Source: Natronobacterium gregoryi SP2 (GTDB lineage Archaea; Halobacteriota; Halobacteria; Halobacteriales; Natrialbaceae). Taken from it: a DNA stretch of 64,000 nucleotides. Under the pieces are notes generated by a model. It searched no databases. It was given only the letters and a program-made list of their open reading frames with translations, and was not told where the DNA came from. The translations under genes were made by a program, and so were the position numbers. The stretch covers positions 2,666,001 to 2,730,000 of the forward strand of contig NC_019792.1 of assembly GCF_000230715.2 (NCBI RefSeq). The letters run 5' to 3'. Positions 1 through 64,000 of this stretch are shown in pieces. Position 1 is the stretch's first letter; every line of letters begins with the position of its first letter.

Positions 1-6
1 CGGCGT

Positions 7-285
7 CTACTGTGAACGGCGGGATTCTCTCCTTGAAGAAAGATAGCCGAACCGGACGGCGGCAGCGTCGTGCCAGTGGGCTGGGTCGGGTGCCGGGTCG
101 ACCGCGACGGTACAGGTGGCACACAGGCCCTAGCCACCGCAATTGAGTTGCGACGAGACGGTTCCGTAGGTCGAAAACCCTCGGTTGCGGAGGGCGTCCC
201 GAAGTATCGTTCCGCGTTCGACTGTGATCGTCGATCGGTCGTCGCCGTCGATCACGGTGAGTTCGACCGGTTCGCTTACGGTCAC
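7..285 (-). pseudogene. Broken 2Fe-2S ferredoxin-like gene with in-frame TAG
   Basis: Reading the minus strand from a GTG at 285 gives about 51 residues ending in Leu-Asn-Cys-Gly-Gly. An in-frame TAG follows at 130-132, and then the same frame continues with Gly-Leu-Cys-Ala-Thr-Cys up to a second TAG at 7-9. Taken together this is the C-x5-C-x2-C cluster motif of a 2Fe-2S ferredoxin, with the stop inside the cluster loop. A following HWHD...RFGY segment resembles haloarchaeal ferredoxin relatives (recalled). The fourth Cys expected after it is absent, and the C-terminus looks frameshifted. The GTG overlaps the TGA of the upstream ferredoxin (GTGA), so the two were once translationally coupled tandem paralogues. 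I infer a pseudogene; a sequencing error is the main alternative. Confidence 0.6.
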
Positions 286-632
286 GGTTCCTCCGGATCG
301 GCTTTCTCCTCCGTTCGGTCAGTGTGTTGCCCCCAGTATCCGGGGTACTTCTCGACGACGAGGTCGTCTTCGACGCGGAGCTGACAGGCAAGTCGGAGCC
401 CGGATGCCGTATCGTGTGGCGGAATCGACAGGCGAAGGCGTTCCCGGGAACCGGGCGCTCCCACCTCGCCGGACACTGCAACGGCGCAGGTACCACACGA
501 TCCCAGCCCACGACAATTGAGGGTGTCGGCACGGCCGTTGTGCGGTGACTCGTCCGCACGGAGAAGGACGTTCCGAAGCACTGCGTCCGTTTCGCACTCG
601 AGTTCCCGATCGTGAATGGTAACAGTAGGCAC
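282..632 (-). CDS. 2Fe-2S ferredoxin (adrenodoxin-like cysteine spacing)
   Basis: A 116-residue protein with C-x5-C-x2-C near residue 45, written NCRGLGSCGTC, and a fourth Cys 34 residues later in LACQL. This is the ligand set of a plant/adrenodoxin-type 2Fe-2S cluster. It should act as a soluble one-electron carrier; the partner enzyme is unknown. The frame is open upstream to 812, but similarity to ferredoxins begins at the GTG at 632 (VPTVTIHDRE), so that start is chosen. Its TGA overlaps the start of the broken second ferredoxin. It is divergent from the oxidoreductase at 767. Confidence 0.8.
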   Translation of the reverse strand: MPTVTIHDRELECETDAVLRNVLLRADESPHNGRADTLNCRGLGSCGTCAVAVSGEVGAPGSRERLRLSIPPHDTASGLRLACQLRVEDDLVVEKYPGYWGQHTDRTEEKADPEEP

Positions 633-766
633 GATCGGTTTCCGGGCGCGAGAGACAAAACCGCACTGCCATACCAAGTGATGGGGACGCTCTGTGGGAG
701 AGCGTCGGGCGAGTAGGGAGACCACCGAACAGTTGAGGATGGTGGGACACGAATGCTCTGGTACTC

Positions 767-2035
767 GTGTCGAACACCGACCGGACACACGACCTCGTTC
801 TCTGGGGCGCAACCGGCGTCGCCGGCCGTCTCGTCGCCGAACACCTCACCGAACAGTACACGCCGGACGAGCTCTCGCTCGCGCTCGGCGGCCGTGACGA
901 GACGCGGCTTTGCGAACTGGAAGCCACACTCGTAGAGCAGTGTTCCGACTGGCAGGAGCTTCCGATCGTCGTCGGCGACGCGACGGATCGGGAGAGCCTG
1001 GACGCCATCGCCGAAAAGACCCGTGTCGTCTGTACGACCGTCGGCCCGTACACGAAGTATGGCACGCCGCTCGTCGAAGCGTGTATTTCGGCAGGAACCG
1101 ACTACTGCGACCTCACCGGCGAAGTAAACTGGGTCCGGGAGATGATCGACCGGTACCACGAGGACGCGGTCGATGCGGGCTCACGCATCGTCCACAGTTG
1201 CGGCTTCGACTCGATCCCCGCCGATCTCGGTACGAAGCTCGTACAGTCGTTCGCCATTGACGAGTTCGAGACGCCCTGTGATCTGGTTCGGATCTACCTC
1301 GAGGACGGTCGCGGCGGGGTAAGCGGCGGAACGGCCTCGAGCGTCGTCGAACTGTTCCGGGCTGCGTCCACCGATCCGGTCGCCCGGCAGACGCTTCGGA
1401 ACCCGTATTCGCTGGCACCGCCGGGCGAGCGCGACGGCGTCGATCCCGGCGCGCAGTCGTTCCCGAGAAAAGACCCGCTTCGAGGCGAGTGGACGGCTCC
1501 GTCGCCGATGGCGGTCATGAACGAGCGAGTGATTCGACGGAGCAACGCCTTGCTCGAGTACCCGTGGGGTCGTGAGTTCGAGTGTACGGAGGTCGTTCCT
1601 GTCGGCTCGGGTCCCGTCGGTCTGGTGGGGGCAAGCGCCGTCACGGCCGGCCTCGGGGCAGCGACTGCAGCACTGGCGTTTGGCCCGACACGGGAAGCCC
1701 TCCGGCGCTTCGCGTTCCCCGATCCGGGCGAGGGACCGACGAGAGAGGAGATCGAGAGCGGATACTTTACGCTTCGCGTGCTCGGTCGCGGAACCGCAAC
1801 CGACGGCCCGTTCGTCGTCGAGAGTCGAGTCAGCGCTGATCGTGATCCTGGATACGGCGCGACCGCGAAGATGCTCGGTGAGGCCGCGATGTGTCTCGTC
1901 CGCGAGGAGGTCGACTCGCCGCTCGAGGGCGGCATCCTCACTCCGGCGGCAGCTATCGGCGATCCGCTTGCTGACGGGCTTCGTCGGGCGGGACTGGCCG
2001 TCGAAGTGGGCGAGTGGGACTCCGATCAGACGTAG
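767..2035 (+). CDS. Saccharopine dehydrogenase-like / trans-acting enoyl reductase family oxidoreductase
   Basis: A 422-residue protein opening with a Rossmann dinucleotide-binding motif (LWGATGVAGRLVAEHL, residues about 12-27). Then comes the CTTVGPYTKYG and DYCDLTGEVNWVREMI pattern typical of the saccharopine-dehydrogenase-like family that includes mycobacterial trans-acting enoyl reductases. A hydrophobic stretch around residues 285-305 (GLVGASAVTAGLGAATAALAFG) could be membrane associated, as in that family. It probably reduces a lipid or isoprenoid double bond with NAD(P)H, but the substrate cannot be read from sequence. Start is the GTG at 767. It stands alone and is convergent with tetR. 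Confidence 0.8.
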   Translation: MSNTDRTHDLVLWGATGVAGRLVAEHLTEQYTPDELSLALGGRDETRLCELEATLVEQCSDWQELPIVVGDATDRESLDAIAEKTRVVCTTVGPYTKYGTPLVEACISAGTDYCDLTGEVNWVREMIDRYHEDAVDAGSRIVHSCGFDSIPADLGTKLVQSFAIDEFETPCDLVRIYLEDGRGGVSGGTASSVVELFRAASTDPVARQTLRNPYSLAPPGERDGVDPGAQSFPRKDPLRGEWTAPSPMAVMNERVIRRSNALLEYPWGREFECTEVVPVGSGPVGLVGASAVTAGLGAATAALAFGPTREALRRFAFPDPGEGPTREEIESGYFTLRVLGRGTATDGPFVVESRVSADRDPGYGATAKMLGEAAMCLVREEVDSPLEGGILTPAAAIGDPLADGLRRAGLAVEVGEWDSDQT

Positions 2036-2304
2036 TGGTCGTGACTGCTGGCTCCGAGATCGACGGCGGGGTCCTGTCCTCGAGCAGTGACCGCCGTGCT
2101 CTGCTGGGCGCGGCTTCCCGTCCTGCAGGGAGCTCATTTACCGCTCTCCGACAGGATCTGTTCTCTCGTGTGAACTGTCTCTCTCGCAACCGAACGGATG
2201 TTTCGAGGGTGTGTCGTCGAAAATATTCGATTTTCGTGCTGGCGTGAGAGTACGTCTCCGACGGGGCAACGCCCTCGTTTCGTGTCGGCGAGGCCGAGAA
2301 TCAC

Positions 2305-2922
2305 TCACTCACTCGTCGCGTACACCTGCTGCTCGAGATAGACGTCGATCTCCTCGCGGACGTCTGCGAGCCACTCGGTGCCGTCCGCCGAAACCCGCCG
2401 AAAGAGCGCGCCGGTCTGTAGCGTCGTCAGCGTCGAGGCGACAGCCTCGGGGTCACACTCCTGAAACACGCTCTGTTCGATTCCCTCTCGAACGATCGTC
2501 GTTAGTTGTCGGTCGAACGCACGGTCGCTTCGCGTGAAGTGGTCGCGGTACGCCGGGTCGTAGTTCGCCCGTGCCCGCAACTCCAGTGTCGTCGCGAAGA
2601 ACTGCTGATGTTCGTCGTCGAATTCGCACGCGAACATCCAGTCGACGGCCGCCTCGAGTCGTGCGCGCGGATCTTCGATTTCGCTGTCGTCCATCGTCGA
2701 CTCGAACTCCGCTAGCATGAACTCGAGACAGGCGAGAACGAGGTCGTCTTTCCCGTCGTAGTGGTGGTAGATAAGCGACTGGCTCTTCTCGAGTTCGTCG
2801 CCGATTCGCGTGATCGTCAGGTCGGCATAGCCGTGTTCGACGAGGGCACGATAGGTTGCTGCGAGGATTTCTTCGCGGGTTCCGGACGGATTCTCGAAGA
2901 GTTTCTTACCCACGACGAGCAC
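2305..2922 (-). CDS. TetR/AcrR family transcriptional regulator
   Basis: A 205-residue protein with an N-terminal TetR helix-turn-helix at about residues 15-60: TREEILAATYRALVEHGYADLTITRIGDELEKS followed by the YHHYDGKDDLV recognition-helix end. The C-terminal half is an all-helical ligand and dimer domain. Starts are GTG at 2922, or GTG at 2913 three codons in. A TATA-like box sits at 2988-2994, and a perfect palindrome at 3001-3016 lies just upstream of it. Divergent from the surface-protein/RND exporter genes, so it most likely represses that operon and perhaps itself, with a hydrophobic ligand as inducer (inference from the gene pair). Confidence 0.88.
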   Translation of the reverse strand: MLVVGKKLFENPSGTREEILAATYRALVEHGYADLTITRIGDELEKSQSLIYHHYDGKDDLVLACLEFMLAEFESTMDDSEIEDPRARLEAAVDWMFACEFDDEHQQFFATTLELRARANYDPAYRDHFTRSDRAFDRQLTTIVREGIEQSVFQECDPEAVASTLTTLQTGALFRRVSADGTEWLADVREEIDVYLEQQVYATSE

Positions 2923-2987
2923 CCCCAGATCGGTCGACGACGATCAACCACGAGGCGTCCATCGAGGCGATACTTTACACAGCGTCC

Positions 2988-2994
2988 TTATAAA
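2988..2994 (-). promoter_or_regulatory. TATA-like box of tetR
   Basis: The minus strand reads TTTATAA, a typical haloarchaeal TATA element. Transcription would start about 25 bases downstream near 2965, leaving a short leader before the tetR start. The palindromic operator lies immediately upstream, over the TFB-recognition position, which fits autorepression or blocking of the divergent promoter. Confidence 0.5.
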
Positions 2995-3000
2995 CGCCCT

Positions 3001-3016
3001 GATTGAACGTTCAATC
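3001..3016. promoter_or_regulatory. Perfect 16-bp palindrome, probable TetR operator
   Basis: The sequence GATTGAACGTTCAATC is its own reverse complement over all 16 bases. It lies between tetR and the divergent surface-protein/RND operon. The size and symmetry fit a TetR-family dimer site. A possible plus-strand TATA-like element (GATTATG) follows at about 3022, so binding would cover both promoters. Confidence 0.65.
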
Positions 3017-3171
3017 AAAACGATTATGTTCGTTCTTCCGTTCTATCGAGTGATGAGTACGTACGCCCCACGCTCTTTCTCTCGGCGATCCGATCGGCCA
3101 GTTCGTGGCCCGAGACGTCGAAATGCACGGACAGACGATCGACCGTCGTCGACGCGGTCGCGGGGGCGGCG

Positions 3172-4797
3172 ATGAACCAGAACCAGAACCAGAATCAGGA
3201 TCGAACCCGGAACCGAACCCGACTGCTCGCTCTCGTCGTCCTCTCGCTTGCTCTCGTCGGGGCAGCGACAGCTCCGGCACTCGTCAGCGCCGTCGAGCGA
3301 GGGAGTCCGAACCTGGACGTCTATCTCGAGGACGACGAGGTCGAGACCGGGACCGAAGAGACACTCGAGTTACAGATTCAGAACGACGCGGAGGTAGTCG
3401 TCGGGGCAGGAGAACGCTCTACGATTGCCCGTGGCGTAAGCGTCGAAATAGAGGATGCCGGCCCGTTCGAAGCGAAGTCCGGCGAGACCGCGCTCGGCCA
3501 GATACAGGACGGACAGGTCGTCGACGCGCCACAGCGCATCGCCGTTCCCGATTCGGTCGAGCCGGGCGAGTACGACGTAAGCGTGCGGGTTCGGTATGCG
3601 TATATAAGTCCAATCTTCGAAGGATCGTCGAGTACGGAGCGACAGACGATGAGCGACCGGCTCGACGTGACCGTCGTCGTTCCCGACGAGCCACGATTCG
3701 ACGTGACCGACGTCTCGACGGCGGTCGAACCCGGTGCGAGCGGTGAGGCAGTACTCGAGATCGAGAACACCGGCCCAGTACCGTCTAACTACACCAAAAC
3801 TGCAGTTTCCGGTGGAAACGGTATCACGGTCGACGGCGGGACGCCCGACGCGCCGACCGAAGAGGTACTCGGCGACCTCGAGCCAAACGAGTCGACGACG
3901 ATGACTGTCGACGTCGGGATCGACGACGGCGTCAGCGCCGGCGACCGGCCGCTCGAGGTCGACTTCTTCTACCACGACGACGACGGCATCGAGCGCCAGG
4001 CAAACAGCGTGGCCACGTCGCTGGCGACGATCGACCAGTCGTTCTCGATCGACGGCCTCGAGAGTACCCTCGCAGTCGGCTACGACGGCGTCGTAACTGG
4101 AGCGGTTACGAACGACGGTCCGCGTACGATCGACGACGCCGTTCTGACGGTTGCGCCACAGAGCGACTCGCTTTTCGTCGAGGACACGCGGTACGCGCTG
4201 CCCGAACTGAAGTCAGGCGAGAGCGCCGAGTTCCGATATCCGACTGACGTCAGCGGCCAGGCCGACGCCGGACCACGACAACTCCAGTTCACCGTCGAGT
4301 ACTCCGGCGGCGATCGTACGACGCTAGAGGACGGCCCGATGTCAGAGCGGGTCGTCGTCGACGACGACCACGAGGAGTTTGCCATCGAAACCGGCGAGGC
4401 GGACGTCCGGCAGGGCGAGACCAGCGAGGTCGTTCTCGAGGTCACGAACGATCGCCCGGAGACGTTCTCGAATATCGACGCCAAGCTCTACACCGATAGT
4501 CCGCTCGAGGCACCGAACAGTGATGCCTTCGTGAGCGAACTCGGGCCAAACGAGTCGGCCGAGCTTCGCTTCGAGATCACGGCCGCACCCGACGCGGCGG
4601 TCGAGGTTCACCCGGTCGAGCTCGATTTCGAGTACGACACCGAGCGCGGCGAGACTGCCGTCTCCGATGTCTACCAGCATCCGATCGACGTCGGTGCCGG
4701 CGAAGACGACGACAGCAACGTCGGCTCGATCGTCACGGTGATGGCCTTCCTGACAGTCGCCGGTCTCGGAGCCGGCCTCTGGTGGCGACGAGCGTAA
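3172..4797 (+). CDS. Surface-anchored protein with CARDB/S-layer-type beta repeats, partner of RND exporter
   Basis: A 541-residue protein. A Sec-type signal peptide occupies about residues 17-40 after a short Asn-Gln repeat. Several beta-sandwich repeats of the COG1361/CARDB kind follow (patterns such as EPGASGEAVLEIENTGPVPS and EVVLEVTNDRPETFSNI). The C-terminus is one membrane helix (about 520-538) ending in WWRRA, which anchors it with the bulk outside the cell. The RND exporter starts 3 bases after its stop, so the two are one transcript. It may do outside the membrane what periplasmic adaptor proteins do in bacteria (inference). Start is the ATG at 3172, directly before the signal peptide. 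Confidence 0.8.
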   Translation: MNQNQNQNQDRTRNRTRLLALVVLSLALVGAATAPALVSAVERGSPNLDVYLEDDEVETGTEETLELQIQNDAEVVVGAGERSTIARGVSVEIEDAGPFEAKSGETALGQIQDGQVVDAPQRIAVPDSVEPGEYDVSVRVRYAYISPIFEGSSSTERQTMSDRLDVTVVVPDEPRFDVTDVSTAVEPGASGEAVLEIENTGPVPSNYTKTAVSGGNGITVDGGTPDAPTEEVLGDLEPNESTTMTVDVGIDDGVSAGDRPLEVDFFYHDDDGIERQANSVATSLATIDQSFSIDGLESTLAVGYDGVVTGAVTNDGPRTIDDAVLTVAPQSDSLFVEDTRYALPELKSGESAEFRYPTDVSGQADAGPRQLQFTVEYSGGDRTTLEDGPMSERVVVDDDHEEFAIETGEADVRQGETSEVVLEVTNDRPETFSNIDAKLYTDSPLEAPNSDAFVSELGPNESAELRFEITAAPDAAVEVHPVELDFEYDTERGETAVSDVYQHPIDVGAGEDDDSNVGSIVTVMAFLTVAGLGAGLWWRRA

Positions 4798-4800
4798 CCG

Positions 4801-7419
4801 ATGCGCGATTCCGACGGTTCCAGCGACCGACGACAGCCGACCGACAGCGACGAGCCCTCGAAGAGACGGTCGATATTCGGGGTCGTCGCCTCGTGGGTCG
4901 ACTCCGAGGAGCAGTCTGACGACGATCCCACCAGGACGCCATCGCCGTCCTCGAGCAGCGGTGAGACGCGATCTCGGGAGGACACGGACCCGTTCACGCG
5001 TCGGATCAACCCGCTGATCACGGACCGACCCTGGACTATCGTCCTCGTTTTCTTGCTCGTGACCGGCGTCTTCTTCGTCGGTGCGGTAGCGGGCGGAGGA
5101 GAACAGGAAGCCGGCACCGACCAGTTCACCGAGGACTCGGAGGCCCAGGAAGCGTTCGACGACATGCAGGATGACTTCGAACAGTCGGGCCACGACAGCG
5201 GTGGTACCAGTGCCCAACTGTTCGTCACCGACCGGAACGGCGGAAACGTCCTCTCGAAACCGAACCTGTTACGCATGCTCGAGTTCCAGGACCGTGTCGA
5301 GACCGAAGACGGGCTTCGGGTCACCTCGACGACGAGTCCGGCGTCGCTGGTCGCGACGCAACTGGCTCCGGCGGCGACGACCGCCGAAGAGCAACACCGC
5401 GAGATCGAACGCGCCTCGCCGCGCCAACTCGAGGCGGCCGTCGCGGCGGCCGACGAGACTGCGGGGATTCCGGTCAGTACCGACTTCACACGTGAGTCGG
5501 CGTCGGCAGACGTCGCACAGGTCGCGGTGACCTACGACACGCCCCCGAAGTCGGATACGAGCGATCACGCCCACCTCCAGTTTCGGACACAGGAGATCGC
5601 CGACGGGATCAACGGGTTCGAGACTGGCGACAACGTCGTCATCTGGGGTGACGCCCTCCTCGACGAGGAGGTCGTCCAACTGCTCGGTGATACGTCGGTC
5701 GTCGTCTTCCCGGCAGCGTTGGTTCTGATCCTGTTTTTCTTGCTGGTCGCCTACCGCGATCCGGTCGACCTCGCACTCGGGCTGGCGGCACTCGTGATGA
5801 CGATGATCTGGACGTTCGGATTCATGGGGATAGCGAACATCCCGTTCTCGGATCAGCTCATCACGGTCTTTCCGCTGTTGCTCGCGGTCGGGATCGACTT
5901 CGGCATCCACATCATCAACCGCTACCGCGAGGAACGAACAGCGGGGAAAGCGATCGAGGACGCGATGGGGATCACGACCGGGCAGTTGACGACGGCGCTA
6001 CTGATCGTCACCCTGACGACCGTCTTCAGCTTCATGGCGAATCTGGTCAGCGACATCACGCGAGAGTTCGGCATCGTCGCGGCCGCCGGTATCGTCTTTA
6101 CGTTTCTCATCTTCAGCGTCTTTCTCCCGGCCGGGAAGGTCGGTTTCGACCGACTGCGCGAGGGAACGCGGTTCCCGGAGTTCGGCAGTAGCCCGCTTGG
6201 CCAGGAGAACTCGATCATGGGGCGGGTGCTTCCGATCGGCGTCCGCATCGCCCGCACGATCCCCGTGATCTTTCTCGTCGTGATGCTTGTCGTCGGTGCG
6301 GGCGCGGCGGCGTACGGTTCCGGCGTCGACACCGAGTTCGACCAGGAGGCCTTCTTTCCCGACGAGGACCGACTCGAGCAGTACGAGTCGCTCCCAGGCC
6401 CGCTTCAGCCAAGCGAGTACACGTTTATGTCGGTTCTCGATCACCTCGAAGAAGACTTCGATCAGAGCCTCGATGGAACGGTGACGATATACATCGAGGA
6501 CAACGACCTCAGATCCGACGGTGCACTCGGAGAGATCGACCGGGCCGTCCACGACCCGCCCGACGCGTTCGCGACCAACGGGCGGGAGGCCGACGCAGAC
6601 ACGATCTTGGACGTCATCGACTCCCAGGCCGCAACCGACCCCGAGTTCGCGGCGGTCGTCCAGCGGTACGACACCACTGGCGACGAGATCCCCAACCGGA
6701 ACGTCGACGCTGTCTACGACGAACTGTTCGCCTCCGACGCGAGCGACGACGCTGCCAGTCGACTGACGACCGACCGTGGTGCGACCCGGATCGACGCCCA
6801 GATCGACGTCGACGCCAGCCAGGAAGAAGCCGTCGCCGCTGGCAAAACCGTTGCCGAGGAGATGCGACTCGACGCGACCGCGACCGGTCAGCTGGTCATC
6901 TTCGAGGCCGTCATCGACCGCACCCTCGAATCCTCGGTCAACAGCCTCGTCGTCGCGTTCCTGCTGACGATGATCTTTCTCGTCCTTTCTTACTGGTCGC
7001 TCGAGGGGCGGGCGATATACGGCGTGTTGAACCTCGTTCCAGTCTTGCTCGCTGTCGCATTGTTGGTTGGCTCGATGCGGTACTTCGACGTGCCGTTGAC
7101 GCCGATCAACGCACCGATACTCTCGGTTTCGATCGGTCTTGGGGTGGACTACACCGTCCACTTCATGCATCGGTTCGTCGACGAGTACGAGAACGGCAGC
7201 GACGTCCACGAGTCGCTGTCCGTGACCGTCCGTGGGACAGGCGGCGCGCTGACTGGAAGCATGCTGACGACGGTCACTGGGCTCGGCGTGCTCTACGTCG
7301 CGTTGATCCCGCTTATCATGGAGTTTGGACTCCTGCTCGCACTCGGCGTCTTCTACGCCTGGCTCACGTCGATCGTCGTCCTCCCGTCGGTGATCGTCGT
7401 CTGGGATCGCTTCGAGTGA
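4801..7419 (+). CDS. RND superfamily (MMPL-type) exporter
   Basis: An 872-residue membrane protein with two homologous halves. Each has one helix, a large external domain and a five-helix bundle: helix 1 at about 78-97, loop to about 300, helices about 300-445; second half helix about 486, loop to about 714, helices to 865. Both bundles carry the MMPL/RND signature with a membrane Asp (AVGIDFGIHIINRY and GLGVDYTVHFMHRF). The family exports lipids, sterols or hydrophobic drugs using the proton or sodium gradient. The N-terminal 70 residues are hydrophilic and acidic. Co-transcribed with the surface protein and probably under TetR control. Confidence 0.88.
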   Translation: MRDSDGSSDRRQPTDSDEPSKRRSIFGVVASWVDSEEQSDDDPTRTPSPSSSSGETRSREDTDPFTRRINPLITDRPWTIVLVFLLVTGVFFVGAVAGGGEQEAGTDQFTEDSEAQEAFDDMQDDFEQSGHDSGGTSAQLFVTDRNGGNVLSKPNLLRMLEFQDRVETEDGLRVTSTTSPASLVATQLAPAATTAEEQHREIERASPRQLEAAVAAADETAGIPVSTDFTRESASADVAQVAVTYDTPPKSDTSDHAHLQFRTQEIADGINGFETGDNVVIWGDALLDEEVVQLLGDTSVVVFPAALVLILFFLLVAYRDPVDLALGLAALVMTMIWTFGFMGIANIPFSDQLITVFPLLLAVGIDFGIHIINRYREERTAGKAIEDAMGITTGQLTTALLIVTLTTVFSFMANLVSDITREFGIVAAAGIVFTFLIFSVFLPAGKVGFDRLREGTRFPEFGSSPLGQENSIMGRVLPIGVRIARTIPVIFLVVMLVVGAGAAAYGSGVDTEFDQEAFFPDEDRLEQYESLPGPLQPSEYTFMSVLDHLEEDFDQSLDGTVTIYIEDNDLRSDGALGEIDRAVHDPPDAFATNGREADADTILDVIDSQAATDPEFAAVVQRYDTTGDEIPNRNVDAVYDELFASDASDDAASRLTTDRGATRIDAQIDVDASQEEAVAAGKTVAEEMRLDATATGQLVIFEAVIDRTLESSVNSLVVAFLLTMIFLVLSYWSLEGRAIYGVLNLVPVLLAVALLVGSMRYFDVPLTPINAPILSVSIGLGVDYTVHFMHRFVDEYENGSDVHESLSVTVRGTGGALTGSMLTTVTGLGVLYVALIPLIMEFGLLLALGVFYAWLTSIVVLPSVIVVWDRFE

Positions 7420-7509
7420 AGATTGTCGATCGTTCGCACCCCGTGATTCTTTCTTTTCTTTCACACCATACCAGAACGGTTATAGGGTGCCGTCCCCGGA
7501 TACCGGCAC

Positions 7510-8565
7510 GTGAAACTATATCGACGATCGATGCTACGGCTCACTGGAGCGACTGCCGTCGCGGCGGTCGGAACGGCCGGCTGCCTGGGTACCGTCGGCC
7601 TGACGGACGACGGCGCGCCGTCTTACAGCCCGTGGCTCGGCCACACCGGCGACCAGGGGCTGTTCTACGCGTCCGTCGACTGGGCGGCATTCGAGCGCTT
7701 CGACGACCTCGCCGAAGAGTTCGAGTCCGCGGCGGACGACCCCAGCGAGACCCCCGCCGACCGGGACGATCCGATGCTCGCGCTCCCGACTGTCGGCGTC
7801 GTCGCGGTCGGATTCGGCGCATCGCTTACACTGCTGGGGACCGGTCTCGGCGACCTCGTCACGTTCGACGGCGAAAGAGAGTTCGAGACGGCCGTCGACG
7901 AGATCACCATCGTCAACGACGTCCTCGTACTGGCCGGAGACATCGACCGCGACGAAATCGACGAGGTACTGACTGCAGCGTCTGCGGACGACCCTGACAC
8001 GAATACGGCCTACGAGCAAACCACGGAGATAGCCGGGTTCGACGTCTACGAACCCCTCGAGGAGGACGGACTCGACTTTTCGCTCACCGACGAGAAGACG
8101 GTCGCCGTCGGCGACGACGCGGTCCTCCTCGCACCCAACTCGGAAGGCGACGGGATCGACCGACTTCGAGGGCCGATCGAGGCCTACGCCGACGACGGGC
8201 AACCGTACGCCGACACGAACGACGACCTCGAGTGGCTCCTGTCGACGGCCGGAAGCGGCCACGTCGCGATCGGTAGCTACGGGATCACAGACCGTGAATC
8301 CGAGTCCGATCGCGACCTCGAACACGACGTCGACGAGACAGGGACGCCCCTCGACGACGCTGCCGGCGTCGTCGCCTCGCTGACGATCGAGGGCGAATCA
8401 CAGGCCAGCGTCGAACTCGCAGCGACCTTCGACGAACTGGACACTGACGCCGAAGCGACTCTCGAGTCACGCCTCGGCTCGAGCGCCGCGGAGATCGAGT
8501 ACGAGGTCGACGACGACCGACTCACCGCGTCGGGGACCTGGGACGAAGACGTGACAGAGACGTAG
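7510..8565 (+). CDS. Tat-exported lipoprotein of unknown function
   Basis: A 351-residue acidic protein. The N-terminus is a Tat lipoprotein signal: twin Arg in YRRSMLRLTG, a hydrophobic stretch, and a lipobox ending AAVGTAGC, so Cys 25 would be lipidated. The mature part lacks any domain I recognise. GTG start at 7510; a TATA-like GGTTATAGGG at about 7477 suits a leaderless transcript, so it is probably transcribed apart from the RND operon 90 bases upstream. Confidence 0.75.
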   Translation: MKLYRRSMLRLTGATAVAAVGTAGCLGTVGLTDDGAPSYSPWLGHTGDQGLFYASVDWAAFERFDDLAEEFESAADDPSETPADRDDPMLALPTVGVVAVGFGASLTLLGTGLGDLVTFDGEREFETAVDEITIVNDVLVLAGDIDRDEIDEVLTAASADDPDTNTAYEQTTEIAGFDVYEPLEEDGLDFSLTDEKTVAVGDDAVLLAPNSEGDGIDRLRGPIEAYADDGQPYADTNDDLEWLLSTAGSGHVAIGSYGITDRESESDRDLEHDVDETGTPLDDAAGVVASLTIEGESQASVELAATFDELDTDAEATLESRLGSSAAEIEYEVDDDRLTASGTWDEDVTET

Positions 8566-8604
8566 CAACCCATCTCATGCCTCCCGAGAACGCATCTGAG
8601 TCGG

Positions 8605-9156
8605 CTACTCGCTTCGGATCTCGAGTGCCCCTGCCATGTCGCTGCCGTGCGTCTCACAGAGGTAAGCAGCCATCTTCTCGGTCGCCTCGACGGTGACCGT
8701 CTGTTCGTCGCCTTCCTCGTCGACGAACGGCGAGGAACTGAGCCGAGAGCCGTCGGCGTCCCAGAACGCGAGGTTGTGAACGTCGCCGTCGACGTTCGTC
8801 CAGCGGAACTCGTACTCCCGGTCCTCGTAGAGCGCCAGGTCTGGGTTCTCGAGTCCGTCGACGACGGCCGGCCGACGACCCGTCCAGCCGTCGTCGGTGT
8901 CGGCCTCGAGTTCGATCAGATCGACGTCTTCCCACTCGCCGTCGGCCTCGAGTTCGGGATCGTCGAGGTCTTCGGCGACCGCCTCGAGATCCTCGGCGGG
9001 TTCGGCTCGTTCCTCTCTCCCCTCTTCGTCCACGTCTTCGCCTTCGCCCGTGCCGTCGGTACAGCCTGCAAGCAGCCCGAGGGTCACGGTGCTGCCGGTC
9101 GCTGAGAGCTCTAGGACGGCGCGTCGACTGTACTGATCGGCGGCGTATCGGGTCAT
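8605..9156 (-). CDS. Halocyanin-like cupredoxin (blue copper protein)
   Basis: About 183 residues from the ATG at 9156. The N-terminus carries a Tat signal (YSRRAVLELS) ending in a lipobox-like LLAGC, then a very acidic linker. The C-terminal domain has the four type-1 copper ligands: His in GDVHNLAFWD, then Cys, His and Met in YLCETHGSDM. It should be a membrane-tethered electron carrier facing outside. Upstream codons to 9210 are in frame, but the Tat signal is best placed with the 9156 start. Convergent with the lipoprotein gene at 7510. Confidence 0.8.
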   Translation of the reverse strand: MTRYAADQYSRRAVLELSATGSTVTLGLLAGCTDGTGEGEDVDEEGREERAEPAEDLEAVAEDLDDPELEADGEWEDVDLIELEADTDDGWTGRRPAVVDGLENPDLALYEDREYEFRWTNVDGDVHNLAFWDADGSRLSSSPFVDEEGDEQTVTVEATEKMAAYLCETHGSDMAGALEIRSE

Positions 9157-9246
9157 CGACAGTGGTAGGCCGTTCGGCGAGAAGAGATGCCGGCCGACAC
9201 TTGCGGGCACGGCGTTCGACCTGGTCGTGACGAAAACGGGGCGATC

Positions 9247-10035
9247 TCAGAACGGGAACAGCGACTCCGCCTCGAGATCGCGCTCTAACAGTTCGATCTC
9301 GTGACCGTCTTGGTCTTTCGTGAACGCGTACATGTTGTCGTTGCTCTCGGGAGCACGGTAGTCTGGTGCCTCGCGTTCCACAAGTTGGTCCCAGTCGCCC
9401 TCGAGGTCGTCGACGCGGAGACAGAGGTGGCCCCAGGCGTCGCCCTGATCGTACGTGCGGCCGTCGTAGTTGTAGGTGAGCTCGAGCGACATCGCCTCGT
9501 CGGCTGCGTCTGCGGGTTCGACGAAGTAGTTCGCGAAGGTGTCGGCCTCCCAGCGGCCGACCTCGTCGTACTCGAACTTGCGGGTCCAGAAGCCAAGCGC
9601 TTCGTCCGCGTCCTCGACGCGGATCATCGTGTGGTCGAGCGACCAGGTTTCGCCGACATCGCGCTGGACGATTTCGACCTCGTGCCCGTCGGGGTCTCTC
9701 ACGAACGCGTAGCGGCCGCCACAGGACTCGGGGTCGCGGTAGTCCTCGACACCCTCGTCCATCAACTGCTCGTAATGTTCCTCGAGTTCGCCTTCCGGAA
9801 CGCGGACCGCAACGTGTCCCCAGGCGTCGCCGAGTTCGACGTCCTCGCCCTCGTTGTGGGTAATCTCGAGCATCGCGCCCTCCTCGTGCATCTCCTCGGG
9901 GCCGAGATAGACGATGGTGAAGCCGTCGCCCTCGTAGCGGTCTTTCTCCTCGTACTCGAGGTGAGTCTGGTACCAGTCGAGTGACTTCTCGAGGTCCGAG
10001 ACGCGAATCATCGTGTGATCGAGCGTGCCGTTCAT
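9247..10035 (-). CDS. Tandem VOC-domain protein, glyoxalase I-like
   Basis: A 262-residue protein made of two consecutive VOC domains. Each half keeps a full His-Glu-His-Glu metal set: LDHTMIRV, AMLEITHN, AWGHVAV and GHEVEIV in the first; LDHTMIRV, SLELTYN, AWGHLCL and GHEIELL in the second. It resembles duplicated glyoxalase I (lactoylglutathione-lyase family). Haloarchaea use gamma-glutamylcysteine rather than glutathione, so a methylglyoxal-thiol adduct is the likely substrate (inference). Start at ATG 10035, where similarity begins; in-frame codons further upstream run into a miniature repeat. Confidence 0.85.
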   Translation of the reverse strand: MNGTLDHTMIRVSDLEKSLDWYQTHLEYEEKDRYEGDGFTIVYLGPEEMHEEGAMLEITHNEGEDVELGDAWGHVAVRVPEGELEEHYEQLMDEGVEDYRDPESCGGRYAFVRDPDGHEVEIVQRDVGETWSLDHTMIRVEDADEALGFWTRKFEYDEVGRWEADTFANYFVEPADAADEAMSLELTYNYDGRTYDQGDAWGHLCLRVDDLEGDWDQLVEREAPDYRAPESNDNMYAFTKDQDGHEIELLERDLEAESLFPF

Positions 10036-10141
10036 ACCCGTGGAATGGCACGCCTCCTGCAAAAGACTGTGGAACCCGGTCGAGTGGGGAGCCGTTTGGA
10101 CGGCAAGCGGTATCGGGGATGGAGACGGAGACGGTCCGATG

Positions 10142-10224
10142 TGATACGGTTTACTGCCGGTTATCTCCGGTGGAAGCGCTTCGGGGCGCGTCCGCCCGGT
10201 ACATCGGTACGGCAATCCGTCTGA
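10142..10224. repeat. MITE-A copy 1 (degenerate)
   Basis: A 77-bp body (10145-10221) begins TACGGTTTACTG and ends ACGGCAATCCGTC, with TGA on both sides (10142-10144 and 10222-10224) as a 3-bp target duplication. It lies between the glyoxalase start and the nhaC stop. Confidence 0.65.
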
Positions 10225-10260
10225 GTCCCATCGGGGAAGGTTACGTCCGCGGGCTCCCCC

Positions 10261-12006
10261 CTACTCGGTTCGTTCCGTCGGTTCGTCGGGTCCCGCGCTG
10301 GCTGTGGGCTCTTGGCCACCGAACGCGGCCTCGGCACCGTCGTCCGAGCCGGAGGCGGGTTTCACAGGCTCACCCTGGTGTTTTTGCTCGACGCTGGCGG
10401 CGATCGGATCGACACCCTTGCGACGAGCGTCGAGTTCCGAGAGTGCATAGACCAGGACGACCAGCACGATCGCCCCGATCGAGAGCAGCACTAGCGGCGA
10501 AATGGCGGTGATACCCCAGACGAGCAACAACGTGATCGCTACGATCCCGACGGTCCCTGCGTAGTAAAACTGCGTCCTGACGTGGTCGATGAGGTCAGCG
10601 CCGGTGAACGTCGAGGACAGCACTGATGTGTCCGAGATCGGCGAGGTGTGGTCGCCGAAGATAGCCCCGGAGAAGATGGTGCCGACGACAGCGGCGACCA
10701 TCGTGTGATCGCCGGTGAGTTGCCAGGCGACGGGGATCGCGATCGGCGTCAGAATTGCCATCGTCCCCCAGGACGTGCCAGTCGAGAACGCGATAAACGC
10801 GGCCGTCACCAGGATGACTGCTGGGAGCACCGACGGCGGCAGGTGTTCACCCACGTACTCGGCGACGTACGCACCCGTGTCGAGCGCGGCGACGACTTCA
10901 CCGATACCCCACGCGAGCACGAGGATCGAGACGGCCGTGAGCATGAGTCCGAAGCCGTCGATCGTCGTGTCCGTCGCCTCGTTGAAACCGAAGATGTCGT
11001 AGACTTTCCCGATCACGAATCCCGAGAGAACCATCGCGAACGAGCCGTATATCAACGCCGTGGCGTAGTCGGCGTCGATAACCATGTCGTAGAGGCCGTC
11101 ACCGGGATCGTACCCCGTTAGCAGGGCCGAGCCGATCGTGACGACAATGAGGACGACGACCGGGACAAAGAAGCTCAACAGCCGCGGGTTCGTGGCCTCT
11201 GGGTCGCCGAGATCGGCCTCGACGTCTTGCATCGGCTGGGCGTCCTCGCGGTAGACCTTCCCCGTACGCAAGGACCGATGCTCGGCGTCGAGCATCTCCC
11301 CGTAATCCCGTCGCGTGCCCACGATGATCGCGACCATCACGATCGCGAGAATAGCGTACATGTTGAACGGAATCGAACTGATGAAGATCTCGAACGCCGA
11401 GGGGTGGTCCTGGAGTCCAAGATCATCGTACGCGTCCCGAATGAGTCCGAGCTGGAACGCGACCCACGACGAGATACCGAGCGTCGCCACCGGCGCTGCG
11501 GTCGAGTCGACGATGTACGACAGTTTCTCGCGGGAGATCAACAACTGGTCGGAGACGTCTTTCATCGTACTCCCGACGATTGCTGTATTCGCGTAGTCGT
11601 CGAAAAACAGCAACAGACCGAGCAGCCAGGTAACCGCGCCAGCCTCCCGTTGGGTCTCGAGTCGCGACAGCGCCCAGTTGCGGACGGCGTAGGACCCGCC
11701 GAGGTTCCAAATCATGGCGACCCCCGAGCCGAGCAGCAAAGTAAACACCAGGATCTGTGCGTGAAAGCCATCGTCGGCGATGATCGCCGCCACGACCCAG
11801 TCGAACGTCGGGACGATTCCGAAACCGGACGCGACGACACCTTCGATCCATCCCCACGGATCGGCGAGCGGATTCGGCCCGCCCGCGTACAGAACTCCCC
11901 CCGACCAGATTCCCAAGAACAGGGACAGCACGGCCTTACGCGTCACGAGCGCTAGCACGATCGCTAGCAACGGCGGCAGCAGTGACAGTGCCCCGAATTC
12001 GGACAT
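10261..12006 (-). CDS. nhaC: Na+/H+ antiporter, NhaC family
   Basis: A 581-residue polytopic membrane protein with the pattern of the Na_H_antiporter (NhaC) family. It has many hydrophobic helices and conserved segments such as LLFFDDYANTAIVG, STAAPVATLGISSW and STGTSWGTMAILTPI. It should expel sodium in exchange for protons. The C-terminal 60 residues are hydrophilic and cytoplasmic. A TATA-like GATATTTATTTG lies about 30 bases before the ATG, suiting a near-leaderless monocistronic transcript. Confidence 0.9.
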   Translation of the reverse strand: MSEFGALSLLPPLLAIVLALVTRKAVLSLFLGIWSGGVLYAGGPNPLADPWGWIEGVVASGFGIVPTFDWVVAAIIADDGFHAQILVFTLLLGSGVAMIWNLGGSYAVRNWALSRLETQREAGAVTWLLGLLLFFDDYANTAIVGSTMKDVSDQLLISREKLSYIVDSTAAPVATLGISSWVAFQLGLIRDAYDDLGLQDHPSAFEIFISSIPFNMYAILAIVMVAIIVGTRRDYGEMLDAEHRSLRTGKVYREDAQPMQDVEADLGDPEATNPRLLSFFVPVVVLIVVTIGSALLTGYDPGDGLYDMVIDADYATALIYGSFAMVLSGFVIGKVYDIFGFNEATDTTIDGFGLMLTAVSILVLAWGIGEVVAALDTGAYVAEYVGEHLPPSVLPAVILVTAAFIAFSTGTSWGTMAILTPIAIPVAWQLTGDHTMVAAVVGTIFSGAIFGDHTSPISDTSVLSSTFTGADLIDHVRTQFYYAGTVGIVAITLLLVWGITAISPLVLLSIGAIVLVVLVYALSELDARRKGVDPIAASVEQKHQGEPVKPASGSDDGAEAAFGGQEPTASAGPDEPTERTE

Positions 12007-12183
12007 ACGCTACGATTGAACGAGGGGACAAATAAATATCGGTGAACGTATGTTGCTTCGATACCCCCAACCCGTGATATTAGTCAAATGAAAACCTGTC
12101 GAAATGAAACTGTTCTACTCGCTCGAGACGTATTTCGGCTGTCACGAACGGATCGTCCCGCAGGCGGCACAACCGACCCGTGC

Positions 12184-13296
12184 CTACCGCCGGAGAATCA
12201 GTTTCAGGACGTCCTCGTCTTCGAGGACGTGATCCGTCCCGACCTGCTGTTCGTCGTGGGTGGCACTGGGGCCAGTGACGCGGGCAAAGCGGAACCGCTC
12301 TTCCATCTCCCCGCCGAGTTTCTCGATCGCCTCACCGACGGTCGTTCCTTCCTCGACGACCAGCGGCTCTTCCCAGTCGATGCCACGGCTGGGCTTGTTC
12401 ATGTAGACGCGGATAAGGCCAAGACGATCCCAGATACGGTCTTTCAAGGCCTCGAGGCCCCGCTCGGCCTCGGCGCTGATGAAAGTGACTGCCTCGGGAT
12501 GCAAGTCGCGCTCGCGGAGTTGTGCGTCGACCGTCTCCTTGTAGTCGGGCTCGATCAGGTCGACCTTGTTGACGCAGGTGATCGAGGGAATGTACTCGCG
12601 GTTGTCCATCAGCCCGTCGATCAGTCGGTCGATCGTCACCGTCTCCTGGAGGTTCAGATCGGCGTTGACGTAGCCCTGGTCACGCAACACGTCCTTGATC
12701 GTCCCTTCGTCTAGCTCCTGGTCGGTGCTCGAGGTGATCTTGATCCCGTCTTTGTGCTTGGGTCGGACGGTCACCCGTGGTGGCTCCTGGTCGACGCGGA
12801 TGTTGATGTCGTACAGTTCCTCCTGCAGACGGTCGTACTGTTCGATCTCGAACACTGAGAGGACGAACACGATCAGGTCGGCGTTGCGCACGACCGCAAG
12901 TACCTGCTGGCCGTCGCCTTTCCCCGACGCCGCCCCCTCGATCAGCCCTGGGACGTCTAACATCTGGATGTTCGCCCCACGGTGGTTCAGCATGCCGGGA
13001 TTGACATCCAGCGTCGTAAACTCGTAGGAGCCGGTTTCGCTCTCGGCGTTGGTCAGCGAGTTCAGCAGCGACGACTTGCCGACGCTTGGAAACCCGACCA
13101 GCGCGACGGTCGCATCGCCGTGTTTCTCGACGGAATACCCGCCGCCACCGCCAGACCCCGATTGCTGTTTCTCGAGTTGCTCTTTCTTGTCCGCGAGCTT
13201 CGACTTGAGCCGGCCGATGTGGGCCTCCGTCGACTTGTTGTAGGGCGTGTTGGCGATTTCTTCTTCGATCTCCTTGATCTCCTCCTCGAGCCCCAT
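12184..13296 (-). CDS. DRG-type (OBG/DRG) GTP-binding protein with TGS domain
   Basis: A 370-residue protein. An N-terminal helical region with a Gly-rich stretch precedes the G domain: G1 GFPSVGKSSLL, G3 DVPGLIEGA, G4 NKVD, G5 SAEAERG. The C-terminus is a TGS domain ending in DEDVLKLILRR. This is the archaeal orthologue of eukaryotic DRG1/2, a GTPase associated with ribosomes and translation. Start at ATG 13296 (MGLEEEIKEIEEE), eight codons inside the longest frame, matching the family N-terminus. Convergent spacing separates it from nhaC. Confidence 0.93.
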   Translation of the reverse strand: MGLEEEIKEIEEEIANTPYNKSTEAHIGRLKSKLADKKEQLEKQQSGSGGGGGYSVEKHGDATVALVGFPSVGKSSLLNSLTNAESETGSYEFTTLDVNPGMLNHRGANIQMLDVPGLIEGAASGKGDGQQVLAVVRNADLIVFVLSVFEIEQYDRLQEELYDINIRVDQEPPRVTVRPKHKDGIKITSSTDQELDEGTIKDVLRDQGYVNADLNLQETVTIDRLIDGLMDNREYIPSITCVNKVDLIEPDYKETVDAQLRERDLHPEAVTFISAEAERGLEALKDRIWDRLGLIRVYMNKPSRGIDWEEPLVVEEGTTVGEAIEKLGGEMEERFRFARVTGPSATHDEQQVGTDHVLEDEDVLKLILRR

Positions 13297-13465
13297 TTGT
13301 CTGCATTCAGCCGGTCGCACCGAAAAACCCTTTCCATGCGCCGCGACGCCGACCGGTTTCAGTCGCCCACTACGAGAGGTCTGAGTAGTTCACCCACTCC
13401 CACTCATTACCGTTGCCAACTCGTTTCGACACCTATAACCAACGGAGGTGAGAACGTCTGGACGA

Positions 13466-13669
13466 ATGTCAGATCCGTCACGGCTGCGTGATAGCACGCA
13501 GATCGTCGTCAGGCGAGAGACACTGAACGAACTCGAGCCCCCGATCGACGAGGAGTGTACCGTGACGGTCTTCGAAGAAAGCGAGGACTACTACCGAATC
13601 ATCGGCAGCCCCGTCGAGATCAAGCAGGCAGGTGAGTACCTGGCACGACGTGGAGTCTCTGTGCCCTGA
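13466..13669 (+). CDS. Small conserved haloarchaeal protein (VNG_1110C-like)
   Basis: A 67-residue protein, MSDPSRLRDSTQIVVRRE onwards, ending YLARRGVSVP. It resembles the short haloarchaeal proteins named after VNG_1110C (recalled, not searched). It has a mixed alpha/beta pattern without membrane segments or a metal site. The ATG at 13466 is preferred over one six codons upstream because the family begins there. Function unknown. Confidence 0.65.
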   Translation: MSDPSRLRDSTQIVVRRETLNELEPPIDEECTVTVFEESEDYYRIIGSPVEIKQAGEYLARRGVSVP

Positions 13670-13772
13670 TGGGCGACGCCAGCCGAGACGGACGTCGTCC
13701 GTCAACGTCTCTCTTCACGAGCGAGGCCGCGATTCCACCGCATCCGTCCAGCAGTAGCAGTCCGTGTGACGA

Positions 13773-14984
13773 TCAAACCAGCACGTCGACCTCGTAGTCA
13801 GCGTCCCGAAGATCCGCGAGGAACGCCTCGACGTGGTCGGGACCGCGCATCTCGAGTTCGATTTCGACTTCGGCGTCGTTCAGTTCGACGCCACGCGAGG
13901 TCCGGTCGTGGTTGATCGCGTAGATGTTCGCCTGGTGGTCGGTGAAGATATCGAGCAGTTCCTCCAGTGCGCCCGGTTTATCGGGCAAGACCGTCCGGAA
14001 CTTCAGGTAGCGGCCGGTCTCGACGAGTCCGCGGACGATAACGTTGCTGAGCGTGTTGAGGTCGATGTTGCCGCCACAGAGGGCTGGAACGATCGTCTCG
14101 TTTTCGTCGTAGTCGAACTTCTCGAAGAGGACGGCTGCGAGTGACACTGCGCCTGCCCCCTCGACGACCGTCTTCGAACGCTCGAGCAAGTGGACGATCG
14201 TCATGGCGATTTCCGGATCGGAGACAGTGACGACCTCGTCCACGCGCTCCTGAATGTGTGGGAACGTCTGTTCACCGACGCTCCGAGTGGCGATCCCGTC
14301 TGCGATCGTGTCCACGCCGTCGAGCGAAACGCGCTCACCCTTCTCGAGGGAGGGCACGGCACTGGAGGCACCTTCGGCCTGGACGCCGACGACGCGTGCG
14401 TCGGGTTTCTCGCCCTTGATCGCCGTCGCGATGCCGCTGATCAGCCCGCCACCGCCGATCGGAACGACGACGGTCTCGAGATCGGGACAGTCCGCGACGA
14501 CCTCGAGGCCGATCGTCCCCTGACCGGCCATCACGTCTTCGTCGTCGAACGCGTGGAGGTAGGTCATCCCTTCCTCGCGTTCGATCTCGTGGGCGTACTC
14601 GGCGGCTTCGTTGTAGTCGCTGCCCTCGAGGACGACGGTGGCACCGTAGTTTCTGGTCGCTTTCACCTTCGAGATCGGGGCGTGTTTGGGCATGACGATC
14701 GTCGAATCGACTCCCGCACGGGTCGCTGCGAGCGCGACGCCCTGGGCGTGGTTGCCCGCGCTCGCAGTGACGACGCCCGCCTCCCGCTGGTCGTCAGAGA
14801 GCGTCGCGATCCTGTTTGTCGCACCGCGAATCTTGAACGCACCCGTTCGCTGGTGGTTCTCCAGTTTCAGGTGGACGTCCGCGCCGGTCATCGAAGAGTA
14901 AGTGTCGGAGTACTCGAGCGGCGTATGCCGGGCAGTCTCGCGTACCCGCTCGCGCGCCTCGAGAACGTCCGAGAGTTCGAGCAT
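13773..14984 (-). CDS. ilvA: Threonine ammonia-lyase with C-terminal ACT domain
   Basis: A 403-residue PLP enzyme that deaminates threonine to 2-oxobutanoate, the first step towards isoleucine. The PLP lysine lies in TGAFKIRGATN (about residue 52), the phosphate-binding glycine loop is PIGGGGLISG, and the C-terminal 80 residues form an ACT regulatory domain beginning FRTVLPDKPGALEELL. Size matches the single-ACT TdcB/IlvA form. The ATG at 14984 (MLELSDVLEARERV) is the family start; the frame is open further upstream without similarity. Confidence 0.92.
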   Translation of the reverse strand: MLELSDVLEARERVRETARHTPLEYSDTYSSMTGADVHLKLENHQRTGAFKIRGATNRIATLSDDQREAGVVTASAGNHAQGVALAATRAGVDSTIVMPKHAPISKVKATRNYGATVVLEGSDYNEAAEYAHEIEREEGMTYLHAFDDEDVMAGQGTIGLEVVADCPDLETVVVPIGGGGLISGIATAIKGEKPDARVVGVQAEGASSAVPSLEKGERVSLDGVDTIADGIATRSVGEQTFPHIQERVDEVVTVSDPEIAMTIVHLLERSKTVVEGAGAVSLAAVLFEKFDYDENETIVPALCGGNIDLNTLSNVIVRGLVETGRYLKFRTVLPDKPGALEELLDIFTDHQANIYAINHDRTSRGVELNDAEVEIELEMRGPDHVEAFLADLRDADYEVDVLV

Positions 14985-15285
14985 ACGTTCGACTATGCGC
15001 GGCTCTCGTAATATTGTTGGCACGACATCCGGCGCGCTCGAGCGCCAATCGACACGATCCAGTGCTCGAGTGTCTGGGTCCGTCTCCAACCGGCCCGTCA
15101 GAACGGCGACTGCGATCGATTCCGTTCTTGTTCGTCGAGTAGCCGTCTTCGGTCCGGACGACGACGAACTGGACGGATCGGCCCGACACTATCCGCAAAA
15201 TCGCTACGTGACGCGATTCCCTCCCTGGTGTAAACGCCGGGGTTCTCTCGCTGTCTGAAGATGGGGCGTGACTCCCCGTTCGGCG

Positions 15286-15681
15286 TCAGAAGGCGTCGCC
15301 CTGGAAGTTCGTCTCGGCGTGGAGATCTCCTTTCAACGCGTCGTGGACCTTACAGAGTTCGAACGCACGCTCGATTATCGCCTCACCAGTCTCGTCGTCG
15401 ACATCGGCCTCGACGCGGACGTCGAACTGGATCGACTCGAGTTTGTCCTCGTCGTCGAGGTGGCCCGTCGCGTCGATTTCGACTTTTCCCAAGTCTTCGA
15501 CGTCCCGTTGCTGGCCGCCGACACGGAGGGCAGGCACATAACAGGAACCGTACGCAGCGAGTAGAGCCTCGAGGGTGTCGGGTGCAGCGTCACCGTTGGC
15601 GTCGATGGCCGTCTCGAACTCGCGTATCTCGTTTGTCGCGCTGAACCCTTCCGCGGAGGTCGTGGTGACTTCTTTCGACAT
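15286..15681 (-). CDS. OsmC family peroxiredoxin-like protein
   Basis: A 131-residue protein with both OsmC/Ohr redox cysteines: AAYGSCYVPALR (about residue 47) and AFELCKVHDAL (about residue 110). OsmC proteins reduce organic hydroperoxides with a thiol partner. Start ATG at 15681. It lies 120 bases downstream of the metallo-hydrolase on the same strand, so co-transcription is possible. Confidence 0.87.
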   Translation of the reverse strand: MSKEVTTTSAEGFSATNEIREFETAIDANGDAAPDTLEALLAAYGSCYVPALRVGGQQRDVEDLGKVEIDATGHLDDEDKLESIQFDVRVEADVDDETGEAIIERAFELCKVHDALKGDLHAETNFQGDAF

Positions 15682-15803
15682 GGCACTCGAGTCGTCCACG
15701 GCTGGTGCTGTAAACGTTGTTCTGTCTGGAGCGACGATCCGTTCGGACGACGAGTCTCGAAGAAGCCGTCGCCGCGACGCTGCGAGAAGCGACGACAGCG
15801 CCC

Positions 15804-16511
15804 CTACAGCTCGAACGTCTCGTCGCCCTCGAGGACGTGTACCTCGGCGTCGTCGACGTACTCGGCGAACGCTTCGGGATCGGTTTCGATCGGGGGGAAC
15901 GTGTCGTAGTGCTGTGGGAGGACGTGATCGACGTCGAGCCAGTCGGCAGCGATCGCGGCTTGCTGGGTCCCCATCGTGAAGTGGTCGCCGATGGGCAAGA
16001 GTGCTGCGTCGGGCGCTAAGTGATCGCCGATTACGTCGCGCATCTCGGACATCAACGAGGTGTCGCCGGCGTCGTAGACGGTCGTCGTGTCGGCACCTGC
16101 GTCGTGAGGATGGGCGTCGGAGATGACGAACCCAGCAGGCATGCCGGCATCGATGTCGTACTCGGTCATGATTCCGTTCGTGTGATCGGCCCGGACCATG
16201 GTGACGAAGGCGTCGCCACACTCGACGGTGCCGCCAAGGTTCATTCCCATGCCGCCGACGGCGTCCTCGAAGCCGAACTCCGCCTCACAGTAGGAGACGA
16301 GTTCCGGCGTCGCGACGAGCGTCGCGTCCGAGAACTCGCCTGCGTGGGCGATGTGGTCGGCGTGGCCGTGAGTCAACAGCACGTAATCGGGTGTGTCGAT
16401 CTCCGACGGCTCCAGGTCGGTCTTTGGGTTGTCGAAAAACGGGTCGACTAGCAGGTCGGTGTCGCCAACCGAGACGTGCCACGTCGAGTGACCGTGCCAG
16501 GTGAGCTCCAT
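15804..16511 (-). CDS. Metallo-beta-lactamase-fold metal-dependent hydrolase (UPF0173/UlaG-like)
   Basis: A 235-residue protein with the metallo-beta-lactamase signature [10 protein letters not shown] (about residues 47-56), a second metal His in VRADHTNG, Asp in VYDAGDTSL and a C-terminal LPQHYDTFP. Order and length match the UPF0173 metal-dependent hydrolases. The substrate is unknown. Start ATG at 16511; the minus strand has CTAAATTTAAG about 35 bases upstream as a TATA-like box. Confidence 0.88.
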
Positions 16512-16854
16512 AGCGTTCGAGCCGTTGGTTCGAGATCCACTTAAATTTAGGCGAGCGAGAGGTCGACGACACCACCTGCAGTAATCGGTGTGTCGTCCCG
16601 TTCGGTGGTGTAACGGGCTCTCCTGCCGAATGTACTATCACCAACACTTATCACCCATACCGTCCCCACTTATAGGCGGCCGCAGGCGATCTGACACACC
16701 ACGCGTGCGGTCCGATCGCGAAGAGCGATCAGTTTTGGACGACACATTGACGCCACGGAGCACGACACCACGAAACACGACGCCGCCGACGCCCGTGGCG
16801 ACCGTCGTCCCGACGATGCCGTGTCGTTTTCTATACGGGGCCCGTAGCCCGACC
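16512..16854. other. Intergenic region with divergent promoters
   Basis: It holds the AT-rich promoter of the metallo-hydrolase at its left edge and the TTTCTATACG box of the next gene at about 16828 on the right. A further TATA-like CACTTATAGG at about 16668 has no gene behind it that I can support. No other coding or RNA feature seen. Confidence 0.5.
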
Positions 16855-17118
16855 ATGCTCGCACTCACGCTCGAGGAGTTCATGATAGAGTTGAACGACG
16901 GATCGATCAAGAACGTCGGCCCGAAGAACAAGGCAGCGACCGCGAAACTGTTCGATGTCGAGACGGTCGAAGCCCGGGAGTTCGGGGACAAGCGCGTCAA
17001 GCTCGTCTTCGAGGACGAGGACGACAACGAGATCCAGGTTTCGTTGTTCCCCGAGGATGTCCGAAAACTCACGAACGACGTCGAAGAACTCGAGGAGGAG
17101 TCGCCCGTTTTCGAGTGA
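16855..17118 (+). CDS. Conserved small acidic protein of unknown function
   Basis: An 87-residue protein, MLALTLEEFMIELNDGSIKN onwards, rich in Glu and Asp, without membrane segments or Cys. Predicted alternating helices and strands (RVKLVFEDEDDNEIQVSLFP). The ATG at 16855 lies about 27 bases after a TATA-like TTTCTATACG, which favours a leaderless transcript. A longer in-frame opening upstream to 16588 looks non-coding. I do not recognise the family. Confidence 0.65.
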   Translation: MLALTLEEFMIELNDGSIKNVGPKNKAATAKLFDVETVEAREFGDKRVKLVFEDEDDNEIQVSLFPEDVRKLTNDVEELEEESPVFE

Positions 17119-17208
17119 GTGTCACGGCTAGCGACTGATAGTCGTCGCGGCGCTGTGACGAACGCATTTCGACAACCGTTTTAGGACGAACCTGCTTCAC
17201 CCGAGTAG

Positions 17209-19335
17209 ATGGGTAACTGCATCATCTGTGGCACAGTTGTCGACGGAGAAGTCTGCGCGAGTCACGAGGAGGACGTCGCTTTCGAATTTCGAGGCACCTC
17301 CCCTTCGCAGCTTTCTCCCGGTCGGTACTACCGGGGGACCGTCGACGGCTATGCCGACTTCGGCGTGTTCGTCGACGTCGGCGACCACGTCACTGGCCTG
17401 TTGCACAGAAGCGAACTCGACCAACGCCTCGAGAGTCTCGACTGGGAGCCCGGCGACGAGGTGTTCGTCCAGGTGCTCGACGTTCGGGACAACGGTAATG
17501 TCGACCTTGGCTGGTCGATCCGTCAGCGCGGACGCGAGTTCCGCGGCAAGTTGATCGAGACGGCAGACGACGAGCTTCGACCGGAGGAACTCGAAGACGA
17601 CGACAGCGAGTCCGAAAGCGACGATTCGAACGCTGGCGACGACCGACAGACGGCATCCGCCGACAGCGAGCCGTCTGCTGCAAACAGCGGCGACACCGTC
17701 GCCGCGAGCAGTTCCGGCGGGACGAGTACCGTCGCAGCCGAGTCGACCGGATCGACGGCCACGACCGACGACGCAGTCGACACCGAATCGACCGCCGAGG
17801 ACGAACCCGCGCTCAAACGAACGACGGTCGACGCCATCGACACCCAGGTCGGGAGCGTCGTCCGCCTCGAGGGCGAGATCACTGGCGTCCGCCAGACGAG
17901 CGGTCCGACGGTCTTCGAGCTAAGCGACGAGACCGGTGCCGTCGAGTGTGCTGCCTTCGAAGAGGCGGGCGTCCGCGCTTACCCAAGCGTCGAAGTCGAA
18001 GCTGTCGTCGCACTCGAGGGCGAAGTCGAACGCCATCACGGCGAACTCCAGATCGAGACAGAGACGCTCGAGGTCCTCGAAGGCGAAAAGAGAGAGACCA
18101 TCGCCGAGCGCCTCGAGAGTGCGATCGAGCGAGAAGCGACCCCGGCCGAGATCGAGTTCCTCGCCGATCACGACGCCGTCGCTGCCGTCGAAGACGGAGT
18201 TGGAGACGCCGCGACCGCGATCCGCCGTGCCGTCATGGAGGCGCGACCGATCGTCGTCCGCCACGGTGCGACCGCCGACGGCTACCTCGCTGGCGCGGCC
18301 ATCGAGCGCGCAGTGCTCCCGCTGATCCGCGAGAAACACACCCGCGAGGACGCGGAGTACCACTACTTCGAGCGCCGGCCGCTGGACGACCACGTCTACG
18401 ACATGGACGCCGCGACCGACGACGTCACCTCGATGCTCGAGGCTCGTGACCGACACGGCGAACAGCTTCCGCTGGTCGTACTCGTCGATGTCGGGTCGAC
18501 GGTCGAGTCGATCGACGGCTACGACCTGCTCTCGCTGTACGACGCGAACGCAGTCGTCGTCGACGACAGCCACGCCGACGAAGCGATCACCGACGCCGTC
18601 GAGGTCGCCGTCACGCCGTCACTCGACGGCGCAGATGTCTCCGACGTCACGTCGACGGCGCTCGCTGCCAACGTCGCCGCCCACGTCAACGACGACGTTC
18701 GCGACGAGGTCGAACACCTCCCCGCGATCAGCTACTGGGAGGATACCCCCGAGGCGTATCTCGCGCTCGCGACCGAGGCCAACTACGACGAAACCGCGAT
18801 CGCAGAGCGCCGCGAGGCCGTCGCACTCGAGGCCTACTACCAGTCCTACAAAGACAAGCGCGAACTCGTCTCTGACCTGCTGTTTGGCGATGCGGACGCG
18901 CCAGAGGCACGCGACGGCGACCTCGCCGCCCACGTCTCCGAACAGTTCCGTGCGAAACTCGACACGGAACTCGAGACCGCCCGGGAGAACATAGAGATCG
19001 AGGAGGTCGACGGCATCACCGTCGCCGTCCTCGACACTGCAGCGTTTACACACCGATACAATTTCCCGACGACGACGCTGTTGCTCGACGAACTCCACCG
19101 TCGCCAACACGACGAGGGCCCATTCGTCACCCTCGGTGTCGGCGACGACGAACTGCACGTTCGAGCGACCGAGTCGCTGAACGTTCGCGACCTCGGCGAT
19201 GCGATCGCCGAAGCAGCTCCCGACGCCGGTGTCCGCGTCGTCGGCGGCCACGACGGCTACGTCGAGTTCCTCCCCGGGGAACGGGCGGCCGTCCGCGAGG
19301 CCGCCCTCGAGGCACTCGACGAGACGCTCGCGTAA
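17209..19335 (+). CDS. S1/OB-fold DHH-family (RecJ-like) protein with degenerate catalytic motifs
   Basis: A 708-residue protein. Residues 1-20 form a short zinc-finger-like CIICG...CASH. An S1 RNA-binding domain follows (about 35-110, GRYYRGTVDGYADFGVFVDV), then an acidic Ser-rich linker (about 125-205), an OB-fold (about 212-290, QVGSVVRLEGEITGVRQ) and a DHH/RecJ-like core from about 345. The core keeps the fold signature, but the metal-binding motifs are altered: HGATADG where HxDxDG is usual, and VVVDDSHADE where DHH is usual. It may be a nuclease-dead, Cdc45-like scaffold or use other residues. The ATG is preceded by GTTTTAGG about 30 bases upstream, suggesting a leaderless message. Confidence 0.82.
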   Translation: MGNCIICGTVVDGEVCASHEEDVAFEFRGTSPSQLSPGRYYRGTVDGYADFGVFVDVGDHVTGLLHRSELDQRLESLDWEPGDEVFVQVLDVRDNGNVDLGWSIRQRGREFRGKLIETADDELRPEELEDDDSESESDDSNAGDDRQTASADSEPSAANSGDTVAASSSGGTSTVAAESTGSTATTDDAVDTESTAEDEPALKRTTVDAIDTQVGSVVRLEGEITGVRQTSGPTVFELSDETGAVECAAFEEAGVRAYPSVEVEAVVALEGEVERHHGELQIETETLEVLEGEKRETIAERLESAIEREATPAEIEFLADHDAVAAVEDGVGDAATAIRRAVMEARPIVVRHGATADGYLAGAAIERAVLPLIREKHTREDAEYHYFERRPLDDHVYDMDAATDDVTSMLEARDRHGEQLPLVVLVDVGSTVESIDGYDLLSLYDANAVVVDDSHADEAITDAVEVAVTPSLDGADVSDVTSTALAANVAAHVNDDVRDEVEHLPAISYWEDTPEAYLALATEANYDETAIAERREAVALEAYYQSYKDKRELVSDLLFGDADAPEARDGDLAAHVSEQFRAKLDTELETARENIEIEEVDGITVAVLDTAAFTHRYNFPTTTLLLDELHRRQHDEGPFVTLGVGDDELHVRATESLNVRDLGDAIAEAAPDAGVRVVGGHDGYVEFLPGERAAVREAALEALDETLA

Positions 19336-19541
19336 GCACGGAGTCAACGCGCACCGTCCCGTTCTCCGCGCGCCACGTCCTCGAGTGATGACGCCGTCGA
19401 GCCGAGAGTCCGCGTGGCCCGTCGGCCTCTGTGTGACCGTCGCCTGGTTTCGCAGTCGCTCCGACCACCACAACACGGTCGGCAGCTGTGACGACCGTTC
19501 GAGCGAGTCATGGAACGTGTGGACGTGGACTCCTCGCCGTC

Positions 19542-19628
19542 TCATCCGGTTTGCTGTCGGTCATGTCCGGCGCGACCGCGAGCCCGCCTGCGGCCGCAGC
19601 CGGTACATCGGTACAGCAGTCCGTCTCA
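19542..19628. repeat. MITE-A copy 2
   Basis: An 81-bp body (19545-19625), from CCGGTTTGCTGTCGG... to ...GGTACAGCAGTCCGTC, with the GC-rich inner arms CGGCGCGACCGC and GCGGCCGCAGCCGG. Flanked by TCA on both sides. It sits alone in the gene-free stretch 19336-19982, next to the 79-bp hairpin element. Confidence 0.75.
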
Positions 19629-19638
19629 CAACTCGGCT

Positions 19639-19727
19639 CTAGTGGCGGGCCAAGCCTGCACTGATGGGTCGAATCTGGCGGTGTGGCCCGATTCGACCCG
19701 TCAGTCGACGGTTGGGACGGTACTAGT
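19639..19727. repeat. 79-bp hairpin element (MITE-C) copy 1 with CTAGT flanks
   Basis: The body 19644-19722 (79 bp) is identical at 77 of 79 positions to the copy at 40817-40895. The centre is an inverted repeat, CTGATGGGTCGAATC against GATTCGACCCGTCAG, one mismatch, around a 13-14 base loop. CTAGT flanks both ends (19639-19643, 19723-19727), read as a 4-5-bp target duplication. Confidence 0.75.
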
Positions 19728-19847
19728 ATGACGGGTCGGCGTGATGGGAGCTGGCGGGTTACAGGACTGCGCTCTGGCCGTAACTCGAACGGCTTCCTGG
19801 ACGGCGGTGCCGGCGCACTCTCTCCACCGTCAGTTCCCTGACCCGAA

Positions 19848-19885
19848 GCGGCTACACCGAGACATCGTGCCAGCAATCCGTATGA
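19848..19885. repeat. MITE-A partial copy (right half)
   Basis: Only the right arm and terminus are recognisable: GCGGCTACACCGAGACATCG followed by GCCAGCAATCCGTA, then TGA. The left half cannot be found. The surrounding 19336-19982 interval holds no gene that I can support, only this, MITE-A copy 2 and the hairpin element. Confidence 0.5.
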
Positions 19886-19982
19886 ACTGGAACTCGAGTG
19901 TCGGCGTCGGTTCCGGAACCGAGGGCGAGAACACGCAAACGCCTACCGGTCGCTTTTGCTGTGGGTCCGGAAACCGTCACGC

Positions 19983-20368
19983 ATGAGTGGCAACGACCGG
20001 AGCCGCGATCGTACACAGGACCGCGCCGAACAGCGCAACGCCGACCGGGCCGACCGGACCGAGTCGGTCCTCGAAGACATCGAACGATACTTCGGCGAAC
20101 TCGAGTATCCAGTCATCAGTGAGGGGGTCGCGGCCGAGTACGGAAACGAGTCGCTCGACATGCAAAACGAGACGGAGTCGCTGGGCAGCGTCTTCGTCCG
20201 GCTCGTTGGCGAAGAGTTCGACTCCCTCGAGGGGTTTGGGAGGCCGTCTACGGCGAAATAACCGACGAATCGGGGGGTCACCACGAGGCGCATCTGGAGC
20301 GGGATCTCGAGCGATTGGACGATCGGAAGGACGGCTCGCTCGGCGAGACCGGAAGTGACGCCCTCTAA
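19983..20368 (+). pseudogene. Frameshifted small conserved haloarchaeal protein (DUF5789-like)
   Basis: From the ATG at 19983 the protein begins MSGNDRSRDRTQDRAEQRNA and runs through NETESLGSVFVRLVGEEFD. Near 20238, after codons for Ser-Leu-Glu, the frame is lost. Removing the equivalent of one missing base restores VWEAVYGEITDESGGHHEA and a C-terminus SLGETGSDAL ending at TAA 20366-20368. This composite matches the pattern of small haloarchaeal proteins I recall as DUF5789-like. Either a one-base deletion inactivated the gene or the base is a sequencing error in a G-rich run. Confidence 0.6.
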
Positions 20369-20513
20369 CCCGCCGCCGGTCGCGTTCCCGGGGTCGCCGC
20401 TCGAGGGACGCTTCGTTGCAAAAGACCGCTGTAGCAGCCACGACCGAACCGGTTTCTGTCGGGCGGATCGAGATAGCAGAACGGATTTACGTCCCCGTCG
20501 CCTTCGTTCGCGT

Positions 20514-21125
20514 ATGGATTACGAATCGAGTCTCGACCGAGCGATGGAGGACGTTCCCGACATCGGAGGCGACGAACAGCGGTTACAGATTCCGGATGCC
20601 ACAGCCCAGAAAGACGGTGCGTTCACCCGGTTCAAGAACGTCGACGATATCGCCGACGTGCTCTCCCGGGAGACCGAACACGTTCACCGGTTCATCCAGC
20701 GTGAACTGGGGACTAGTGGTAAACTTGAGGACGGTCGTGCCCGGTACAACGGCTCGTTCTCTCAGCAGGACTTCGACGCTGCCGTCGACGCCTACGTCGA
20801 CGAGTACGTCCTCTGTACGGAGTGTGGCTTGCCGGACACCCGTCTCGTCCGCGAGGATCGCACGCCGATGCTTCGCTGTGACGCCTGTGGTGCGTTCCGT
20901 CCCGTCACCAAGCGCTCGACGAGCACCCAGCAGCAACAACAGCAGGAAGCCGTCGAAGAGGGCAAGACCTACACTGTCGAGATCACCGGCACGGGCCGCA
21001 AGGGTGACGGTGTCGCGGAAAAAGGCGAGTACACGATCTTCGTCCCCGGTGCAGCCGAAGGTGACGTCGTCGACATCTACATCAAGAACATCTCGGGCAA
21101 CCTCGCGTTCGCCCGTCTCGACTGA
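20514..21125 (+). CDS. Translation initiation factor aIF2 subunit beta fused to a TRAM domain
   Basis: A 203-residue protein. Residues about 1-140 are aIF2-beta/eIF5-type: an N-terminal helix, a central alpha/beta domain and a zinc ribbon with CTECGLPDTR and CDACGAFRP (C-x2-C, C-x2-C). After a Gln-rich linker, residues about 148-203 form a TRAM domain (GTGRKGDGVAEKGEYTIFVPG). The fusion is common in haloarchaea. The factor is part of the aIF2 complex that delivers initiator tRNA. The ATG at 20514 is about 30 bases after GGATTTACG, consistent with a leaderless message. Confidence 0.92.
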   Translation: MDYESSLDRAMEDVPDIGGDEQRLQIPDATAQKDGAFTRFKNVDDIADVLSRETEHVHRFIQRELGTSGKLEDGRARYNGSFSQQDFDAAVDAYVDEYVLCTECGLPDTRLVREDRTPMLRCDACGAFRPVTKRSTSTQQQQQQEAVEEGKTYTVEITGTGRKGDGVAEKGEYTIFVPGAAEGDVVDIYIKNISGNLAFARLD

Positions 21126-21227
21126 GCCGCTCCTGTTCCCGCGATGTCCCTGCTTCGATCACCACAGAACCGGCAGCGTTCGGCCCCTCCTGAACGTTTT
21201 TGTTCCGATCCCGACTGAACTAGCCGT

Positions 21228-22433
21228 ATGTCGACACAGCTTCCTGCCGAGGAGTTCGAACGCCGTCTCGAGGCCGTCCGCGGTCGGCTCGCGGAGACGG
21301 ACGCGGGCGCTGGCGTCTGGTTCGGCGCGACGAGCATCGAGTATCTCACCGGCTTCGATCACATCCAGACCGAACGGCCGGTCGTGCTCGCAGTAACGGA
21401 CGAACGCGTCGCGATCACCGTTCCCCGACTCGAGGTCGAACGTGTCGAGTCGAACCCGCGGATCGACGCCGTCTATCACTACCGGGACTATCCCGGCGGC
21501 AAATCGATCGAGACCGCAGTCGAGATGCTCGAGGAACTCGGTGTCGACGCCGTCGCCGCCGATGCCGACGGCGCGCCGGGCGTGATGGGCTACCAGGGCC
21601 CCGTACTGTCGGAGTTCGTCGACCTCGAGAGCCAGGGCTGGGTCGCGCGACTGCGCTGGGAGAAGTCCGAGGCCGAACTCGAGTTGATCCGTGAGTCTGC
21701 CAAGTGGGCGAACCTCGGTCATCGCTATCTCGCGGAGTACACCGAGCCGGGCGCTCACCCGGCGACGGTGAGCCAGCGGGCGTCGCTCGAGGCCTCCCGG
21801 GCGATGCTCGATACCCTCGGGGACCAGTATGTCGCCCGCACTCGTGGCGACGGGCCGGTCCACGCGGGCTACATCACGGGCGAACAGACTAGGCTTCCCC
21901 ACGGCCACACCGCGAATCGCCGACTCGAGGCGGGCGACGTGCTCGTCACGGGCGCGAGCGCAAACGTCGACGGCTACTTCTCAGAACTCGAGCGGACGAT
22001 GTTCGTCGGTGAGCCCGACGACGAGCAGGTCAACTACTTCGAGATCATGGCAGAGGCCCAGGACATTGCGATCGACGAACTCGGCCCGGGCGTCCCAATC
22101 GCGGCAGTCGACCGCGCCGTCGAGGCCTACTTCGAGGAGCAAGGTGTCGCGGACCTCGCACAGCACCACGTCGGCCACAACATCGGCATGGGCGGCCACG
22201 AACCGCCGTACATCGACGAGGGGTGGGGAGACCACTGCGAGAGCGAACACACGAACTACGACGAGGACGACGCCGTGATGCAGCCCGGCCACGTCTGGAC
22301 GATCGAACCCGGCATCTACACCGACACCTACGGCTACCGTCACTCCGATACGATCGCCGTCACCGAGGACGGGATCGAGTGGCTGACCTACTATCCGCGA
22401 GACCTCGAGTCGAATATCGTGTCGCTCGAGTGA
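21228..22433 (+). CDS. M24-family (Xaa-Pro peptidase/creatinase fold) protein with altered metal ligands
   Basis: A 401-residue pita-bread-fold protein with an N-terminal creatinase-type domain and a C-terminal M24 domain from about residue 155. The conserved His (VGHNIGMGGHE) and one Glu (VWTIEPGIY) are present. The two Asp ligands usual in IDLGA...SDITRT correspond to VTGAS...SELERT, and the last Glu of RIEDT corresponds to RHSDT. So three of five dimetal ligands differ. It may be a metal-independent, creatinase-like amidinohydrolase or peptidase relative rather than a true prolidase. Single gene; ATG start at 21228. Confidence 0.8.
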   Translation: MSTQLPAEEFERRLEAVRGRLAETDAGAGVWFGATSIEYLTGFDHIQTERPVVLAVTDERVAITVPRLEVERVESNPRIDAVYHYRDYPGGKSIETAVEMLEELGVDAVAADADGAPGVMGYQGPVLSEFVDLESQGWVARLRWEKSEAELELIRESAKWANLGHRYLAEYTEPGAHPATVSQRASLEASRAMLDTLGDQYVARTRGDGPVHAGYITGEQTRLPHGHTANRRLEAGDVLVTGASANVDGYFSELERTMFVGEPDDEQVNYFEIMAEAQDIAIDELGPGVPIAAVDRAVEAYFEEQGVADLAQHHVGHNIGMGGHEPPYIDEGWGDHCESEHTNYDEDDAVMQPGHVWTIEPGIYTDTYGYRHSDTIAVTEDGIEWLTYYPRDLESNIVSLE

Positions 22434-22505
22434 CCTCGATCGACGGAGGTCGACCAGTTTGTGATCGAAAAAGGGATTAGACGCCACGACCGAACGTTTC
22501 GGACA

Positions 22506-22721
22506 GTGAGTGAAACAGAGACGGCACTTGCTCTCAAGCAATCGGTTGCACTGTTGGTGATTCTTCCGACAGCGATCGGTCTCGTCTCTGTTCTCTCCGG
22601 TGATCGTCTCGCAACCGGTGTTCGATGGGGGACGCTGATGGCTATCGTCGTCTTACTCTATTACTATTGGAGTGATATACTCGGCAACCCCGAACACGCA
22701 GGCTGGTTGGGCAAAAAGTAG
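22506..22721 (+). CDS. Small two-helix membrane protein
   Basis: A 71-residue protein from the GTG at 22506 with two hydrophobic helices (SVALLVILPTAIGLVSVL and GTLMAIVVLLYYYWSDIL), ending NPEHAGWLGKK. The frame is open to 22461, but the N-terminal extra residues are Arg-rich and unlikely. Function unknown. Confidence 0.6.
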   Translation: MSETETALALKQSVALLVILPTAIGLVSVLSGDRLATGVRWGTLMAIVVLLYYYWSDILGNPEHAGWLGKK

Positions 22722-23639
22722 TGACTCGTCTCGTCGCCGCTCGTTCGGTATACTGACACCGGTCTCGTCGACGCTTGTCGATGGATTTTATCGTTTCAAA
22801 ACGTTCAAACAACGGGTTTACGTATCGATGATATGGTCTCCGACAGAGATAGTCGCTCTCGACGGAAGGATAACGACGGGATTAGCGCGGAATCTACGAT
22901 TTCTCGACGTCACACACTACAGGCTGGAGTCGTCACTGCCGTCTCGCTTTCGGGCTGTCTCGGTGACGGGTTCTCTGTCGGCGACGATACCGCCGACAGT
23001 GGCGACGGTGCAGCCGAGGAACCGACCGACGACGCGGATTCGGACGAGGAAGACGACGCGTCTCCGGACGACGACCCGCTGGCCACTGTTTACGCGTACC
23101 TGGAGGCGGCCGTCGACGAAGACCTCGAGCGAATGAGCGAACTCTCTCACTCGGACAATCCCGTAGATCCCGCTGCCTGGGTCGAAGAAGGATGGGAGTT
23201 CCGCGGCGGCGGCGACGAAGAAGCACTCGAGGCGGTCGAGATGGAAGTGGTCGACGACGACGCCACGCTCGAGGACGTATTCGAGCTAGAGGGTGCAGCG
23301 TTCTGGTTCGACGAGGAGGAACTGGCCGAGACACTCGAGGGCGAAGACGTGGCGACGGTCGAGATTGTCGCCGAGGAGCCGACCGAGGACGACATGGTCT
23401 GGCTGCTGGCCACCGAGGACGGTGACTGGCGATATCTGTTCGCGGCGGAAATCGACGACACGCCGGACGACCCCGAGGAGGCGTTCGACGAGCAGATCGA
23501 GGACGAAGACGACGACGTGGTCGTCGAGATCGACTGGGAGTACGACAGTCCGACGAGTGACGTTCCCCAGGCTGCCGTCGAGATCACGGAGGAACGCGGC
23601 GTCGAGGCCAACCGGATCGAGATCGATACCACTATCGAG

Positions 23640-24577
23640 GGCCGTGGTGAATCGCCATACGGCGCTTGATTTCGCTAGTTGACGGTACGCTTGATGTTGT
23701 ATACGGCACACATTAGGACGATTTCACGGAACTCACGATACCAGCTTCGCGCACGCACGGCGTCGCCGAGCGTGCGCTTGATCACCGAGAAGACGGTCTC
23801 AGACAACGCTCTCTGGCCGTAGAGAGTCCCATCGATCCGCGCGTTATGCGCGTGATCGATGGGACGGAACTCTCGATGCTTGATCAGCGGTCTTACGTCC
23901 TCTTCCCGGAGTTTATCACGGAACCGTTGCCAGTCGTAGCCTTTGTCGGCGGCGAGGCTGTGCAACTCGCCAGCGTTGCGGCGGGCGAGTTGCCAGCCGA
24001 TCTGCGTGTCGTGACGTTTCTTGGTTGTGCAGTGAACGTCGAGGATAGCTTGTGACTCAGTATCGACCAGAGCCGTTGTTTTGAGCGTCTGAACGCGGTA
24101 ATTCGTCCGTCGGCAGTAGTGTTTGCTCGCGTTTTCGCGGTCGAAAAACGTCGCATCCATCGCCGCATGGCCAGATGGCTCGTGCAGCTGCGCCGACAGG
24201 CGCAGCAGCACTCGCCAGACTGCCATCTTGATCCTATCAAATGCTTTCACTAGCGTAGAGTGATCAGGGAGATCGGCCTCCTCAAGGCCGATCTCCGCCA
24301 GTATTTGTGGCATCTCGCTCAACAGGTCAAGTGCTTCCCGGTAGGATTTCTCCAAGTAAATCCGCAGACAGTGCAGCGAAACGACGGCGTAGTCGGCGAA
24401 TCCGCCGCCACCCTGCGGGGCGGCGGATTCGCCTCGGCCACCAACAGCACTTTTAGCCAACGTCACGACCTTCCCAGTGAAGCGGGAAATTTTGGACATA
24501 GAGCATCCGCCGTTTCCCGCTTCAACTCCCTAGTTCTGACGGTCGAAGTCTATGCAGTCATGCGATTCACCAGAGCC
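23640..24577 (-). mobile_element. ISH1-type (IS5 family) insertion sequence, 938 bp
   Basis: Bounded by direct repeats CTATCGAG (23632-23639 and 24578-24585). Terminal inverted repeats read GGCCGTGGTGAATCGC on the left and GGCTCTGGTGAATCGC on the right, with 2 mismatches in 16. An 8-bp duplication is the hallmark of the ISH1 subgroup of IS5. It contains one intact transposase and sits in a lipoprotein gene, so it is probably a recent insertion. Confidence 0.85.
23675..24499 (-). CDS. IS5-family (ISH1-type) DDE transposase
   Basis: A 274-residue intact transposase, the only gene of the insertion sequence. The DDE residues are visible: MDATFF (first Asp, about 113), AADKGYDW (second Asp, about 184) and ETVFSVIKRTLG (Glu, about 236). 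The N-terminal part has the YREALDLLSEMPQILAEIGL helix-rich region of this subgroup. No frameshift or stop, so the element may still be active. Confidence 0.92.
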   Translation of the reverse strand: MSKISRFTGKVVTLAKSAVGGRGESAAPQGGGGFADYAVVSLHCLRIYLEKSYREALDLLSEMPQILAEIGLEEADLPDHSTLVKAFDRIKMAVWRVLLRLSAQLHEPSGHAAMDATFFDRENASKHYCRRTNYRVQTLKTTALVDTESQAILDVHCTTKKRHDTQIGWQLARRNAGELHSLAADKGYDWQRFRDKLREEDVRPLIKHREFRPIDHAHNARIDGTLYGQRALSETVFSVIKRTLGDAVRARSWYREFREIVLMCAVYNIKRTVN

Positions 24578-24759
24578 CTATCGAGGGAGCGTCCACGGGT
24601 GCCTACGACCGGGACGACGACGAGTTTACAGCCACCTGGGACGGCGGCAACACGCTTTACGTCCCGTACGACACGGACGGCGATCAGATCGTCGTCACTG
24701 CGATCGACGAGGAGGAAGACGAGTCCTGGGTTGTCCACCGGGAGCACTACCTCCCGTAG

Positions 24760-25168
24760 ATCGATACTGACGTCACCGGAAGGGTCACCACGGACTGTAT
24801 CTACTGTTTGTCTCTGGCTGGCGACAGACAGAACACGAAACCCCCCGACGATGGGGAAGAGACCGAAGGAAAATATGATGGGCACATCGACCGGATACTG
24901 GACGTTTTCAGCATATTGTAGCCAGCACGCTCGTCGAGAACCATCCCTGTACCGAGTGTGGCACCTCTTGGCTCGAGTGTGATATGCAGCTGTTTTCGAG
25001 CGTTCAACCCAGAACTTGTGTGACACGATCGCTACGAAAGTACGTTTTAGGCACGCTATCGGTGAGAGGTGAGCCACTGTGTGCGGGGACTCACGCTCGA
25101 TCTAACCGGCGCTCGAGTGAGCCGCGCGAACCGCGAAACTAAAGTCAGCTTGTCCTAGTTACACGGAC
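24760..25168. other. Gene-free stretch before the cobalamin operon
   Basis: I see no supported gene, repeat or RNA. Short open stretches encode no recognisable protein. The right end must contain the promoter of the cobalamin operon, though no strong TATA element stands out. Confidence 0.4.
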
Positions 25169-25810
25169 GTGGCAGTATCGTTTGACCTCTTTGGAACCCT
25201 CGTCTGTGCCGACACGCCCGACGATCCGGCTGCGGCCGTCGCCGCGGAACTCGAGGCCCGTGACGTCTCGGTGCCCGACGACTGGGGCGACGCCTACCGC
25301 GGGCCCCACGTCGACGCGCCCGAGGGTGCCGAGGTGCCGTTACACGCACACGTCGCTCGCGCGCTCGCGAGCCGCGGCGTCCATCCGTCGGGAAACGTCT
25401 CTCGACGGGCCGTCGTCGCCGCGTTCGATCCCGTCGTCGAGACCAGATCGGGCGCTCGAGAGGCACTCGAGGCCGCCCGCGAGTACGGCCCCGTCGCGCT
25501 CTGTTCGAACTGTAGCGTCCCCGAACTCGTGGGTCGGACGCTCGTCAGGTCCGATTTCGAGCGAGAAGACTTCGACGCCATCGTCTCGAGCGTCGGCTGT
25601 GGCTGGCGCAAGCCGGCTCCCGATATTTTCACACAGACTGCGGACGAACTCGGCGTCTCACCCGGAGACCTGATCCACGTCGGCGACGACCCGCGGACCG
25701 ACGGCGGAATCGAAGCGGTCGGCGGGCGGGCGATCCTGCTCGAGGAGACGCCCCTCGAAGACGTACCGGCCGAAATAGAGGCGCTCGAGGGCAAAAGAGA
25801 GGAGAGGTGA
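25169..25810 (+). CDS. HAD-family hydrolase, first gene of the cobalamin operon
   Basis: A 213-residue HAD phosphatase from a GTG start. Motif I is SFDLFGTLV (the second Asp of DxD is replaced by Phe, as in many HAD dehalogenase-like members). A Ser-containing motif II (ALCSNCS), Lys in WRKPAPDIF and acidic GDDPRTD complete the site. It ends 7 bases before cbiB and so belongs to the operon. No CobC/CobZ phosphatase is visible in the cluster, so this enzyme may remove phosphate from alpha-ribazole phosphate or adenosylcobalamin phosphate (inference). Confidence 0.8.
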   Translation: MAVSFDLFGTLVCADTPDDPAAAVAAELEARDVSVPDDWGDAYRGPHVDAPEGAEVPLHAHVARALASRGVHPSGNVSRRAVVAAFDPVVETRSGAREALEAAREYGPVALCSNCSVPELVGRTLVRSDFEREDFDAIVSSVGCGWRKPAPDIFTQTADELGVSPGDLIHVGDDPRTDGGIEAVGGRAILLEETPLEDVPAEIEALEGKREER

Positions 25811-25817
25811 GTCGGGA

Positions 25818-26786
25818 GTGGTGGTGGCGACGGCTGCGGTGATCGGGTTCGCGTTCGGCCTCGACCTGCTGGTGGGCGAGCCACGGACTACCGTGCATCC
25901 GGTCGCCTGGTTCGGAACGTTCGTCGGCTGGCTGGATCGGGAGTGGACGGACTCCGAGACTGGTCAGCGTCTGGTTGGCGTCATGATCGCTCTGCTCGCG
26001 CCGCTGGTTCCTGCCGGGGCCGCCGCCGTCCCGGTCCTCGCTGCAGGCGAGGTTCACGCCGTCGCGGCCGCAATCGTCGCCGGGCTCGTCCTCTTCCTGA
26101 CCACGAGTCTGCGCTCGCTGCTCGAGTTGACCGAGGCGGTCGTCGACGCGACGGCGGACGACCTCGAGACGGCTCGTGAACGCATCCGTGGCCTCGTCGG
26201 TCGGGACGCGTCGACGCTCTCGCCTGCGGAACTCCGAAGCGGTGCGATCGAGAGCACCGCGGAGAACCTCGCGGACGGGCTGGTCGCGACTCTGCTCCCG
26301 TTCGCCCTGCTCGCGCCGCTGTCGTTGCCCGCTGCCGCGGCTGCTGCGGCGTGGGTCAAGGGCGTCAACACGCTCGATTCGATGCTGGGCTACCCCTCGA
26401 AACCGATCGGCACCGCGAGCGCCGGGCTCGACGACCTCGTGATGTGGCTGCCCGCCAGGATTACGGCTGCCTCCATCGCCGTCGCCGCCGGCGATCCGCT
26501 CGCACTCCGGCGAGCCAGCGAGTGGGCACGAGTTCCGGCCTCGCCGAACTCCGGCTGGCCGATGGCGACGCTGGCCTGCGTCCTCTCAGTCCGGCTGCAG
26601 AAGCCGGACGCGTACGACCTCAATCCCGACGCCGAGTTGCCGACGGTCGAGGACGCCGACCGTGCAGTCACGCTCGTCGGGCTAGCGGCGGCCGTCGCCG
26701 TAATCGTGGCCGTCGGTCTCGCGACCGCGACGACAGTTCTCGCAGCAGGACTCGAGACGCCCGCTGTTGCGGGGGTGGTACCGTGA
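25818..26786 (+). CDS. cbiB: Adenosylcobinamide-phosphate synthase CbiB
   Basis: A 322-residue membrane protein with family hallmarks: GLDLLVGEPRTTVHPVAWFG at the N-terminus, SGAIESTAENLADGLVATLL, VKGVNTLDSMLGYPS and a C-terminal NSGWPMA segment. It attaches aminopropanol (phosphate) to cobyric acid. Start GTG 25818. The stop overlaps the GTG of cobS, so translation is coupled. Confidence 0.93.
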   Translation: MVVATAAVIGFAFGLDLLVGEPRTTVHPVAWFGTFVGWLDREWTDSETGQRLVGVMIALLAPLVPAGAAAVPVLAAGEVHAVAAAIVAGLVLFLTTSLRSLLELTEAVVDATADDLETARERIRGLVGRDASTLSPAELRSGAIESTAENLADGLVATLLPFALLAPLSLPAAAAAAAWVKGVNTLDSMLGYPSKPIGTASAGLDDLVMWLPARITAASIAVAAGDPLALRRASEWARVPASPNSGWPMATLACVLSVRLQKPDAYDLNPDAELPTVEDADRAVTLVGLAAAVAVIVAVGLATATTVLAAGLETPAVAGVVP

Positions 26787-27544
26787 CGGTCGGTCGCTGG
26801 CTCCGGGCGATCCGCGGTGCAGTTGGCTTCCTGACGCGGCTGCCGGTCGGCCACCACGACGGCGACTGGGAGGCGTTTCGGACGACGCCGGCGGCGTTCC
26901 CGGTCGTCGGCCTCGTGGCTGGCTCGCTCGCGGCAGTTCCATTGCTTGCGGTCGAAACGCTCGCTGCGCCGACCGTCGCACTCGGATACCTGCTCGCCGT
27001 CTACGGGGTGATGGGCGTCCACCACGTCGACGGGGTCGCGGATCTGGGTGACGCGCTGGTCGTCCACGGCGACCGCGAGCGCCGCCGCGAAGTGTTAAAA
27101 GACACCACGACCGGTGTTGGGGCCGTCCTCGCGGTGTCGGTCACCGTTGCTGCCCTCGCGCTCGGTGCACTCGGCCTCGCCGGGCTTCCGGCACTCGCGG
27201 CCGTCGGAATCGCGGTCGCGGCCGAAGTCGGGACGAAACTCGGGATGGCCGCGATGGCCTGTCTCGGGACGGCAAGCTACGAGGGGATGGGGCGACAGTT
27301 CACGGAGCGGTCGACGCCTCGAGCGTTCGTCCCCCTTGCGGTCGTCGTCCTCGCGGCGATGGGGCTCACGTGGCCACGTCCGGCCGCGGTCGCCCTGCCC
27401 GGGGCCGTCGCCGGTATCGTCCTCCCCTGGTACTGGTCGAATCGCCACCTCGGCGGGATCAACGGCGACATTTTCGGTGCAGCAAACGAGATCGGTCGGG
27501 TCGCGGGCATCCACGTGGGGGTGATCGCGTGGACGCTGTTGTGA
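26783..27544 (+). CDS. cobS: Adenosylcobinamide-GDP ribazoletransferase CobS
   Basis: A 253-residue polytopic membrane enzyme that joins adenosylcobinamide-GDP to alpha-ribazole (phosphate). Conserved parts include FLTRLPVG near the N-terminus, HHVDGVADLGDAL (acidic metal site) and the C-terminal GGINGDIFGAANEIGR. The start is the GTG at 26783, overlapping the cbiB TGA by four bases; the frame is open well upstream inside cbiB, but that part is a shadow. Confidence 0.92.
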   Translation: MTVGRWLRAIRGAVGFLTRLPVGHHDGDWEAFRTTPAAFPVVGLVAGSLAAVPLLAVETLAAPTVALGYLLAVYGVMGVHHVDGVADLGDALVVHGDRERRREVLKDTTTGVGAVLAVSVTVAALALGALGLAGLPALAAVGIAVAAEVGTKLGMAAMACLGTASYEGMGRQFTERSTPRAFVPLAVVVLAAMGLTWPRPAAVALPGAVAGIVLPWYWSNRHLGGINGDIFGAANEIGRVAGIHVGVIAWTLL

Positions 27545-28113
27545 TGTGTGGCGGTGAGGGGACGCGTCTCGAGAGCACCCGCGAGAAGCCACGCTACCCG
27601 ATCGCAGGGGACGCGATGGTCGATCGGGTCGTGACGGCACTCGACGGCAGCGCGATCGAGACGATCTACGCTGCAGTCTCGCCGAACGCACCCGATACCT
27701 GGAGTCACCTCGAGGAGACCGGCCGCGTCCAGACGATCGAGACCGCCGGCGACGGCTACGTCGCCGACCTGCTCGCGGTCCTCGATTCGTCGGCAGTCTC
27801 GCCGCCGATACTGACTGTCGCGGCCGATCTCCCGCTACTCGAGGGACCAGTCGTCGATCGAATACTCGCGGTCCACGGCGATGACGACGGCTCCCGAACG
27901 GTCTGTGTCCCAGTAACGCTCAAGCGCCGGCTAGGTGTCAGCGTCGACTCGCGACTCGAGCCGGCCGACCACCTCGCGCCGACCGGGGTCAACGTCGTCG
28001 GCACCGAACACGATACCATGTACGTCAGCTACGACTCGCGACTCGCAGTCAACGTGAATCGACTCGAAGACGCACAGATTGCCACGGAACTGGAGGAGAA
28101 CGGATGCGAGTGA
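27529..28113 (+). CDS. cobY: Adenosylcobinamide-phosphate guanylyltransferase CobY
   Basis: A 194-residue nucleotidyltransferase, the archaeal replacement for CobU. It transfers GMP from GTP to adenosylcobinamide phosphate. The N-terminal MCGGEGTRL motif binds the nucleotide, and VAADLPLLEGP carries the metal-binding Asp. Start GTG 27529 (VDAVVMCGG), overlapping the end of cobS by 16 bases. The end overlaps cobT by 10 bases. Confidence 0.92.
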   Translation: MDAVVMCGGEGTRLESTREKPRYPIAGDAMVDRVVTALDGSAIETIYAAVSPNAPDTWSHLEETGRVQTIETAGDGYVADLLAVLDSSAVSPPILTVAADLPLLEGPVVDRILAVHGDDDGSRTVCVPVTLKRRLGVSVDSRLEPADHLAPTGVNVVGTEHDTMYVSYDSRLAVNVNRLEDAQIATELEENGCE

Positions 28114-29111
28114 TCCTCCCCGCAGGAACGACCGAGACGGCGCTGATCGACGGGATTAGCGCCGCTGGCGCGGCGCCCGACCTGATGGAGCATACGCCCT
28201 CGGCCGACGTCGAGATACTCGAGTACGGCCGTCCGACGGCTGCACCCGTCACGCCCGTCAGTCCGACGGGCTGTCCGACGCCGGCGGCGATTACCCGGGC
28301 TGTCCGCGAAGTCGTCGGGTTCGATCTCGTCGTCGTCGACGCCGGTCTCGCCCAGCCGACGAACGCGGCGACCGTCGATCTAGGGATCGAGCCCGGGAAC
28401 GACATCCGCGAAGCCGAGGCCGTCCCGGACGCGGCGGCGATCTACGATCGGGCACACGGCTTCGGTGCGAGCCTGCCCGACGAGGAGGTCGTGATCGGCG
28501 AGACGGTCCCCGGCGGGACGACGACCGCACTCGGGGTGGTGACCGCACTCGGCGAGTCGGCAGGGGTCTCCTCCTCGCTGCCGGACAACCCGATCGAGCG
28601 CAAACAGCAGGTCGTCGACGAGGCACTCGCCGCGAGCGACCTCGAGAAGGGCGACTGTGCGGACGAACCACTTTCGGCGATCCAGGCCGCCGGCGATCCG
28701 GTCCAGCCGACCGTCGCCGGCATCGCCGCGGGCGCGCTCGAGTCGGGAGCCGAAGTGACGCTCGCTGGCGGCACCCAGATGGTCGCCGTCGCTGCCGTCC
28801 TCCGTCACGCCGGAATCGACGCGCCGCTGTCGATCGCGACGACGTCGTTCGTCGCCGACGGCCAGGACGACCTCGAAGAGACCTGCGAACACCTGAACTG
28901 CGCTCTGACGGTGACCGACCCTGGCTTTGATCGGCGCGACCACTGCGCGATGGAGCGGTACTGTGCTGGCGAGGCCAAGGAAGGCGTCGCGATGGGCGGT
29001 GCGCTCTCGCTCGTGCCCGACGGCCGGATGGACGAGGTCAGAGACCGGGTCGAGACGGTGTGTGCGCGACTCGGGATCGACGACGATGGAGTGATAGACG
29101 GTGCTCCCTGA
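28104..29111 (+). CDS. cobT: Archaeal CobT-type nicotinate-nucleotide:base phosphoribosyltransferase
   Basis: A 335-residue protein of the archaeal CobT family (UPF0284). It should form alpha-ribazole phosphate from nicotinate mononucleotide and dimethylbenzimidazole or another lower-ligand base. Conserved segments are VSPTGCPTPAAITRA, GETVPGGTTTALGV, LAGGTQM and a C-terminal EGVAMGGAL. ATG at 28104 inside the end of cobY; stop overlaps the start of cobD. Confidence 0.88.
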   Translation: MRVILPAGTTETALIDGISAAGAAPDLMEHTPSADVEILEYGRPTAAPVTPVSPTGCPTPAAITRAVREVVGFDLVVVDAGLAQPTNAATVDLGIEPGNDIREAEAVPDAAAIYDRAHGFGASLPDEEVVIGETVPGGTTTALGVVTALGESAGVSSSLPDNPIERKQQVVDEALAASDLEKGDCADEPLSAIQAAGDPVQPTVAGIAAGALESGAEVTLAGGTQMVAVAAVLRHAGIDAPLSIATTSFVADGQDDLEETCEHLNCALTVTDPGFDRRDHCAMERYCAGEAKEGVAMGGALSLVPDGRMDEVRDRVETVCARLGIDDDGVIDGAP

Positions 29112-30150
29112 CGCAGTCAGACGAGGCGAACGGGTCCCCCACGGTGGTGAACCCGACAGGGACGTCCTCGACTTCTCGGCGAATACGAACCCCGAGACGC
29201 CAGACGGGGTCGAGGAGGTGTACACAGGCGCACTCGAGCAATCCCGACGCTACCCCGACGACGACTACCCCGAGTTCCGGACAGCCGCGGCCGAGTTCGT
29301 CGGCTGCGAGCCGGACCGGGTGATCCCGACATCCGGCGGACTGGCTGCTATCAGGCTCGCGATCGAGGTCACGCTCGAGGAAGACGAGACGGCGCTCGTC
29401 CCGTATCCGAGTTTCGGCGAGTACGCCCGCGAGGTTCGACTACAGGGCGCGACGCCGCAGTTCGTCCGTCACGACGACCTGCTCGAGGTCGGGGTCGACC
29501 TGCTCGCGGATGTCGACCTCGCGGTCGTCTGCACGCCGAACAACCCGACAGGCACAGCAGCCGATCCCGACGCGCTCGAGGCGTTCGCAGTCCGCTGTGC
29601 CGAGGCTGGAACGACGCTGCTGGTCGACGAGGCGTTTCTCGGGTTCACGGACCTGCGGTCGGCGGCGACCTTCGATCACGAGAACGTTATCGTTGCCCGC
29701 TCGCTCACGAAACTGTTCGGCCTGCCTGGACTCCGGGCCGGCTTCGCCGTCGCAAGCGGTGAGCGCCGAGACGCACTCGAGACGGCCCGCCGTGCGTGGT
29801 CGCTCGGGACGCCGGCCACACGGGTCGGCACGTACTGCCTGCGGCAGGAGGCGTTCGTTCGGGAGACGCGGGAACGCGTCGCGAGCGAACGGGAACGAAT
29901 GCGTCGCGCCCTCGAGCGACGGTTCGATGTCTCTCACTCCGATGCACCGTACCTGGTGTGTGACGTTGGCGACCGTTCCGTGTCGGGGGTCCTCGAGTCG
30001 GCCCGCGAAGATGGCGTCGCCGTCCGTGACGCAACGACCTTCCGCGGGCTCGACTCTCACGTCCGGGTCGCTGTCAAGGACCGCGAGTCGAACGAGCGAC
30101 TGCTCGCTGCGCTCGACGCTCCCGTAAACGGAGAAACGACGGACAGATGA
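29101..30150 (+). CDS. cobD: L-threonine-O-3-phosphate decarboxylase CobD (aminotransferase fold)
   Basis: A 349-residue fold-type I PLP enzyme of the histidinol-phosphate aminotransferase/CobD group. The PLP Lys lies in ARSLTKLFGLPGLRAG (about residue 203), and CTPNNPTG and VDEAFLGF hold the cofactor. It should supply (R)-1-amino-2-propanol phosphate for CbiB. Context in the cob operon supports CobD over a histidine-pathway aminotransferase. GTG start at 29101 overlaps cobT; the stop overlaps cbiZ. Confidence 0.85.
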   Translation: MLPDAVRRGERVPHGGEPDRDVLDFSANTNPETPDGVEEVYTGALEQSRRYPDDDYPEFRTAAAEFVGCEPDRVIPTSGGLAAIRLAIEVTLEEDETALVPYPSFGEYAREVRLQGATPQFVRHDDLLEVGVDLLADVDLAVVCTPNNPTGTAADPDALEAFAVRCAEAGTTLLVDEAFLGFTDLRSAATFDHENVIVARSLTKLFGLPGLRAGFAVASGERRDALETARRAWSLGTPATRVGTYCLRQEAFVRETRERVASERERMRRALERRFDVSHSDAPYLVCDVGDRSVSGVLESAREDGVAVRDATTFRGLDSHVRVAVKDRESNERLLAALDAPVNGETTDR

Positions 30151-30917
30151 CCGACGAGCCACCGTACGACGCGATCCGTCGCGACGGTGTCCTCCGGGTT
30201 ACACGCCCTGGAACCGAGTGGCTCTCGACTGGCTGGGGCGGCGGCCGCGAACGAGCCGACTGTGCGTACAACGTCTCGGTGCCCGACGACTGGGAGCGGA
30301 CGGACCTTGAGCGTTACGTCGACGAACGACTCGAGCGCGCGGAGTTCGTCGCGGACGGAGAGCGCCCGGTCTTGCTCACGGGTGTCGATGTCGAGGACGC
30401 TCGTGGCGCTCGCTGTGGGCCGGTTAGCGCCTACGCGACCGCCGGCATCTCGAACCCCGCGGCGTTGCCCGCTGACCCCGACGGCGAACCCGACGCCGAA
30501 GGTGTCTCCCTGCCCGAAACGCCCTCGAGTCCCGAACCTGGGACCGTCAACGTCGTCGTCGGAACGACGCGGTCGCTCGCTCCCGGTGCGCTCGCGAATC
30601 TGATTGCGGTAGCCGCGGAGACGAAGGCAGCGACGCTTCTCGCGGAGACCGGCTTCCCAGGCACGACCACGGACGCCGTCGTCGCCGGCCACGACCCCTC
30701 GGGAACGCCGGTCGACTTCTCCGGGAGCGCGACCGAAGTCGGGGCGGCGGCGCGAGCCTGCGTCCGCGAGGCGGTTCGGGCGTCGCTGCGGGCACATTAT
30801 GCCGACTACGAGTCGTCTTTGCCAGAATCTGCAGACGACGCCTCGTATGGCGTCTCGACCGACGTTCGGGCAGCCGTCGTCGAGCCGTCGCTCGAGGAAG
30901 TCCCGGACGAACGCTGA
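30147..30917 (+). CDS. cbiZ: Adenosylcobinamide amidohydrolase CbiZ
   Basis: A 256-residue amidohydrolase that removes the aminopropanol tail from scavenged cobinamide so the corrinoid can re-enter the pathway at cobyric acid. Family features: LSTGWGGG near the N-terminus, a GVDV segment, GTVNVVVGTTRSLAPGALANLIAVAAETKAATL, and GFPGTTTDAVVAG. It is the last gene of the overlapping operon; a perfect inverted repeat lies 50 bases after the stop. Confidence 0.92.
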   Translation: MTDEPPYDAIRRDGVLRVTRPGTEWLSTGWGGGRERADCAYNVSVPDDWERTDLERYVDERLERAEFVADGERPVLLTGVDVEDARGARCGPVSAYATAGISNPAALPADPDGEPDAEGVSLPETPSSPEPGTVNVVVGTTRSLAPGALANLIAVAAETKAATLLAETGFPGTTTDAVVAGHDPSGTPVDFSGSATEVGAAARACVREAVRASLRAHYADYESSLPESADDASYGVSTDVRAAVVEPSLEEVPDER

Positions 30918-30966
30918 CGCGTTGTCCGTCGTGTGAGTACGAGGTGGGCGCGGATTCCGACGCGGT

Positions 30967-30985
30967 CATCAGACTACGTCTGATG
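30967..30985. terminator. Inverted repeat downstream of cbiZ
   Basis: CATCAGAC-TAC-GTCTGATG is a perfect 8-bp stem with a 3-base loop, 50 bases after the cbiZ stop. No T-run follows, so a role as terminator or mRNA 3' stabiliser is only possible. The rest of 30918-31583 holds a MITE-A copy and no gene I can support. Confidence 0.35.
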
Positions 30986-31197
30986 GGCAGCAAACGCGAA
31001 GCGTCTGCGACGGCGACGAACGTCGCCAACCGATACTGTGGGTATAGTCATCGCGGGCAGACGTTTTGCGGTGGATGAACCACCAGTCAGCTGGCTGTAC
31101 AGGCGGGAGCACTGAACGAGAGCGGCGAGTACACGCCTCCCGAGTCACTCGCTTAGAGGCCTCGCGGTCGTTCAGAAGAACGTCGACCTTCCGTGAC

Positions 31198-31281
31198 TGA
31201 GACGGACTGCTGTACCGATGTCCCGGCGCGACCGCGCGCTCTTGCGGTCGCGCCGGAAATAACTGACAGCAAACCGGATGA
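31198..31281. repeat. MITE-A copy 3
   Basis: Body 31201-31278 (78 bp), in the opposite orientation to the copies at 19.5 and 42.7 kb. It starts GACGGACTGCTGTACC and ends GACAGCAAACCGGA, with near-perfect inner arms CGGCGCGACCGC/GCGGTCGCGCCGG. TGA duplicated on both sides. Confidence 0.78.
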
Positions 31282-31583
31282 GTGAATCGGAGCCAAGTGG
31301 GAGACGCTCCTGCGAGGTCAGCGGGACGGAGTCTCGCCAGAGTTTGCGAGGTCCGCGAAACCGTCGGTGGTGCCCGATGACGAGACGCCTTCGGCGTCTC
31401 GAACCACTTGACCTCGAGACGGGTGGCTGCACAACGCAATATTTCCGTTCGGCGCACGTCTTCGAACGCGAATGGTCGACAGTCGATCGAAGACGACCGT
31501 CAGCGTGCAGCCAAGCGGCAGCAGCCGGTGTAGTCAGTCGACAGCAACCAACGCCGGGCGCGGTCGACGCGAGGTGAGCTGAC

Positions 31584-32312
31584 GTGCCAACCTCTCTGGT
31601 CGACGCCCTCGAGGCCGACAGCGGCGTGACCTGCGTCGTCGGTGCAGGCGGCAAGAAGTCGACGTTGTATGCGCTTGCGGACCGTCTCGAGCGGGCTATC
31701 GTGACCGCAACGGTACGTATCCCGCCGTTCGCAGACCGAATGGCCAAACTTGCGGTGACGAAACGACCGGACGACGTCGTCCGGTCGACTGAGACGTGGC
31801 CGCTCGGGCTCGTCCCTGCCCGCGAAGGTGACGACCGGTATCTCGGCTACGAGCCGGCGACGATAGACGAACTCACAGGCCACGGTGGCGTTCCGATACT
31901 CGTAAAAGCCGATGGTGCACGGACTCGTTGGCTCAAGGCACCGGCGGAAAACGAGCCACAGCTCCCTTCGAGTGCCGATATCGTCGTCCCAATCGCGAGC
32001 GTCCGCATCGTCGGGAAACGACTCGGGGAAGAACACGTGCACAGACCCGAGCGGGTCGCCGCGGTCGCGGATCTCGAGGTGGGCGACCGAATCTCGCCGG
32101 CGGACGTCGCGACGGTCCTGACGAGTGAGGCGGGCGGGTACAAAGACGTTCCCGACGGCGCGACGGTCGTTCCGCTGCTCAACATGGCGGATACGCCGGA
32201 ACTCGAGGCGACCGCCCGCGAGATCGCGACCGAGATACGCGAGCGACGCGACGTTCCCAGAGTGGTCGTGACGCGGCTGCTCGAGGAGGAGTCGATCGTC
32301 GCCGTCGTCTGA
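31584..32312 (+). CDS. YqeC-like protein (selenium-dependent hydroxylase accessory family)
   Basis: A 242-residue protein from a GTG start. The N-terminal CVVGAGGKKSTLYALADRL is the P-loop-like motif of the YqeC family. VKADGARTRWLKAPAENEPQLP followed by VVPIASVRIVGKRLGEEHVHRPERV is its second signature. YqeC proteins are found with selenium-dependent molybdenum hydroxylases and molybdenum-cofactor maturation in bacteria. No selD or hydroxylase gene is visible here, so the role in this archaeon is open. It abuts the convergent membrane-protein gene with zero spacing. Confidence 0.75.
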   Translation: MPTSLVDALEADSGVTCVVGAGGKKSTLYALADRLERAIVTATVRIPPFADRMAKLAVTKRPDDVVRSTETWPLGLVPAREGDDRYLGYEPATIDELTGHGGVPILVKADGARTRWLKAPAENEPQLPSSADIVVPIASVRIVGKRLGEEHVHRPERVAAVADLEVGDRISPADVATVLTSEAGGYKDVPDGATVVPLLNMADTPELEATAREIATEIRERRDVPRVVVTRLLEEESIVAVV

Positions 32313-32672
32313 TCAGTTGCGGTCGTTTTCCGGGAGAACGCGCCGAAGTGACTCCAGCGAGAGACCTAGTGTGCCGATCGCACCGGCGGCGGTTAGCGAG
32401 ATGACGATCTCACTGCCCAGGTCCCAGCGGTGTGCGATCTCCTGAACTGCCAGCGGCAGTACCGCACCTGCAGTCAGAACGCCGACCCCGGTGATCGTCC
32501 CGACGACGATCCGCCGATCAGCAGGAACGGAGTAGACGAGCGTGACGCCGACGAGGGCGACTGCTCCGAGTGCGATCACGAAAACGAGCATGATTGGACC
32601 CGTCAGCACGTAAAACGCCAGCAGGCCGGTGGCGATTATACACCAGAGCGACAGTTCGTTCAGGGTATCCAT
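32313..32672 (-). CDS. Small membrane protein, four predicted helices
   Basis: A 119-residue hydrophobic protein with helices at about residues 7-25, 28-47, 54-75 and 88-105. No recognised family. It ends on the base directly after the yqeC stop (tail-to-tail). Function unknown. Confidence 0.65.
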   Translation of the reverse strand: MDTLNELSLWCIIATGLLAFYVLTGPIMLVFVIALGAVALVGVTLVYSVPADRRIVVGTITGVGVLTAGAVLPLAVQEIAHRWDLGSEIVISLTAAGAIGTLGLSLESLRRVLPENDRN

Positions 32673-32733
32673 ACTGTAATTGTGCGATTGACAGTTAATA
32701 ATCCTGATTACTCAGCGGAGATCTATGCCCAAA

Positions 32734-33630
32734 TCAAGCGATCTGGCGGCTCTTCTCCTCGACCGTTTCCGCGAGCGCGTCGAGTCGCTCGAGCATGTCG
32801 ATGTCTGGGTCGTAGGCCGCAAGCGGGACGCCGCTACGGTAGGCTCGGCGAAACGCTACCCGTTCCCGGATACCGGGCCCGAGCGCGACGTCGTCCTCGA
32901 GCAGATCGGAGCGAGCGAACGGCGGGAGATAGCTCTCGAACTGGCTGTCCTCGAGTGCTCGGAGGACGCGTTTTTCCTCGTTGTCGCCGCTGACGCGGTT
33001 GGGGACGAGTGCGAGAATTTCGATCGGTTCCCGTTCTGGGAGTCGGTCGTTGAGCGCGAACAGTTGATTGGTGACGGTCCGGGTCAGCGCGTCGGCGCTC
33101 GGTTTCGAGAGTTGGAGTGGGACGACTGCTTGGCGAGTCGCGACGATGGCTGCGTTCGAGAGCGGGCCGATCGTCGGCGGCGAGTCGAAGACGACCCAAT
33201 CGTAGCGGTCGGCGAGCGGGCGAACGAGCTTCCGGTAGAGTTGAGCCTCGCCGTTCTCTGTGTCTCGGATCTCCGCTGCAACCCGATCCAGCGTCGCGTG
33301 TGAGGGGACGAGGTCGAACTCGACGTCGGAACCGGCAGACCGGACCAGATCGACGGGCGTCGTCGGCCGCTCTGGATCGAGTACGTGTCCCAGATGCGTG
33401 TCGGCGGTGTAGGTATCGCCACGCCCGACACCTTCGGTCGCGCTTCCCTGTGGATCGACGTCGATTAAGAGGACGTCGTGCCCTCGCGCTGCGAGCCGTT
33501 CGGCCAGATTGATCGAAACTGTCGTCTTCCCGACGCCACCTTTCTGCAGTGTAACTGTGATCCCCCTCATACTACTCCCACGTTCGACCCCACCCTTGCG
33601 AGCCCCAGTACTGTCACTGTTAGAGCTCAC
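32734..33630 (-). CDS. ParA-family Walker-type ATPase
   Basis: A 298-residue protein with the deviant Walker A KGGVGKTTVSINLA (about residues 31-44), LIDVDPQGSATEG (motif A') and WVVFDSPPTIGPL (Walker B). This is the ParA/Soj family that positions DNA or other cargo. No parB-like partner is seen nearby. The first 20 residues are hydrophilic and could be leader, in which case the start is the ATG at 33570. On the chromosome such solitary ParA proteins often serve cell-organisation roles. Confidence 0.85.
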   Translation of the reverse strand: MSSNSDSTGARKGGVERGSSMRGITVTLQKGGVGKTTVSINLAERLAARGHDVLLIDVDPQGSATEGVGRGDTYTADTHLGHVLDPERPTTPVDLVRSAGSDVEFDLVPSHATLDRVAAEIRDTENGEAQLYRKLVRPLADRYDWVVFDSPPTIGPLSNAAIVATRQAVVPLQLSKPSADALTRTVTNQLFALNDRLPEREPIEILALVPNRVSGDNEEKRVLRALEDSQFESYLPPFARSDLLEDDVALGPGIRERVAFRRAYRSGVPLAAYDPDIDMLERLDALAETVEEKSRQIA

Positions 33631-33675
33631 TCACTGCAGAGAACATAAATCTCATCGCCAACCTGACGTTTCCCG

Positions 33676-34380
33676 CTAGAGAACCGCAGTCACGGCAAGC
33701 ACGAGAGCAAGCCCTAGCACGGGCACGTCGGACCGCGTGAACGAGAGGTGTGGAAGCGTCGGGTTCCAGGCGAAACACCGTGCCTGGAGAGCAAGCGAGA
33801 GTCGATCCGCGCGATCGAACGTCCGGTCGAGACTCGAGAGGCCGAGATGAGTCGCCCGATCGACCACACCGCGTTCGGTCCCGAGACGGGCGGCCGACGC
33901 CTGCCGGATCGAGCGGACGTCTGCCTGCAAGACGGGAAGAAACCGGAAGACGAGCGCGATTCCGATGCCCAGTAGCTGGCCGGGTTTCCCTGGGATCGTC
34001 CGCTGGATCGCACCACGAGACTCCCGAACAGGGGTCGAACGAACGTAGGCCGCGCTGACGAGCAGGATGAGCAAGACGCGGTAGCTCGCGCGAGCGGATG
34101 CCAGGCCATCGGAGAGGTCGAACCACGGCGACCCGAGCGTCGCGCCCGCGACGAGCGGTGCCATCGCGAGGATCACCAGCGCGAATTGGTAGGCGTACAG
34201 CGTCCGCACGAGCGACACACCCGCGACCGCCAGCATGCCTGCAGTCACGGCCGACAGCGCGAACAACGCCGGCACGCTCGTGTGCGCCAGCGCCGTCGCG
34301 GTGAAGCCGATCTGGACCGCGAGCTTCGATCGCGGATCGAGCCGGTGGGCCAGTGTGTCGTCGGGTTCGTAACTCAACAT
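33676..34380 (-). CDS. ECF transporter transmembrane component EcfT (BioN-type)
   Basis: A 234-residue protein with about five helices and the EcfT cytoplasmic coupling segments containing the short Ala-Arg motifs (RQASAARLGTERG and ALQARCFAWNP). It couples ATP hydrolysis to the substrate component. Starts inside the end of the ATPase gene (overlap of 7 bases). With bioY and the ATPase it forms a complete biotin ECF transporter. Confidence 0.87.
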   Translation of the reverse strand: MLSYEPDDTLAHRLDPRSKLAVQIGFTATALAHTSVPALFALSAVTAGMLAVAGVSLVRTLYAYQFALVILAMAPLVAGATLGSPWFDLSDGLASARASYRVLLILLVSAAYVRSTPVRESRGAIQRTIPGKPGQLLGIGIALVFRFLPVLQADVRSIRQASAARLGTERGVVDRATHLGLSSLDRTFDRADRLSLALQARCFAWNPTLPHLSFTRSDVPVLGLALVLAVTAVL

Positions 34381-35078
34381 TGTGGGACGCGAACTGGGAC
34401 TCCCGCTAACTGCTCTCCGGCTTGTGCCGGCGGCGCGTCGACGACGACGTCGCCGTCTGCCATCGCGATCACCCGGTCCGCGAGTCCGAAGACGTCCCGG
34501 AGGTCGTGCGTCGCGAGCAAGATGCCGGTTCCGTCGGCCGACAGCGCCTCGAGTCGCTCGAGCACCGACTCCCGGGCGGGTTCGTCGAGGCCAGTAAACG
34601 GCTCGTCGAGGACGAGGTGGGTTGGCTCCATCGCCAGCGCGCCGGCGATGGCCACGCGAGCCTGTTCGCCACCGGAGAGGCTGTCGATTCGCTCGTCCTC
34701 GCGGCCCGTGAGGTTGACCCCCTCGAGTGCGTTCTCGACCCGGCGGTCGATCTCCCCGCGCTCGAGACCGAGGTTCTCGGGGCCGAAGGCAACGTCGGCA
34801 CCGATGGTGGCGGCGACGAACTGGTCGCGTGGGTGCTGGAAGACCATGCCGACGCTGGCACGAGCTGCGACGACGTTTTCCTCGACAGGCGTGCCGTCGA
34901 CGCGGACCGTCCCCGAGTCGGGAGAGAGCAAGCCGTTGCAGTGGCGCAACAGGGTGGTCTTCCCGCTGCCGTTCGCGCCCGCAAAGAGGACGAACTCGCC
35001 GTCGTCGATCGAAAGCGAGAGTTCCTCGAGGACGGGAACATCCTCGAAGGCGTAGGTAACCGAGCGAAACTCGATCAC
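34374..35078 (-). CDS. ECF transporter ATP-binding protein (BioM/EcfA-type)
   Basis: A 234-residue ABC ATPase: Walker A GANGSGKTTLLRHCNG, Q-loop FQHPRDQF, signature LSGGEQARVAIAGAL, Walker B HLVLDEPFTGLD and the switch His in THDLRD. A single ATPase is present, so it probably works as a homodimer with EcfT and BioY. ATG at 35078, 28 bases after bioY. Confidence 0.88.
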   Translation of the reverse strand: MIEFRSVTYAFEDVPVLEELSLSIDDGEFVLFAGANGSGKTTLLRHCNGLLSPDSGTVRVDGTPVEENVVAARASVGMVFQHPRDQFVAATIGADVAFGPENLGLERGEIDRRVENALEGVNLTGREDERIDSLSGGEQARVAIAGALAMEPTHLVLDEPFTGLDEPARESVLERLEALSADGTGILLATHDLRDVFGLADRVIAMADGDVVVDAPPAQAGEQLAGVPVRVPQC

Positions 35079-35106
35079 GGTCTCACCCCCGAAACGAGAC
35101 GCGGCG

Positions 35107-35694
35107 TCACGTGCCGGCTGGCCTGATCCGGCCGGTCTTGACGATCGCGATTGCGGCCGCCATCTTGAGGAGTTCGAAAGGGAGAAACGGCAGCGCGCTC
35201 GCGACGACTGCCTCGCGGATGCTCAACTCGAAGAGCCAGGCAGTGTATCCCGCCCCCATAGCGTAGATGATCGCTGTGGCGGCGACCAGAACCGCGCCGA
35301 GCGCGGGGACCGAGACCGTCGCCGGATCGCGGAGATCGGTCCCACGGTGGACGAGGAGGCCGATCAGTGCCGCGGCGATCGGATACGACAGGAGGAAGCC
35401 GCCGGTCTCGCCGACCAGGACGCCGGGGCCACCGGTCATTCCGGCGAAGATCGGTGCGCCGACCGTTCCGGCCGCGAGATAGAGTACCATCGAGAGCCCA
35501 CCCCAGACTGGTCCGAGAACGATACCGGCCAGAAAGACGAACAACACCTGTAACGTGAGCGGAATCGACGTGAACGGGATCGGGATCGTGATCTGTGCTG
35601 CGGCACCGATCAGCGCGGCGAACAGCGCCGCCCGTGCGAACTGACGGACGACGCCGTCGTCGACCGGTTGTACTGACCCGTGTTCGGTTTCCAT
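35107..35694 (-). CDS. bioY: Biotin transporter substrate-binding component BioY
   Basis: A 195-residue six-helix membrane protein with BioY hallmarks: AQITIPIPFTSIPLTLQVLF, VFLAGIVLGPVWGGLSM, YLAAGTVGAPIFAG and GPGVLVGETGGFLLSYP. It captures biotin for the ECF module encoded next. Start at ATG 35694 (METEHGSVQPV); an in-frame ATG ten codons upstream is less likely. Confidence 0.92.
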   Translation of the reverse strand: METEHGSVQPVDDGVVRQFARAALFAALIGAAAQITIPIPFTSIPLTLQVLFVFLAGIVLGPVWGGLSMVLYLAAGTVGAPIFAGMTGGPGVLVGETGGFLLSYPIAAALIGLLVHRGTDLRDPATVSVPALGAVLVAATAIIYAMGAGYTAWLFELSIREAVVASALPFLPFELLKMAAAIAIVKTGRIRPAGT

Positions 35695-36076
35695 GCACCT
35701 CGCTCTCTCGTAAACCCAGTTCAAAACTTCGGTTTCCGAGATCGATCTCGCTCGAGCAACGTCGACCGTTCGGTCTCACTCGTCGCCAGAAACAGGCCGC
35801 TTCCTGTCGGTGCCGGTGAACGTCGATCCGGCCGTTCGAGACTTACAGAGCGCGTCCCCGCCGGCCAGGGAATCGATCACTCGATCGCGGTAATAGCATA
35901 TTGCATCGGATTCCGTACCGAAACGACCGGCGCGTTTATGCGCCGATTCGCTCGGGTATCGAGAAAATGCGCTTCGATCGGACGCGGAACGGCCATCGAG
36001 GGTATCGAACGGGCAGCAGGGAAGCGTCGCAGGTCTTCGGGGACGCGTCCGGGCGAGTTGAGCGAGGAGGACTGCA
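35695..36076. other. Divergent promoter region between bioY and the giant repeat-protein gene
   Basis: A 382-base stretch without a supported gene. It must contain promoters for both flanking transcripts; CGCGTTTATGCGCC at about 35930 is a small palindrome with a TTTATG core. Nothing else recognised. Confidence 0.4.
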
Positions 36077-39000
36077 ATGAGACGGCTGCGGCCGCGGGCG
36101 CGAGAGATTTCCGTCACGGTGACTATCGTCTTCGTGGTGACAAGCGTCGTCGCACTGCCGTTGCTCGGCGGCGGTCTGGTAGGGGCCAGTGAGGACGCCA
36201 CCGTCGACGACAGCATCTCCGGCGGACAGGTCGGCGAGATGACCGGCGACGGTCTCGAGTTGCTCTCTTTCGAGTCGACCGATGCAGCCGCGATACAGCT
36301 CCAGGCGGACCGCGAGGAGACCGTCGAGGCCGGCGTCGACGAGGGGATCGATCTCGCCGAACAACAGGGCGTCGAGGTGACAGACGAGCAACGCGAGGCC
36401 GCCCTCGAGGGGGCAAGTGAGTTCGTCCCCGAGCACGAGGGGGCCGACGACGATCAGGTGCAAGAGGCGACGAAGGGTGCCGTCCACGGCTCGCTCGTCG
36501 CGACACAGGAGGCAAACGTCACGGCGATCCAGTACGCCGTCGGCGGCGCAGTCGACGGGGCGCTCGCCCAGCACGCGACCGTCGAGGCGACACAGCTACA
36601 GCGAGCGGCCAAAGGTGCTGCGTACGGGGCGATCGCACAGGAACAGCGCGTGACCGTCGAACAGATCCAGGTTGCGACGCGAGGTGGCGCGGCCGGTGCC
36701 GCGAGCGAAGCCGGCGAGCGCGGCTTCGAGAACGGCACCGAGATCGAAGAAGCCGCTAACGGTGCCAGCTACGGCGTCCTCGAGCAGTACCAGACGATCA
36801 CGGTCGAGCAACGCCAGCAGGTCACCCTCGAGCACGTCCAGCACGCGGCCACGGGTGCAAGCGCCGGTGCGATCGAAGGTGTGACGACCGACCAGGAACT
36901 CGAGGTCGAAGGCGAGCAGTCCCAGCGGGCCGACGTCAAACAGGTCCAGAAAGCAGCGACGGGAGCCGCGAAAGGGGCGCTCGTTCACCGACAGACAGTA
37001 ACGGTCGAACAGACCCAGTCCGCAGCCTGGGGTGCCAGTGCAGGGGCACTGAAAGGCATCCAGTCGGTGACGGTCGAACAGGTCCAGCAGGTCACGATCA
37101 CTGGCCTCCAGGAAGCGTCGTTCGGAGCGGCGACGGGTGCTATCGAGCAGAGCCAGGAGGCGACCGTCGAACAGATTCAGGCCGCAGCCGATGGGGGTGC
37201 ACACGGCGTGCTGGTCCAGCAGCAGGAGGTGACGGTGACGCAGAAACAGTACGCGGCGGCCGGCGCGGCCAAAGGTGCCGTCGAGTCGGCAATCCAGTAC
37301 CAGGTCGTCGAGATCGAACAGATCCAGAGTGCTGCCTTCGGGGCCGGCGAAGGAGCGGTGACCCAGCAACAACTCGTCGACGTCACGCAGATTCAGCAAC
37401 TCGCCCGGGGGAGTGCGGATGGCGCGCTCTCGCAACACCAGGAGGCGACTGTCGAACAGATTCAGGCCGGAGCGACGAGTGCGAGCCAGGAAACCGCTCG
37501 CGCCGTCCAGTACCAGCGGATCAGCGTCACCCAACTGCAGACGCTGACGGCAGACCTCGCGGCCAACGCGACGGCGTACGCGGTCGACGAGGGGATCGAC
37601 GACGTCGTCGAGGTAACCCAGTACGTCGAGATCGAGATTGGCCAGCGGATCGAGGAGATCGACGAACTCGAGGGCGAGGCGACGATCGTCTTCGGCGATC
37701 AGGAGTCTGAGGGTGACGCCGTCACCATCGACGCGGTCGACCTCTCCGAAGGTGGGTTCGTGGCGATCTACGACGACCTGGCGGTCGACGCCGATCCCGA
37801 AGCCGTGCTCGGCTCTTCGGCGTATCTCGAGCCTGGGGCCTACGACGACGTGACCGTCGAACTCGAGGCGTCACTCGAGGAGAGCCAGCCCCTTACTGCG
37901 GTCGTCCACCACGACACGACCGGCGACGAGACGTTCCAGTACGTCGAGACCGACGGCCAGGAGGACGAGCCGTACGTCTCCGAGGGCGGTGCACCGATAC
38001 TCGACAGTGCGTTCGTGACTGTCGACGAGGAACCAGCACCTGCCCCAGACGGGACGCTCGAGGTTTCGGACCAGGTCGGTGACGGCGAGACGCTGACGGT
38101 CGAGGCGGCGAACGCTTCGGTCGAGTACACGGTGTCGGCCGAGTACGACGACGAGCGCGTAGATAGCGAACCGTTCGATGCAGATACGGGAGTCGAGAAC
38201 CTGGATCTGGCACTCGAGCCGCCGATCGAAGACGACACGACCGTCGACGTCTCTGTCCGCGACGCCGAAGACGATGCAACGCTCGCGAGCGAGACGATCG
38301 AATACGAACTCGAGGACGACCCCGGGCCAGTGCCCGAAGCGGAGCTCGAGGTCGCAGACCAGCGTGGTGACGGCGAGAGCGTGACGGTCGCCGAGGCGAA
38401 CGCGACGGTCGACTACGCAGTCACCGTCGCCCAGGAGGACGCGGACGACCGCCTCGTCGAAACCGAGCCGTTCCCCGCAGGTGAGGGGGTCGAAAACGAA
38501 TCGATCGATCTCGTCGACCCGCTCGAGGACGACGCGACGCTCGAGGTTTCGGTTCTCGACGCGGGAGACGGCGAGACACTGGCGATCGACACTCTCGAGT
38601 ACACGCTCGACGAGGAGTTCGAAGTCGAGTTCGTCGACTGCACCCGTGCCGAGGTCACCGACTCGCTCGAGGACGGTGACACGGTCGCGGCCAGCACCGG
38701 GTTCTACACCGCCGGCGGGTTCGGGAACACGATTGCCGAGGACTTCGTGACGATCGGCGAGGACGTGGACGCACCGTTTACGGGAACGATCGTCTTCGAG
38801 GTCGGCGACGGCGAGGGCGTCGTCGAGGCCGACGAGGAGGAAGTAGTCGTCGACGTCGGCGACTACGGGGACTACGGAACGACTATCACGGGCATCAGTT
38901 CGCCCGAGGCGTTCCCGTTCGCGAGTATCGATCACCCCCACCCCGAGGCCGAGGCGTGTCTCGAAGAGACGCGACCGGAACTGCCGTCGATCTCCGTCGA

Positions 39001-40315
39001 GGAGACGTCGGTCGTCGACGCGGGCAACGACGACCCGCCGACGATCGACGTCACATTCGGCTACGAGAACCCCAACGACGCGAGCGTCTTCGTCGGAACG
39101 GAACTCGAGGGGACGACCGCCGACGAACCGACCGACGAACTCGAACCCGGCGACAACGCGTTCACCGTCGAGTGGACGCCCGAGACCGACGACGAGCGAC
39201 TCGCCTGGATCGTCGACATGACGATCTACGACTACGACGAGGTGCTCACGGCCGAGACCGCTCTCGCCGGCGACATCGTCGCCGTCCCCGAGGAACCCGC
39301 GACGTTCCTGATCGACGACGTAACGACGAACTCGCCCGTTCAGCAGGGAGAAGAACTCGAGGTCGATGCGGCCATTACGAACGTCGGCGACGAGGCTGGG
39401 ACACAAGACGTGGAACTGTCGCTCGACGGCGAAGCCGACTCGAGCACGCTCGATCTCGAAGCCGACGAGTCGACGACAACGTCGCTGTCGGTAGCGACCG
39501 ACGATTTCGAGTCTGGCGAGTCCACTGCGACGATTTCGACCGCCAACGACAGTGTCGACACACCGGTAACAGTCGAGGAGCCGGAAGAGCCTGCGACGTT
39601 CCTGATCGACGACATAACGACGAACTCGCCCGTTCAGCAGGGAGAAGAACTCGAGGTCGACGCGACGATAACCAACGTGGGCGAGGAGACCGGCATGCAG
39701 GACGTGGCACTGGCGATCGACGGCGAGCTGGTCGACGACGCCGAACTGACGCTCGAGCCCGACGAGTCGGGGACGGTTGCGCTGACGACAGCGACCGACG
39801 GCCTCGAGCCCGGCGAGTACGATATGACGGTCTCGACCGACGACGACACCGTGGCGGGAACCGCGATCGTCGACACACCAGCCACCGACGACGGCGTCGA
39901 AACCGGCACAGAGCCCGAAGCGCCCGACGACGGCGTCGAAACCGGCACAGAGCCCGAAGCGCCCGACGACGGCGTCGAAACCGGCACAGAGCCCGAAGCG
40001 CCCGACGACGGCGTCGAAACCGGCACAGAGCCCGAAGCACTAGACGACGGCACCGAGATACCGGGGCCGGGCGAGAACGGTGCGGATGGGACGGACACGG
40101 GAACCGAAACTGGCGACGACACCGGCGCGGTAGGAGCGAATTCCATCGAACGAGAGTCTGAACAACCCGAAACCGGAGACGATTCGGAGGCAACCGATGA
40201 ATCGGTCGGCCCAGAGGCCGAACCGGCACAGACAGAATTAAGCGACGACGGCCCACAGATCAAGGCCGACTCGACGGCCACCCACTCGCTCGAGACGGCA
40301 GCGGGGGTAGTGTAG
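36077..40315 (+). CDS. Giant secreted repeat protein (Q-rich VEQIQ repeats, DUF7282-like and CARDB-like domains)
   Basis: A 1412-residue acidic protein. Signal peptide about 1-37. Residues about 95-525 hold some 14-17 imperfect units of roughly 22-30 residues alternating a strand-like VTVEQIQ with a small-residue AAxGAAxGAL. Residues about 535-650 resemble DUF7282 (FGDQESEGDAVTIDAVDLSEGGFVAIYDD). Two related beta units follow (about 655-850), a Cys-containing region, then two near-identical CARDB-like units (about 1073-1260) whose DNA is 70 of 72 identical at 39299 and 39593. A 4 x 13-residue linker (1271-1322) and a Glu/Ser-rich tail end the protein. No PGF-CTERM, lipobox or C-terminal helix is present, so it is predicted secreted or surface-bound by another route. 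Confidence 0.8.
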   Translation: MRRLRPRAREISVTVTIVFVVTSVVALPLLGGGLVGASEDATVDDSISGGQVGEMTGDGLELLSFESTDAAAIQLQADREETVEAGVDEGIDLAEQQGVEVTDEQREAALEGASEFVPEHEGADDDQVQEATKGAVHGSLVATQEANVTAIQYAVGGAVDGALAQHATVEATQLQRAAKGAAYGAIAQEQRVTVEQIQVATRGGAAGAASEAGERGFENGTEIEEAANGASYGVLEQYQTITVEQRQQVTLEHVQHAATGASAGAIEGVTTDQELEVEGEQSQRADVKQVQKAATGAAKGALVHRQTVTVEQTQSAAWGASAGALKGIQSVTVEQVQQVTITGLQEASFGAATGAIEQSQEATVEQIQAAADGGAHGVLVQQQEVTVTQKQYAAAGAAKGAVESAIQYQVVEIEQIQSAAFGAGEGAVTQQQLVDVTQIQQLARGSADGALSQHQEATVEQIQAGATSASQETARAVQYQRISVTQLQTLTADLAANATAYAVDEGIDDVVEVTQYVEIEIGQRIEEIDELEGEATIVFGDQESEGDAVTIDAVDLSEGGFVAIYDDLAVDADPEAVLGSSAYLEPGAYDDVTVELEASLEESQPLTAVVHHDTTGDETFQYVETDGQEDEPYVSEGGAPILDSAFVTVDEEPAPAPDGTLEVSDQVGDGETLTVEAANASVEYTVSAEYDDERVDSEPFDADTGVENLDLALEPPIEDDTTVDVSVRDAEDDATLASETIEYELEDDPGPVPEAELEVADQRGDGESVTVAEANATVDYAVTVAQEDADDRLVETEPFPAGEGVENESIDLVDPLEDDATLEVSVLDAGDGETLAIDTLEYTLDEEFEVEFVDCTRAEVTDSLEDGDTVAASTGFYTAGGFGNTIAEDFVTIGEDVDAPFTGTIVFEVGDGEGVVEADEEEVVVDVGDYGDYGTTITGISSPEAFPFASIDHPHPEAEACLEETRPELPSISVEETSVVDAGNDDPPTIDVTFGYENPNDASVFVGTELEGTTADEPTDELEPGDNAFTVEWTPETDDERLAWIVDMTIYDYDEVLTAETALAGDIVAVPEEPATFLIDDVTTNSPVQQGEELEVDAAITNVGDEAGTQDVELSLDGEADSSTLDLEADESTTTSLSVATDDFESGESTATISTANDSVDTPVTVEEPEEPATFLIDDITTNSPVQQGEELEVDATITNVGEETGMQDVALAIDGELVDDAELTLEPDESGTVALTTATDGLEPGEYDMTVSTDDDTVAGTAIVDTPATDDGVETGTEPEAPDDGVETGTEPEAPDDGVETGTEPEAPDDGVETGTEPEALDDGTEIPGPGENGADGTDTGTETGDDTGAVGANSIERESEQPETGDDSEATDESVGPEAEPAQTELSDDGPQIKADSTATHSLETAAGVV
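39887..40042 (+). repeat. Four tandem 39-bp units encoding DDGVETGTEPEAP
   Basis: The units are at 39887, 39926, 39965 and 40004. The first three are identical and the fourth differs only near its end. They are contiguous without spacers and in frame, so they encode a flexible linker, and copy number is expected to vary between strains. Confidence 0.9.
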
Positions 40316-40366
40316 CCTTCCGGCTCTCGAAGTATTTTGTGCTGGCAGAGAAGCGTTCCCTCGCGG

Positions 40367-40651
40367 TCAGTGCTGGTGACCGGTCGCCTCGCCGAACGTG
40401 ACCCCGAACCGTTCTTCGAACAGTTCCATGATGCGTTCCTCCTGGGCTTCGAGGTCCTCGTCAGCGCCGTCGCCGTGGTGGACGACGTGGTGAGCGCGAC
40501 TGGCGAACGACAGTAGCGTGACGTCGCCAACGGTCTCGGCGGCCGTCTGGTCGCCTTCCGCGACGAGGTCCATCAGGCCGGCCGGCAGCGTAACTTCGTC
40601 GGTCGAGTCGTCGGCGTCGATCGAGACAGTGACAGTTTCTACGTCGGACAT
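40367..40651 (-). CDS. Conserved small haloarchaeal protein with His-rich C-terminal half
   Basis: A 94-residue protein beginning MSDVETVTVSIDADD with RAHHVVHHGDGAD near the middle and a C-terminus FGEATGHQH. The repeated His residues could bind metal, but no known site is recognised. ATG at 40651; the longer open frame upstream is Arg-rich and improbable. Function unknown. Confidence 0.65.
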   Translation of the reverse strand: MSDVETVTVSIDADDSTDEVTLPAGLMDLVAEGDQTAAETVGDVTLLSFASRAHHVVHHGDGADEDLEAQEERIMELFEERFGVTFGEATGHQH

Positions 40652-40750
40652 ACAGTGACGGTCGGGGACCGTGCCTAAAGGTGCTGTGACTTGCAAGTGC
40701 GAGGCGACTCGGACTGGTCTGGCACCAGGTCGTACAATCACCACTCCAAC

Positions 40751-40917
40751 TCATACGGCTTATGTCGTCACTTCCCGGCGATCGCCAGAACGGGCCGGCG
40801 ATCGGCGAGAACTAGTGGCGGGCCAAGCCTGAACTGATGGGTCGAATCTGGCGGTGTGGCTCGATTCGACCCGTCAGTCGACGGTTGGGACGGTACTAGT
40901 TCCAGCAATCCGTATCA
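40751..40917. repeat. MITE-B copy 1, interrupted by the 79-bp hairpin element
   Basis: Termini at 40754 (TACGGCTTATGTCG) and 40914 (CCAGCAATCCGTA), flanked by TCA on both sides. Without the inserted element it is about 77-78 bp and aligns throughout with the uninterrupted copy at 48792-48870 (CCGGCGATCGCCAG... ...CGGCGATCGGCGAGAACTAGT). It shares ends with MITE-A but has a different core. Confidence 0.75.
40812..40900. repeat. 79-bp hairpin element (MITE-C) copy 2, nested in MITE-B
   Basis: Body 40817-40895, 77 of 79 identical to 19644-19722. CTAGT stands on both sides. The other MITE-B copy has a single uninterrupted AACTAGTT here, which is the empty target site. So this copy was inserted at CTAG after MITE-B had arrived. 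Confidence 0.82.
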
Positions 40918-41057
40918 GTGGCACTTGATCGCACGAGAGTCGTCTGAGTTGGCACGAACTGGGTGAGAGCCGCGAACGGTGTGTTCGGTGTAGAGACCGT
41001 TCCAGTCGTCACTACGTCGTCATGGCGCTTTTGACCGTCGATGTCGAATCTCGAGGT

Positions 41058-41189
41058 ATGGCCACCGTCGAACTCGAAACGGAGACGATCGAACGGCTGG
41101 ACGACCTGCGAATCGACGACGAACTAATCAACGAACTCATCAACATTTACGAGGCCAGCGAGTACACGCTGTTTCGCGCTGGCGACTAA
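41058..41189 (+). CDS. 43-residue conserved haloarchaeal protein
   Basis: The frame MATVELETETIERLDDLR ... YEASEYTLFRAGD ends at TAA 41187-41189. It resembles a family of very short haloarchaeal proteins whose N-terminus looks like an antitoxin ribbon-helix-helix (T-V-E-L-x-x-E-T-I-E-R-L); I recall these as DUF7557-like but cannot verify it. No toxin gene is adjacent. Convergent with the next gene at 12 bases. Confidence 0.6.
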   Translation: MATVELETETIERLDDLRIDDELINELINIYEASEYTLFRAGD

Positions 41190-41200
41190 TACCGATCGAG

Positions 41201-41662
41201 TCACTCGCGTTCGGCAACCGCCTCACGGACCGAATCCCAGCGGCCGTTCTCCTCGAGGTGAGTCTGTAACTCCCGAGCGTACTCTTCGGTGAGTCGCTCG
41301 GCAGTCTCGAGTTTCTCGTCGTGGTCGCCTCCGTCACCACCGAGCCCGAGTGCGCCCTTGATCGAGTCGACGAGCCCGCCAGAGCCACTCGAGCCACCGC
41401 CTCGAGCGCCAGGGCCGCCCATCGCTCCCATCCCGGAGTCGACGTTCTCGAGTTCCGGAATGATCTGTTCGACTTGCTCCGTGTTCGCGACGATCCGGGC
41501 GCGGTCGGGATCGTCGGGGCGTTCGATCTCGAATTCGGTCGCCGTCATAATCAGACTCCACTGCTGGTTCGACAACTCCGACGACGCGATGCGGGACGAA
41601 AACTCCTGATCGACAGTCATCCGCTCGCCGACGATCCGGTCCGTCCACGACCTCTCGCTCAT
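41201..41662 (-). CDS. Conserved haloarchaeal protein, DUF5799-like
   Basis: A 153-residue protein beginning MSERSWTDRIVGERMTVDQE, with SSELSNQQWSLIMTATEFEI in the N-terminal third, a Gly-rich flexible middle (about 78-113) and a helical C-terminus ERLTEEYARELQTHLEENG. The pattern matches haloarchaeal proteins I recall as DUF5799. Start ATG 41662. Function unknown. Confidence 0.72.
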   Translation of the reverse strand: MSERSWTDRIVGERMTVDQEFSSRIASSELSNQQWSLIMTATEFEIERPDDPDRARIVANTEQVEQIIPELENVDSGMGAMGGPGARGGGSSGSGGLVDSIKGALGLGGDGGDHDEKLETAERLTEEYARELQTHLEENGRWDSVREAVAERE

Positions 41663-41726
41663 GGCCGTCGATTCGGCCGGTGGCTGCATCAGCGTTTCCC
41701 CATCGCTCGAGCCACAGCCTCGAGCG

Positions 41727-42227
41727 TCAGCCGAGCCGCTCCGACGTTTCCTCGTGGTCGGTCGAGAGCTGTACGTACCGTTCTGCGGTCGCCTCGAGTC
41801 GCGGGTCGTCCACGTCGGCTTTGGGTTCGGCCGGCGAGCCGGCGACGAGCGTCCCCGGCGGCACCTCGGTTTCCTCGGTGACGACGCTGCCTGCCGCGAC
41901 GACTGCCTTCTCGCCGACGTGAGCACCGTCGAGGACGACCGCGTTCATCCCGACCAACGCGCGCTCGGCGACGGTGGCGTCGTGGACGATCGCGCTGTGG
42001 CCGACCGTCGCGTACGGCTCGAGTTCGGCCGCCTCGTGGAGGACGGCGTTGTCCTGGACGTTCGCGCCCTCGCCGACGACGATCCGTCCGTGGTCGCCAC
42101 GGATCGTCGTGTTCGGCCAGACGCTCGCGTTGGCTCCGACGACTACGTCGCCGATGACGACGGCCGTCTCGTCGACGTACGCGGAGTCGGCGACGTCGGG
42201 TTCGACCCCATCGAACGAGCGTAACAT
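41727..42227 (-). CDS. Gamma-carbonic-anhydrase-like left-handed beta-helix protein
   Basis: A 166-residue hexapeptide-repeat protein (VVIGDVVVGANASVWPNTTIRGD). The three zinc His of the gamma-CA/YrdA group are present: one in RGDHGRIVVG, two in EPYATVGHSAIVHDATV. These trimers bind Zn or Fe, and carbonic anhydrase activity varies in the family. Start ATG 42227; open frame upstream is not family-like. It lies 64 bases upstream of the DUF5799-like gene on the same strand. Confidence 0.88.
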   Translation of the reverse strand: MLRSFDGVEPDVADSAYVDETAVVIGDVVVGANASVWPNTTIRGDHGRIVVGEGANVQDNAVLHEAAELEPYATVGHSAIVHDATVAERALVGMNAVVLDGAHVGEKAVVAAGSVVTEETEVPPGTLVAGSPAEPKADVDDPRLEATAERYVQLSTDHEETSERLG

Positions 42228-42403
42228 GGTGGCTCCTGTCTCGAGTAGCGTCTTGAAGCTGCCTATCGCTCGAGGTCGACAGGGACAGGCGACCCCAACG
42301 TGATTTGGCATCAGGTCTAATATCGGCGTCGTCACACGGATTGTTGCAGCGGACGTCACGGCCGGTTCCCAGCCTGGCGTTCCGCTGACCACTGTCCACC
42401 GAC

Positions 42404-42489
42404 TCATACGGATTACTGTAACGATTTACCGGTGCAACCGCCGCCCGGGTCGCGGTTGTACCGGAAATGACTTACAGTAAACCGTATCA
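42404..42489. repeat. MITE-A copy 4
   Basis: Body 42407-42486 (80 bp), TACGGATTACTGTAACG... to ...TTACAGTAAACCGTA, TCA duplicated at both ends. This copy is the most symmetrical in its outer arms. It is one of two copies in the 959-base gene-free stretch 42228-43186. Confidence 0.8.
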
Positions 42490-42674
42490 CCCCACTCGGC
42501 GACCGAGGCACTCTTCCCATCCCCTCTTCCGTCGCTCCCGATACCCTCCCCTCTTCCGTCTCGAGTTCCCGACTCGCACGGGTTTGTACTGACCCAGACA
42601 GTTTCCCGTCCGTTGTTGGCGGCGCACTCGCGACCCGAAGCCGTGACACGGGAACGTCGGTGAGACACTCCAGC

Positions 42675-42760
42675 TCATACGGTTTGCTGTCCATCATTTT
42701 CGGCGCGACAGCGAGCACTCCTGCGGTCGCGCCGGGACATCGGTACAGCAGTCCGTCTCA
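42675..42760. repeat. MITE-A copy 5
   Basis: Body 42678-42757 (80 bp), TACGGTTTGCTGTCC... to ...GGTACAGCAGTCCGTC, TCA on both sides. Same orientation as copy 2 at 19.5 kb. Confidence 0.8.
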
Positions 42761-43009
42761 GTTGCGGCGTTGTTTGCTGGTGCGTCGATGGCTGACAGCG
42801 GTCGGGCGCAGACCCAAGCGATCGACGCGCGTCGGACTGCCGTCCCTTCGAACGAGCGCAGTTTCGAGTCGGCGTTTTCCGAGGTGTTTTCCTCGTTTGG
42901 TCTGCTACGCGCCGCAGTCGCGGGTTGAGACAGCTGACACAGCCTGGCGTCGAAGACGACACGACCAGCCGCTTCGCTCTTGGTTCTAGTACAACGGATC
43001 GGTCGCGGC

Positions 43010-43038
43010 AAAAAAGTGCTGCCGGGTGCAGGCAGCAC
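43010..43038 (-). terminator. Hairpin plus T-run terminator-like structure
   Basis: On the minus strand GTGCTGCC-TGCACCC-GGCAGCAC (perfect 8-bp stem, 43038-43016) is followed directly by six T (43015-43010). It could end the gamma-glutamylcyclotransferase-like transcript 150 bases upstream or a short RNA from the TATA-like GGTTTTATGG at about 43091-43100. Confidence 0.5.
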
Positions 43039-43186
43039 GACAGGGAATACACGGCGTGTGACGTGCGACTGTAGACGGGGACGGAAAGACCATAAAACCC
43101 ACCCCTCCGGACCGAAAGTGAAAGTGCAAGACTGCGACGGGGTGGGCCACTCGTCAGACGAATGGCAGACGATCGACTGACGGTTG

Positions 43187-43600
43187 TCATTCGTGGCTTT
43201 GTACCACGATTTCGTCCTCACGAAGCACGCGACGAACTCGCCCGAGGAACGGACCGTCCTCCGGCCAGTCGACTCGCTCGGCCACTGCGAGACGGACCGG
43301 ATCGCGGACGTAGACGAAGACGTCGGAGTCACGATCGACGTGAGAAACTGCGACCGGGACGTACAGCCCGTCGTCGACGCCCTCGTATCGATCCAGACAG
43401 TCGAGGGCAGTTCGATCACCCGCGAGAAGTCGGCCGTCGACGCTCCCGCCAGGTGCCAGCGTCGGATAGCGGCCGTCGATGCGGTGGAGTCCCTCGAGCG
43501 TGGCTGGACCTTCGACGGCGTACGCCGTGGATGGAGTGTCTTCGCGGACGCTCTCGACTCGGGCGGGATCGGTCAGGGTCCCGTAGACGAAGGCGTACAC
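43187..43600 (-). CDS. Gamma-glutamylcyclotransferase-like (GGCT/AIG2) protein
   Basis: A 137-residue protein with the family N-terminal YGTL motif (MYAFVYGTLTDP), the central CLDRYEGVDDGLYVPVAV containing the catalytic-type Glu, and a VYVRDP strand. The fold processes gamma-glutamyl peptides. In haloarchaea a link to gamma-glutamylcysteine turnover is plausible but unproven. ATG at 43600. Confidence 0.85.
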   Translation of the reverse strand: MYAFVYGTLTDPARVESVREDTPSTAYAVEGPATLEGLHRIDGRYPTLAPGGSVDGRLLAGDRTALDCLDRYEGVDDGLYVPVAVSHVDRDSDVFVYVRDPVRLAVAERVDWPEDGPFLGRVRRVLREDEIVVQSHE

Positions 43601-43691
43601 GCCAGTTCGTCTAACAGCGGATTATTTCTGTCCGACGATGTCGTCACCCCACTATCGATCGACAGCCGTTTAACTCACTCCTGTAGAGGCG

Positions 43692-44722
43692 GTGGTGCAG
43701 AAGTCTTCACAAGGAAGTGGTAGGACGAAATTGATGTGTCCAGCAGCAAGTCTATCCGACCGAGTAACGATACGGTCGAATAGGTTTTCAAAGCACTGGA
43801 GACGGAGACAGCAGCGCTTTTCGACTATCTTGATCTCTCGTTTCTCATGGACGATTCCGTGTTCGCCCCCAATCCGAGGAGGCGAACACGGGTTCACAGA
43901 CCACCGGAACTGTTGAAAAGCGTCTTTCACTGCTTTTGCGACGACATCGACGGACCTCGTCCAATGGTGCGAAAACTCCGCAACGAGGATGTCTGGCGAC
44001 AGTGCGGCTTCGATAGTCCGCCGTCCCGGCGGACTCTCGCGATTCATCACTGACTTCGAACTCGTCGCAGAGGACGTGTTCATCCAATTAGTTCACGAAC
44101 TTGTCGAGCAAGTCCTGCTCGGCAAGCTCTTTCGCATCGACGGGACAGATATCCAGGTGGATCACCGTGACGATGACGCGCGGTGGAACTACGATCACGC
44201 CGAAGACGACTTCTACTACGGCTAGGGCTGCTGTGTTGTAACCGCGGCGAACAACATACCGGTCGCAGCATCATTCACTCCAGCGAAAAGTCGATGAGGA
44301 GACGGCGATGCGCGTGACGCGCTCGCCGTCAAGACTCCACGCTGGTTTCTTGGCGACACAGCGTTTGACATGCTGAAGTGGCACGACTGGCTGCTGGAGC
44401 CGTCAGTCGTGCCGATTGCGCCGTCCAACCCACGAAACACGAATGAGCCACTCGATATAGACTACCGCGTCGAGGACCGAGTCAAAGAATACAGTGACAC
44501 GGTGTGTCTCTGGCAAAATCAACTCGAAAAGACGTACACAAAACGCTCACGGGTCGAAACAGCGATTGGTGTCTGCAAGGATCTCGGCCTCGAGACCCTG
44601 GGGCCCGAGGCCGAGTGAGAGCCAAGTCACACGTCTTGATCGCTCTCTGCCTTCGCTTGGCCGTTGCACTTGCCAATCACCACCGAGGAAACGATATTGC
44701 CAGTCCAACAATCACGCTGTGA
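43692..44722 (+). pseudogene. Decayed DDE transposase (IS4/IS5-superfamily type)
   Basis: Pieces of one transposase lie in shifting frames: LRNEDVWRQCGFDSPPSRRT and then SRFITDFELVAEDVF in another frame. Next come FRIDGTDIQVDH (first Asp) and FYYG followed by an in-frame TAG at 44223. Then the other frame gives DALAVKTPRWFLGDTAFDM (second Asp) and RSRVETAIGVCKDLG (Glu). A last shift gives GRVRAKSHVLIALCLRLAVA. At least four frameshifts or stops separate them, so the element is dead. I could not define its terminal repeats. Confidence 0.8.
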
Positions 44723-44808
44723 AAACAGTTCTCCACTGCCGCGAGAAATACATGAAGTTTTAGCCACCAGCATGAGTCTGGTTGTGGTCAGGCGCTTACC
44801 GAAGATGG

Positions 44809-46071
44809 TTAGAATCCACCACCGGTGATAAGTTCAATGAAGTCCTGAATCGATAGGGCCGCCAAGATGACCGCGAGTATCACAAGCAATGCATTGACGG
44901 CGTTTAGTGCACTGGTGTTGCAGTATTCACCCATCATCTCGCGGTCATTAACTGCCCAGAGCAGCAGTGTAGCTGCGACCGGGAGTGCGAAGATTCCGTT
45001 GTACATCGGAAATAGGATGACCATATCGACGACCGACAGATCCAGCCACCAGCTCACCAGCGGTGAAAAAATGCCGATGCCAGTTAGTGCTGCGAACAGC
45101 ACGTTGAACAGCCGATCACCCTTCTGAACTGTGTATCCTGCGGCTTGTGGAATAATATAGGCCGGCGTCCACATAATCGGGATAATGCTGTTGAACGCCG
45201 CGGCGATCACGCCGCCGATGAACAACACCATCGCCCAGGTCCCAAGTACCTCGACCATTGCTTCGCCCGGCGTAATGAACGACTCAAGTTCGGTAAAGCC
45301 CATCGGTCGCAGCAGCGCCGCCGCAGCGATTAGAATCACGATGGTCGTGATCCCACCGACGGCATAGCCGATTGCCAGGTCCGTCCGGGCCTTCGACAGG
45401 TCGCTCTCGCTGGTCCAGCCCTTGGTATGGACAAGAATCGACTCGAGGAAGAAGTTCGGCCACAGTGCGGTTGTACCGAGCAAACCTGCTGCCATCGCTA
45501 ACGCACCCAGCGTGTCAGTCCCCGGTACGAATCCGGTCGCAACACTGCTCGGGTCGGCACCGCTTGGCAGGGCGACGATCACGTAAATGACCATCAATGA
45601 AAACATCATTCCGATCATCACGTTCTCGACGGTGTCATAATGTAGTAGTCCGACGCCGATCGCAGCGAACGTTGTGAGTACCGCGATGGGCTGCCACGCC
45701 ACAGCCCCACCGAGCAGGAACGAAATGCCGGCACCGACCGCAGCGACCAGTCCAAGTGTCCAAGCGATGCAACCGATCGACAGAAAGACCGCAATCGTCG
45801 TTGCCAGTGGCCGGCCCAATTTCTCGCGGGTGAACACCATCAGCGACTCTCCGTGGATGCCCAACCGAGCACTCATATCCTGAGCAATAAACCCGAGGAA
45901 CGCGGCCCCGACGACAGCCCACAGCAGCGTGTATCCGTGCATGACGCCTGCCTGGCTGGCGATGAATACCGACCCAGAGCCGAAGTAACTGGCAACCATC
46001 ACGAACGCTAACCCGTACTTCTGTGAGAACGCGGTCAGATCTTGAAGCGGAGAGAAGTGTTTCGTGCTCAT
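44809..46071 (-). CDS. Nramp-related membrane transporter lacking the canonical metal-site motifs
   Basis: A 420-residue protein with about 11 helices and the overall order of the Nramp (NRAMP/MntH) family. The helix-1 site, normally DPGN, reads SYFGSGSVFIASQAG. The helix-6 site, normally MPHN, reads LWPNFFLES. So the Asp and Met that bind Mn/Fe are absent, and the substrate may be another ion or solute. Base composition is lower in G+C than the neighbours, and it is bracketed by transposase genes, suggesting transfer. Start ATG 46071; in-frame GTG 46134 and ATG 46128 lie only about 30 bases after a TATA-like TATAAC and would suit a leaderless longer form. Confidence 0.75.
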   Translation of the reverse strand: MSTKHFSPLQDLTAFSQKYGLAFVMVASYFGSGSVFIASQAGVMHGYTLLWAVVGAAFLGFIAQDMSARLGIHGESLMVFTREKLGRPLATTIAVFLSIGCIAWTLGLVAAVGAGISFLLGGAVAWQPIAVLTTFAAIGVGLLHYDTVENVMIGMMFSLMVIYVIVALPSGADPSSVATGFVPGTDTLGALAMAAGLLGTTALWPNFFLESILVHTKGWTSESDLSKARTDLAIGYAVGGITTIVILIAAAALLRPMGFTELESFITPGEAMVEVLGTWAMVLFIGGVIAAAFNSIIPIMWTPAYIIPQAAGYTVQKGDRLFNVLFAALTGIGIFSPLVSWWLDLSVVDMVILFPMYNGIFALPVAATLLLWAVNDREMMGEYCNTSALNAVNALLVILAVILAALSIQDFIELITGGGF

Positions 46072-46134
46072 ACGCTGCTGGTGGTGCTTCGACGGTCGAT
46101 ACGCAACAGTGACTGGAATCCGATACATCTCCAC

Positions 46135-46583
46135 GTCCTTTCTCGAAACGATACGTTAGTTGTTATAGTATTGATTGACACAATTATTGGAATTAGTCGA
46201 ATCTCCGCGTGGATTGGTTTGCTCTGGGACAATTTCTGTCCCATCTGTGAATCTGATTGAAAGACGTCAGGGACCTACTCTACGTACGTCTGGCACCAGA
46301 CTACCCAACTCAATCGAACAGAATGGGGTCGGAATATATTACTAATTATCCCCGAAGAGGGATAAGTTGCATGAATGTGCCTATGGAGATAATATTTCAC
46401 TAGTTACATAAACGCTTCCGTTGGATAAACGAGTAATCCGCCCTGCTGAACTCACGCTCTCCAGGTTTCTGATGGATTCAATATCGGTTGTCGCTCGTCA
46501 CGGTACGTCTATACCCTCTACGCTCTTCGGAAGCAGATTGTTGGTCGAACAGAGCTGGCGCTGTGAAAGCGTAGCGGGCAAGG
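46135..46583. other. AT-rich intergenic region with inverted repeat
   Basis: It contains the nramp promoter (minus strand, TATAAC near 46160), a perfect inverted repeat GTCTGG-CA-CCAGAC at 46289-46302, and the left end of the IS1595-type element, whose terminal repeat I could not define. No gene supported. Confidence 0.4.
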
Positions 46584-46607
46584 GTGATGCGTCAGCATCA
46601 CCCGACT

Positions 46608-47492
46608 ATGTTCCCAGTTGAAGTGTTTCGCTCAGAGGCGAGCGCCGCGAACCTGCTGGAGCAGGTTCGCTGGCGCGAGGGCCTCCAGTGCCCGCGCTGC
46701 CAGTCTGAATCGGTGATCAAGTACGGCAGCTATCGAGAGTATCAGCGGTATCGCTGTAAAAATTGTGGACGCACGTTCAACGACAAGACCGGCACGATCT
46801 TCGCGCACGCGAAGATCGGCCTTGACAAGCTGTTGTTCGCGTTCTACTCGTTGCTCCGATTCAACACGAGTATCCGCCAGTTAGACGCTGAAATCGACGT
46901 CTCCTACCGATCGCTTCACCGGCGCGTCGAGCGTTTCGCCAGAACGCTCGACGCGCCTCAGCTCGATCTCGTTGGCCCCGTCGAGATCGATGAGTTCTAC
47001 GTTTCTGCCGGAAAGAAAGGCCGCGAGCGCGACCAGGAGTCGCGCTCGCGTGGCCTGTCCACGCGTGGGCGAGGAACGTACGAGCAGGACAAACCGCCGG
47101 TGTTTACGATCGTCGATCGTGGCACCGGCGACCGATACGTGATCCCAGCGAAATCAGCCGACGAATCGACGATTCGGCTCCTTCTCGAAAACCGTCAGAA
47201 GGAGCCACTGACCGTCTACACTGACGGATTTCGTGCCTACGATCCACTGGCCGAGGACGACGCATTCGACCGCGAATACGTCGTCCACGGCGACGGCGAA
47301 TACGCCAACGAAAACGTACACGTCAACACCTGCGAGAGCCACGGATCGCTGCTGCGACCGTGGCTCTCGCCTCATCGAGGCATCTCAAAAGACAAGCTCA
47401 CACAGTATCTCCGAGCGTTCCAACTTCGACGAAAGCTACTGCGGAAACCAGGGAGAGAAGCGCTCAAACACGCTATCAAAGCGACGCTATGA
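46608..47492 (+). CDS. IS1595-family transposase
   Basis: About 294 residues from the ATG at 46608 (MFPVEVFRSEAS). An N-terminal zinc ribbon, CPRCQSESVIKYG and CKNCGRTFND, is followed by the ISXO2/IS1595 DDE-type domain with EIDEFYVSAGKKG, VYTDGFRAYDPL and NTCESHGSLLRPWL, ending with the QYLRAFQLRRKLLR helix. No internal stop, so it may be functional. A longer start at 46584 is in frame. Target duplication and inverted ends were not found by eye. Confidence 0.88.
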   Translation: MFPVEVFRSEASAANLLEQVRWREGLQCPRCQSESVIKYGSYREYQRYRCKNCGRTFNDKTGTIFAHAKIGLDKLLFAFYSLLRFNTSIRQLDAEIDVSYRSLHRRVERFARTLDAPQLDLVGPVEIDEFYVSAGKKGRERDQESRSRGLSTRGRGTYEQDKPPVFTIVDRGTGDRYVIPAKSADESTIRLLLENRQKEPLTVYTDGFRAYDPLAEDDAFDREYVVHGDGEYANENVHVNTCESHGSLLRPWLSPHRGISKDKLTQYLRAFQLRRKLLRKPGREALKHAIKATL

Positions 47493-47541
47493 GATCAACA
47501 AAGTGCTACACAAGAGCGTTAATATTCATTCGGCGAAATAG

Positions 47542-47796
47542 TTGAATATGGATCATACCGCTCGTGGAGGGTTAATTGGCCAGATAGGGGGAGGGCTGTC
47601 ATTCGGTTTGCTTGGTGTTGCAAATGTTCTAAAATATAATCCAATCGCTGCCAGTGTTTTCTTTTTACTTTCCTTATTTGTCGTGACACCAGTCGTCTCG
47701 GAGACATTCAATGAGTGGGTGTCTCAAAATAGAATACCGTACGTGGGCATCATAGCAATTTGTGGGTTCATTGGATTTTTCGATTGGGTAGTTTGA
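47542..47796 (+). CDS. Small membrane protein downstream of the IS1595 transposase
   Basis: An 84-residue protein (possible start at ATG 47542 or 47548) with about three helices: LSFGLLGVANVL, PIAASVFFLLSLFVVTPVV and YVGIIAICGFIGFFDWVV. The DNA is clearly less G+C-rich than the core genes, so it was probably acquired with the surrounding mobile DNA. No family recognised. Confidence 0.55.
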   Translation: MNMDHTARGGLIGQIGGGLSFGLLGVANVLKYNPIAASVFFLLSLFVVTPVVSETFNEWVSQNRIPYVGIIAICGFIGFFDWVV

Positions 47797-47937
47797 TGAC
47801 TCCTTCGAATTGGCTGCCTAATCGCTGTAATAATCTCTTTCGGTTCCCGAGACACTCGTGCGTTGTATCTTGCACGAGGGTCTTGACAAGACTTGGATAA
47901 GAAGAGCGTGCGAATCTTTCTATGACACGCTCACCCC

Positions 47938-48022
47938 TGATACGGACTGCTGTACCGATGTCCCGGCGCGACCGCAGTGGGCTCGCGGTTGCGCTGGAAA
48001 TAACGTACAACAAACCGTATGA
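47938..48022. repeat. MITE-A copy 6
   Basis: Body 47941-48019 (79 bp), TACGGACTGCTGTACC... to ...ACAACAAACCGTA, TGA on both sides. It is the main feature of the gene-free stretch 47797-48168. Confidence 0.8.
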
Positions 48023-48168
48023 AACCCAGGGTGTTGAACGTGAACAGCGACTACACGCCTGCCGAGTTACTCGGTTAGAACCGGAGTCCACTGACAAGCC
48101 TCGAGATCGTCCGAGACGGCAAAGCAGTTGACGTACCCGCTCGAGCGACGCACCCGCCGAAAACTGCG

Positions 48169-48504
48169 CTATCGGTTCGAATCCGAGGGCGGGTAGATGA
48201 TCACGTCGCCGTTCGCGTACACGTAGACTTCGTGCTCGAGGGCGGTAAACGCGATGTGGCCGTTCGTTCGATCGTCTCCGTCAGCTTTCGGGCGGAAGAT
48301 TCGGTCGAGTGCATCGGGGTCGACGCTATCGTAGAGAGAGAACTCTCCCTGCGAGACGTCGACGTCGGTGATCGACGACAGGGCGTGGACGATCGTCGTC
48401 GTAAGCGTCGCGCTCCCGTCGGTGTCGTGGTGGAAGACGTATCGGTCGTTCGTCTGATCGTACTGGAGGTCCGTGCCGTCCGCGGGTGGCTTTTCCGTTT
48501 GCAT
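48169..48504 (-). CDS. HalOD1 output domain protein
   Basis: A 111-residue protein of the haloarchaeal HalOD1 output-domain type. TLTTTIVHALSSITDVDVSQ is followed by LYDSVDPDALDRIFRP and a C-terminal strand pair GHIAFTALEHEVYVYANGDVIIYPP. These small proteins are thought to take part in haloarchaeal signalling; the partner is unknown. ATG at 48504. Confidence 0.85.
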   Translation of the reverse strand: MQTEKPPADGTDLQYDQTNDRYVFHHDTDGSATLTTTIVHALSSITDVDVSQGEFSLYDSVDPDALDRIFRPKADGDDRTNGHIAFTALEHEVYVYANGDVIIYPPSDSNR

Positions 48505-48720
48505 TGCTACACCAGGATACTCAATCGTCTACTATCCCGTAGTCATCTGCGGCATAAAAGCAACTCGCCTGCAGAATCAGTAGGTGCTCGTGAACTAATG
48601 TGCGCGTTATTAGTACAGATTTTGAATATACTGCTCTGTTGAATAGCGGCGTCGTCGTGGATCGTCGTCATATGCGCCGCTCACGGAAGTGGTCTCAAAA
48701 TCGGCGTCGCTTCGCTTGGC

Positions 48721-48888
48721 TCGTACGGACTGCTGTACCGACCTACCGGCGCGACCGCAGGAGGGCTCGTGGTTGCGCCGGAAATGACTTATACGGTTTG
48801 CTGTATTCAATTACCGCCGATCGCTGACCCCGTTCTGGCAATCGGCAGTAACTAGTTACAGCAATCCGTATTACAGCAAACCGTATCA
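48721..48888. repeat. MITE-A copy 7, interrupted by MITE-B
   Basis: Outer ends at 48724 (TACGGACTGCTGTACC) and 48885 (CAGCAAACCGTA). Right flank TCA; left flank TCG, one base changed. Removing the nested element and one TTA leaves exactly 80 bp, the size of other copies. Confidence 0.8.
48789..48873. repeat. MITE-B copy 2, nested in MITE-A
   Basis: Body 48792-48870 (79 bp), TACGGTTTGCTGTATTC... to ...TTACAGCAATCCGTA, with TTA on both sides as target duplication. It contains the intact AACTAGTT that is the empty target of the hairpin element in the 40.8-kb copy. Confidence 0.82.
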
Positions 48889-49337
48889 GAGGCTGCTATT
48901 CAACACGGTAAGTTGAGTCCAGTCAATACTATCCCTAACCTGGAGATTCGCTGTGCGGAAGTGAGGAGGGGGCTGTGATTTTTGCGCTGTCGCCTTGACG
49001 ACACACCTCCATCACCCCGTACCTGCCTCGAGCGCCGATTGCGGCCACTCCATCACTTCCCGGGACACCACACCACGAACGTCGCCCTCGAGTCGGCTGT
49101 GAACCTCGAGACTGCCCGGCTGTCGGATACCTCGATCGGGCGGGGAAGATTAACCGCTGTGACTGCTGTAACACGTGTCTCCGGCTGAACAACCGTGTTG
49201 AACTCCGGGTGACGATCACCGACACCGAGGTCGACGTGGCGGCGACCCGCTATGGCTGTACGCTAGCGACGAACTGGCCGACAGCACCGACGATCTCACC
49301 CACTAGCCTCCCGGAAGATCGCGCCCAGCGCCGACGA
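48889..49337. other. Gene-free stretch
   Basis: No gene, RNA or repeat that I can support in this part. Short open frames are shadows without family likeness. Confidence 0.4.
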
Positions 49338-49408
49338 TACCCGCCGATGTCTGCGACGACGCCCTCGGATCGCGGTTACACCGGGACATCGATACAGCAC
49401 CCGTCTCA
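49338..49408. repeat. MITE-A partial copy abutting a stop codon
   Basis: The right half is clear (GCGGTTACACCGGGACATCG then ATACAGCACCCGTC); the left end is degenerate. The TCA that would be the flanking duplication (49406-49408) is, on the minus strand, the TGA stop of the next gene. Confidence 0.5.
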
Positions 49409-49942
49409 GACGGGTCCGTCACCAACTCTCTCGAAGTTCCGCTGGGCGCGATACTGGTCGACGAACTCGCTCACGTCGAACTCGAGCATCTGGGATTCGA
49501 ACTCGCTGATCGCCGAATCGTCGTCGGCGTGGCTGACGGCGTGGTCCATCAGTTCGACGACGAGTTCGACGACGATCTCGTGGAGCCGTCGGGAATCGAA
49601 GTCGGTGAGCCACACCATTGCGTAGCCGACCGCGCCGTCGTCGCTGCCGTCGTAGGTGACGACTTCCTCGGGGAACTCTTCTAGGACGACACCCATCAGG
49701 TGGGGTGTGCCGAACTCGTCGAACTCGTCGTCGGTCTCGATCGTCTCCTGAAGGACGGCGACCAGCGACTCCGGGAAGAACCGCGACGGCGGATGGACGT
49801 CGGTGACGGCTGCGTGAGATTCCCCGCAGGGACAGGCGTACTCGCGCATTCCGAGGTCGATGTCGTGCGGATCGATCGTCTGCCCACAGGGTAACTCGAG
49901 ATGTCGCTCCGGATCTGAGCCCGGGATGCGCGGCTCTGCCAT
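49406..49942 (-). CDS. Conserved haloarchaeal protein, DUF5815-like
   Basis: A 178-residue protein. The N-terminal part carries a zinc-ribbon-like pattern, LPCGQTIDPHD and YACPCGESHAAVTD. A helical region follows with FFPESLVAVLQETIETDD and LMGVVLEEFPEEVVTYDGSDDG. It resembles haloarchaeal proteins I recall as DUF5815. ATG at 49942 is preferred to one nine codons upstream. Its stop codon coincides with the flank of a degenerate miniature repeat. Confidence 0.7.
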   Translation of the reverse strand: MAEPRIPGSDPERHLELPCGQTIDPHDIDLGMREYACPCGESHAAVTDVHPPSRFFPESLVAVLQETIETDDEFDEFGTPHLMGVVLEEFPEEVVTYDGSDDGAVGYAMVWLTDFDSRRLHEIVVELVVELMDHAVSHADDDSAISEFESQMLEFDVSEFVDQYRAQRNFERVGDGPV

Positions 49943-49991
49943 TGGACGCCGTTCGGTCGGACGAGACATAAGGGCGACGACTTTCGGCGTC

Positions 49992-50312
49992 TTACCCGCG
50001 ATGGCCGTAGCCGCGAGCGAACAGTTTCGTCACGTAGCTCAGGAGCAACAGCGTGACGACCAGCGCGCCGAGTGCGTACGGCTGGAAGCCGTAGATCGCT
50101 TCTCTGATCGCGTAGACGACGACGAGCAACCCCATGAGGATCGCCGTGCCGCCGGCCCACCGCGAGACGTATGCGGGATCGACGCTACTCTCCTCGTCGT
50201 AGTTCGAGTGCAGGTCTGCTCGGCCTCGGACGCCGATGAGGTAACCGAGATACAAGATTGCGAGCCCACAGAGAAACCAGACGGCACCGCTTACGTAGTT
50301 CGGATCGACCAT
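49992..50312 (-). CDS. Small membrane protein, three predicted helices
   Basis: A 106-residue protein from ATG 50312 (MVDPNYVSGAVWFLCG) with helices at about 8-27, 52-72 and 80-97 and a hydrophilic segment between the first two. Function unknown. It could share a transcript with the DUF5815-like gene 49 bases downstream. Confidence 0.68.
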   Translation of the reverse strand: MVDPNYVSGAVWFLCGLAILYLGYLIGVRGRADLHSNYDEESSVDPAYVSRWAGGTAILMGLLVVVYAIREAIYGFQPYALGALVVTLLLLSYVTKLFARGYGHRG

Positions 50313-50420
50313 CCCTCCGTGAAAGTCGGCAGGGCGGCCGAATAAGTCCGGCGGTGGCCGCCCAGACGCCGGTCCGTCTGGTAACCTACCGATAGGAGAT
50401 CCTACCTTTTCGTATACAAA

Positions 50421-50430
50421 AGATATTTTC
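50421..50430 (+). promoter_or_regulatory. TATA-like box of lrpA1
   Basis: AAGATATTTT lies about 25-30 bases before the ATG of the Lrp-type regulator, in an AT-rich patch (GTATACAAAAGATATTTT). Spacing fits a leaderless transcript. The overlapping GTATAC palindrome could be part of an autoregulatory site. Confidence 0.5.
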
Positions 50431-50453
50431 CTGCCGGAGCAAAACACTCTCTC

Positions 50454-50882
50454 ATGAGTACCCAGGCGACGGAAGATCGCATCCTCGAAGTTCTCGAAGA
50501 GGATGCCCAGGCATCGTACGCCGAGATAGCCGAACAGGCAGGCGTCTCGAAGCCGACGGTTCGCAAGTACATCAATCAACTCGAGGAAGAGGGTGTCATC
50601 GTCGGCTACTCCGCCGAGATCGACCCGAAAAAACTCTCGAGCAAGACGATTGCGTTGGTCGGCCTCGACGTCGCCAGCGAACGCTACGTCGAGGCGACGA
50701 AGACCCTGAAGAATCTCGAGGAGATCGAAGCGCTGTACAGTTCCAGCGGCGACCACATGCTGATGGCCGAAGTGCGTGCCGAAGACGGCGACGAACTCGG
50801 CGAATTCATCTCGGAAGAACTACTCGAGATCGAGGGCGTCACTGCAGCACACCCGTCGTTCCTGCAGGAACGGCTGAAGTGA
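50454..50882 (+). CDS. lrpA1: Lrp/AsnC-family regulator, LrpA1-type
   Basis: A 142-residue protein with an N-terminal winged HTH (YAEIAEQAGVSKPTVRKYINQLEEEGVI, about 22-50) and a C-terminal RAM/ACT-like effector domain (TIALVGLDVASERYVEATK ... MLMAEVRAEDGDELGEFI). It matches the haloarchaeal LrpA1 type, which regulates amino-acid metabolism genes in response to amino acids. Gene assignment by similarity of the whole length is fairly safe. Confidence 0.85.
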   Translation: MSTQATEDRILEVLEEDAQASYAEIAEQAGVSKPTVRKYINQLEEEGVIVGYSAEIDPKKLSSKTIALVGLDVASERYVEATKTLKNLEEIEALYSSSGDHMLMAEVRAEDGDELGEFISEELLEIEGVTAAHPSFLQERLK

Positions 50883-51217
50883 ACTACGACGCGAGCAGTG
50901 GCCGCGACGTTCCGTAGCCGCTGGTGGCTGAACAGAGTCGAGCCCACGCTTACTCGAGTCCGAACCGTTCCACCACGTGTCGAGGCGGCAGGACGGAGGC
51001 CCACTCGAGAGAGAAGAGATGGAGTCCGCTATCTCGCCTGGGGTCGTACTGACTCGACCGGAACGCCGGTTGTCAAGAGGCTGCACTACTGGGCCCGCGA
51101 ATCGCTCTGCTGTGAGCCCCGTCTGTGATGGGAGCGTCGTGAGCGAGTCGGCGACTGTGAGTATCAACTGTCCGGTCAGAATTTCGTCGAAAGGTCGAAA
51201 ACCGGCGCTGGTAGCAG
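50883..51217. other. Convergent intergenic stretch
   Basis: A 335-base region between the stops of lrpA1 and the HAD phosphatase. I see no gene, repeat or clear terminator hairpin. Confidence 0.4.
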
Positions 51218-51922
51218 TTACAGGTGCTCGAGTAACTCCTCGAGCGACTCGATCTCGAGATGGTTGTCGATCGACGGCTCGAGTGTCTCGTTGTGCGGTC
51301 GTCGGATCAGAACCGGGACGAGTCCTGCGTTCTGGGCGGCGAGCAGGTCCGTCTCGCGGTCGCCGACGTACATCCCGTCGTCGAGTCCGAGGGCGTCGAG
51401 GGCTGTCTCGATGTAGTACGGCTCCGGTTTCCGTCGCCGGAAACCTTCGACGCCGAGGTCTCGGCCACGGACGAACGAGAACGCCTCGAGGTCGAAATGG
51501 TCGACGACGAACGAGACCGTCGGATCGTAGTTGTTGCTCACGAGTCCGACCGGGTGCGATCGGTCGAGTTCGTCGAGAACGTCGACATCGTCGTAGAGTC
51601 CGCGAGCACCCCTTTTGATGCGGTCGATCGACCGCTTGGCGCTGTACTCCTCGCGGAGCGCGTAAAACTCCGCCGGGTCGAGGCCGAGTTCCTGGCAGGT
51701 CCTCGCGAACGTCTCGGTGTATTCGTCGGTCTCCAGTGCAGGCAACGACTCGAGGGGGACTTCGGGGTCGAAATCGAGGTCGTCGACTGCATCGCGGAAC
51801 GCGCAGGCGTGTACGTCGGGATCGGTTCCGTACCCCTCGAGGATGACGCCGTCCATGTCGAACAGCAGCGCCTGTTTGCCGTCCGGTTCGATCGTCGCAT
51901 TGTGTGTGAGTCTCGTGGTCAT
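51218..51922 (-). CDS. HAD-family phosphatase at the end of the phn-type operon
   Basis: A 234-residue HAD subfamily IA protein: motif I LLFDMDGVILEG (Asp-x-Asp), motif II VGLVSNNYD, motif III Lys in RRKPEPYYIE and motif IV MYVGDRETDLLAA. It follows the phosphonate-type transporter on the same strand, so it may dephosphorylate an imported or derived organophosphate (inference). Start at ATG 51922. Confidence 0.85.
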   Translation of the reverse strand: MTTRLTHNATIEPDGKQALLFDMDGVILEGYGTDPDVHACAFRDAVDDLDFDPEVPLESLPALETDEYTETFARTCQELGLDPAEFYALREEYSAKRSIDRIKRGARGLYDDVDVLDELDRSHPVGLVSNNYDPTVSFVVDHFDLEAFSFVRGRDLGVEGFRRRKPEPYYIETALDALGLDDGMYVGDRETDLLAAQNAGLVPVLIRRPHNETLEPSIDNHLEIESLEELLEHL

Positions 51923-51957
51923 CGTTGTGACGTGAGTGAGTCGTCGTGATCGTGATC

Positions 51958-52188
51958 TTAGCCGTGACAGCCGCAGTCGCCTTCGTCGTCCGTTGCATCT
52001 GTAATCGCTCCCGTCGCGCTGGGATCGTCTCGCTCGTCCGACGTCGCCGTCCGGGTGGGTTCCGTGGCTGGGTCGTCCGCGCGGTCGTTCTTCCGTGTGC
52101 TTCTGTAACCAGTCGCACCGAGCGCGAGCGCGGAGCCGATCGTCACAATCACTGTTCGTTTCGAGGTGGGTCGGTTGCTCGATGCCAT
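51958..52188 (-). CDS. Small protein with hydrophobic N-terminus and Cys-Gly-Cys-His-Gly tail
   Basis: A 76-residue frame beginning MASSNRPTSKRTVIVTIGSA. One hydrophobic stretch (TVIVTIGSALALGATGY) could be a signal or anchor. An acidic Thr-rich middle follows, and the end is DDEGDCGCHG. The terminal C-x-C-H could bind a metal such as Cu or Zn. It begins 2 bases after the second phnE-like gene ends and 36 bases before the HAD gene, so it belongs to that transcript if real. Confidence 0.55.
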   Translation of the reverse strand: MASSNRPTSKRTVIVTIGSALALGATGYRSTRKNDRADDPATEPTRTATSDERDDPSATGAITDATDDEGDCGCHG

Positions 52189-52190
52189 GG

Positions 52191-52991
52191 TCAGCGCACC
52201 ATCGCTCGAGCGCGGGCGGAGATCGTCTCGCTCAGGAGGACGATGCCGAGGATAGCGATCAGTATCGTCAGGACGGCCGACCACCGGAACGCGTCGACGG
52301 AGTTGAACAGCTGGACGCCGATCCCGCCGGCACCGACCGCGCCGAGGATCGTCGCGCTACGGACGTTGATGTCCCACCGATAGACGCCGATCCCGACGAG
52401 TGCGGGCTTGATCTGGGGGATGACGCTGTAGAGCAGGACCTGGGACGAAGAGGCTCCGGTCGCACGGATCGCCTCGACCTGATCGAACCCGATCTCTTCG
52501 ATCTCTTCGCCGAGCAGTTTGGCGACGAATCCGACCGATCGGACGGCAATCGCGACCATCCCGGCGAACGCGCCGGGGCCGAACATGACGACGAACACCA
52601 TCGCCCAGATAACGACGTGAACCGATCGGGAGACAGTGACGATCAGCTTGCCGATCGCGTACGTAATCCGGTTTGGCGTCGTGTTTTTGGCTGCCAGGAA
52701 GGCGACTGGGACCGACGCAGTGAGGGCGATGATCGTCCCAACGACGGCGATGTGTACCGTCTCGAGCAGCGGCACGACGATTTCGGGCGCATACCCCCAG
52801 TCCGGCGGGAACATCCGGACCGCGAGGTCCAGTAGTTCGGCTGGCGCTGTTCGGATGTACTGGACGTCGAGCCCCATGTGGAGCCACGAGACGACGACTG
52901 TCCCCATGGCCACGAAAAACGCGGCGACCCGTTTCATTCGCTCTCGGGATTCGAAGCGTCGCCAGCGAGGACCGGAGTTCGTGGCCATCAC
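52191..52991 (-). CDS. phnE: Phosphonate-type ABC transporter permease, PhnE-like (second copy)
   Basis: A 266-residue permease with six helices and the binding-protein-dependent EAA-type loop (QVEAIRATGASSSQVLLYSVIPQIKP). It is clearly paralogous to the preceding permease, including the ending YRWDINVRSATILGAVGAGGIG. Together they form the membrane channel. It overlaps the end of the first permease by four bases. Confidence 0.87.
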   Translation of the reverse strand: MMATNSGPRWRRFESRERMKRVAAFFVAMGTVVVSWLHMGLDVQYIRTAPAELLDLAVRMFPPDWGYAPEIVVPLLETVHIAVVGTIIALTASVPVAFLAAKNTTPNRITYAIGKLIVTVSRSVHVVIWAMVFVVMFGPGAFAGMVAIAVRSVGFVAKLLGEEIEEIGFDQVEAIRATGASSSQVLLYSVIPQIKPALVGIGVYRWDINVRSATILGAVGAGGIGVQLFNSVDAFRWSAVLTILIAILGIVLLSETISARARAMVR

Positions 52992-53818
52992 TGAACCCTC
53001 CGTCGAACGTACGCGCTGAACAGTTCGCCAGCGAGGACGACGGCGATGATAGCGAGCAGGATCAGCGCTGCGAAGTCGTACTCGTACCGTTCGAACGATC
53101 GCAACAGCAACGTCCCGATGCCACCAGCGCCGACGATTCCGATGATAGTAGACGAGCGGATGTTGATGTCCCAGCGGTAGACGGTCAAGCCGACGAATCG
53201 TGGCGCGACCTGCGGGACGACCGCGTAGACGAGCGTCTGGAAACGCGAGGCACCGGTAGCGTCGATCGCCGCTTTCGCCCCCATGTCGATGTCCTCGATA
53301 TCCTCGGCGAACAGCTTCGAAAAGAAGCCGATCGTCAAATAGCTGATCGCGACGATACCGGCCAGCGGCCCGACCCCGACGGCTTTCACCGCGATGATGG
53401 CAACGATGAGTTCGTCGATCGCCCGCGTGATGCTAATGATCCCTCGACTGAGATAGTAGATCGGTCGGGGCGCAATGTTCTCTGCAGCACCGAACGCGAT
53501 CGGGAGCGAGATCAACACGCCGGTAAACGTCGCGACGAACGCCATCGCGATCGTCTCCCCCATGTAGCCGACGACCCGATCGACGTTTTCGCTCGCCGTG
53601 TTCGGCGGCACCATCGCCTCGAGGAGCAATAGGCCGTTGTTCACGCCGGTAAGCAGCCGTCCGAGGCTAACGTCCGCCAGCAGGGAGACGAGCGACCAGA
53701 GGACGAACAACGTCGCTCCGACGTAAACGGCCCACTTTACACGATGATTCCCGAACGTAGTCGGCCGCCGCCAGGTACGATCCGGCGGAAACTCCGAGTG
53801 TCCCTCTTCTGTCGCCAT
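52988..53818 (-). CDS. phnE: Phosphonate-type ABC transporter permease, PhnE-like (first copy)
   Basis: A 276-residue permease. Conserved parts: GETIAMAFVATFTGVLISLPIAFGAAENI, AKAAIDATGASRFQTLVYAVVPQVAP (EAA loop), and YRWDINIRSSTIIGIVGAGGIG. Start ATG 53818, overlapping the phnC stop. Codons upstream in the same frame are within phnC and unlikely. Confidence 0.88.
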   Translation of the reverse strand: MATEEGHSEFPPDRTWRRPTTFGNHRVKWAVYVGATLFVLWSLVSLLADVSLGRLLTGVNNGLLLLEAMVPPNTASENVDRVVGYMGETIAMAFVATFTGVLISLPIAFGAAENIAPRPIYYLSRGIISITRAIDELIVAIIAVKAVGVGPLAGIVAISYLTIGFFSKLFAEDIEDIDMGAKAAIDATGASRFQTLVYAVVPQVAPRFVGLTVYRWDINIRSSTIIGIVGAGGIGTLLLRSFERYEYDFAALILLAIIAVVLAGELFSAYVRRRVQ

Positions 53819-53819
53819 C

Positions 53820-54653
53820 TCAGTCCCCCGTGATTGTGGATTTGTCGGTGGGTTCTGTCTCGCCGGTGACGGTGTCGGAGCCCTCGACGTAGTTGCTCGA
53901 GGACTCGCCTGCGAGCGCTTTGCCGCGGTAGATGACATCTTTCGCGTTCTCGTCGAGGTCCGCCGTCGGGCCATCGAAGACGAGTTCCCCCTCGTGCAAG
54001 CCGAGAATGCGATCGGCGTACTCGACGGCCAGGTGGACTTCGTGGATGTTGATCAGGACGGGAATGTTCCGTTCGGCTGCGATCTCGGTGAGCAGTTCCA
54101 TCACGGCGTGTGAGGTGTCCGGATCGAGGCTGCTGGTCGGTTCGTCGGCGAGCAGGATTTTCGGTTCCTGGACGACAGCACGGGCGATCCCGACGCGCTG
54201 GCGTTGCCCACCGGACAGTTCGTCCGCGCGTTTGTTCTCCATCCCACCGAGACCGACCGTCTCGAGGATATCGTAGGCCATTTCGACGTCTTCCTGGGGG
54301 AAGTTCCGACGCAAGGCCGCCCAGTTCGAGACGTAGCCGAGTCGGCCGGAGAGTACGTTCTCCATGACGGTGAGCCGTTCGACGAGGTTGTACTCCTGAA
54401 AGACCATCCCGACGTTTCGCCGTGCAGTTTTCATCTCGCCGCTGTCGAGTGCGGTGAGTTCAGTTCCGTCGAGGGTGACTTCGCCTTCGGTCGGATCGGT
54501 CAATCGGTTGATACACCGGATGAACGTCGACTTTCCGGCACCGCTCGGTCCGATCATCGCGACGATCTCGTTCCCCTCGATAGTGGTTGAGACGCCGGTT
54601 AGCGCTTCGTCGCCGGTCGGGTACACCTTCCGTAAGTTCGTAACTTCGAGCAT
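53820..54653 (-). CDS. phnC: Phosphonate-type ABC transporter ATP-binding protein PhnC
   Basis: A 277-residue ATPase: Walker [19 protein letters not shown]-loop [17 protein letters not shown] (PhnC-typical), signature [15 protein letters not shown], Walker [16 protein letters not shown], and switch His in [19 protein letters not shown]. The last 35 residues are an acidic Thr-rich tail. It follows phnD by about 20 bases. Confidence 0.92.
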
Positions 54654-54674
54654 TGATAGAGATGGACGTGTGAT

Positions 54675-55862
54675 CTAGAGGTTCGCTTCGTCGTACTCGA
54701 CCCCGTTGTACTGTTGATTGAGCATCACGTCGTGCCAGTGATTCACGTAGTCGACCTCCACGTAGGTCGGATAGCCCGCCTCTTCACCGAAGACGGTTCC
54801 CGACCAGTCCGTGTTCAGGAAGGTCTCTCGAGCGCCCTCGATGATCTCTTCGTGGAGGTTGTACCGGTACCCAACCGGGCCCGACGGGAATGGGTCGGCT
54901 GCCCAGACGACTTTGAAGTCGTCCCAGCTAATGTCGTCGACCGCGTCGATGGTCCGTTCGATACACGTACTACAGATCGGGCCACAGTCGTAGTCCCCGT
55001 ATGCGATTCCGCGAGCGGACTGTTCGTGTCCGCCCGACATCTCGGGGTCGTAGTTCTCGCCTCTGGTGAGCCCGAAGTGTTCGTCGAACAGCGCGGACGG
55101 AGCCTGGTTCCCCGAGTTCGACGACTCTTCGGTATGTGCGGCCCGGAAGTCGTTGAAGTCCTCGACGCTCTGTATGTCGTCCAGCCCCGCGCGGGTGATC
55201 GCCAGCAGTCGGTACCCGAACTCGCCGTCCCCCTCGATCCCCATCGCCAGGGGAACCATCCCAGCCATGTTCACGCCGAACGGCGTGTTGCCGGTCGCGA
55301 AGTTCGCGATGTGGATTCGCTCGGAGCGCATCCCCTCGACGACCGCCGCATAACTCTCGATCGTCTGAAACTCGACGCTTCGACCCGTTTCCGCCTCGAG
55401 TTTCTCGATCATCGGCTCCAGCTGATCGGCGTAGGCCTGTTCGCTGTCTTCCCGGGGTAGATCAGCGTACACGATCGGGTCCGGGTCGATCCACGCCGAC
55501 GGATCGTCCGGGTGGTCGCGCGGTTCGGTACCGTAGACGGCCTCGGTACGGCCACGGTCACCCATGTTCTCGAGGTCGAACTCGGTCCCACGAACGAAGT
55601 CGTTCTCGTCGATGAGCCCCCCGAGGTAGTTGTTGTTCTCCCAGTCCGGGTTCTCCGGGTCGAAGTCCGTCGAGAGCATCGGGTCTCGCGGTTCGCCGCT
55701 ATCACTGCCGCTGTCACCGCCGAGACCAGCCCCGGCCTGCCCTCCACCGTCGTCCCCGTCCAGACAGCCGGCGAGAAGCGACGTGGCGATTGTGCCGGTC
55801 GCCAGTACGAAAGTTCGTCTCGAGGACCGTCCGCTCTGAGTCGCGTGTCTGTCTGCCATCAC
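54675..55862 (-). CDS. phnD: Phosphonate-type substrate-binding lipoprotein PhnD
   Basis: A 395-residue protein with a Tat lipoprotein signal (SSRRTFVLATGTIATSLLAGC; lipidated Cys about 32). The mature part has PhnD-family features: a SVEFQTIESYAAVVEGMRSERIHIANF segment, FGVNMAGMVPLAM, and a C-terminal RETFLNTDW. No C-P lyase or phosphonatase is encoded nearby, so the ligand could be a phosphonate, phosphite or organophosphate. First gene of the operon; ATG at 55862 or the next Met. Confidence 0.87.
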   Translation of the reverse strand: MMADRHATQSGRSSRRTFVLATGTIATSLLAGCLDGDDGGGQAGAGLGGDSGSDSGEPRDPMLSTDFDPENPDWENNNYLGGLIDENDFVRGTEFDLENMGDRGRTEAVYGTEPRDHPDDPSAWIDPDPIVYADLPREDSEQAYADQLEPMIEKLEAETGRSVEFQTIESYAAVVEGMRSERIHIANFATGNTPFGVNMAGMVPLAMGIEGDGEFGYRLLAITRAGLDDIQSVEDFNDFRAAHTEESSNSGNQAPSALFDEHFGLTRGENYDPEMSGGHEQSARGIAYGDYDCGPICSTCIERTIDAVDDISWDDFKVVWAADPFPSGPVGYRYNLHEEIIEGARETFLNTDWSGTVFGEEAGYPTYVEVDYVNHWHDVMLNQQYNGVEYDEANL

Positions 55863-55887
55863 TCATGGATCGAAAGGCCTCGACAAA

Positions 55888-55910
55888 TACTCCTTATATT
55901 TCTTATATGT
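55888..55910 (-). promoter_or_regulatory. Promoter region of the phn-type operon
   Basis: The minus strand reads ACATATAAGAAATATAAGGAG, a direct repeat of ATATAAG-type sequence with 10-bp periodicity, 25-45 bases before the phnD start. It contains a TATA box; the repeat may also be a regulator site. Confidence 0.45.
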
Positions 55911-56085
55911 CTGGACAGGGAACTGAACGTACCGGGAACGGGAGTGTGGGTGACACACCAAACACACAGTCGACTCCGTTCCGCTACGTACTGCTCGGTA
56001 CGTCGACGGACCCTCAGGGAGCGATCCACTCGCGTACACACCCCAAATACTCGCGTTCAAGAGCCTACACGCCGGAGACCCGTTC

Positions 56086-56772
56086 GTGATTCGGAATCAG
56101 CTCTTTCGACACGGCCCTGCCGAGCCACCGGGCTTCGATCCGTCGGCAGTGCCGAATGAGCCAATCGACGAGACCCGGCAGGTCGACGGGCAGGAGTACT
56201 ACTGTCGAACCGTCGAATCGCCGACTGGCACCTGGACGCTCGCGTTCGGTCGTCCTACGAGCGGTTCCGAGTCCCGTCTGTTTCGAATCCAGAACGGACG
56301 GATCGTCGACGACCGACCGGTTACTCGTCCCACCAACGGCGCGATCGCCGACGACGGCACGGTCGCCGTCGTCAGCGGCACCGACTCGACGGAGATTGGT
56401 TCGACACTCGAGGTGTTCGGCTCGGGTGAACCGATGTTCTCACGGCGATTCGACGCGACGCTGGGTCGTCCCGCGATTCGTCCAGACGGTGACTTGGTCG
56501 CGATTGCCACCCGGCCGCCGGCGTCGACGATGTCTCTGCTCGACGTGTTCTCGAGTGAGCTACGAGCCACGCACGCAGTACGCGGACGCACACCCCGCGT
56601 CCTCGGGTTCCACGGCGACGATCGATATCTCTACGTCGGGATTGGGTCGGGCAAGGAACCCTATTTCGGAATCGATGCCGACGGCGACGTCGTCTGGGGT
56701 TGCGACCGGTATCAGGCGACGAGACCACTACGGGACCGGGTCGAATCGGCGTTCGAGACGCTTCGCTCTTGA
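56086..56772 (+). CDS. Hypothetical cytosolic protein, beta-propeller-like
   Basis: A 228-residue protein from a GTG. Repeated strand patterns (GAIADDGTVAVVSG, AIRPDGDLVAIATR, GFHGDDRYLYVGIG) look like blades of a WD40/PQQ-like propeller, but too few for a closed ring. No signal peptide or metal site. It lies between two phosphorus-related operons but is on the opposite strand. Function unknown. Confidence 0.65.
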   Translation: MIRNQLFRHGPAEPPGFDPSAVPNEPIDETRQVDGQEYYCRTVESPTGTWTLAFGRPTSGSESRLFRIQNGRIVDDRPVTRPTNGAIADDGTVAVVSGTDSTEIGSTLEVFGSGEPMFSRRFDATLGRPAIRPDGDLVAIATRPPASTMSLLDVFSSELRATHAVRGRTPRVLGFHGDDRYLYVGIGSGKEPYFGIDADGDVVWGCDRYQATRPLRDRVESAFETLRS

Positions 56773-56816
56773 TACCGTCTCGATGGAAAAGCCCTCTCGA
56801 CCGCTCCGTTTCGGAT

Positions 56817-57248
56817 TTACGTTCCGGCCTGTGCCTCGAGTTCGTCGAACAACGCTTCGACACGAGTACGAATCTCATCGCGGAGTTCGCGAACCGCCGC
56901 GAGCGACCGGCCGTGTGGATCGGTCAGCTCCCAGTCCCGGGCATCGCCGCGCCAGGTAGCAGGACAGATGCCATCGGCAGAGCATCCCATCGTGATGACG
57001 ATGTCACTGGTTTCGATCCCCTCGGGTGTGATTTCTCGTGGCTGCCGGTCGGAGAGATCGGCACCAACCTCGTTCATTGCCGTCAGTACGACGTCGTGAA
57101 CGCTGTTAGCGGGAGCAGTCCCGCCTGTCCGGATACGAACGTCGTCTTCGAGCCCCCGTTTCGACCGTTCCCGTTCAGCGAACGCGGTCGCCATCTGACT
57201 CCGGCCAGCGTTTTGCACGCAAACGAAACTGAGTGTCGTTGGATTCAT
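56817..57248 (-). CDS. arsC: Low-molecular-weight phosphatase / arsenate reductase ArsC family
   Basis: A 143-residue protein with the LMW-PTP P-loop FVCVQNAGRSQMA (C-x5-R at residues 10-16), a redox-type Cys pair candidate in GCSADGICPATW, and the general-acid Asp in WELTDPHGRS. This fits thioredoxin-coupled ArsC. It is the last gene of the pst operon, overlapping the regulator by four bases. Phosphate transporters also take up arsenate, which makes arsenate reductase a sensible companion (inference). Confidence 0.87.
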   Translation of the reverse strand: MNPTTLSFVCVQNAGRSQMATAFAERERSKRGLEDDVRIRTGGTAPANSVHDVVLTAMNEVGADLSDRQPREITPEGIETSDIVITMGCSADGICPATWRGDARDWELTDPHGRSLAAVRELRDEIRTRVEALFDELEAQAGT

Positions 57249-58279
57249 AGCTGTGATCGTCGGTTGCTCGTGTCTCGGTCGGTGAGCATCGGTTCGGTCA
57301 TCGTGTCGGCGATCAGACGACTGTCCGTCGTCGTTTGTCGTAGTCGTCCGATAACCACACCGTACTGGTACGCATTTGTCTCTGCCCCGTCGTAGGGATA
57401 CTGATCGAACTCGTCTAGGCGCTGTTCGACAGCGCCTGCCCTCTCGTACGCTGTCTCGGCGTCTCCCTCGAGTGCCGACTCGAGAACCTCACGGACGGCA
57501 GCAGCGATCGGCTCGAGGCGATCGGCAACCGGTCCGTCGGGGGGCGCTGTTTGTCGTGTCGCGATCGTCGCGATACGTGCCGCGTGGTCAGCGATTCGCT
57601 CCAGACTCTGGGCAACTCGGTACTCGCGGAACGCCGCGACCCGGTCGGTACCGAGTTGTTCTATCTCGTGTACGTTTTCGAGACCACGGTGAAACCCTCG
57701 GGAAACGAACGTAGACAGGCGATCGATGTCGTCGTCGCGGGCGATCACACGTTCGGCGAGCTCTTCGTCGCCGGTTACGAAAGCTGTGATCGCGTCGGTA
57801 TACATTTCGGCGAGGAGTTGCCGTTCCTGGGCGATCGTTTGCGGGAGCGACACGTCACTGGCAGCTAGCACGTTCGCGATTGTCAGACACTCACCGCTTG
57901 CTTCCTGGACGGTGAGCCCGATACGTCGGCTCGTCGTCCGGTCGATAGCACGTCTACACCCCGAATCAGTCCCCTCGAGGTTCGTAACCGTGATTCGGTC
58001 GAAGCCAGCCTCGTACGCAGCGTCGATCCGGCACAACACGACTTCGTCAGTCACGGTGCTCGCGTCGATCGTCACGGTCCGGTCCTGGGCGGAGACGGTA
58101 TCGGGCGCAGCGACCAGTCGATCTTCGTGGGGATAGAGGTACATCGACATCCCCGGCTCGAGGTCCTGCTCGACCGCCCACGATTTCGGCAGTGAAACGG
58201 CGAACGTCGAGTCACCAACTAGCTGGACCGTCCGTTCGACAGGGCCGTCGGAACCGTTCGTTAGCGCTTCGTGTCCCAT
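57245..58279 (-). CDS. AbrB-PhoU fusion, phosphate uptake regulator
   Basis: A 344-residue protein. An N-terminal SpoVT/AbrB-like swapped-hairpin (RTVQLVGDSTFAVSLPKSW, about 15-55) is followed by a PhoU-type helical domain (EMYTDAITAFVTGDEELAERVIARDDDIDRL and a second bundle EPIAAAVREVLESALEGDAETAYERAGAVEQRLDEF). The arrangement suggests DNA binding plus sensing of Pst state. It starts on the last base of the phoU stop. A similar protein is encoded divergently at 63632. Confidence 0.87.
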   Translation of the reverse strand: MGHEALTNGSDGPVERTVQLVGDSTFAVSLPKSWAVEQDLEPGMSMYLYPHEDRLVAAPDTVSAQDRTVTIDASTVTDEVVLCRIDAAYEAGFDRITVTNLEGTDSGCRRAIDRTTSRRIGLTVQEASGECLTIANVLAASDVSLPQTIAQERQLLAEMYTDAITAFVTGDEELAERVIARDDDIDRLSTFVSRGFHRGLENVHEIEQLGTDRVAAFREYRVAQSLERIADHAARIATIATRQTAPPDGPVADRLEPIAAAVREVLESALEGDAETAYERAGAVEQRLDEFDQYPYDGAETNAYQYGVVIGRLRQTTTDSRLIADTMTEPMLTDRDTSNRRSQL

Positions 58280-58938
58280 CAGTAGAGGAGTGTCTCGTCG
58301 TTGTCGACCATATACAGCGTTCGTGCAGCGACGTTGACCGCGTGGTCACCGACCCGTTCCAGATCGCGGATCGTCAGCAGCATCCGCGAGACGTCCTCGA
58401 GCAGTTGCTCGTCCGAGGGGTCGGCCGCCAGTAGCTCCCGGACGACGGTCCGACTTGCTCGTTCACAGAGCACATCGATCTCGTCGTCCGTCGCAGCGAT
58501 TTCGTGGGTCGCCGCCGCATCGTCTGTCGCGTACGCCTGCATCGCAGCCTCGAGCAGCAGGATCGTCTCGGTGCCGATGTGGACGACGTCGACCTCCGGG
58601 TAGCGCTCGCGGCCGGACTGTGTCGCGTACGCTGCGAGGTTCACGGCGAGGTCGCCGACCCGTTCGAGGTCCGTGATGATCTTGAACGACGAGGCGACGA
58701 ATCGCAAGTCGCTCGCAACGGGCTGTTGGAGTGCGAGCAATTCGACGCAGTCGCCCTCAAGGTCGAGGTACAGCTGATTAATTTCGTGGTCTCCCTCGAT
58801 CACGCTCTCGGCGAGCGCCTCGTCGCCCGTCTCGTAGGCCTCGAGTGCACGCCGAAACCGTTGACAGACGACGTCGCTCATCTCGAGGACGTCCTCCTGC
58901 AGTTCGTAGAGTTGCTCCTGGTAGGTATCTCTCGACAT
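58279..58938 (-). CDS. phoU: Phosphate signalling protein PhoU
   Basis: A 219-residue all-helical protein with two PhoU repeats, each with the metal-cluster pattern of acidic residues spaced as ExxxD (VIEGDHEINQLYLDLE and AATDDEIDVLCERA, plus DLERVGDLAVNLAAYA and DLERVGDHAVNVAARTL). It links the Pst transporter to its regulators. ATG at 58938, 2 bases after pstB. Confidence 0.92.
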   Translation of the reverse strand: MSRDTYQEQLYELQEDVLEMSDVVCQRFRRALEAYETGDEALAESVIEGDHEINQLYLDLEGDCVELLALQQPVASDLRFVASSFKIITDLERVGDLAVNLAAYATQSGRERYPEVDVVHIGTETILLLEAAMQAYATDDAAATHEIAATDDEIDVLCERASRTVVRELLAADPSDEQLLEDVSRMLLTIRDLERVGDHAVNVAARTLYMVDNDETLLY

Positions 58939-58940
58939 GG

Positions 58941-59828
58941 TTATCCAAACTTGCCGGTGATGTAGTCCTCGACGCGATCGTCATCGGGGTTCTCGAAGAT
59001 CCTCGCGGTGTCGTCGAACTCGACGAGTTCGCCGCCGGTGAGGAAGACGGCCGTTTTGTCGGAGATACGGGCCGCCTGTTGCATGTTGTGGGTGACGATG
59101 ATAACCGTATACTCCTCGACGAGTTCGTCGATGAGGTCCTCGATCTTCGAGGCGGCGACGGGGTCGAGTGCGGAGGTCGGTTCGTCCATCAGGATAACCT
59201 CGGGATCGGTCGCGATGGCGCGAGCGATGCAAAGACGCTGTTGCTGGCCGCCCGAGAGGTCGAGACCCGACTCCCCGAGTTGATCGTGTACTTCGTCCCA
59301 CAGCGCGGCCCCGCGAAGTGCGCGTTCGACCGCTTCGTCGAGGTCAACGTCGTCGGCTTTTCCCTGGACGCGAAGGCCGTAGGCGACGTTGTCGTAGATC
59401 GACTTCGGGAACGGGTTCGGCGACTGGAACACCTGGCCGATCTTCCGGCGCAAGGCGACGGGATCGACGTCCTCGTCGTAGACGTTCTTCCCGCGGAAGT
59501 AGAGGTCGCCCTCTACGCGTGCGGCTGCGATCCGGTCGTTCATCCGGTTGATCGAGCGAAGGAACGTCGACTTCCCACAACCCGAGGGACCGATCATCGC
59601 CGTTACGCGGTTTTCGGGGATCTCGATCGTGACATCCGAGAGCGCGCGGTCGTCGCCGTAGTAGACAGCTAGGTTCTCCGCCCGGACGATCGTATCGGGG
59701 CAGCCGGTGGTACGACTCGAGTCCGGGCCGACGCTGATGTCGGTCTCGATGATCGTGTCGTCCGGCGGGCCCTCCGTTTCGCTCGTCGATTCGCCAGTCG
59801 TCCGTTCGTTCGTGGTGTTGCTAGACAT
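58941..59828 (-). CDS. pstB: Phosphate ABC transporter ATP-binding protein PstB
   Basis: A 295-residue ATPase: a 50-residue hydrophilic N-terminal extension, then Walker [20 protein letters not shown] (the PstB-typical form), Q-loop [18 protein letters not shown], signature [15 protein letters not shown], Walker [14 protein letters not shown] and switch His [13 protein letters not shown]. Overlaps the end of pstA by eight bases. Confidence 0.95.
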
Positions 59829-60741
59829 TGCTGATCGATCCGCCGTCGGTTTCGTATCGGTTCCGCAGATAGCCCGCGAGGGCGTACATTGCGACCAGGA
59901 ACAACAGTAAGACGACGATGCCGAGTGCCGCCAGCCCGTTGAACATCCGGTCGGCCTGGTAGGTCCAGTTGTAGATCTGGGTCGGCATCGCGCTGAACGA
60001 CGAGAGTGGCCCCGACGGGTACCGCGTCGCGTGCAGCATGGTTCCGACCATGATCAGCGGGGCCGTCTCGCCGATGGCGCGGGCGAGCGCCAGAATCGTG
60101 CCGGTGAGGATACCGGGCATCGCCTGTGGGAGGACGACACGGCGGATCGTCTGCCACTTCGTCGCGCCCATGGCGTAGGAGCCGTCGCGGACGCTGCTTG
60201 GCACGGCCCGGATCGATTCGATCGTGGCGACGATGATGATCGGGACGATCAACAGCGCGAGGGCGATCGCTCCCGCGAGGATGACCGAACCCAATCCAGC
60301 GTCGTTGACGATCAACGCCAGAACGAGCAGTCCGTAGACGATCGACGGGACACCAGCGAGGTTTGCGAGATTTGCCTCGATCAGCCGGGTGGTGCGGTTT
60401 TCCGGGGCGTACTCGACCAGGTAGATCGCGCAACCGACGGCGATAAAGAAGGCTAGTACGGCCGTCAGTCCGATCAGCCAGAGCGAGGCGAGTATCGACG
60501 CCCCGAAGCCAGCGCGTTCCGGACGCGACGAGGACGTGGCCGTGAGGAACGTACCGATGTCGATGTCGAACGTCGATAGCGCCTGGCCGGCCTCCCAGAT
60601 TACGTCCGCGATCAACAGCACCAGCATGACGAGTCCGAACAGCGATGCGACGACGAGCGTGCCGTAGAACAGCCGGTTAACCAACTTTTCCCGCGTCAGG
60701 TCGACGTCAGCGAGGAATCCAGGTTCGCGTTTCGTACTCAT
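59821..60741 (-). CDS. pstA: Phosphate ABC transporter permease PstA
   Basis: A 306-residue permease with six helices, family segments [31 protein letters not shown] and [25 protein letters not shown] (EAA loop), [16 protein letters not shown]. Start ATG 60741 overlapping the pstC stop by four bases. Confidence 0.93.
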
Positions 60742-61814
60742 CGGTACTCCTCCTGGAATCGCTGTTTCAATCGGTCGTTGAGCAAGTTCATCGTAAGCGT
60801 CAGCAGGAACAACAGCAGGCCAACAGCGAACAGGCTCTGGTACTCCACGGTCCCGACCGCGGACGTCCCGCGGGCCATCGAGACCAGATAGGCGGTCATC
60901 GTCATAATTTCGTCGAAGGGGTTCACCGTGAGGGTCGGATTGAACCCCGCGGCGAGCGTGACTGCCATCGTCTCTCCGATCGCTCGTGAGAGCGCAAGGA
61001 TGTACGACGCGAAGATCCCCGATACCGCCGCTGGAAGGACGATTCGGGTCGACACCTGATACTTCGTCGCCCCGAGAGCGTACGCCCCGTCTCTGAGATC
61101 GTCGGGCACTGCCTGCATCGCGTCTTCACTGATCGACGACACCATCGGAATCGTCATCGTGCCGACGACGACGATCCCGGCAAGCATACTGTATCGGCCG
61201 ACGCTAGCCCCCAGCATCCAGGCCGAAACCGGCTCGAGGAGGAACGGTGCGAGGTGACTGATCGAGTCGAGTCCCGAACCGATCGGGTTCAGGATGTCGG
61301 TCGCGATCCCGTCGACCAGTATGGGCGTAACGAACGAAATCGCGAAGTAGCCGTAGACGATCGTCGGGATGCCGGCGAGCACCTCGAGGATCGGCTTGAG
61401 CTTGTTTCGCGTTCCAGTCGAGGCATACTCGGAGAGGTACAGTGCCGTCGCGGTTCCGATGGGAATCGAGACCAGCCCGGCACCGATCGTGATCGCGAGC
61501 GTCCCCCAGACGATGGGTAAGACGCCGTGTGCAGGCGTGGCATGAGCGGGTGCCCACCGGGTCCCGGTGAAGAACTCGACGAACGAGACCGTCCGTTCGA
61601 CGGCTTCGCCCGCAAAGAGCATCTCGCTGATCCGGGCACCGAAGAAGTAACTCGCCGCGTTGTCGAACAGGACCAGGAAGATGGCGACCGTCGTCACGAC
61701 GGTGACCGCCGCACAGCCGAAAAGGAGCCGACGAATCCGCCGGTTCCGTTCGTGGGCAGCCTCGAGGCTGTCGTCGCCCGAGATTCCCGGTCCCGATTGT
61801 GGTTCGGTACTCAT
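60738..61814 (-). CDS. pstC: Phosphate ABC transporter permease PstC
   Basis: A 358-residue permease: an N-terminal hydrophilic part, then helices and conserved YLSEYASTGTRNKLKPILEVLAGIPTIVYGYFA and ALGATKYQVSTRIVLPAAVSGI (EAA loop), ALSRAIGETMAVTLAAG. Start ATG 61814, 22 bases after pstS; codons upstream in frame overlap pstS and are rejected. Confidence 0.93.
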   Translation of the reverse strand: MSTEPQSGPGISGDDSLEAAHERNRRIRRLLFGCAAVTVVTTVAIFLVLFDNAASYFFGARISEMLFAGEAVERTVSFVEFFTGTRWAPAHATPAHGVLPIVWGTLAITIGAGLVSIPIGTATALYLSEYASTGTRNKLKPILEVLAGIPTIVYGYFAISFVTPILVDGIATDILNPIGSGLDSISHLAPFLLEPVSAWMLGASVGRYSMLAGIVVVGTMTIPMVSSISEDAMQAVPDDLRDGAYALGATKYQVSTRIVLPAAVSGIFASYILALSRAIGETMAVTLAAGFNPTLTVNPFDEIMTMTAYLVSMARGTSAVGTVEYQSLFAVGLLLFLLTLTMNLLNDRLKQRFQEEYR

Positions 61815-61836
61815 GGGTACGTAAGCGTCAGTCGGC

Positions 61837-62865
61837 TCAGGGGTCCTGTCGCTCGACCGTGATCTCGTCGGGGTCTTCGCCGATCTCCTCGAGCACGCTG
61901 TCGAGTTGGTCGTGGTTGTCGACGATGTCCTGGTCGGTCGCTCGGTAGAAGTCGACTGTCGTGGCGAACTCGTGCTGGTTGTTGATGTAGAAGCGGGCAA
62001 ACGACGCGATCAGGTCCGGTCGCTCCTCGAGTTCGGCGTGGTTGAAGTAGAAGAACAGCGGCCGAGCGAGCGGGGAGTACTGGCCCTCTTCGATGTATTG
62101 TTCTTCTGGCGGGTAGAACTCGCCGTCGGTCTCGCTCTCGACCGCGACGGTTTTCAGAGTCCCACCCTGTTCTTGGAGGCTTCTGAGGTGGCCGACGCCA
62201 CCCCAGCCGAGGGCGTACTCGTTGTCCGCGACCGCGTCCCAGATCTCGTCGGTCTGGCTCGTCGGGGAGTAGTCGTCCCGAATGTCCCCCATTTCGCCGT
62301 TGATGTTCTCGGTGAAGTAATCGAACGTGCCGGAGGCGGAGTCGCGTCCGTGGAGTGCGATGTCTTCGTCCGGCCACTCGTCACGAACGTCGCTCCACTG
62401 TTGAACGTCGGATTCGAACTCCCAGATTTCCCGAAGCTCGTCCAGGGTGATCTGCTCACACCAGTCGTTGTCCTCGTTGACGCCGACCGCGAGCGTATCC
62501 TGTCCAACCGTGTAGTGGCTGTACTCGACGTCGTTCCCGCCACAGAGATCGACCTCCTCGTCAGTGATTTCACGGCTCGCACTCTGGAACGCCGAGTTCG
62601 CGCGGCAAAATTCCTGAAACCCAGCCCCGGTTCCCTCTGGTTCGACGTTCACGCCGACGCCGGAGAATTCCGCCTCGAAGTCCTCGGCGGCCACCTGTGT
62701 GATCGGTGCCACGGTGTTGGAACCGGAGGCCTGGATCGTTCCAGAGAGTCCGTCTTCGTCTCCACCCATGCAACCGGCCAGTGCCAGTGCACCGACACTA
62801 CCGATAGTGGCGATCGCCGATCGTCGACTCAGTCCGCTTCCTCGTACGTTCTGGCTTGGTGCCAT
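61837..62865 (-). CDS. pstS: Phosphate-binding lipoprotein PstS
   Basis: A 342-residue protein with a Tat lipoprotein signal (LSRRSAIATIGSVGALALAGC, Cys about 32). Phosphate-binding motifs of the PstS family follow: the N-terminal ASGSNTVAPITQVAAEDFE, TGAGFQEFC, and HGRDSASGTFDYFTE. Three further Cys occur in the mature part. First gene of pstSCAB-phoU-regulator-arsC; the promoter region lies directly upstream. Confidence 0.93.
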   Translation of the reverse strand: MAPSQNVRGSGLSRRSAIATIGSVGALALAGCMGGDEDGLSGTIQASGSNTVAPITQVAAEDFEAEFSGVGVNVEPEGTGAGFQEFCRANSAFQSASREITDEEVDLCGGNDVEYSHYTVGQDTLAVGVNEDNDWCEQITLDELREIWEFESDVQQWSDVRDEWPDEDIALHGRDSASGTFDYFTENINGEMGDIRDDYSPTSQTDEIWDAVADNEYALGWGGVGHLRSLQEQGGTLKTVAVESETDGEFYPPEEQYIEEGQYSPLARPLFFYFNHAELEERPDLIASFARFYINNQHEFATTVDFYRATDQDIVDNHDQLDSVLEEIGEDPDEITVERQDP

Positions 62866-62879
62866 CGACCGTTGTTTCC

Positions 62880-62940
62880 GAGGATTGGTATAAAAACCGT
62901 GCTAATACCTATATATTCGATTTAGTAATTATATACTCAC
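62880..62940 (-). promoter_or_regulatory. Promoter region of the pst operon
   Basis: The minus strand contains GTATATAATTACTAAATC, then GAATATATAGGTATTAGC and GGTTTTTATACC close to the pstS start. The last is the probable TATA box for a short-leader transcript. The two upstream TATATA-type boxes, about 20 bases apart, may bind the phosphate-responsive regulator; the same kind of TATATA-rich sequence precedes the regulator at 63632. Confidence 0.5.
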
Positions 62941-63062
62941 CTCGAGAGCCGTTCGTACCGGTACGGACGACTCTATAGCCGAACGTACGCCAGAAACGCG
63001 ACGACTGGTGAGCATGGCGAGTCCACGGTGCCTGGAAGATAGCGCTGGATGTCCTGTGTCCG

Positions 63063-63422
63063 TTAGGACTCACGTGTCGCGTTGGCGCTCGAGAATCGGC
63101 CAAGTAGCAGCCCTGCGGCCACGTCGAAACAGCCGAAGGCGACTGCAAGCGTTGCAAACGCCACGGGATCGAGTCCCAGACCGATCCCGGAAAGCGCCTC
63201 TAAAAGCCCGATGAGGCCGACGGCGAGGACGCCGACCGAGCCCTGAAACGCATCGGTCCCATCATCGACGATCATCCAGATACCGCCACAAACGATTACG
63301 AGTACTGCGGCGAGCCAGAACGAAACAATCACGGTTGCTCCGGCGAGAAGCACACCGCCGGCAACGACTCCCACACCCGACATTCGTAGCCGCATCGGCC
63401 CGGTCGAAGACTCCTCAGCCAT
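63063..63422 (-). CDS. Small membrane protein, four predicted helices
   Basis: A 119-residue protein with helices at about 14-33, 36-52, 62-81 and 87-108 and a hydrophilic tail. No recognised family. It lies between the pst operon and the AbrB-PhoU gene, transcribed toward pst. Confidence 0.65.
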   Translation of the reverse strand: MAEESSTGPMRLRMSGVGVVAGGVLLAGATVIVSFWLAAVLVIVCGGIWMIVDDGTDAFQGSVGVLAVGLIGLLEALSGIGLGLDPVAFATLAVAFGCFDVAAGLLLGRFSSANATRES

Positions 63423-63582
63423 ACACCAGCATCCGACCGAATAAATAAAACGGTTCCCTTCCCGAACAGCTATATAGCTATATCAAATTCGCAATAGTGG
63501 TCGGGATATTCATAGGCAGATAGGTTCCGATACGTGCAGATACAGTCGACCATCAATCCCTCTAAAGCCATATATTGACCAT

Positions 63583-63608
63583 CTCTATAGATAGAGGTAA
63601 ATTTATAG
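63583..63608 (+). promoter_or_regulatory. Inverted repeat and TATA box before the second AbrB-PhoU gene
   Basis: CTCTAT-AG-ATAGAG (about 63583-63596) is a perfect 6-bp inverted repeat. It is followed by AAATTTATAG (about 63599-63608), a TATA-like box 25-30 bases before the ATG. The layout suits a dimeric repressor or autoregulation. AT-rich TATATAGCTATAT at about 63468-63481 lies further upstream. Confidence 0.45.
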
Positions 63609-63631
63609 TCTTTCTATCGGCAACTCGTACC

Positions 63632-64000
63632 ATGGAGACGCGGAAAGTCCAGGTGACCGGCGGCTCGACGTACACCGTTTCGCTTCCGAAGACGTGGGCG
63701 ACCGAAAACGACGTTACCAGCGGCGATACTGTCGAACTGTACGCCGACGACGAGACGCTCCTCGTAACACCCCGAACCGACACCGACCACCAGGAGGGGA
63801 CACTCGAGGTGTCGACCCTCGAGGACGCGGAACTCGTTCGAGCGGTCTTTACGATGTACGTCAGCGGGTTCGACGTCATCCGACTCGAGGCGAGTCGCCT
63901 CACGACCGACCAGCGGCGGGTGATCCGCAGTGCCATACAGGGTCTCGTCGGCGTCGAAGTCGTCGAGGAAGGAGCTGACCACGTCGTCGTCCAGGATCTG
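63632..64000 (+). CDS. AbrB-PhoU-type phosphate uptake regulator (partial, runs off the window)
   Basis: From the ATG at 63632 the frame stays open to the last base (123 codons). It starts METRKVQVTGGSTYTVSLPK followed by TWATENDVTSGDTVELYADD, a SpoVT/AbrB-like domain, then the linker domain (VRAVFTMYVSGFDVIRLEA, IQGLVGVEVVEEGADHVVVQ) that in this family precedes PhoU helices. Paralogous to 57245-58279 and divergent from the pst operon, so both are probably regulators of phosphate uptake. The C-terminus lies outside the window. Confidence 0.85.
   Translation, partial: METRKVQVTGGSTYTVSLPKTWATENDVTSGDTVELYADDETLLVTPRTDTDHQEGTLEVSTLEDAELVRAVFTMYVSGFDVIRLEASRLTTDQRRVIRSAIQGLVGVEVVEEGADHVVVQDL

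Follow-up and report, generated by a model that had tools for sequence, protein, structure and literature searches.

REP and BIME sequences are linked to RAYT transposases of the Y1 HUH type, and some members of the IS5 family typically produce a 4-bp duplication of CTAG. In IS630 and ISY100, TA alone is duplicated (PMC2170065), and for the IS630 family a title by Tenzen and Ohtsubo (1991), cited in the same source, names CTAG as the preferred target. For haloarchaea, MITEs of Haloquadratum walsbyi have been described that are mobile even where the genome carries no functional transposase, as well as small mobile repeats (SMR) of Haloquadratum, 80-110 bp long with inverted ends, which tend to enter other mobile elements (PMC3119063).

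A sequence-only reading of 64,000 nucleotides from Natronobacterium gregoryi SP2 (contig NC_019792.1, positions 2,666,001 to 2,730,000; this whole stretch is called the window) had described a 79-bp hairpin element within a copy of the repeat MITE-B. Its interpretation as a whole was partly supported by the present analysis. The element is very probably a very short non-autonomous MITE, which would be moved in trans by a haloarchaeal IS630-family transposase cutting at CTAG or CTNAG and duplicating the whole site of 4-5 bp. The observations are ends that autonomous elements also carry, a CTAG context that is strict, target sites known in the empty state, amplification to about 200 copies in a burst, and chains in which one CTAG is shared. 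The element is unusual in its target duplication of 4-5 bp, in the size of a burst that has no resident transposase, in its self-targeting chains and in the maintenance of its palindrome. An earlier description of the hairpin element was not found in the literature searched; ISfinder and most subscription papers were outside its scope, and the partner IS may already be named.

The hairpin element and its target in MITE-B

Table 1. Features of the hairpin element, its host and related copies in the window
Feature	Position	Strand	Basis or remark
MITE-B copy, interrupted by hairpin element	40751..40917	+	MITE-B body 40754-40914; aligns with uninterrupted MITE-B copies
TCA duplications of this MITE-B copy	40751-40753 and 40915-40917		
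CTAG, left target duplication	40812..40815	.	direct reading; MITE-B copies with empty site
Type-A hairpin MITE, 80 bp, ends TGGCGGGCCAAGCC / TACCGTCCCAACCG	40816..40895	+	fold, copies, end match to autonomous IS630-family elements
16-bp stem, 5' arm	40833..40848	+	fold and covariation
14-nt loop	40849..40862	.	inverted in elements of other genomes
16-bp stem, 3' arm	40863..40878	+	fold and covariation
CTAG, right target duplication	40896..40899	.	direct reading
Second type-A element	19643..19722	+	CTAG at 19639-19642 and 19723-19726
MITE-B copy, empty target AACTAGTT	48791..48871	+	CTAG 48852-48855; AACTAGTT at 48850-48857

The element had been placed between CTAGT flanks. CTAG is indeed present on both sides, but the element comprises 80 bp, the T at 40816 belonging to it. 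A CTAG-type duplication is evident from the flanks and from empty MITE-B sites; the duplicated unit, however, is best read as 4 bp and not as CTAGT, with the fifth base (T) as part of the element. The net gain at the filled MITE-B site is 84 bp, the 80-bp insert plus CTAG (40812-40899). The uninterrupted site proposed for the other MITE-B copy was recovered with a single CTAG, and the unlinked second hairpin copy likewise proved to be flanked by CTAG, with two differences to the first over 89 nt including the flanks (98%). CTAG is rare in the window, as had been assumed, with 44 occurrences versus 98 expected. The fold of the type-A strand lies far outside those of shuffled sequences (DNA fold, z = -6.5).

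At the insertion position, 20 uninterrupted MITE-B loci contain CTAG (14 loci), ATAG (five) or ACAG (one). A second filled copy, L077, carries the same element in the same AACTAGTT; two filled MITE-B copies, compared with 14 empty ones, thus document a target duplication with an empty site. The mobility claimed for this very small element is supported, as are the CTAG target with its duplication and the empty site.

In L103 (starting at 1505849 of the N. gregoryi genome), a MITE that has MITE-B-like ends, TACGGATTACTG...CAGTAAACCGTA, and TCA on both sides interrupts a type-A element; the two families thus nest in both directions. At least three of 20 MITE-B copies (L269, L271, L275) have an interior in inverted orientation with respect to their ends. 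Just upstream of the interrupted MITE-B copy, near-identical tandem 39-bp repeats in codon register are located (window 39841-40074).

Copy number and distribution

The 79-mer is present in the N. gregoryi genome (3,788,356 bp, one contig) in at least 14 exact copies, and at least 41 copies have 97-100% identity, with 40 of 166 candidates scored. A degenerate pattern of the ends gave 446 matches in this genome versus four for the reversed control, and 28 at most in any one of 60 relatives. With a pattern for the whole element, at least 196 complete elements were detected versus none for the reversed control. The next highest genome has 35, and the burst of about 200 copies is equalled by no other searched genome of the family. 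Across the family, 25 of the 125 genomes and 13 of the 29 genera contain complete elements. The flank inspection suggested earlier, performed on the sampled copies, showed the CTAG context to be strict in N. gregoryi with few exceptions of unequal flanks.

From a sample of 282 kb in 98 segments of the genome, mostly element-bearing, 166 elements were extracted and divided into types A (81), B (48) and C (37). Types A and B are 80 bp and type C is 102 bp long, plus 4 bp of target each. On average, copies of types A and B are 97% identical to their consensus, and the 12 clear 108-nt copies of type C are 95% identical. The elements are short (80 bp), non-coding, bounded by terminal inverted repeats and present in multiple copies (196 complete elements), as expected for MITEs.

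Palindromic structure

An alignment of 51 distinct 86-nt elements from several genera (A1) was used to analyse the stem. Pairing was found in 93% of the cells, and 130 cells were changed on both sides compared with a mean of 44 after shuffling (0 of 500 as high) and 3-16 for slid structures. The covariation of the arms is strong, but it is not a probability, since related sequences inflate such counts. Between elements of one genome, 14-nt loops were also found in inverted form. In the pair L161/L163, the loops are exactly inverted and the other 72 positions are identical; in L185/L186 and L189/L190, the loops are inverted at 13 of 14 positions. An inverted match of 12 of 14 was reached by shuffled loops in none of 10,000 trials. 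Among 129 A and B elements of N. gregoryi, no loop inversion was detected, and the arm-rewriting process would therefore be slow, since these young copies show no flips.

Arm-to-arm template switching, in which one arm would be copied onto the other and the loop sometimes inverted, may keep the palindrome intact. It could explain the compensatory arms together with the flipped loops and would make a function of the hairpin unnecessary. Covarying arms and exactly inverted loops resemble a natural record of palindrome template switching in an archaeon, and they are a warning that stem covariation need not imply a functional RNA. Alternatively, the hairpin may be under selection. It appears rather unlikely that the hairpin is needed for mobility or copying, with a folded strand or cruciform as the working intermediate, the arms rewritten and the loops inverted under selection, and each insertion building an improved ACTAGT landing site so that arrays would be self-growing.

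Autonomous elements with matching ends

The search for an IS with matching ends, which the sequence-only reading had proposed, was successful in other genera. In G020, a genome of another genus, the same ends are located 1,215 bp apart and enclose two ORFs of 150 and 210 aa, which match Pfam HTH_32 and DDE_3 and an NCBIfam IS630 equivalog. The scores of the partner transposase, 132.8 bits for NF033545 (cut-off 100) and 96.9 bits for PF13358 (DDE_3; cut-off 28.6), identify it as an IS630/DDE_3 transposase. These ends, with CTAG on both sides, were found in the autonomous copies L129/L110, L130, L135 and L218. Of 24 positions compared between the type-A right end and the 5' end of the autonomous element, 22 agree, among them the first 18 without exception; for type C, 20 of 24 agree. 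Similarity is lower for the left ends of types A and B (14-16 of 24). The MITEs thus have ends in common with an autonomous transposon whose known copies reside in other genera. In L110 (1270-2401), the IS630-type transposase is encoded in two frames, of 150 and 210 aa, which frameshifting may join; some relatives have a longer open frame.

Homologues of the partner transposase are present in 37 of 125 family genomes. Their distribution tracks that of the MITE: 14 of 25 genomes with the MITE contain a homologue versus 23 of 100 without it (p = 0.003). In the N. gregoryi genome no match to the partner lineage was obtained, while the same query gave matches in the congeners G001 and G002; the driver in N. 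gregoryi itself is therefore a presumed one. The IS630 copies of this genome (19 DDE_3 matches) have no matching ends within their loci except for L041 and L045, where these ends belong to separate small elements. L045 was considered as a parent copy and rejected, because another IS630 element, of the group of L031, is inserted into a type-C element there (L045, 1386-1700).

From these comparisons, the 80-bp element is most likely mobilised by an IS630-family transposase; it is not claimed to be itself a member of the IS630 family. The partner is placed in this family because of its transposase and not because of its target duplication.

Length of the target duplication

The length of the duplication in N. 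gregoryi had to be deduced from relatives, because CTAG is palindromic and nearly invariant there. The flanks in this genome alone cannot separate TA from CTAG, and duplication of TA only within a strict CTAG, with the inner G and C belonging to the element, would follow the known mechanism of IS630 and ISY100 (PMC2170065). Relatives of the partner argue against this reading. L131, L132 and L136, which fall into the same end-type group and have transposases 86-90% identical to the reference, are flanked by CTCAG/CTCAG, CTGAG/CTGAG and CTCAG/CTCAG, respectively, which requires that at least TNA is duplicated. A sister group shows non-palindromic 4-bp duplications, ATAG/ATAG in L211 and CTAT/CTAT in L212, which require all 4 bp, and 5-bp sites such as CTAAG and CTCAA occur in further sister-group elements (L143-L148). 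With CTCAG, CTGAG, ATAG and CTAT duplicated in its relatives, the partner departs from the 2-bp TA duplication of IS630, and movement with TA alone duplicated is improbable. Since CTNAG, ATAG and CTAT are duplicated in autonomous relatives, the whole site of 4-5 bp appears to be duplicated, and in the close autonomous relatives the duplication can be 5 bp, CTNAG.

Unequal flanks were seen at two positions in N. gregoryi, CTAG with CTGAG at 257311 and CTAAG with CTGAG at 3034289, and also in a relative, L134. Such deviations are few in the N. gregoryi genome and compatible with mutation.

Chains of elements and gene context

The arrangement in the window had been described as third-level nesting. 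Nesting is real, but it was understated: to lie next to an earlier copy is usual for an insertion, as chains of 2-4 elements joined via one shared CTAG make up 59 of the 92 sampled sites. This share may be somewhat overestimated because sites were found via elements, partly by their number per region. Seventy-four of the 166 elements (45%) abut another one, whereas a rough manual estimate, based on a background of 40 CTAGs per 64 kb, predicts about 10-16% of insertions beside an element. The shared CTAG is always preceded by A and followed by T, both contributed by element ends. At the outer sides of element sites, 47% of CTAGs are preceded by A; in the background the share is 25% (p = 0.002, with counts obtained by rounding the frequencies). 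A preference for ACTAGT, selective removal of insertions elsewhere and recombination between copies could all contribute to the excess of chains. Of 25 chains made up of one A and one B element, 11 are arranged as A+B+ or the reverse of this, versus about six expected; the A-B pair may move as one unit.

The sampled sites are almost all intergenic. As judged by a codon score trained on the window with crude gene calls, one of 84 element sites lies in a coding-like frame, compared to 17 of 39 CTAGs in the background and 248 of 400 positions chosen at random. This intergenic position, together with the covarying stem, the fixed length and the chains in alternating orientation, would also suit a functional REP/BIME-like repeat kept by selection as a terminator, mRNA 3' end or protein-binding site. 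The clean empty sites with target duplications and the ends common to an IS are at odds with such a repeat. Neighbouring genes are convergent in 19, divergent in 14 and tandem in 35 cases, an unremarkable ratio of about 1:1:2 without the convergent excess that terminators would give. A functional repeat that is not a transposon is accordingly quite improbable, and gene orientation around the sites gave no signal for a role as terminator or for promoter avoidance.

An IS5-family (YTAR) transposase, as favoured in the sequence-only reading, is very improbable: a 4-bp CTAG duplication fits part of that family, but the autonomous elements found with matching ends encode IS630-family transposases, and close relatives have 5-bp CTNAG duplications.

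Mobilisation by an IS630-family transposase is thus the preferred explanation. The 80-bp element would move by cut-and-paste, with the transposase supplied by an element now lost from, or located outside, the N. gregoryi chromosome. Each insertion would leave two fresh CTAGs, whose inner base (A before, T after) fits a presumably preferred ACTAGT, and chains would probably grow for this reason.

Comparison with known systems

The element clearly exemplifies how a transposon hardly longer than its two ends together has multiplied to about 200 copies in one species. REP/BIME sequences are similar as short intergenic palindromes of high copy number that form chains in both orientations, but the hairpin element has target duplications, and its ends are those of a DDE transposon and not of a RAYT. 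With the SMR of Haloquadratum it has size, inverted ends and insertion into mobile elements in common; SMR were reported without target duplication (PMC3119063), whereas the hairpin element has one, and this separation is based on the published description of SMR. The MITEs of Haloquadratum walsbyi are likewise short transposase-free repeats with inverted ends; the elements described here differ by their 80 bp, about 200 copies, an IS630-type partner in other genera, and chains. Likeness to the IS630 family (IS630-Tc1-mariner, with IS630 and ISY100) lies in the transposase family of the partner and in CTAG as the target. An IS630-type lineage with a duplication of 4 or 5 bp bears on the evolution of strand-transfer spacing in the IS630-Tc1-mariner group: IS630 and ISY100 duplicate TA alone, whereas the haloarchaeal elements appear to duplicate the whole CTAG or CTNAG.
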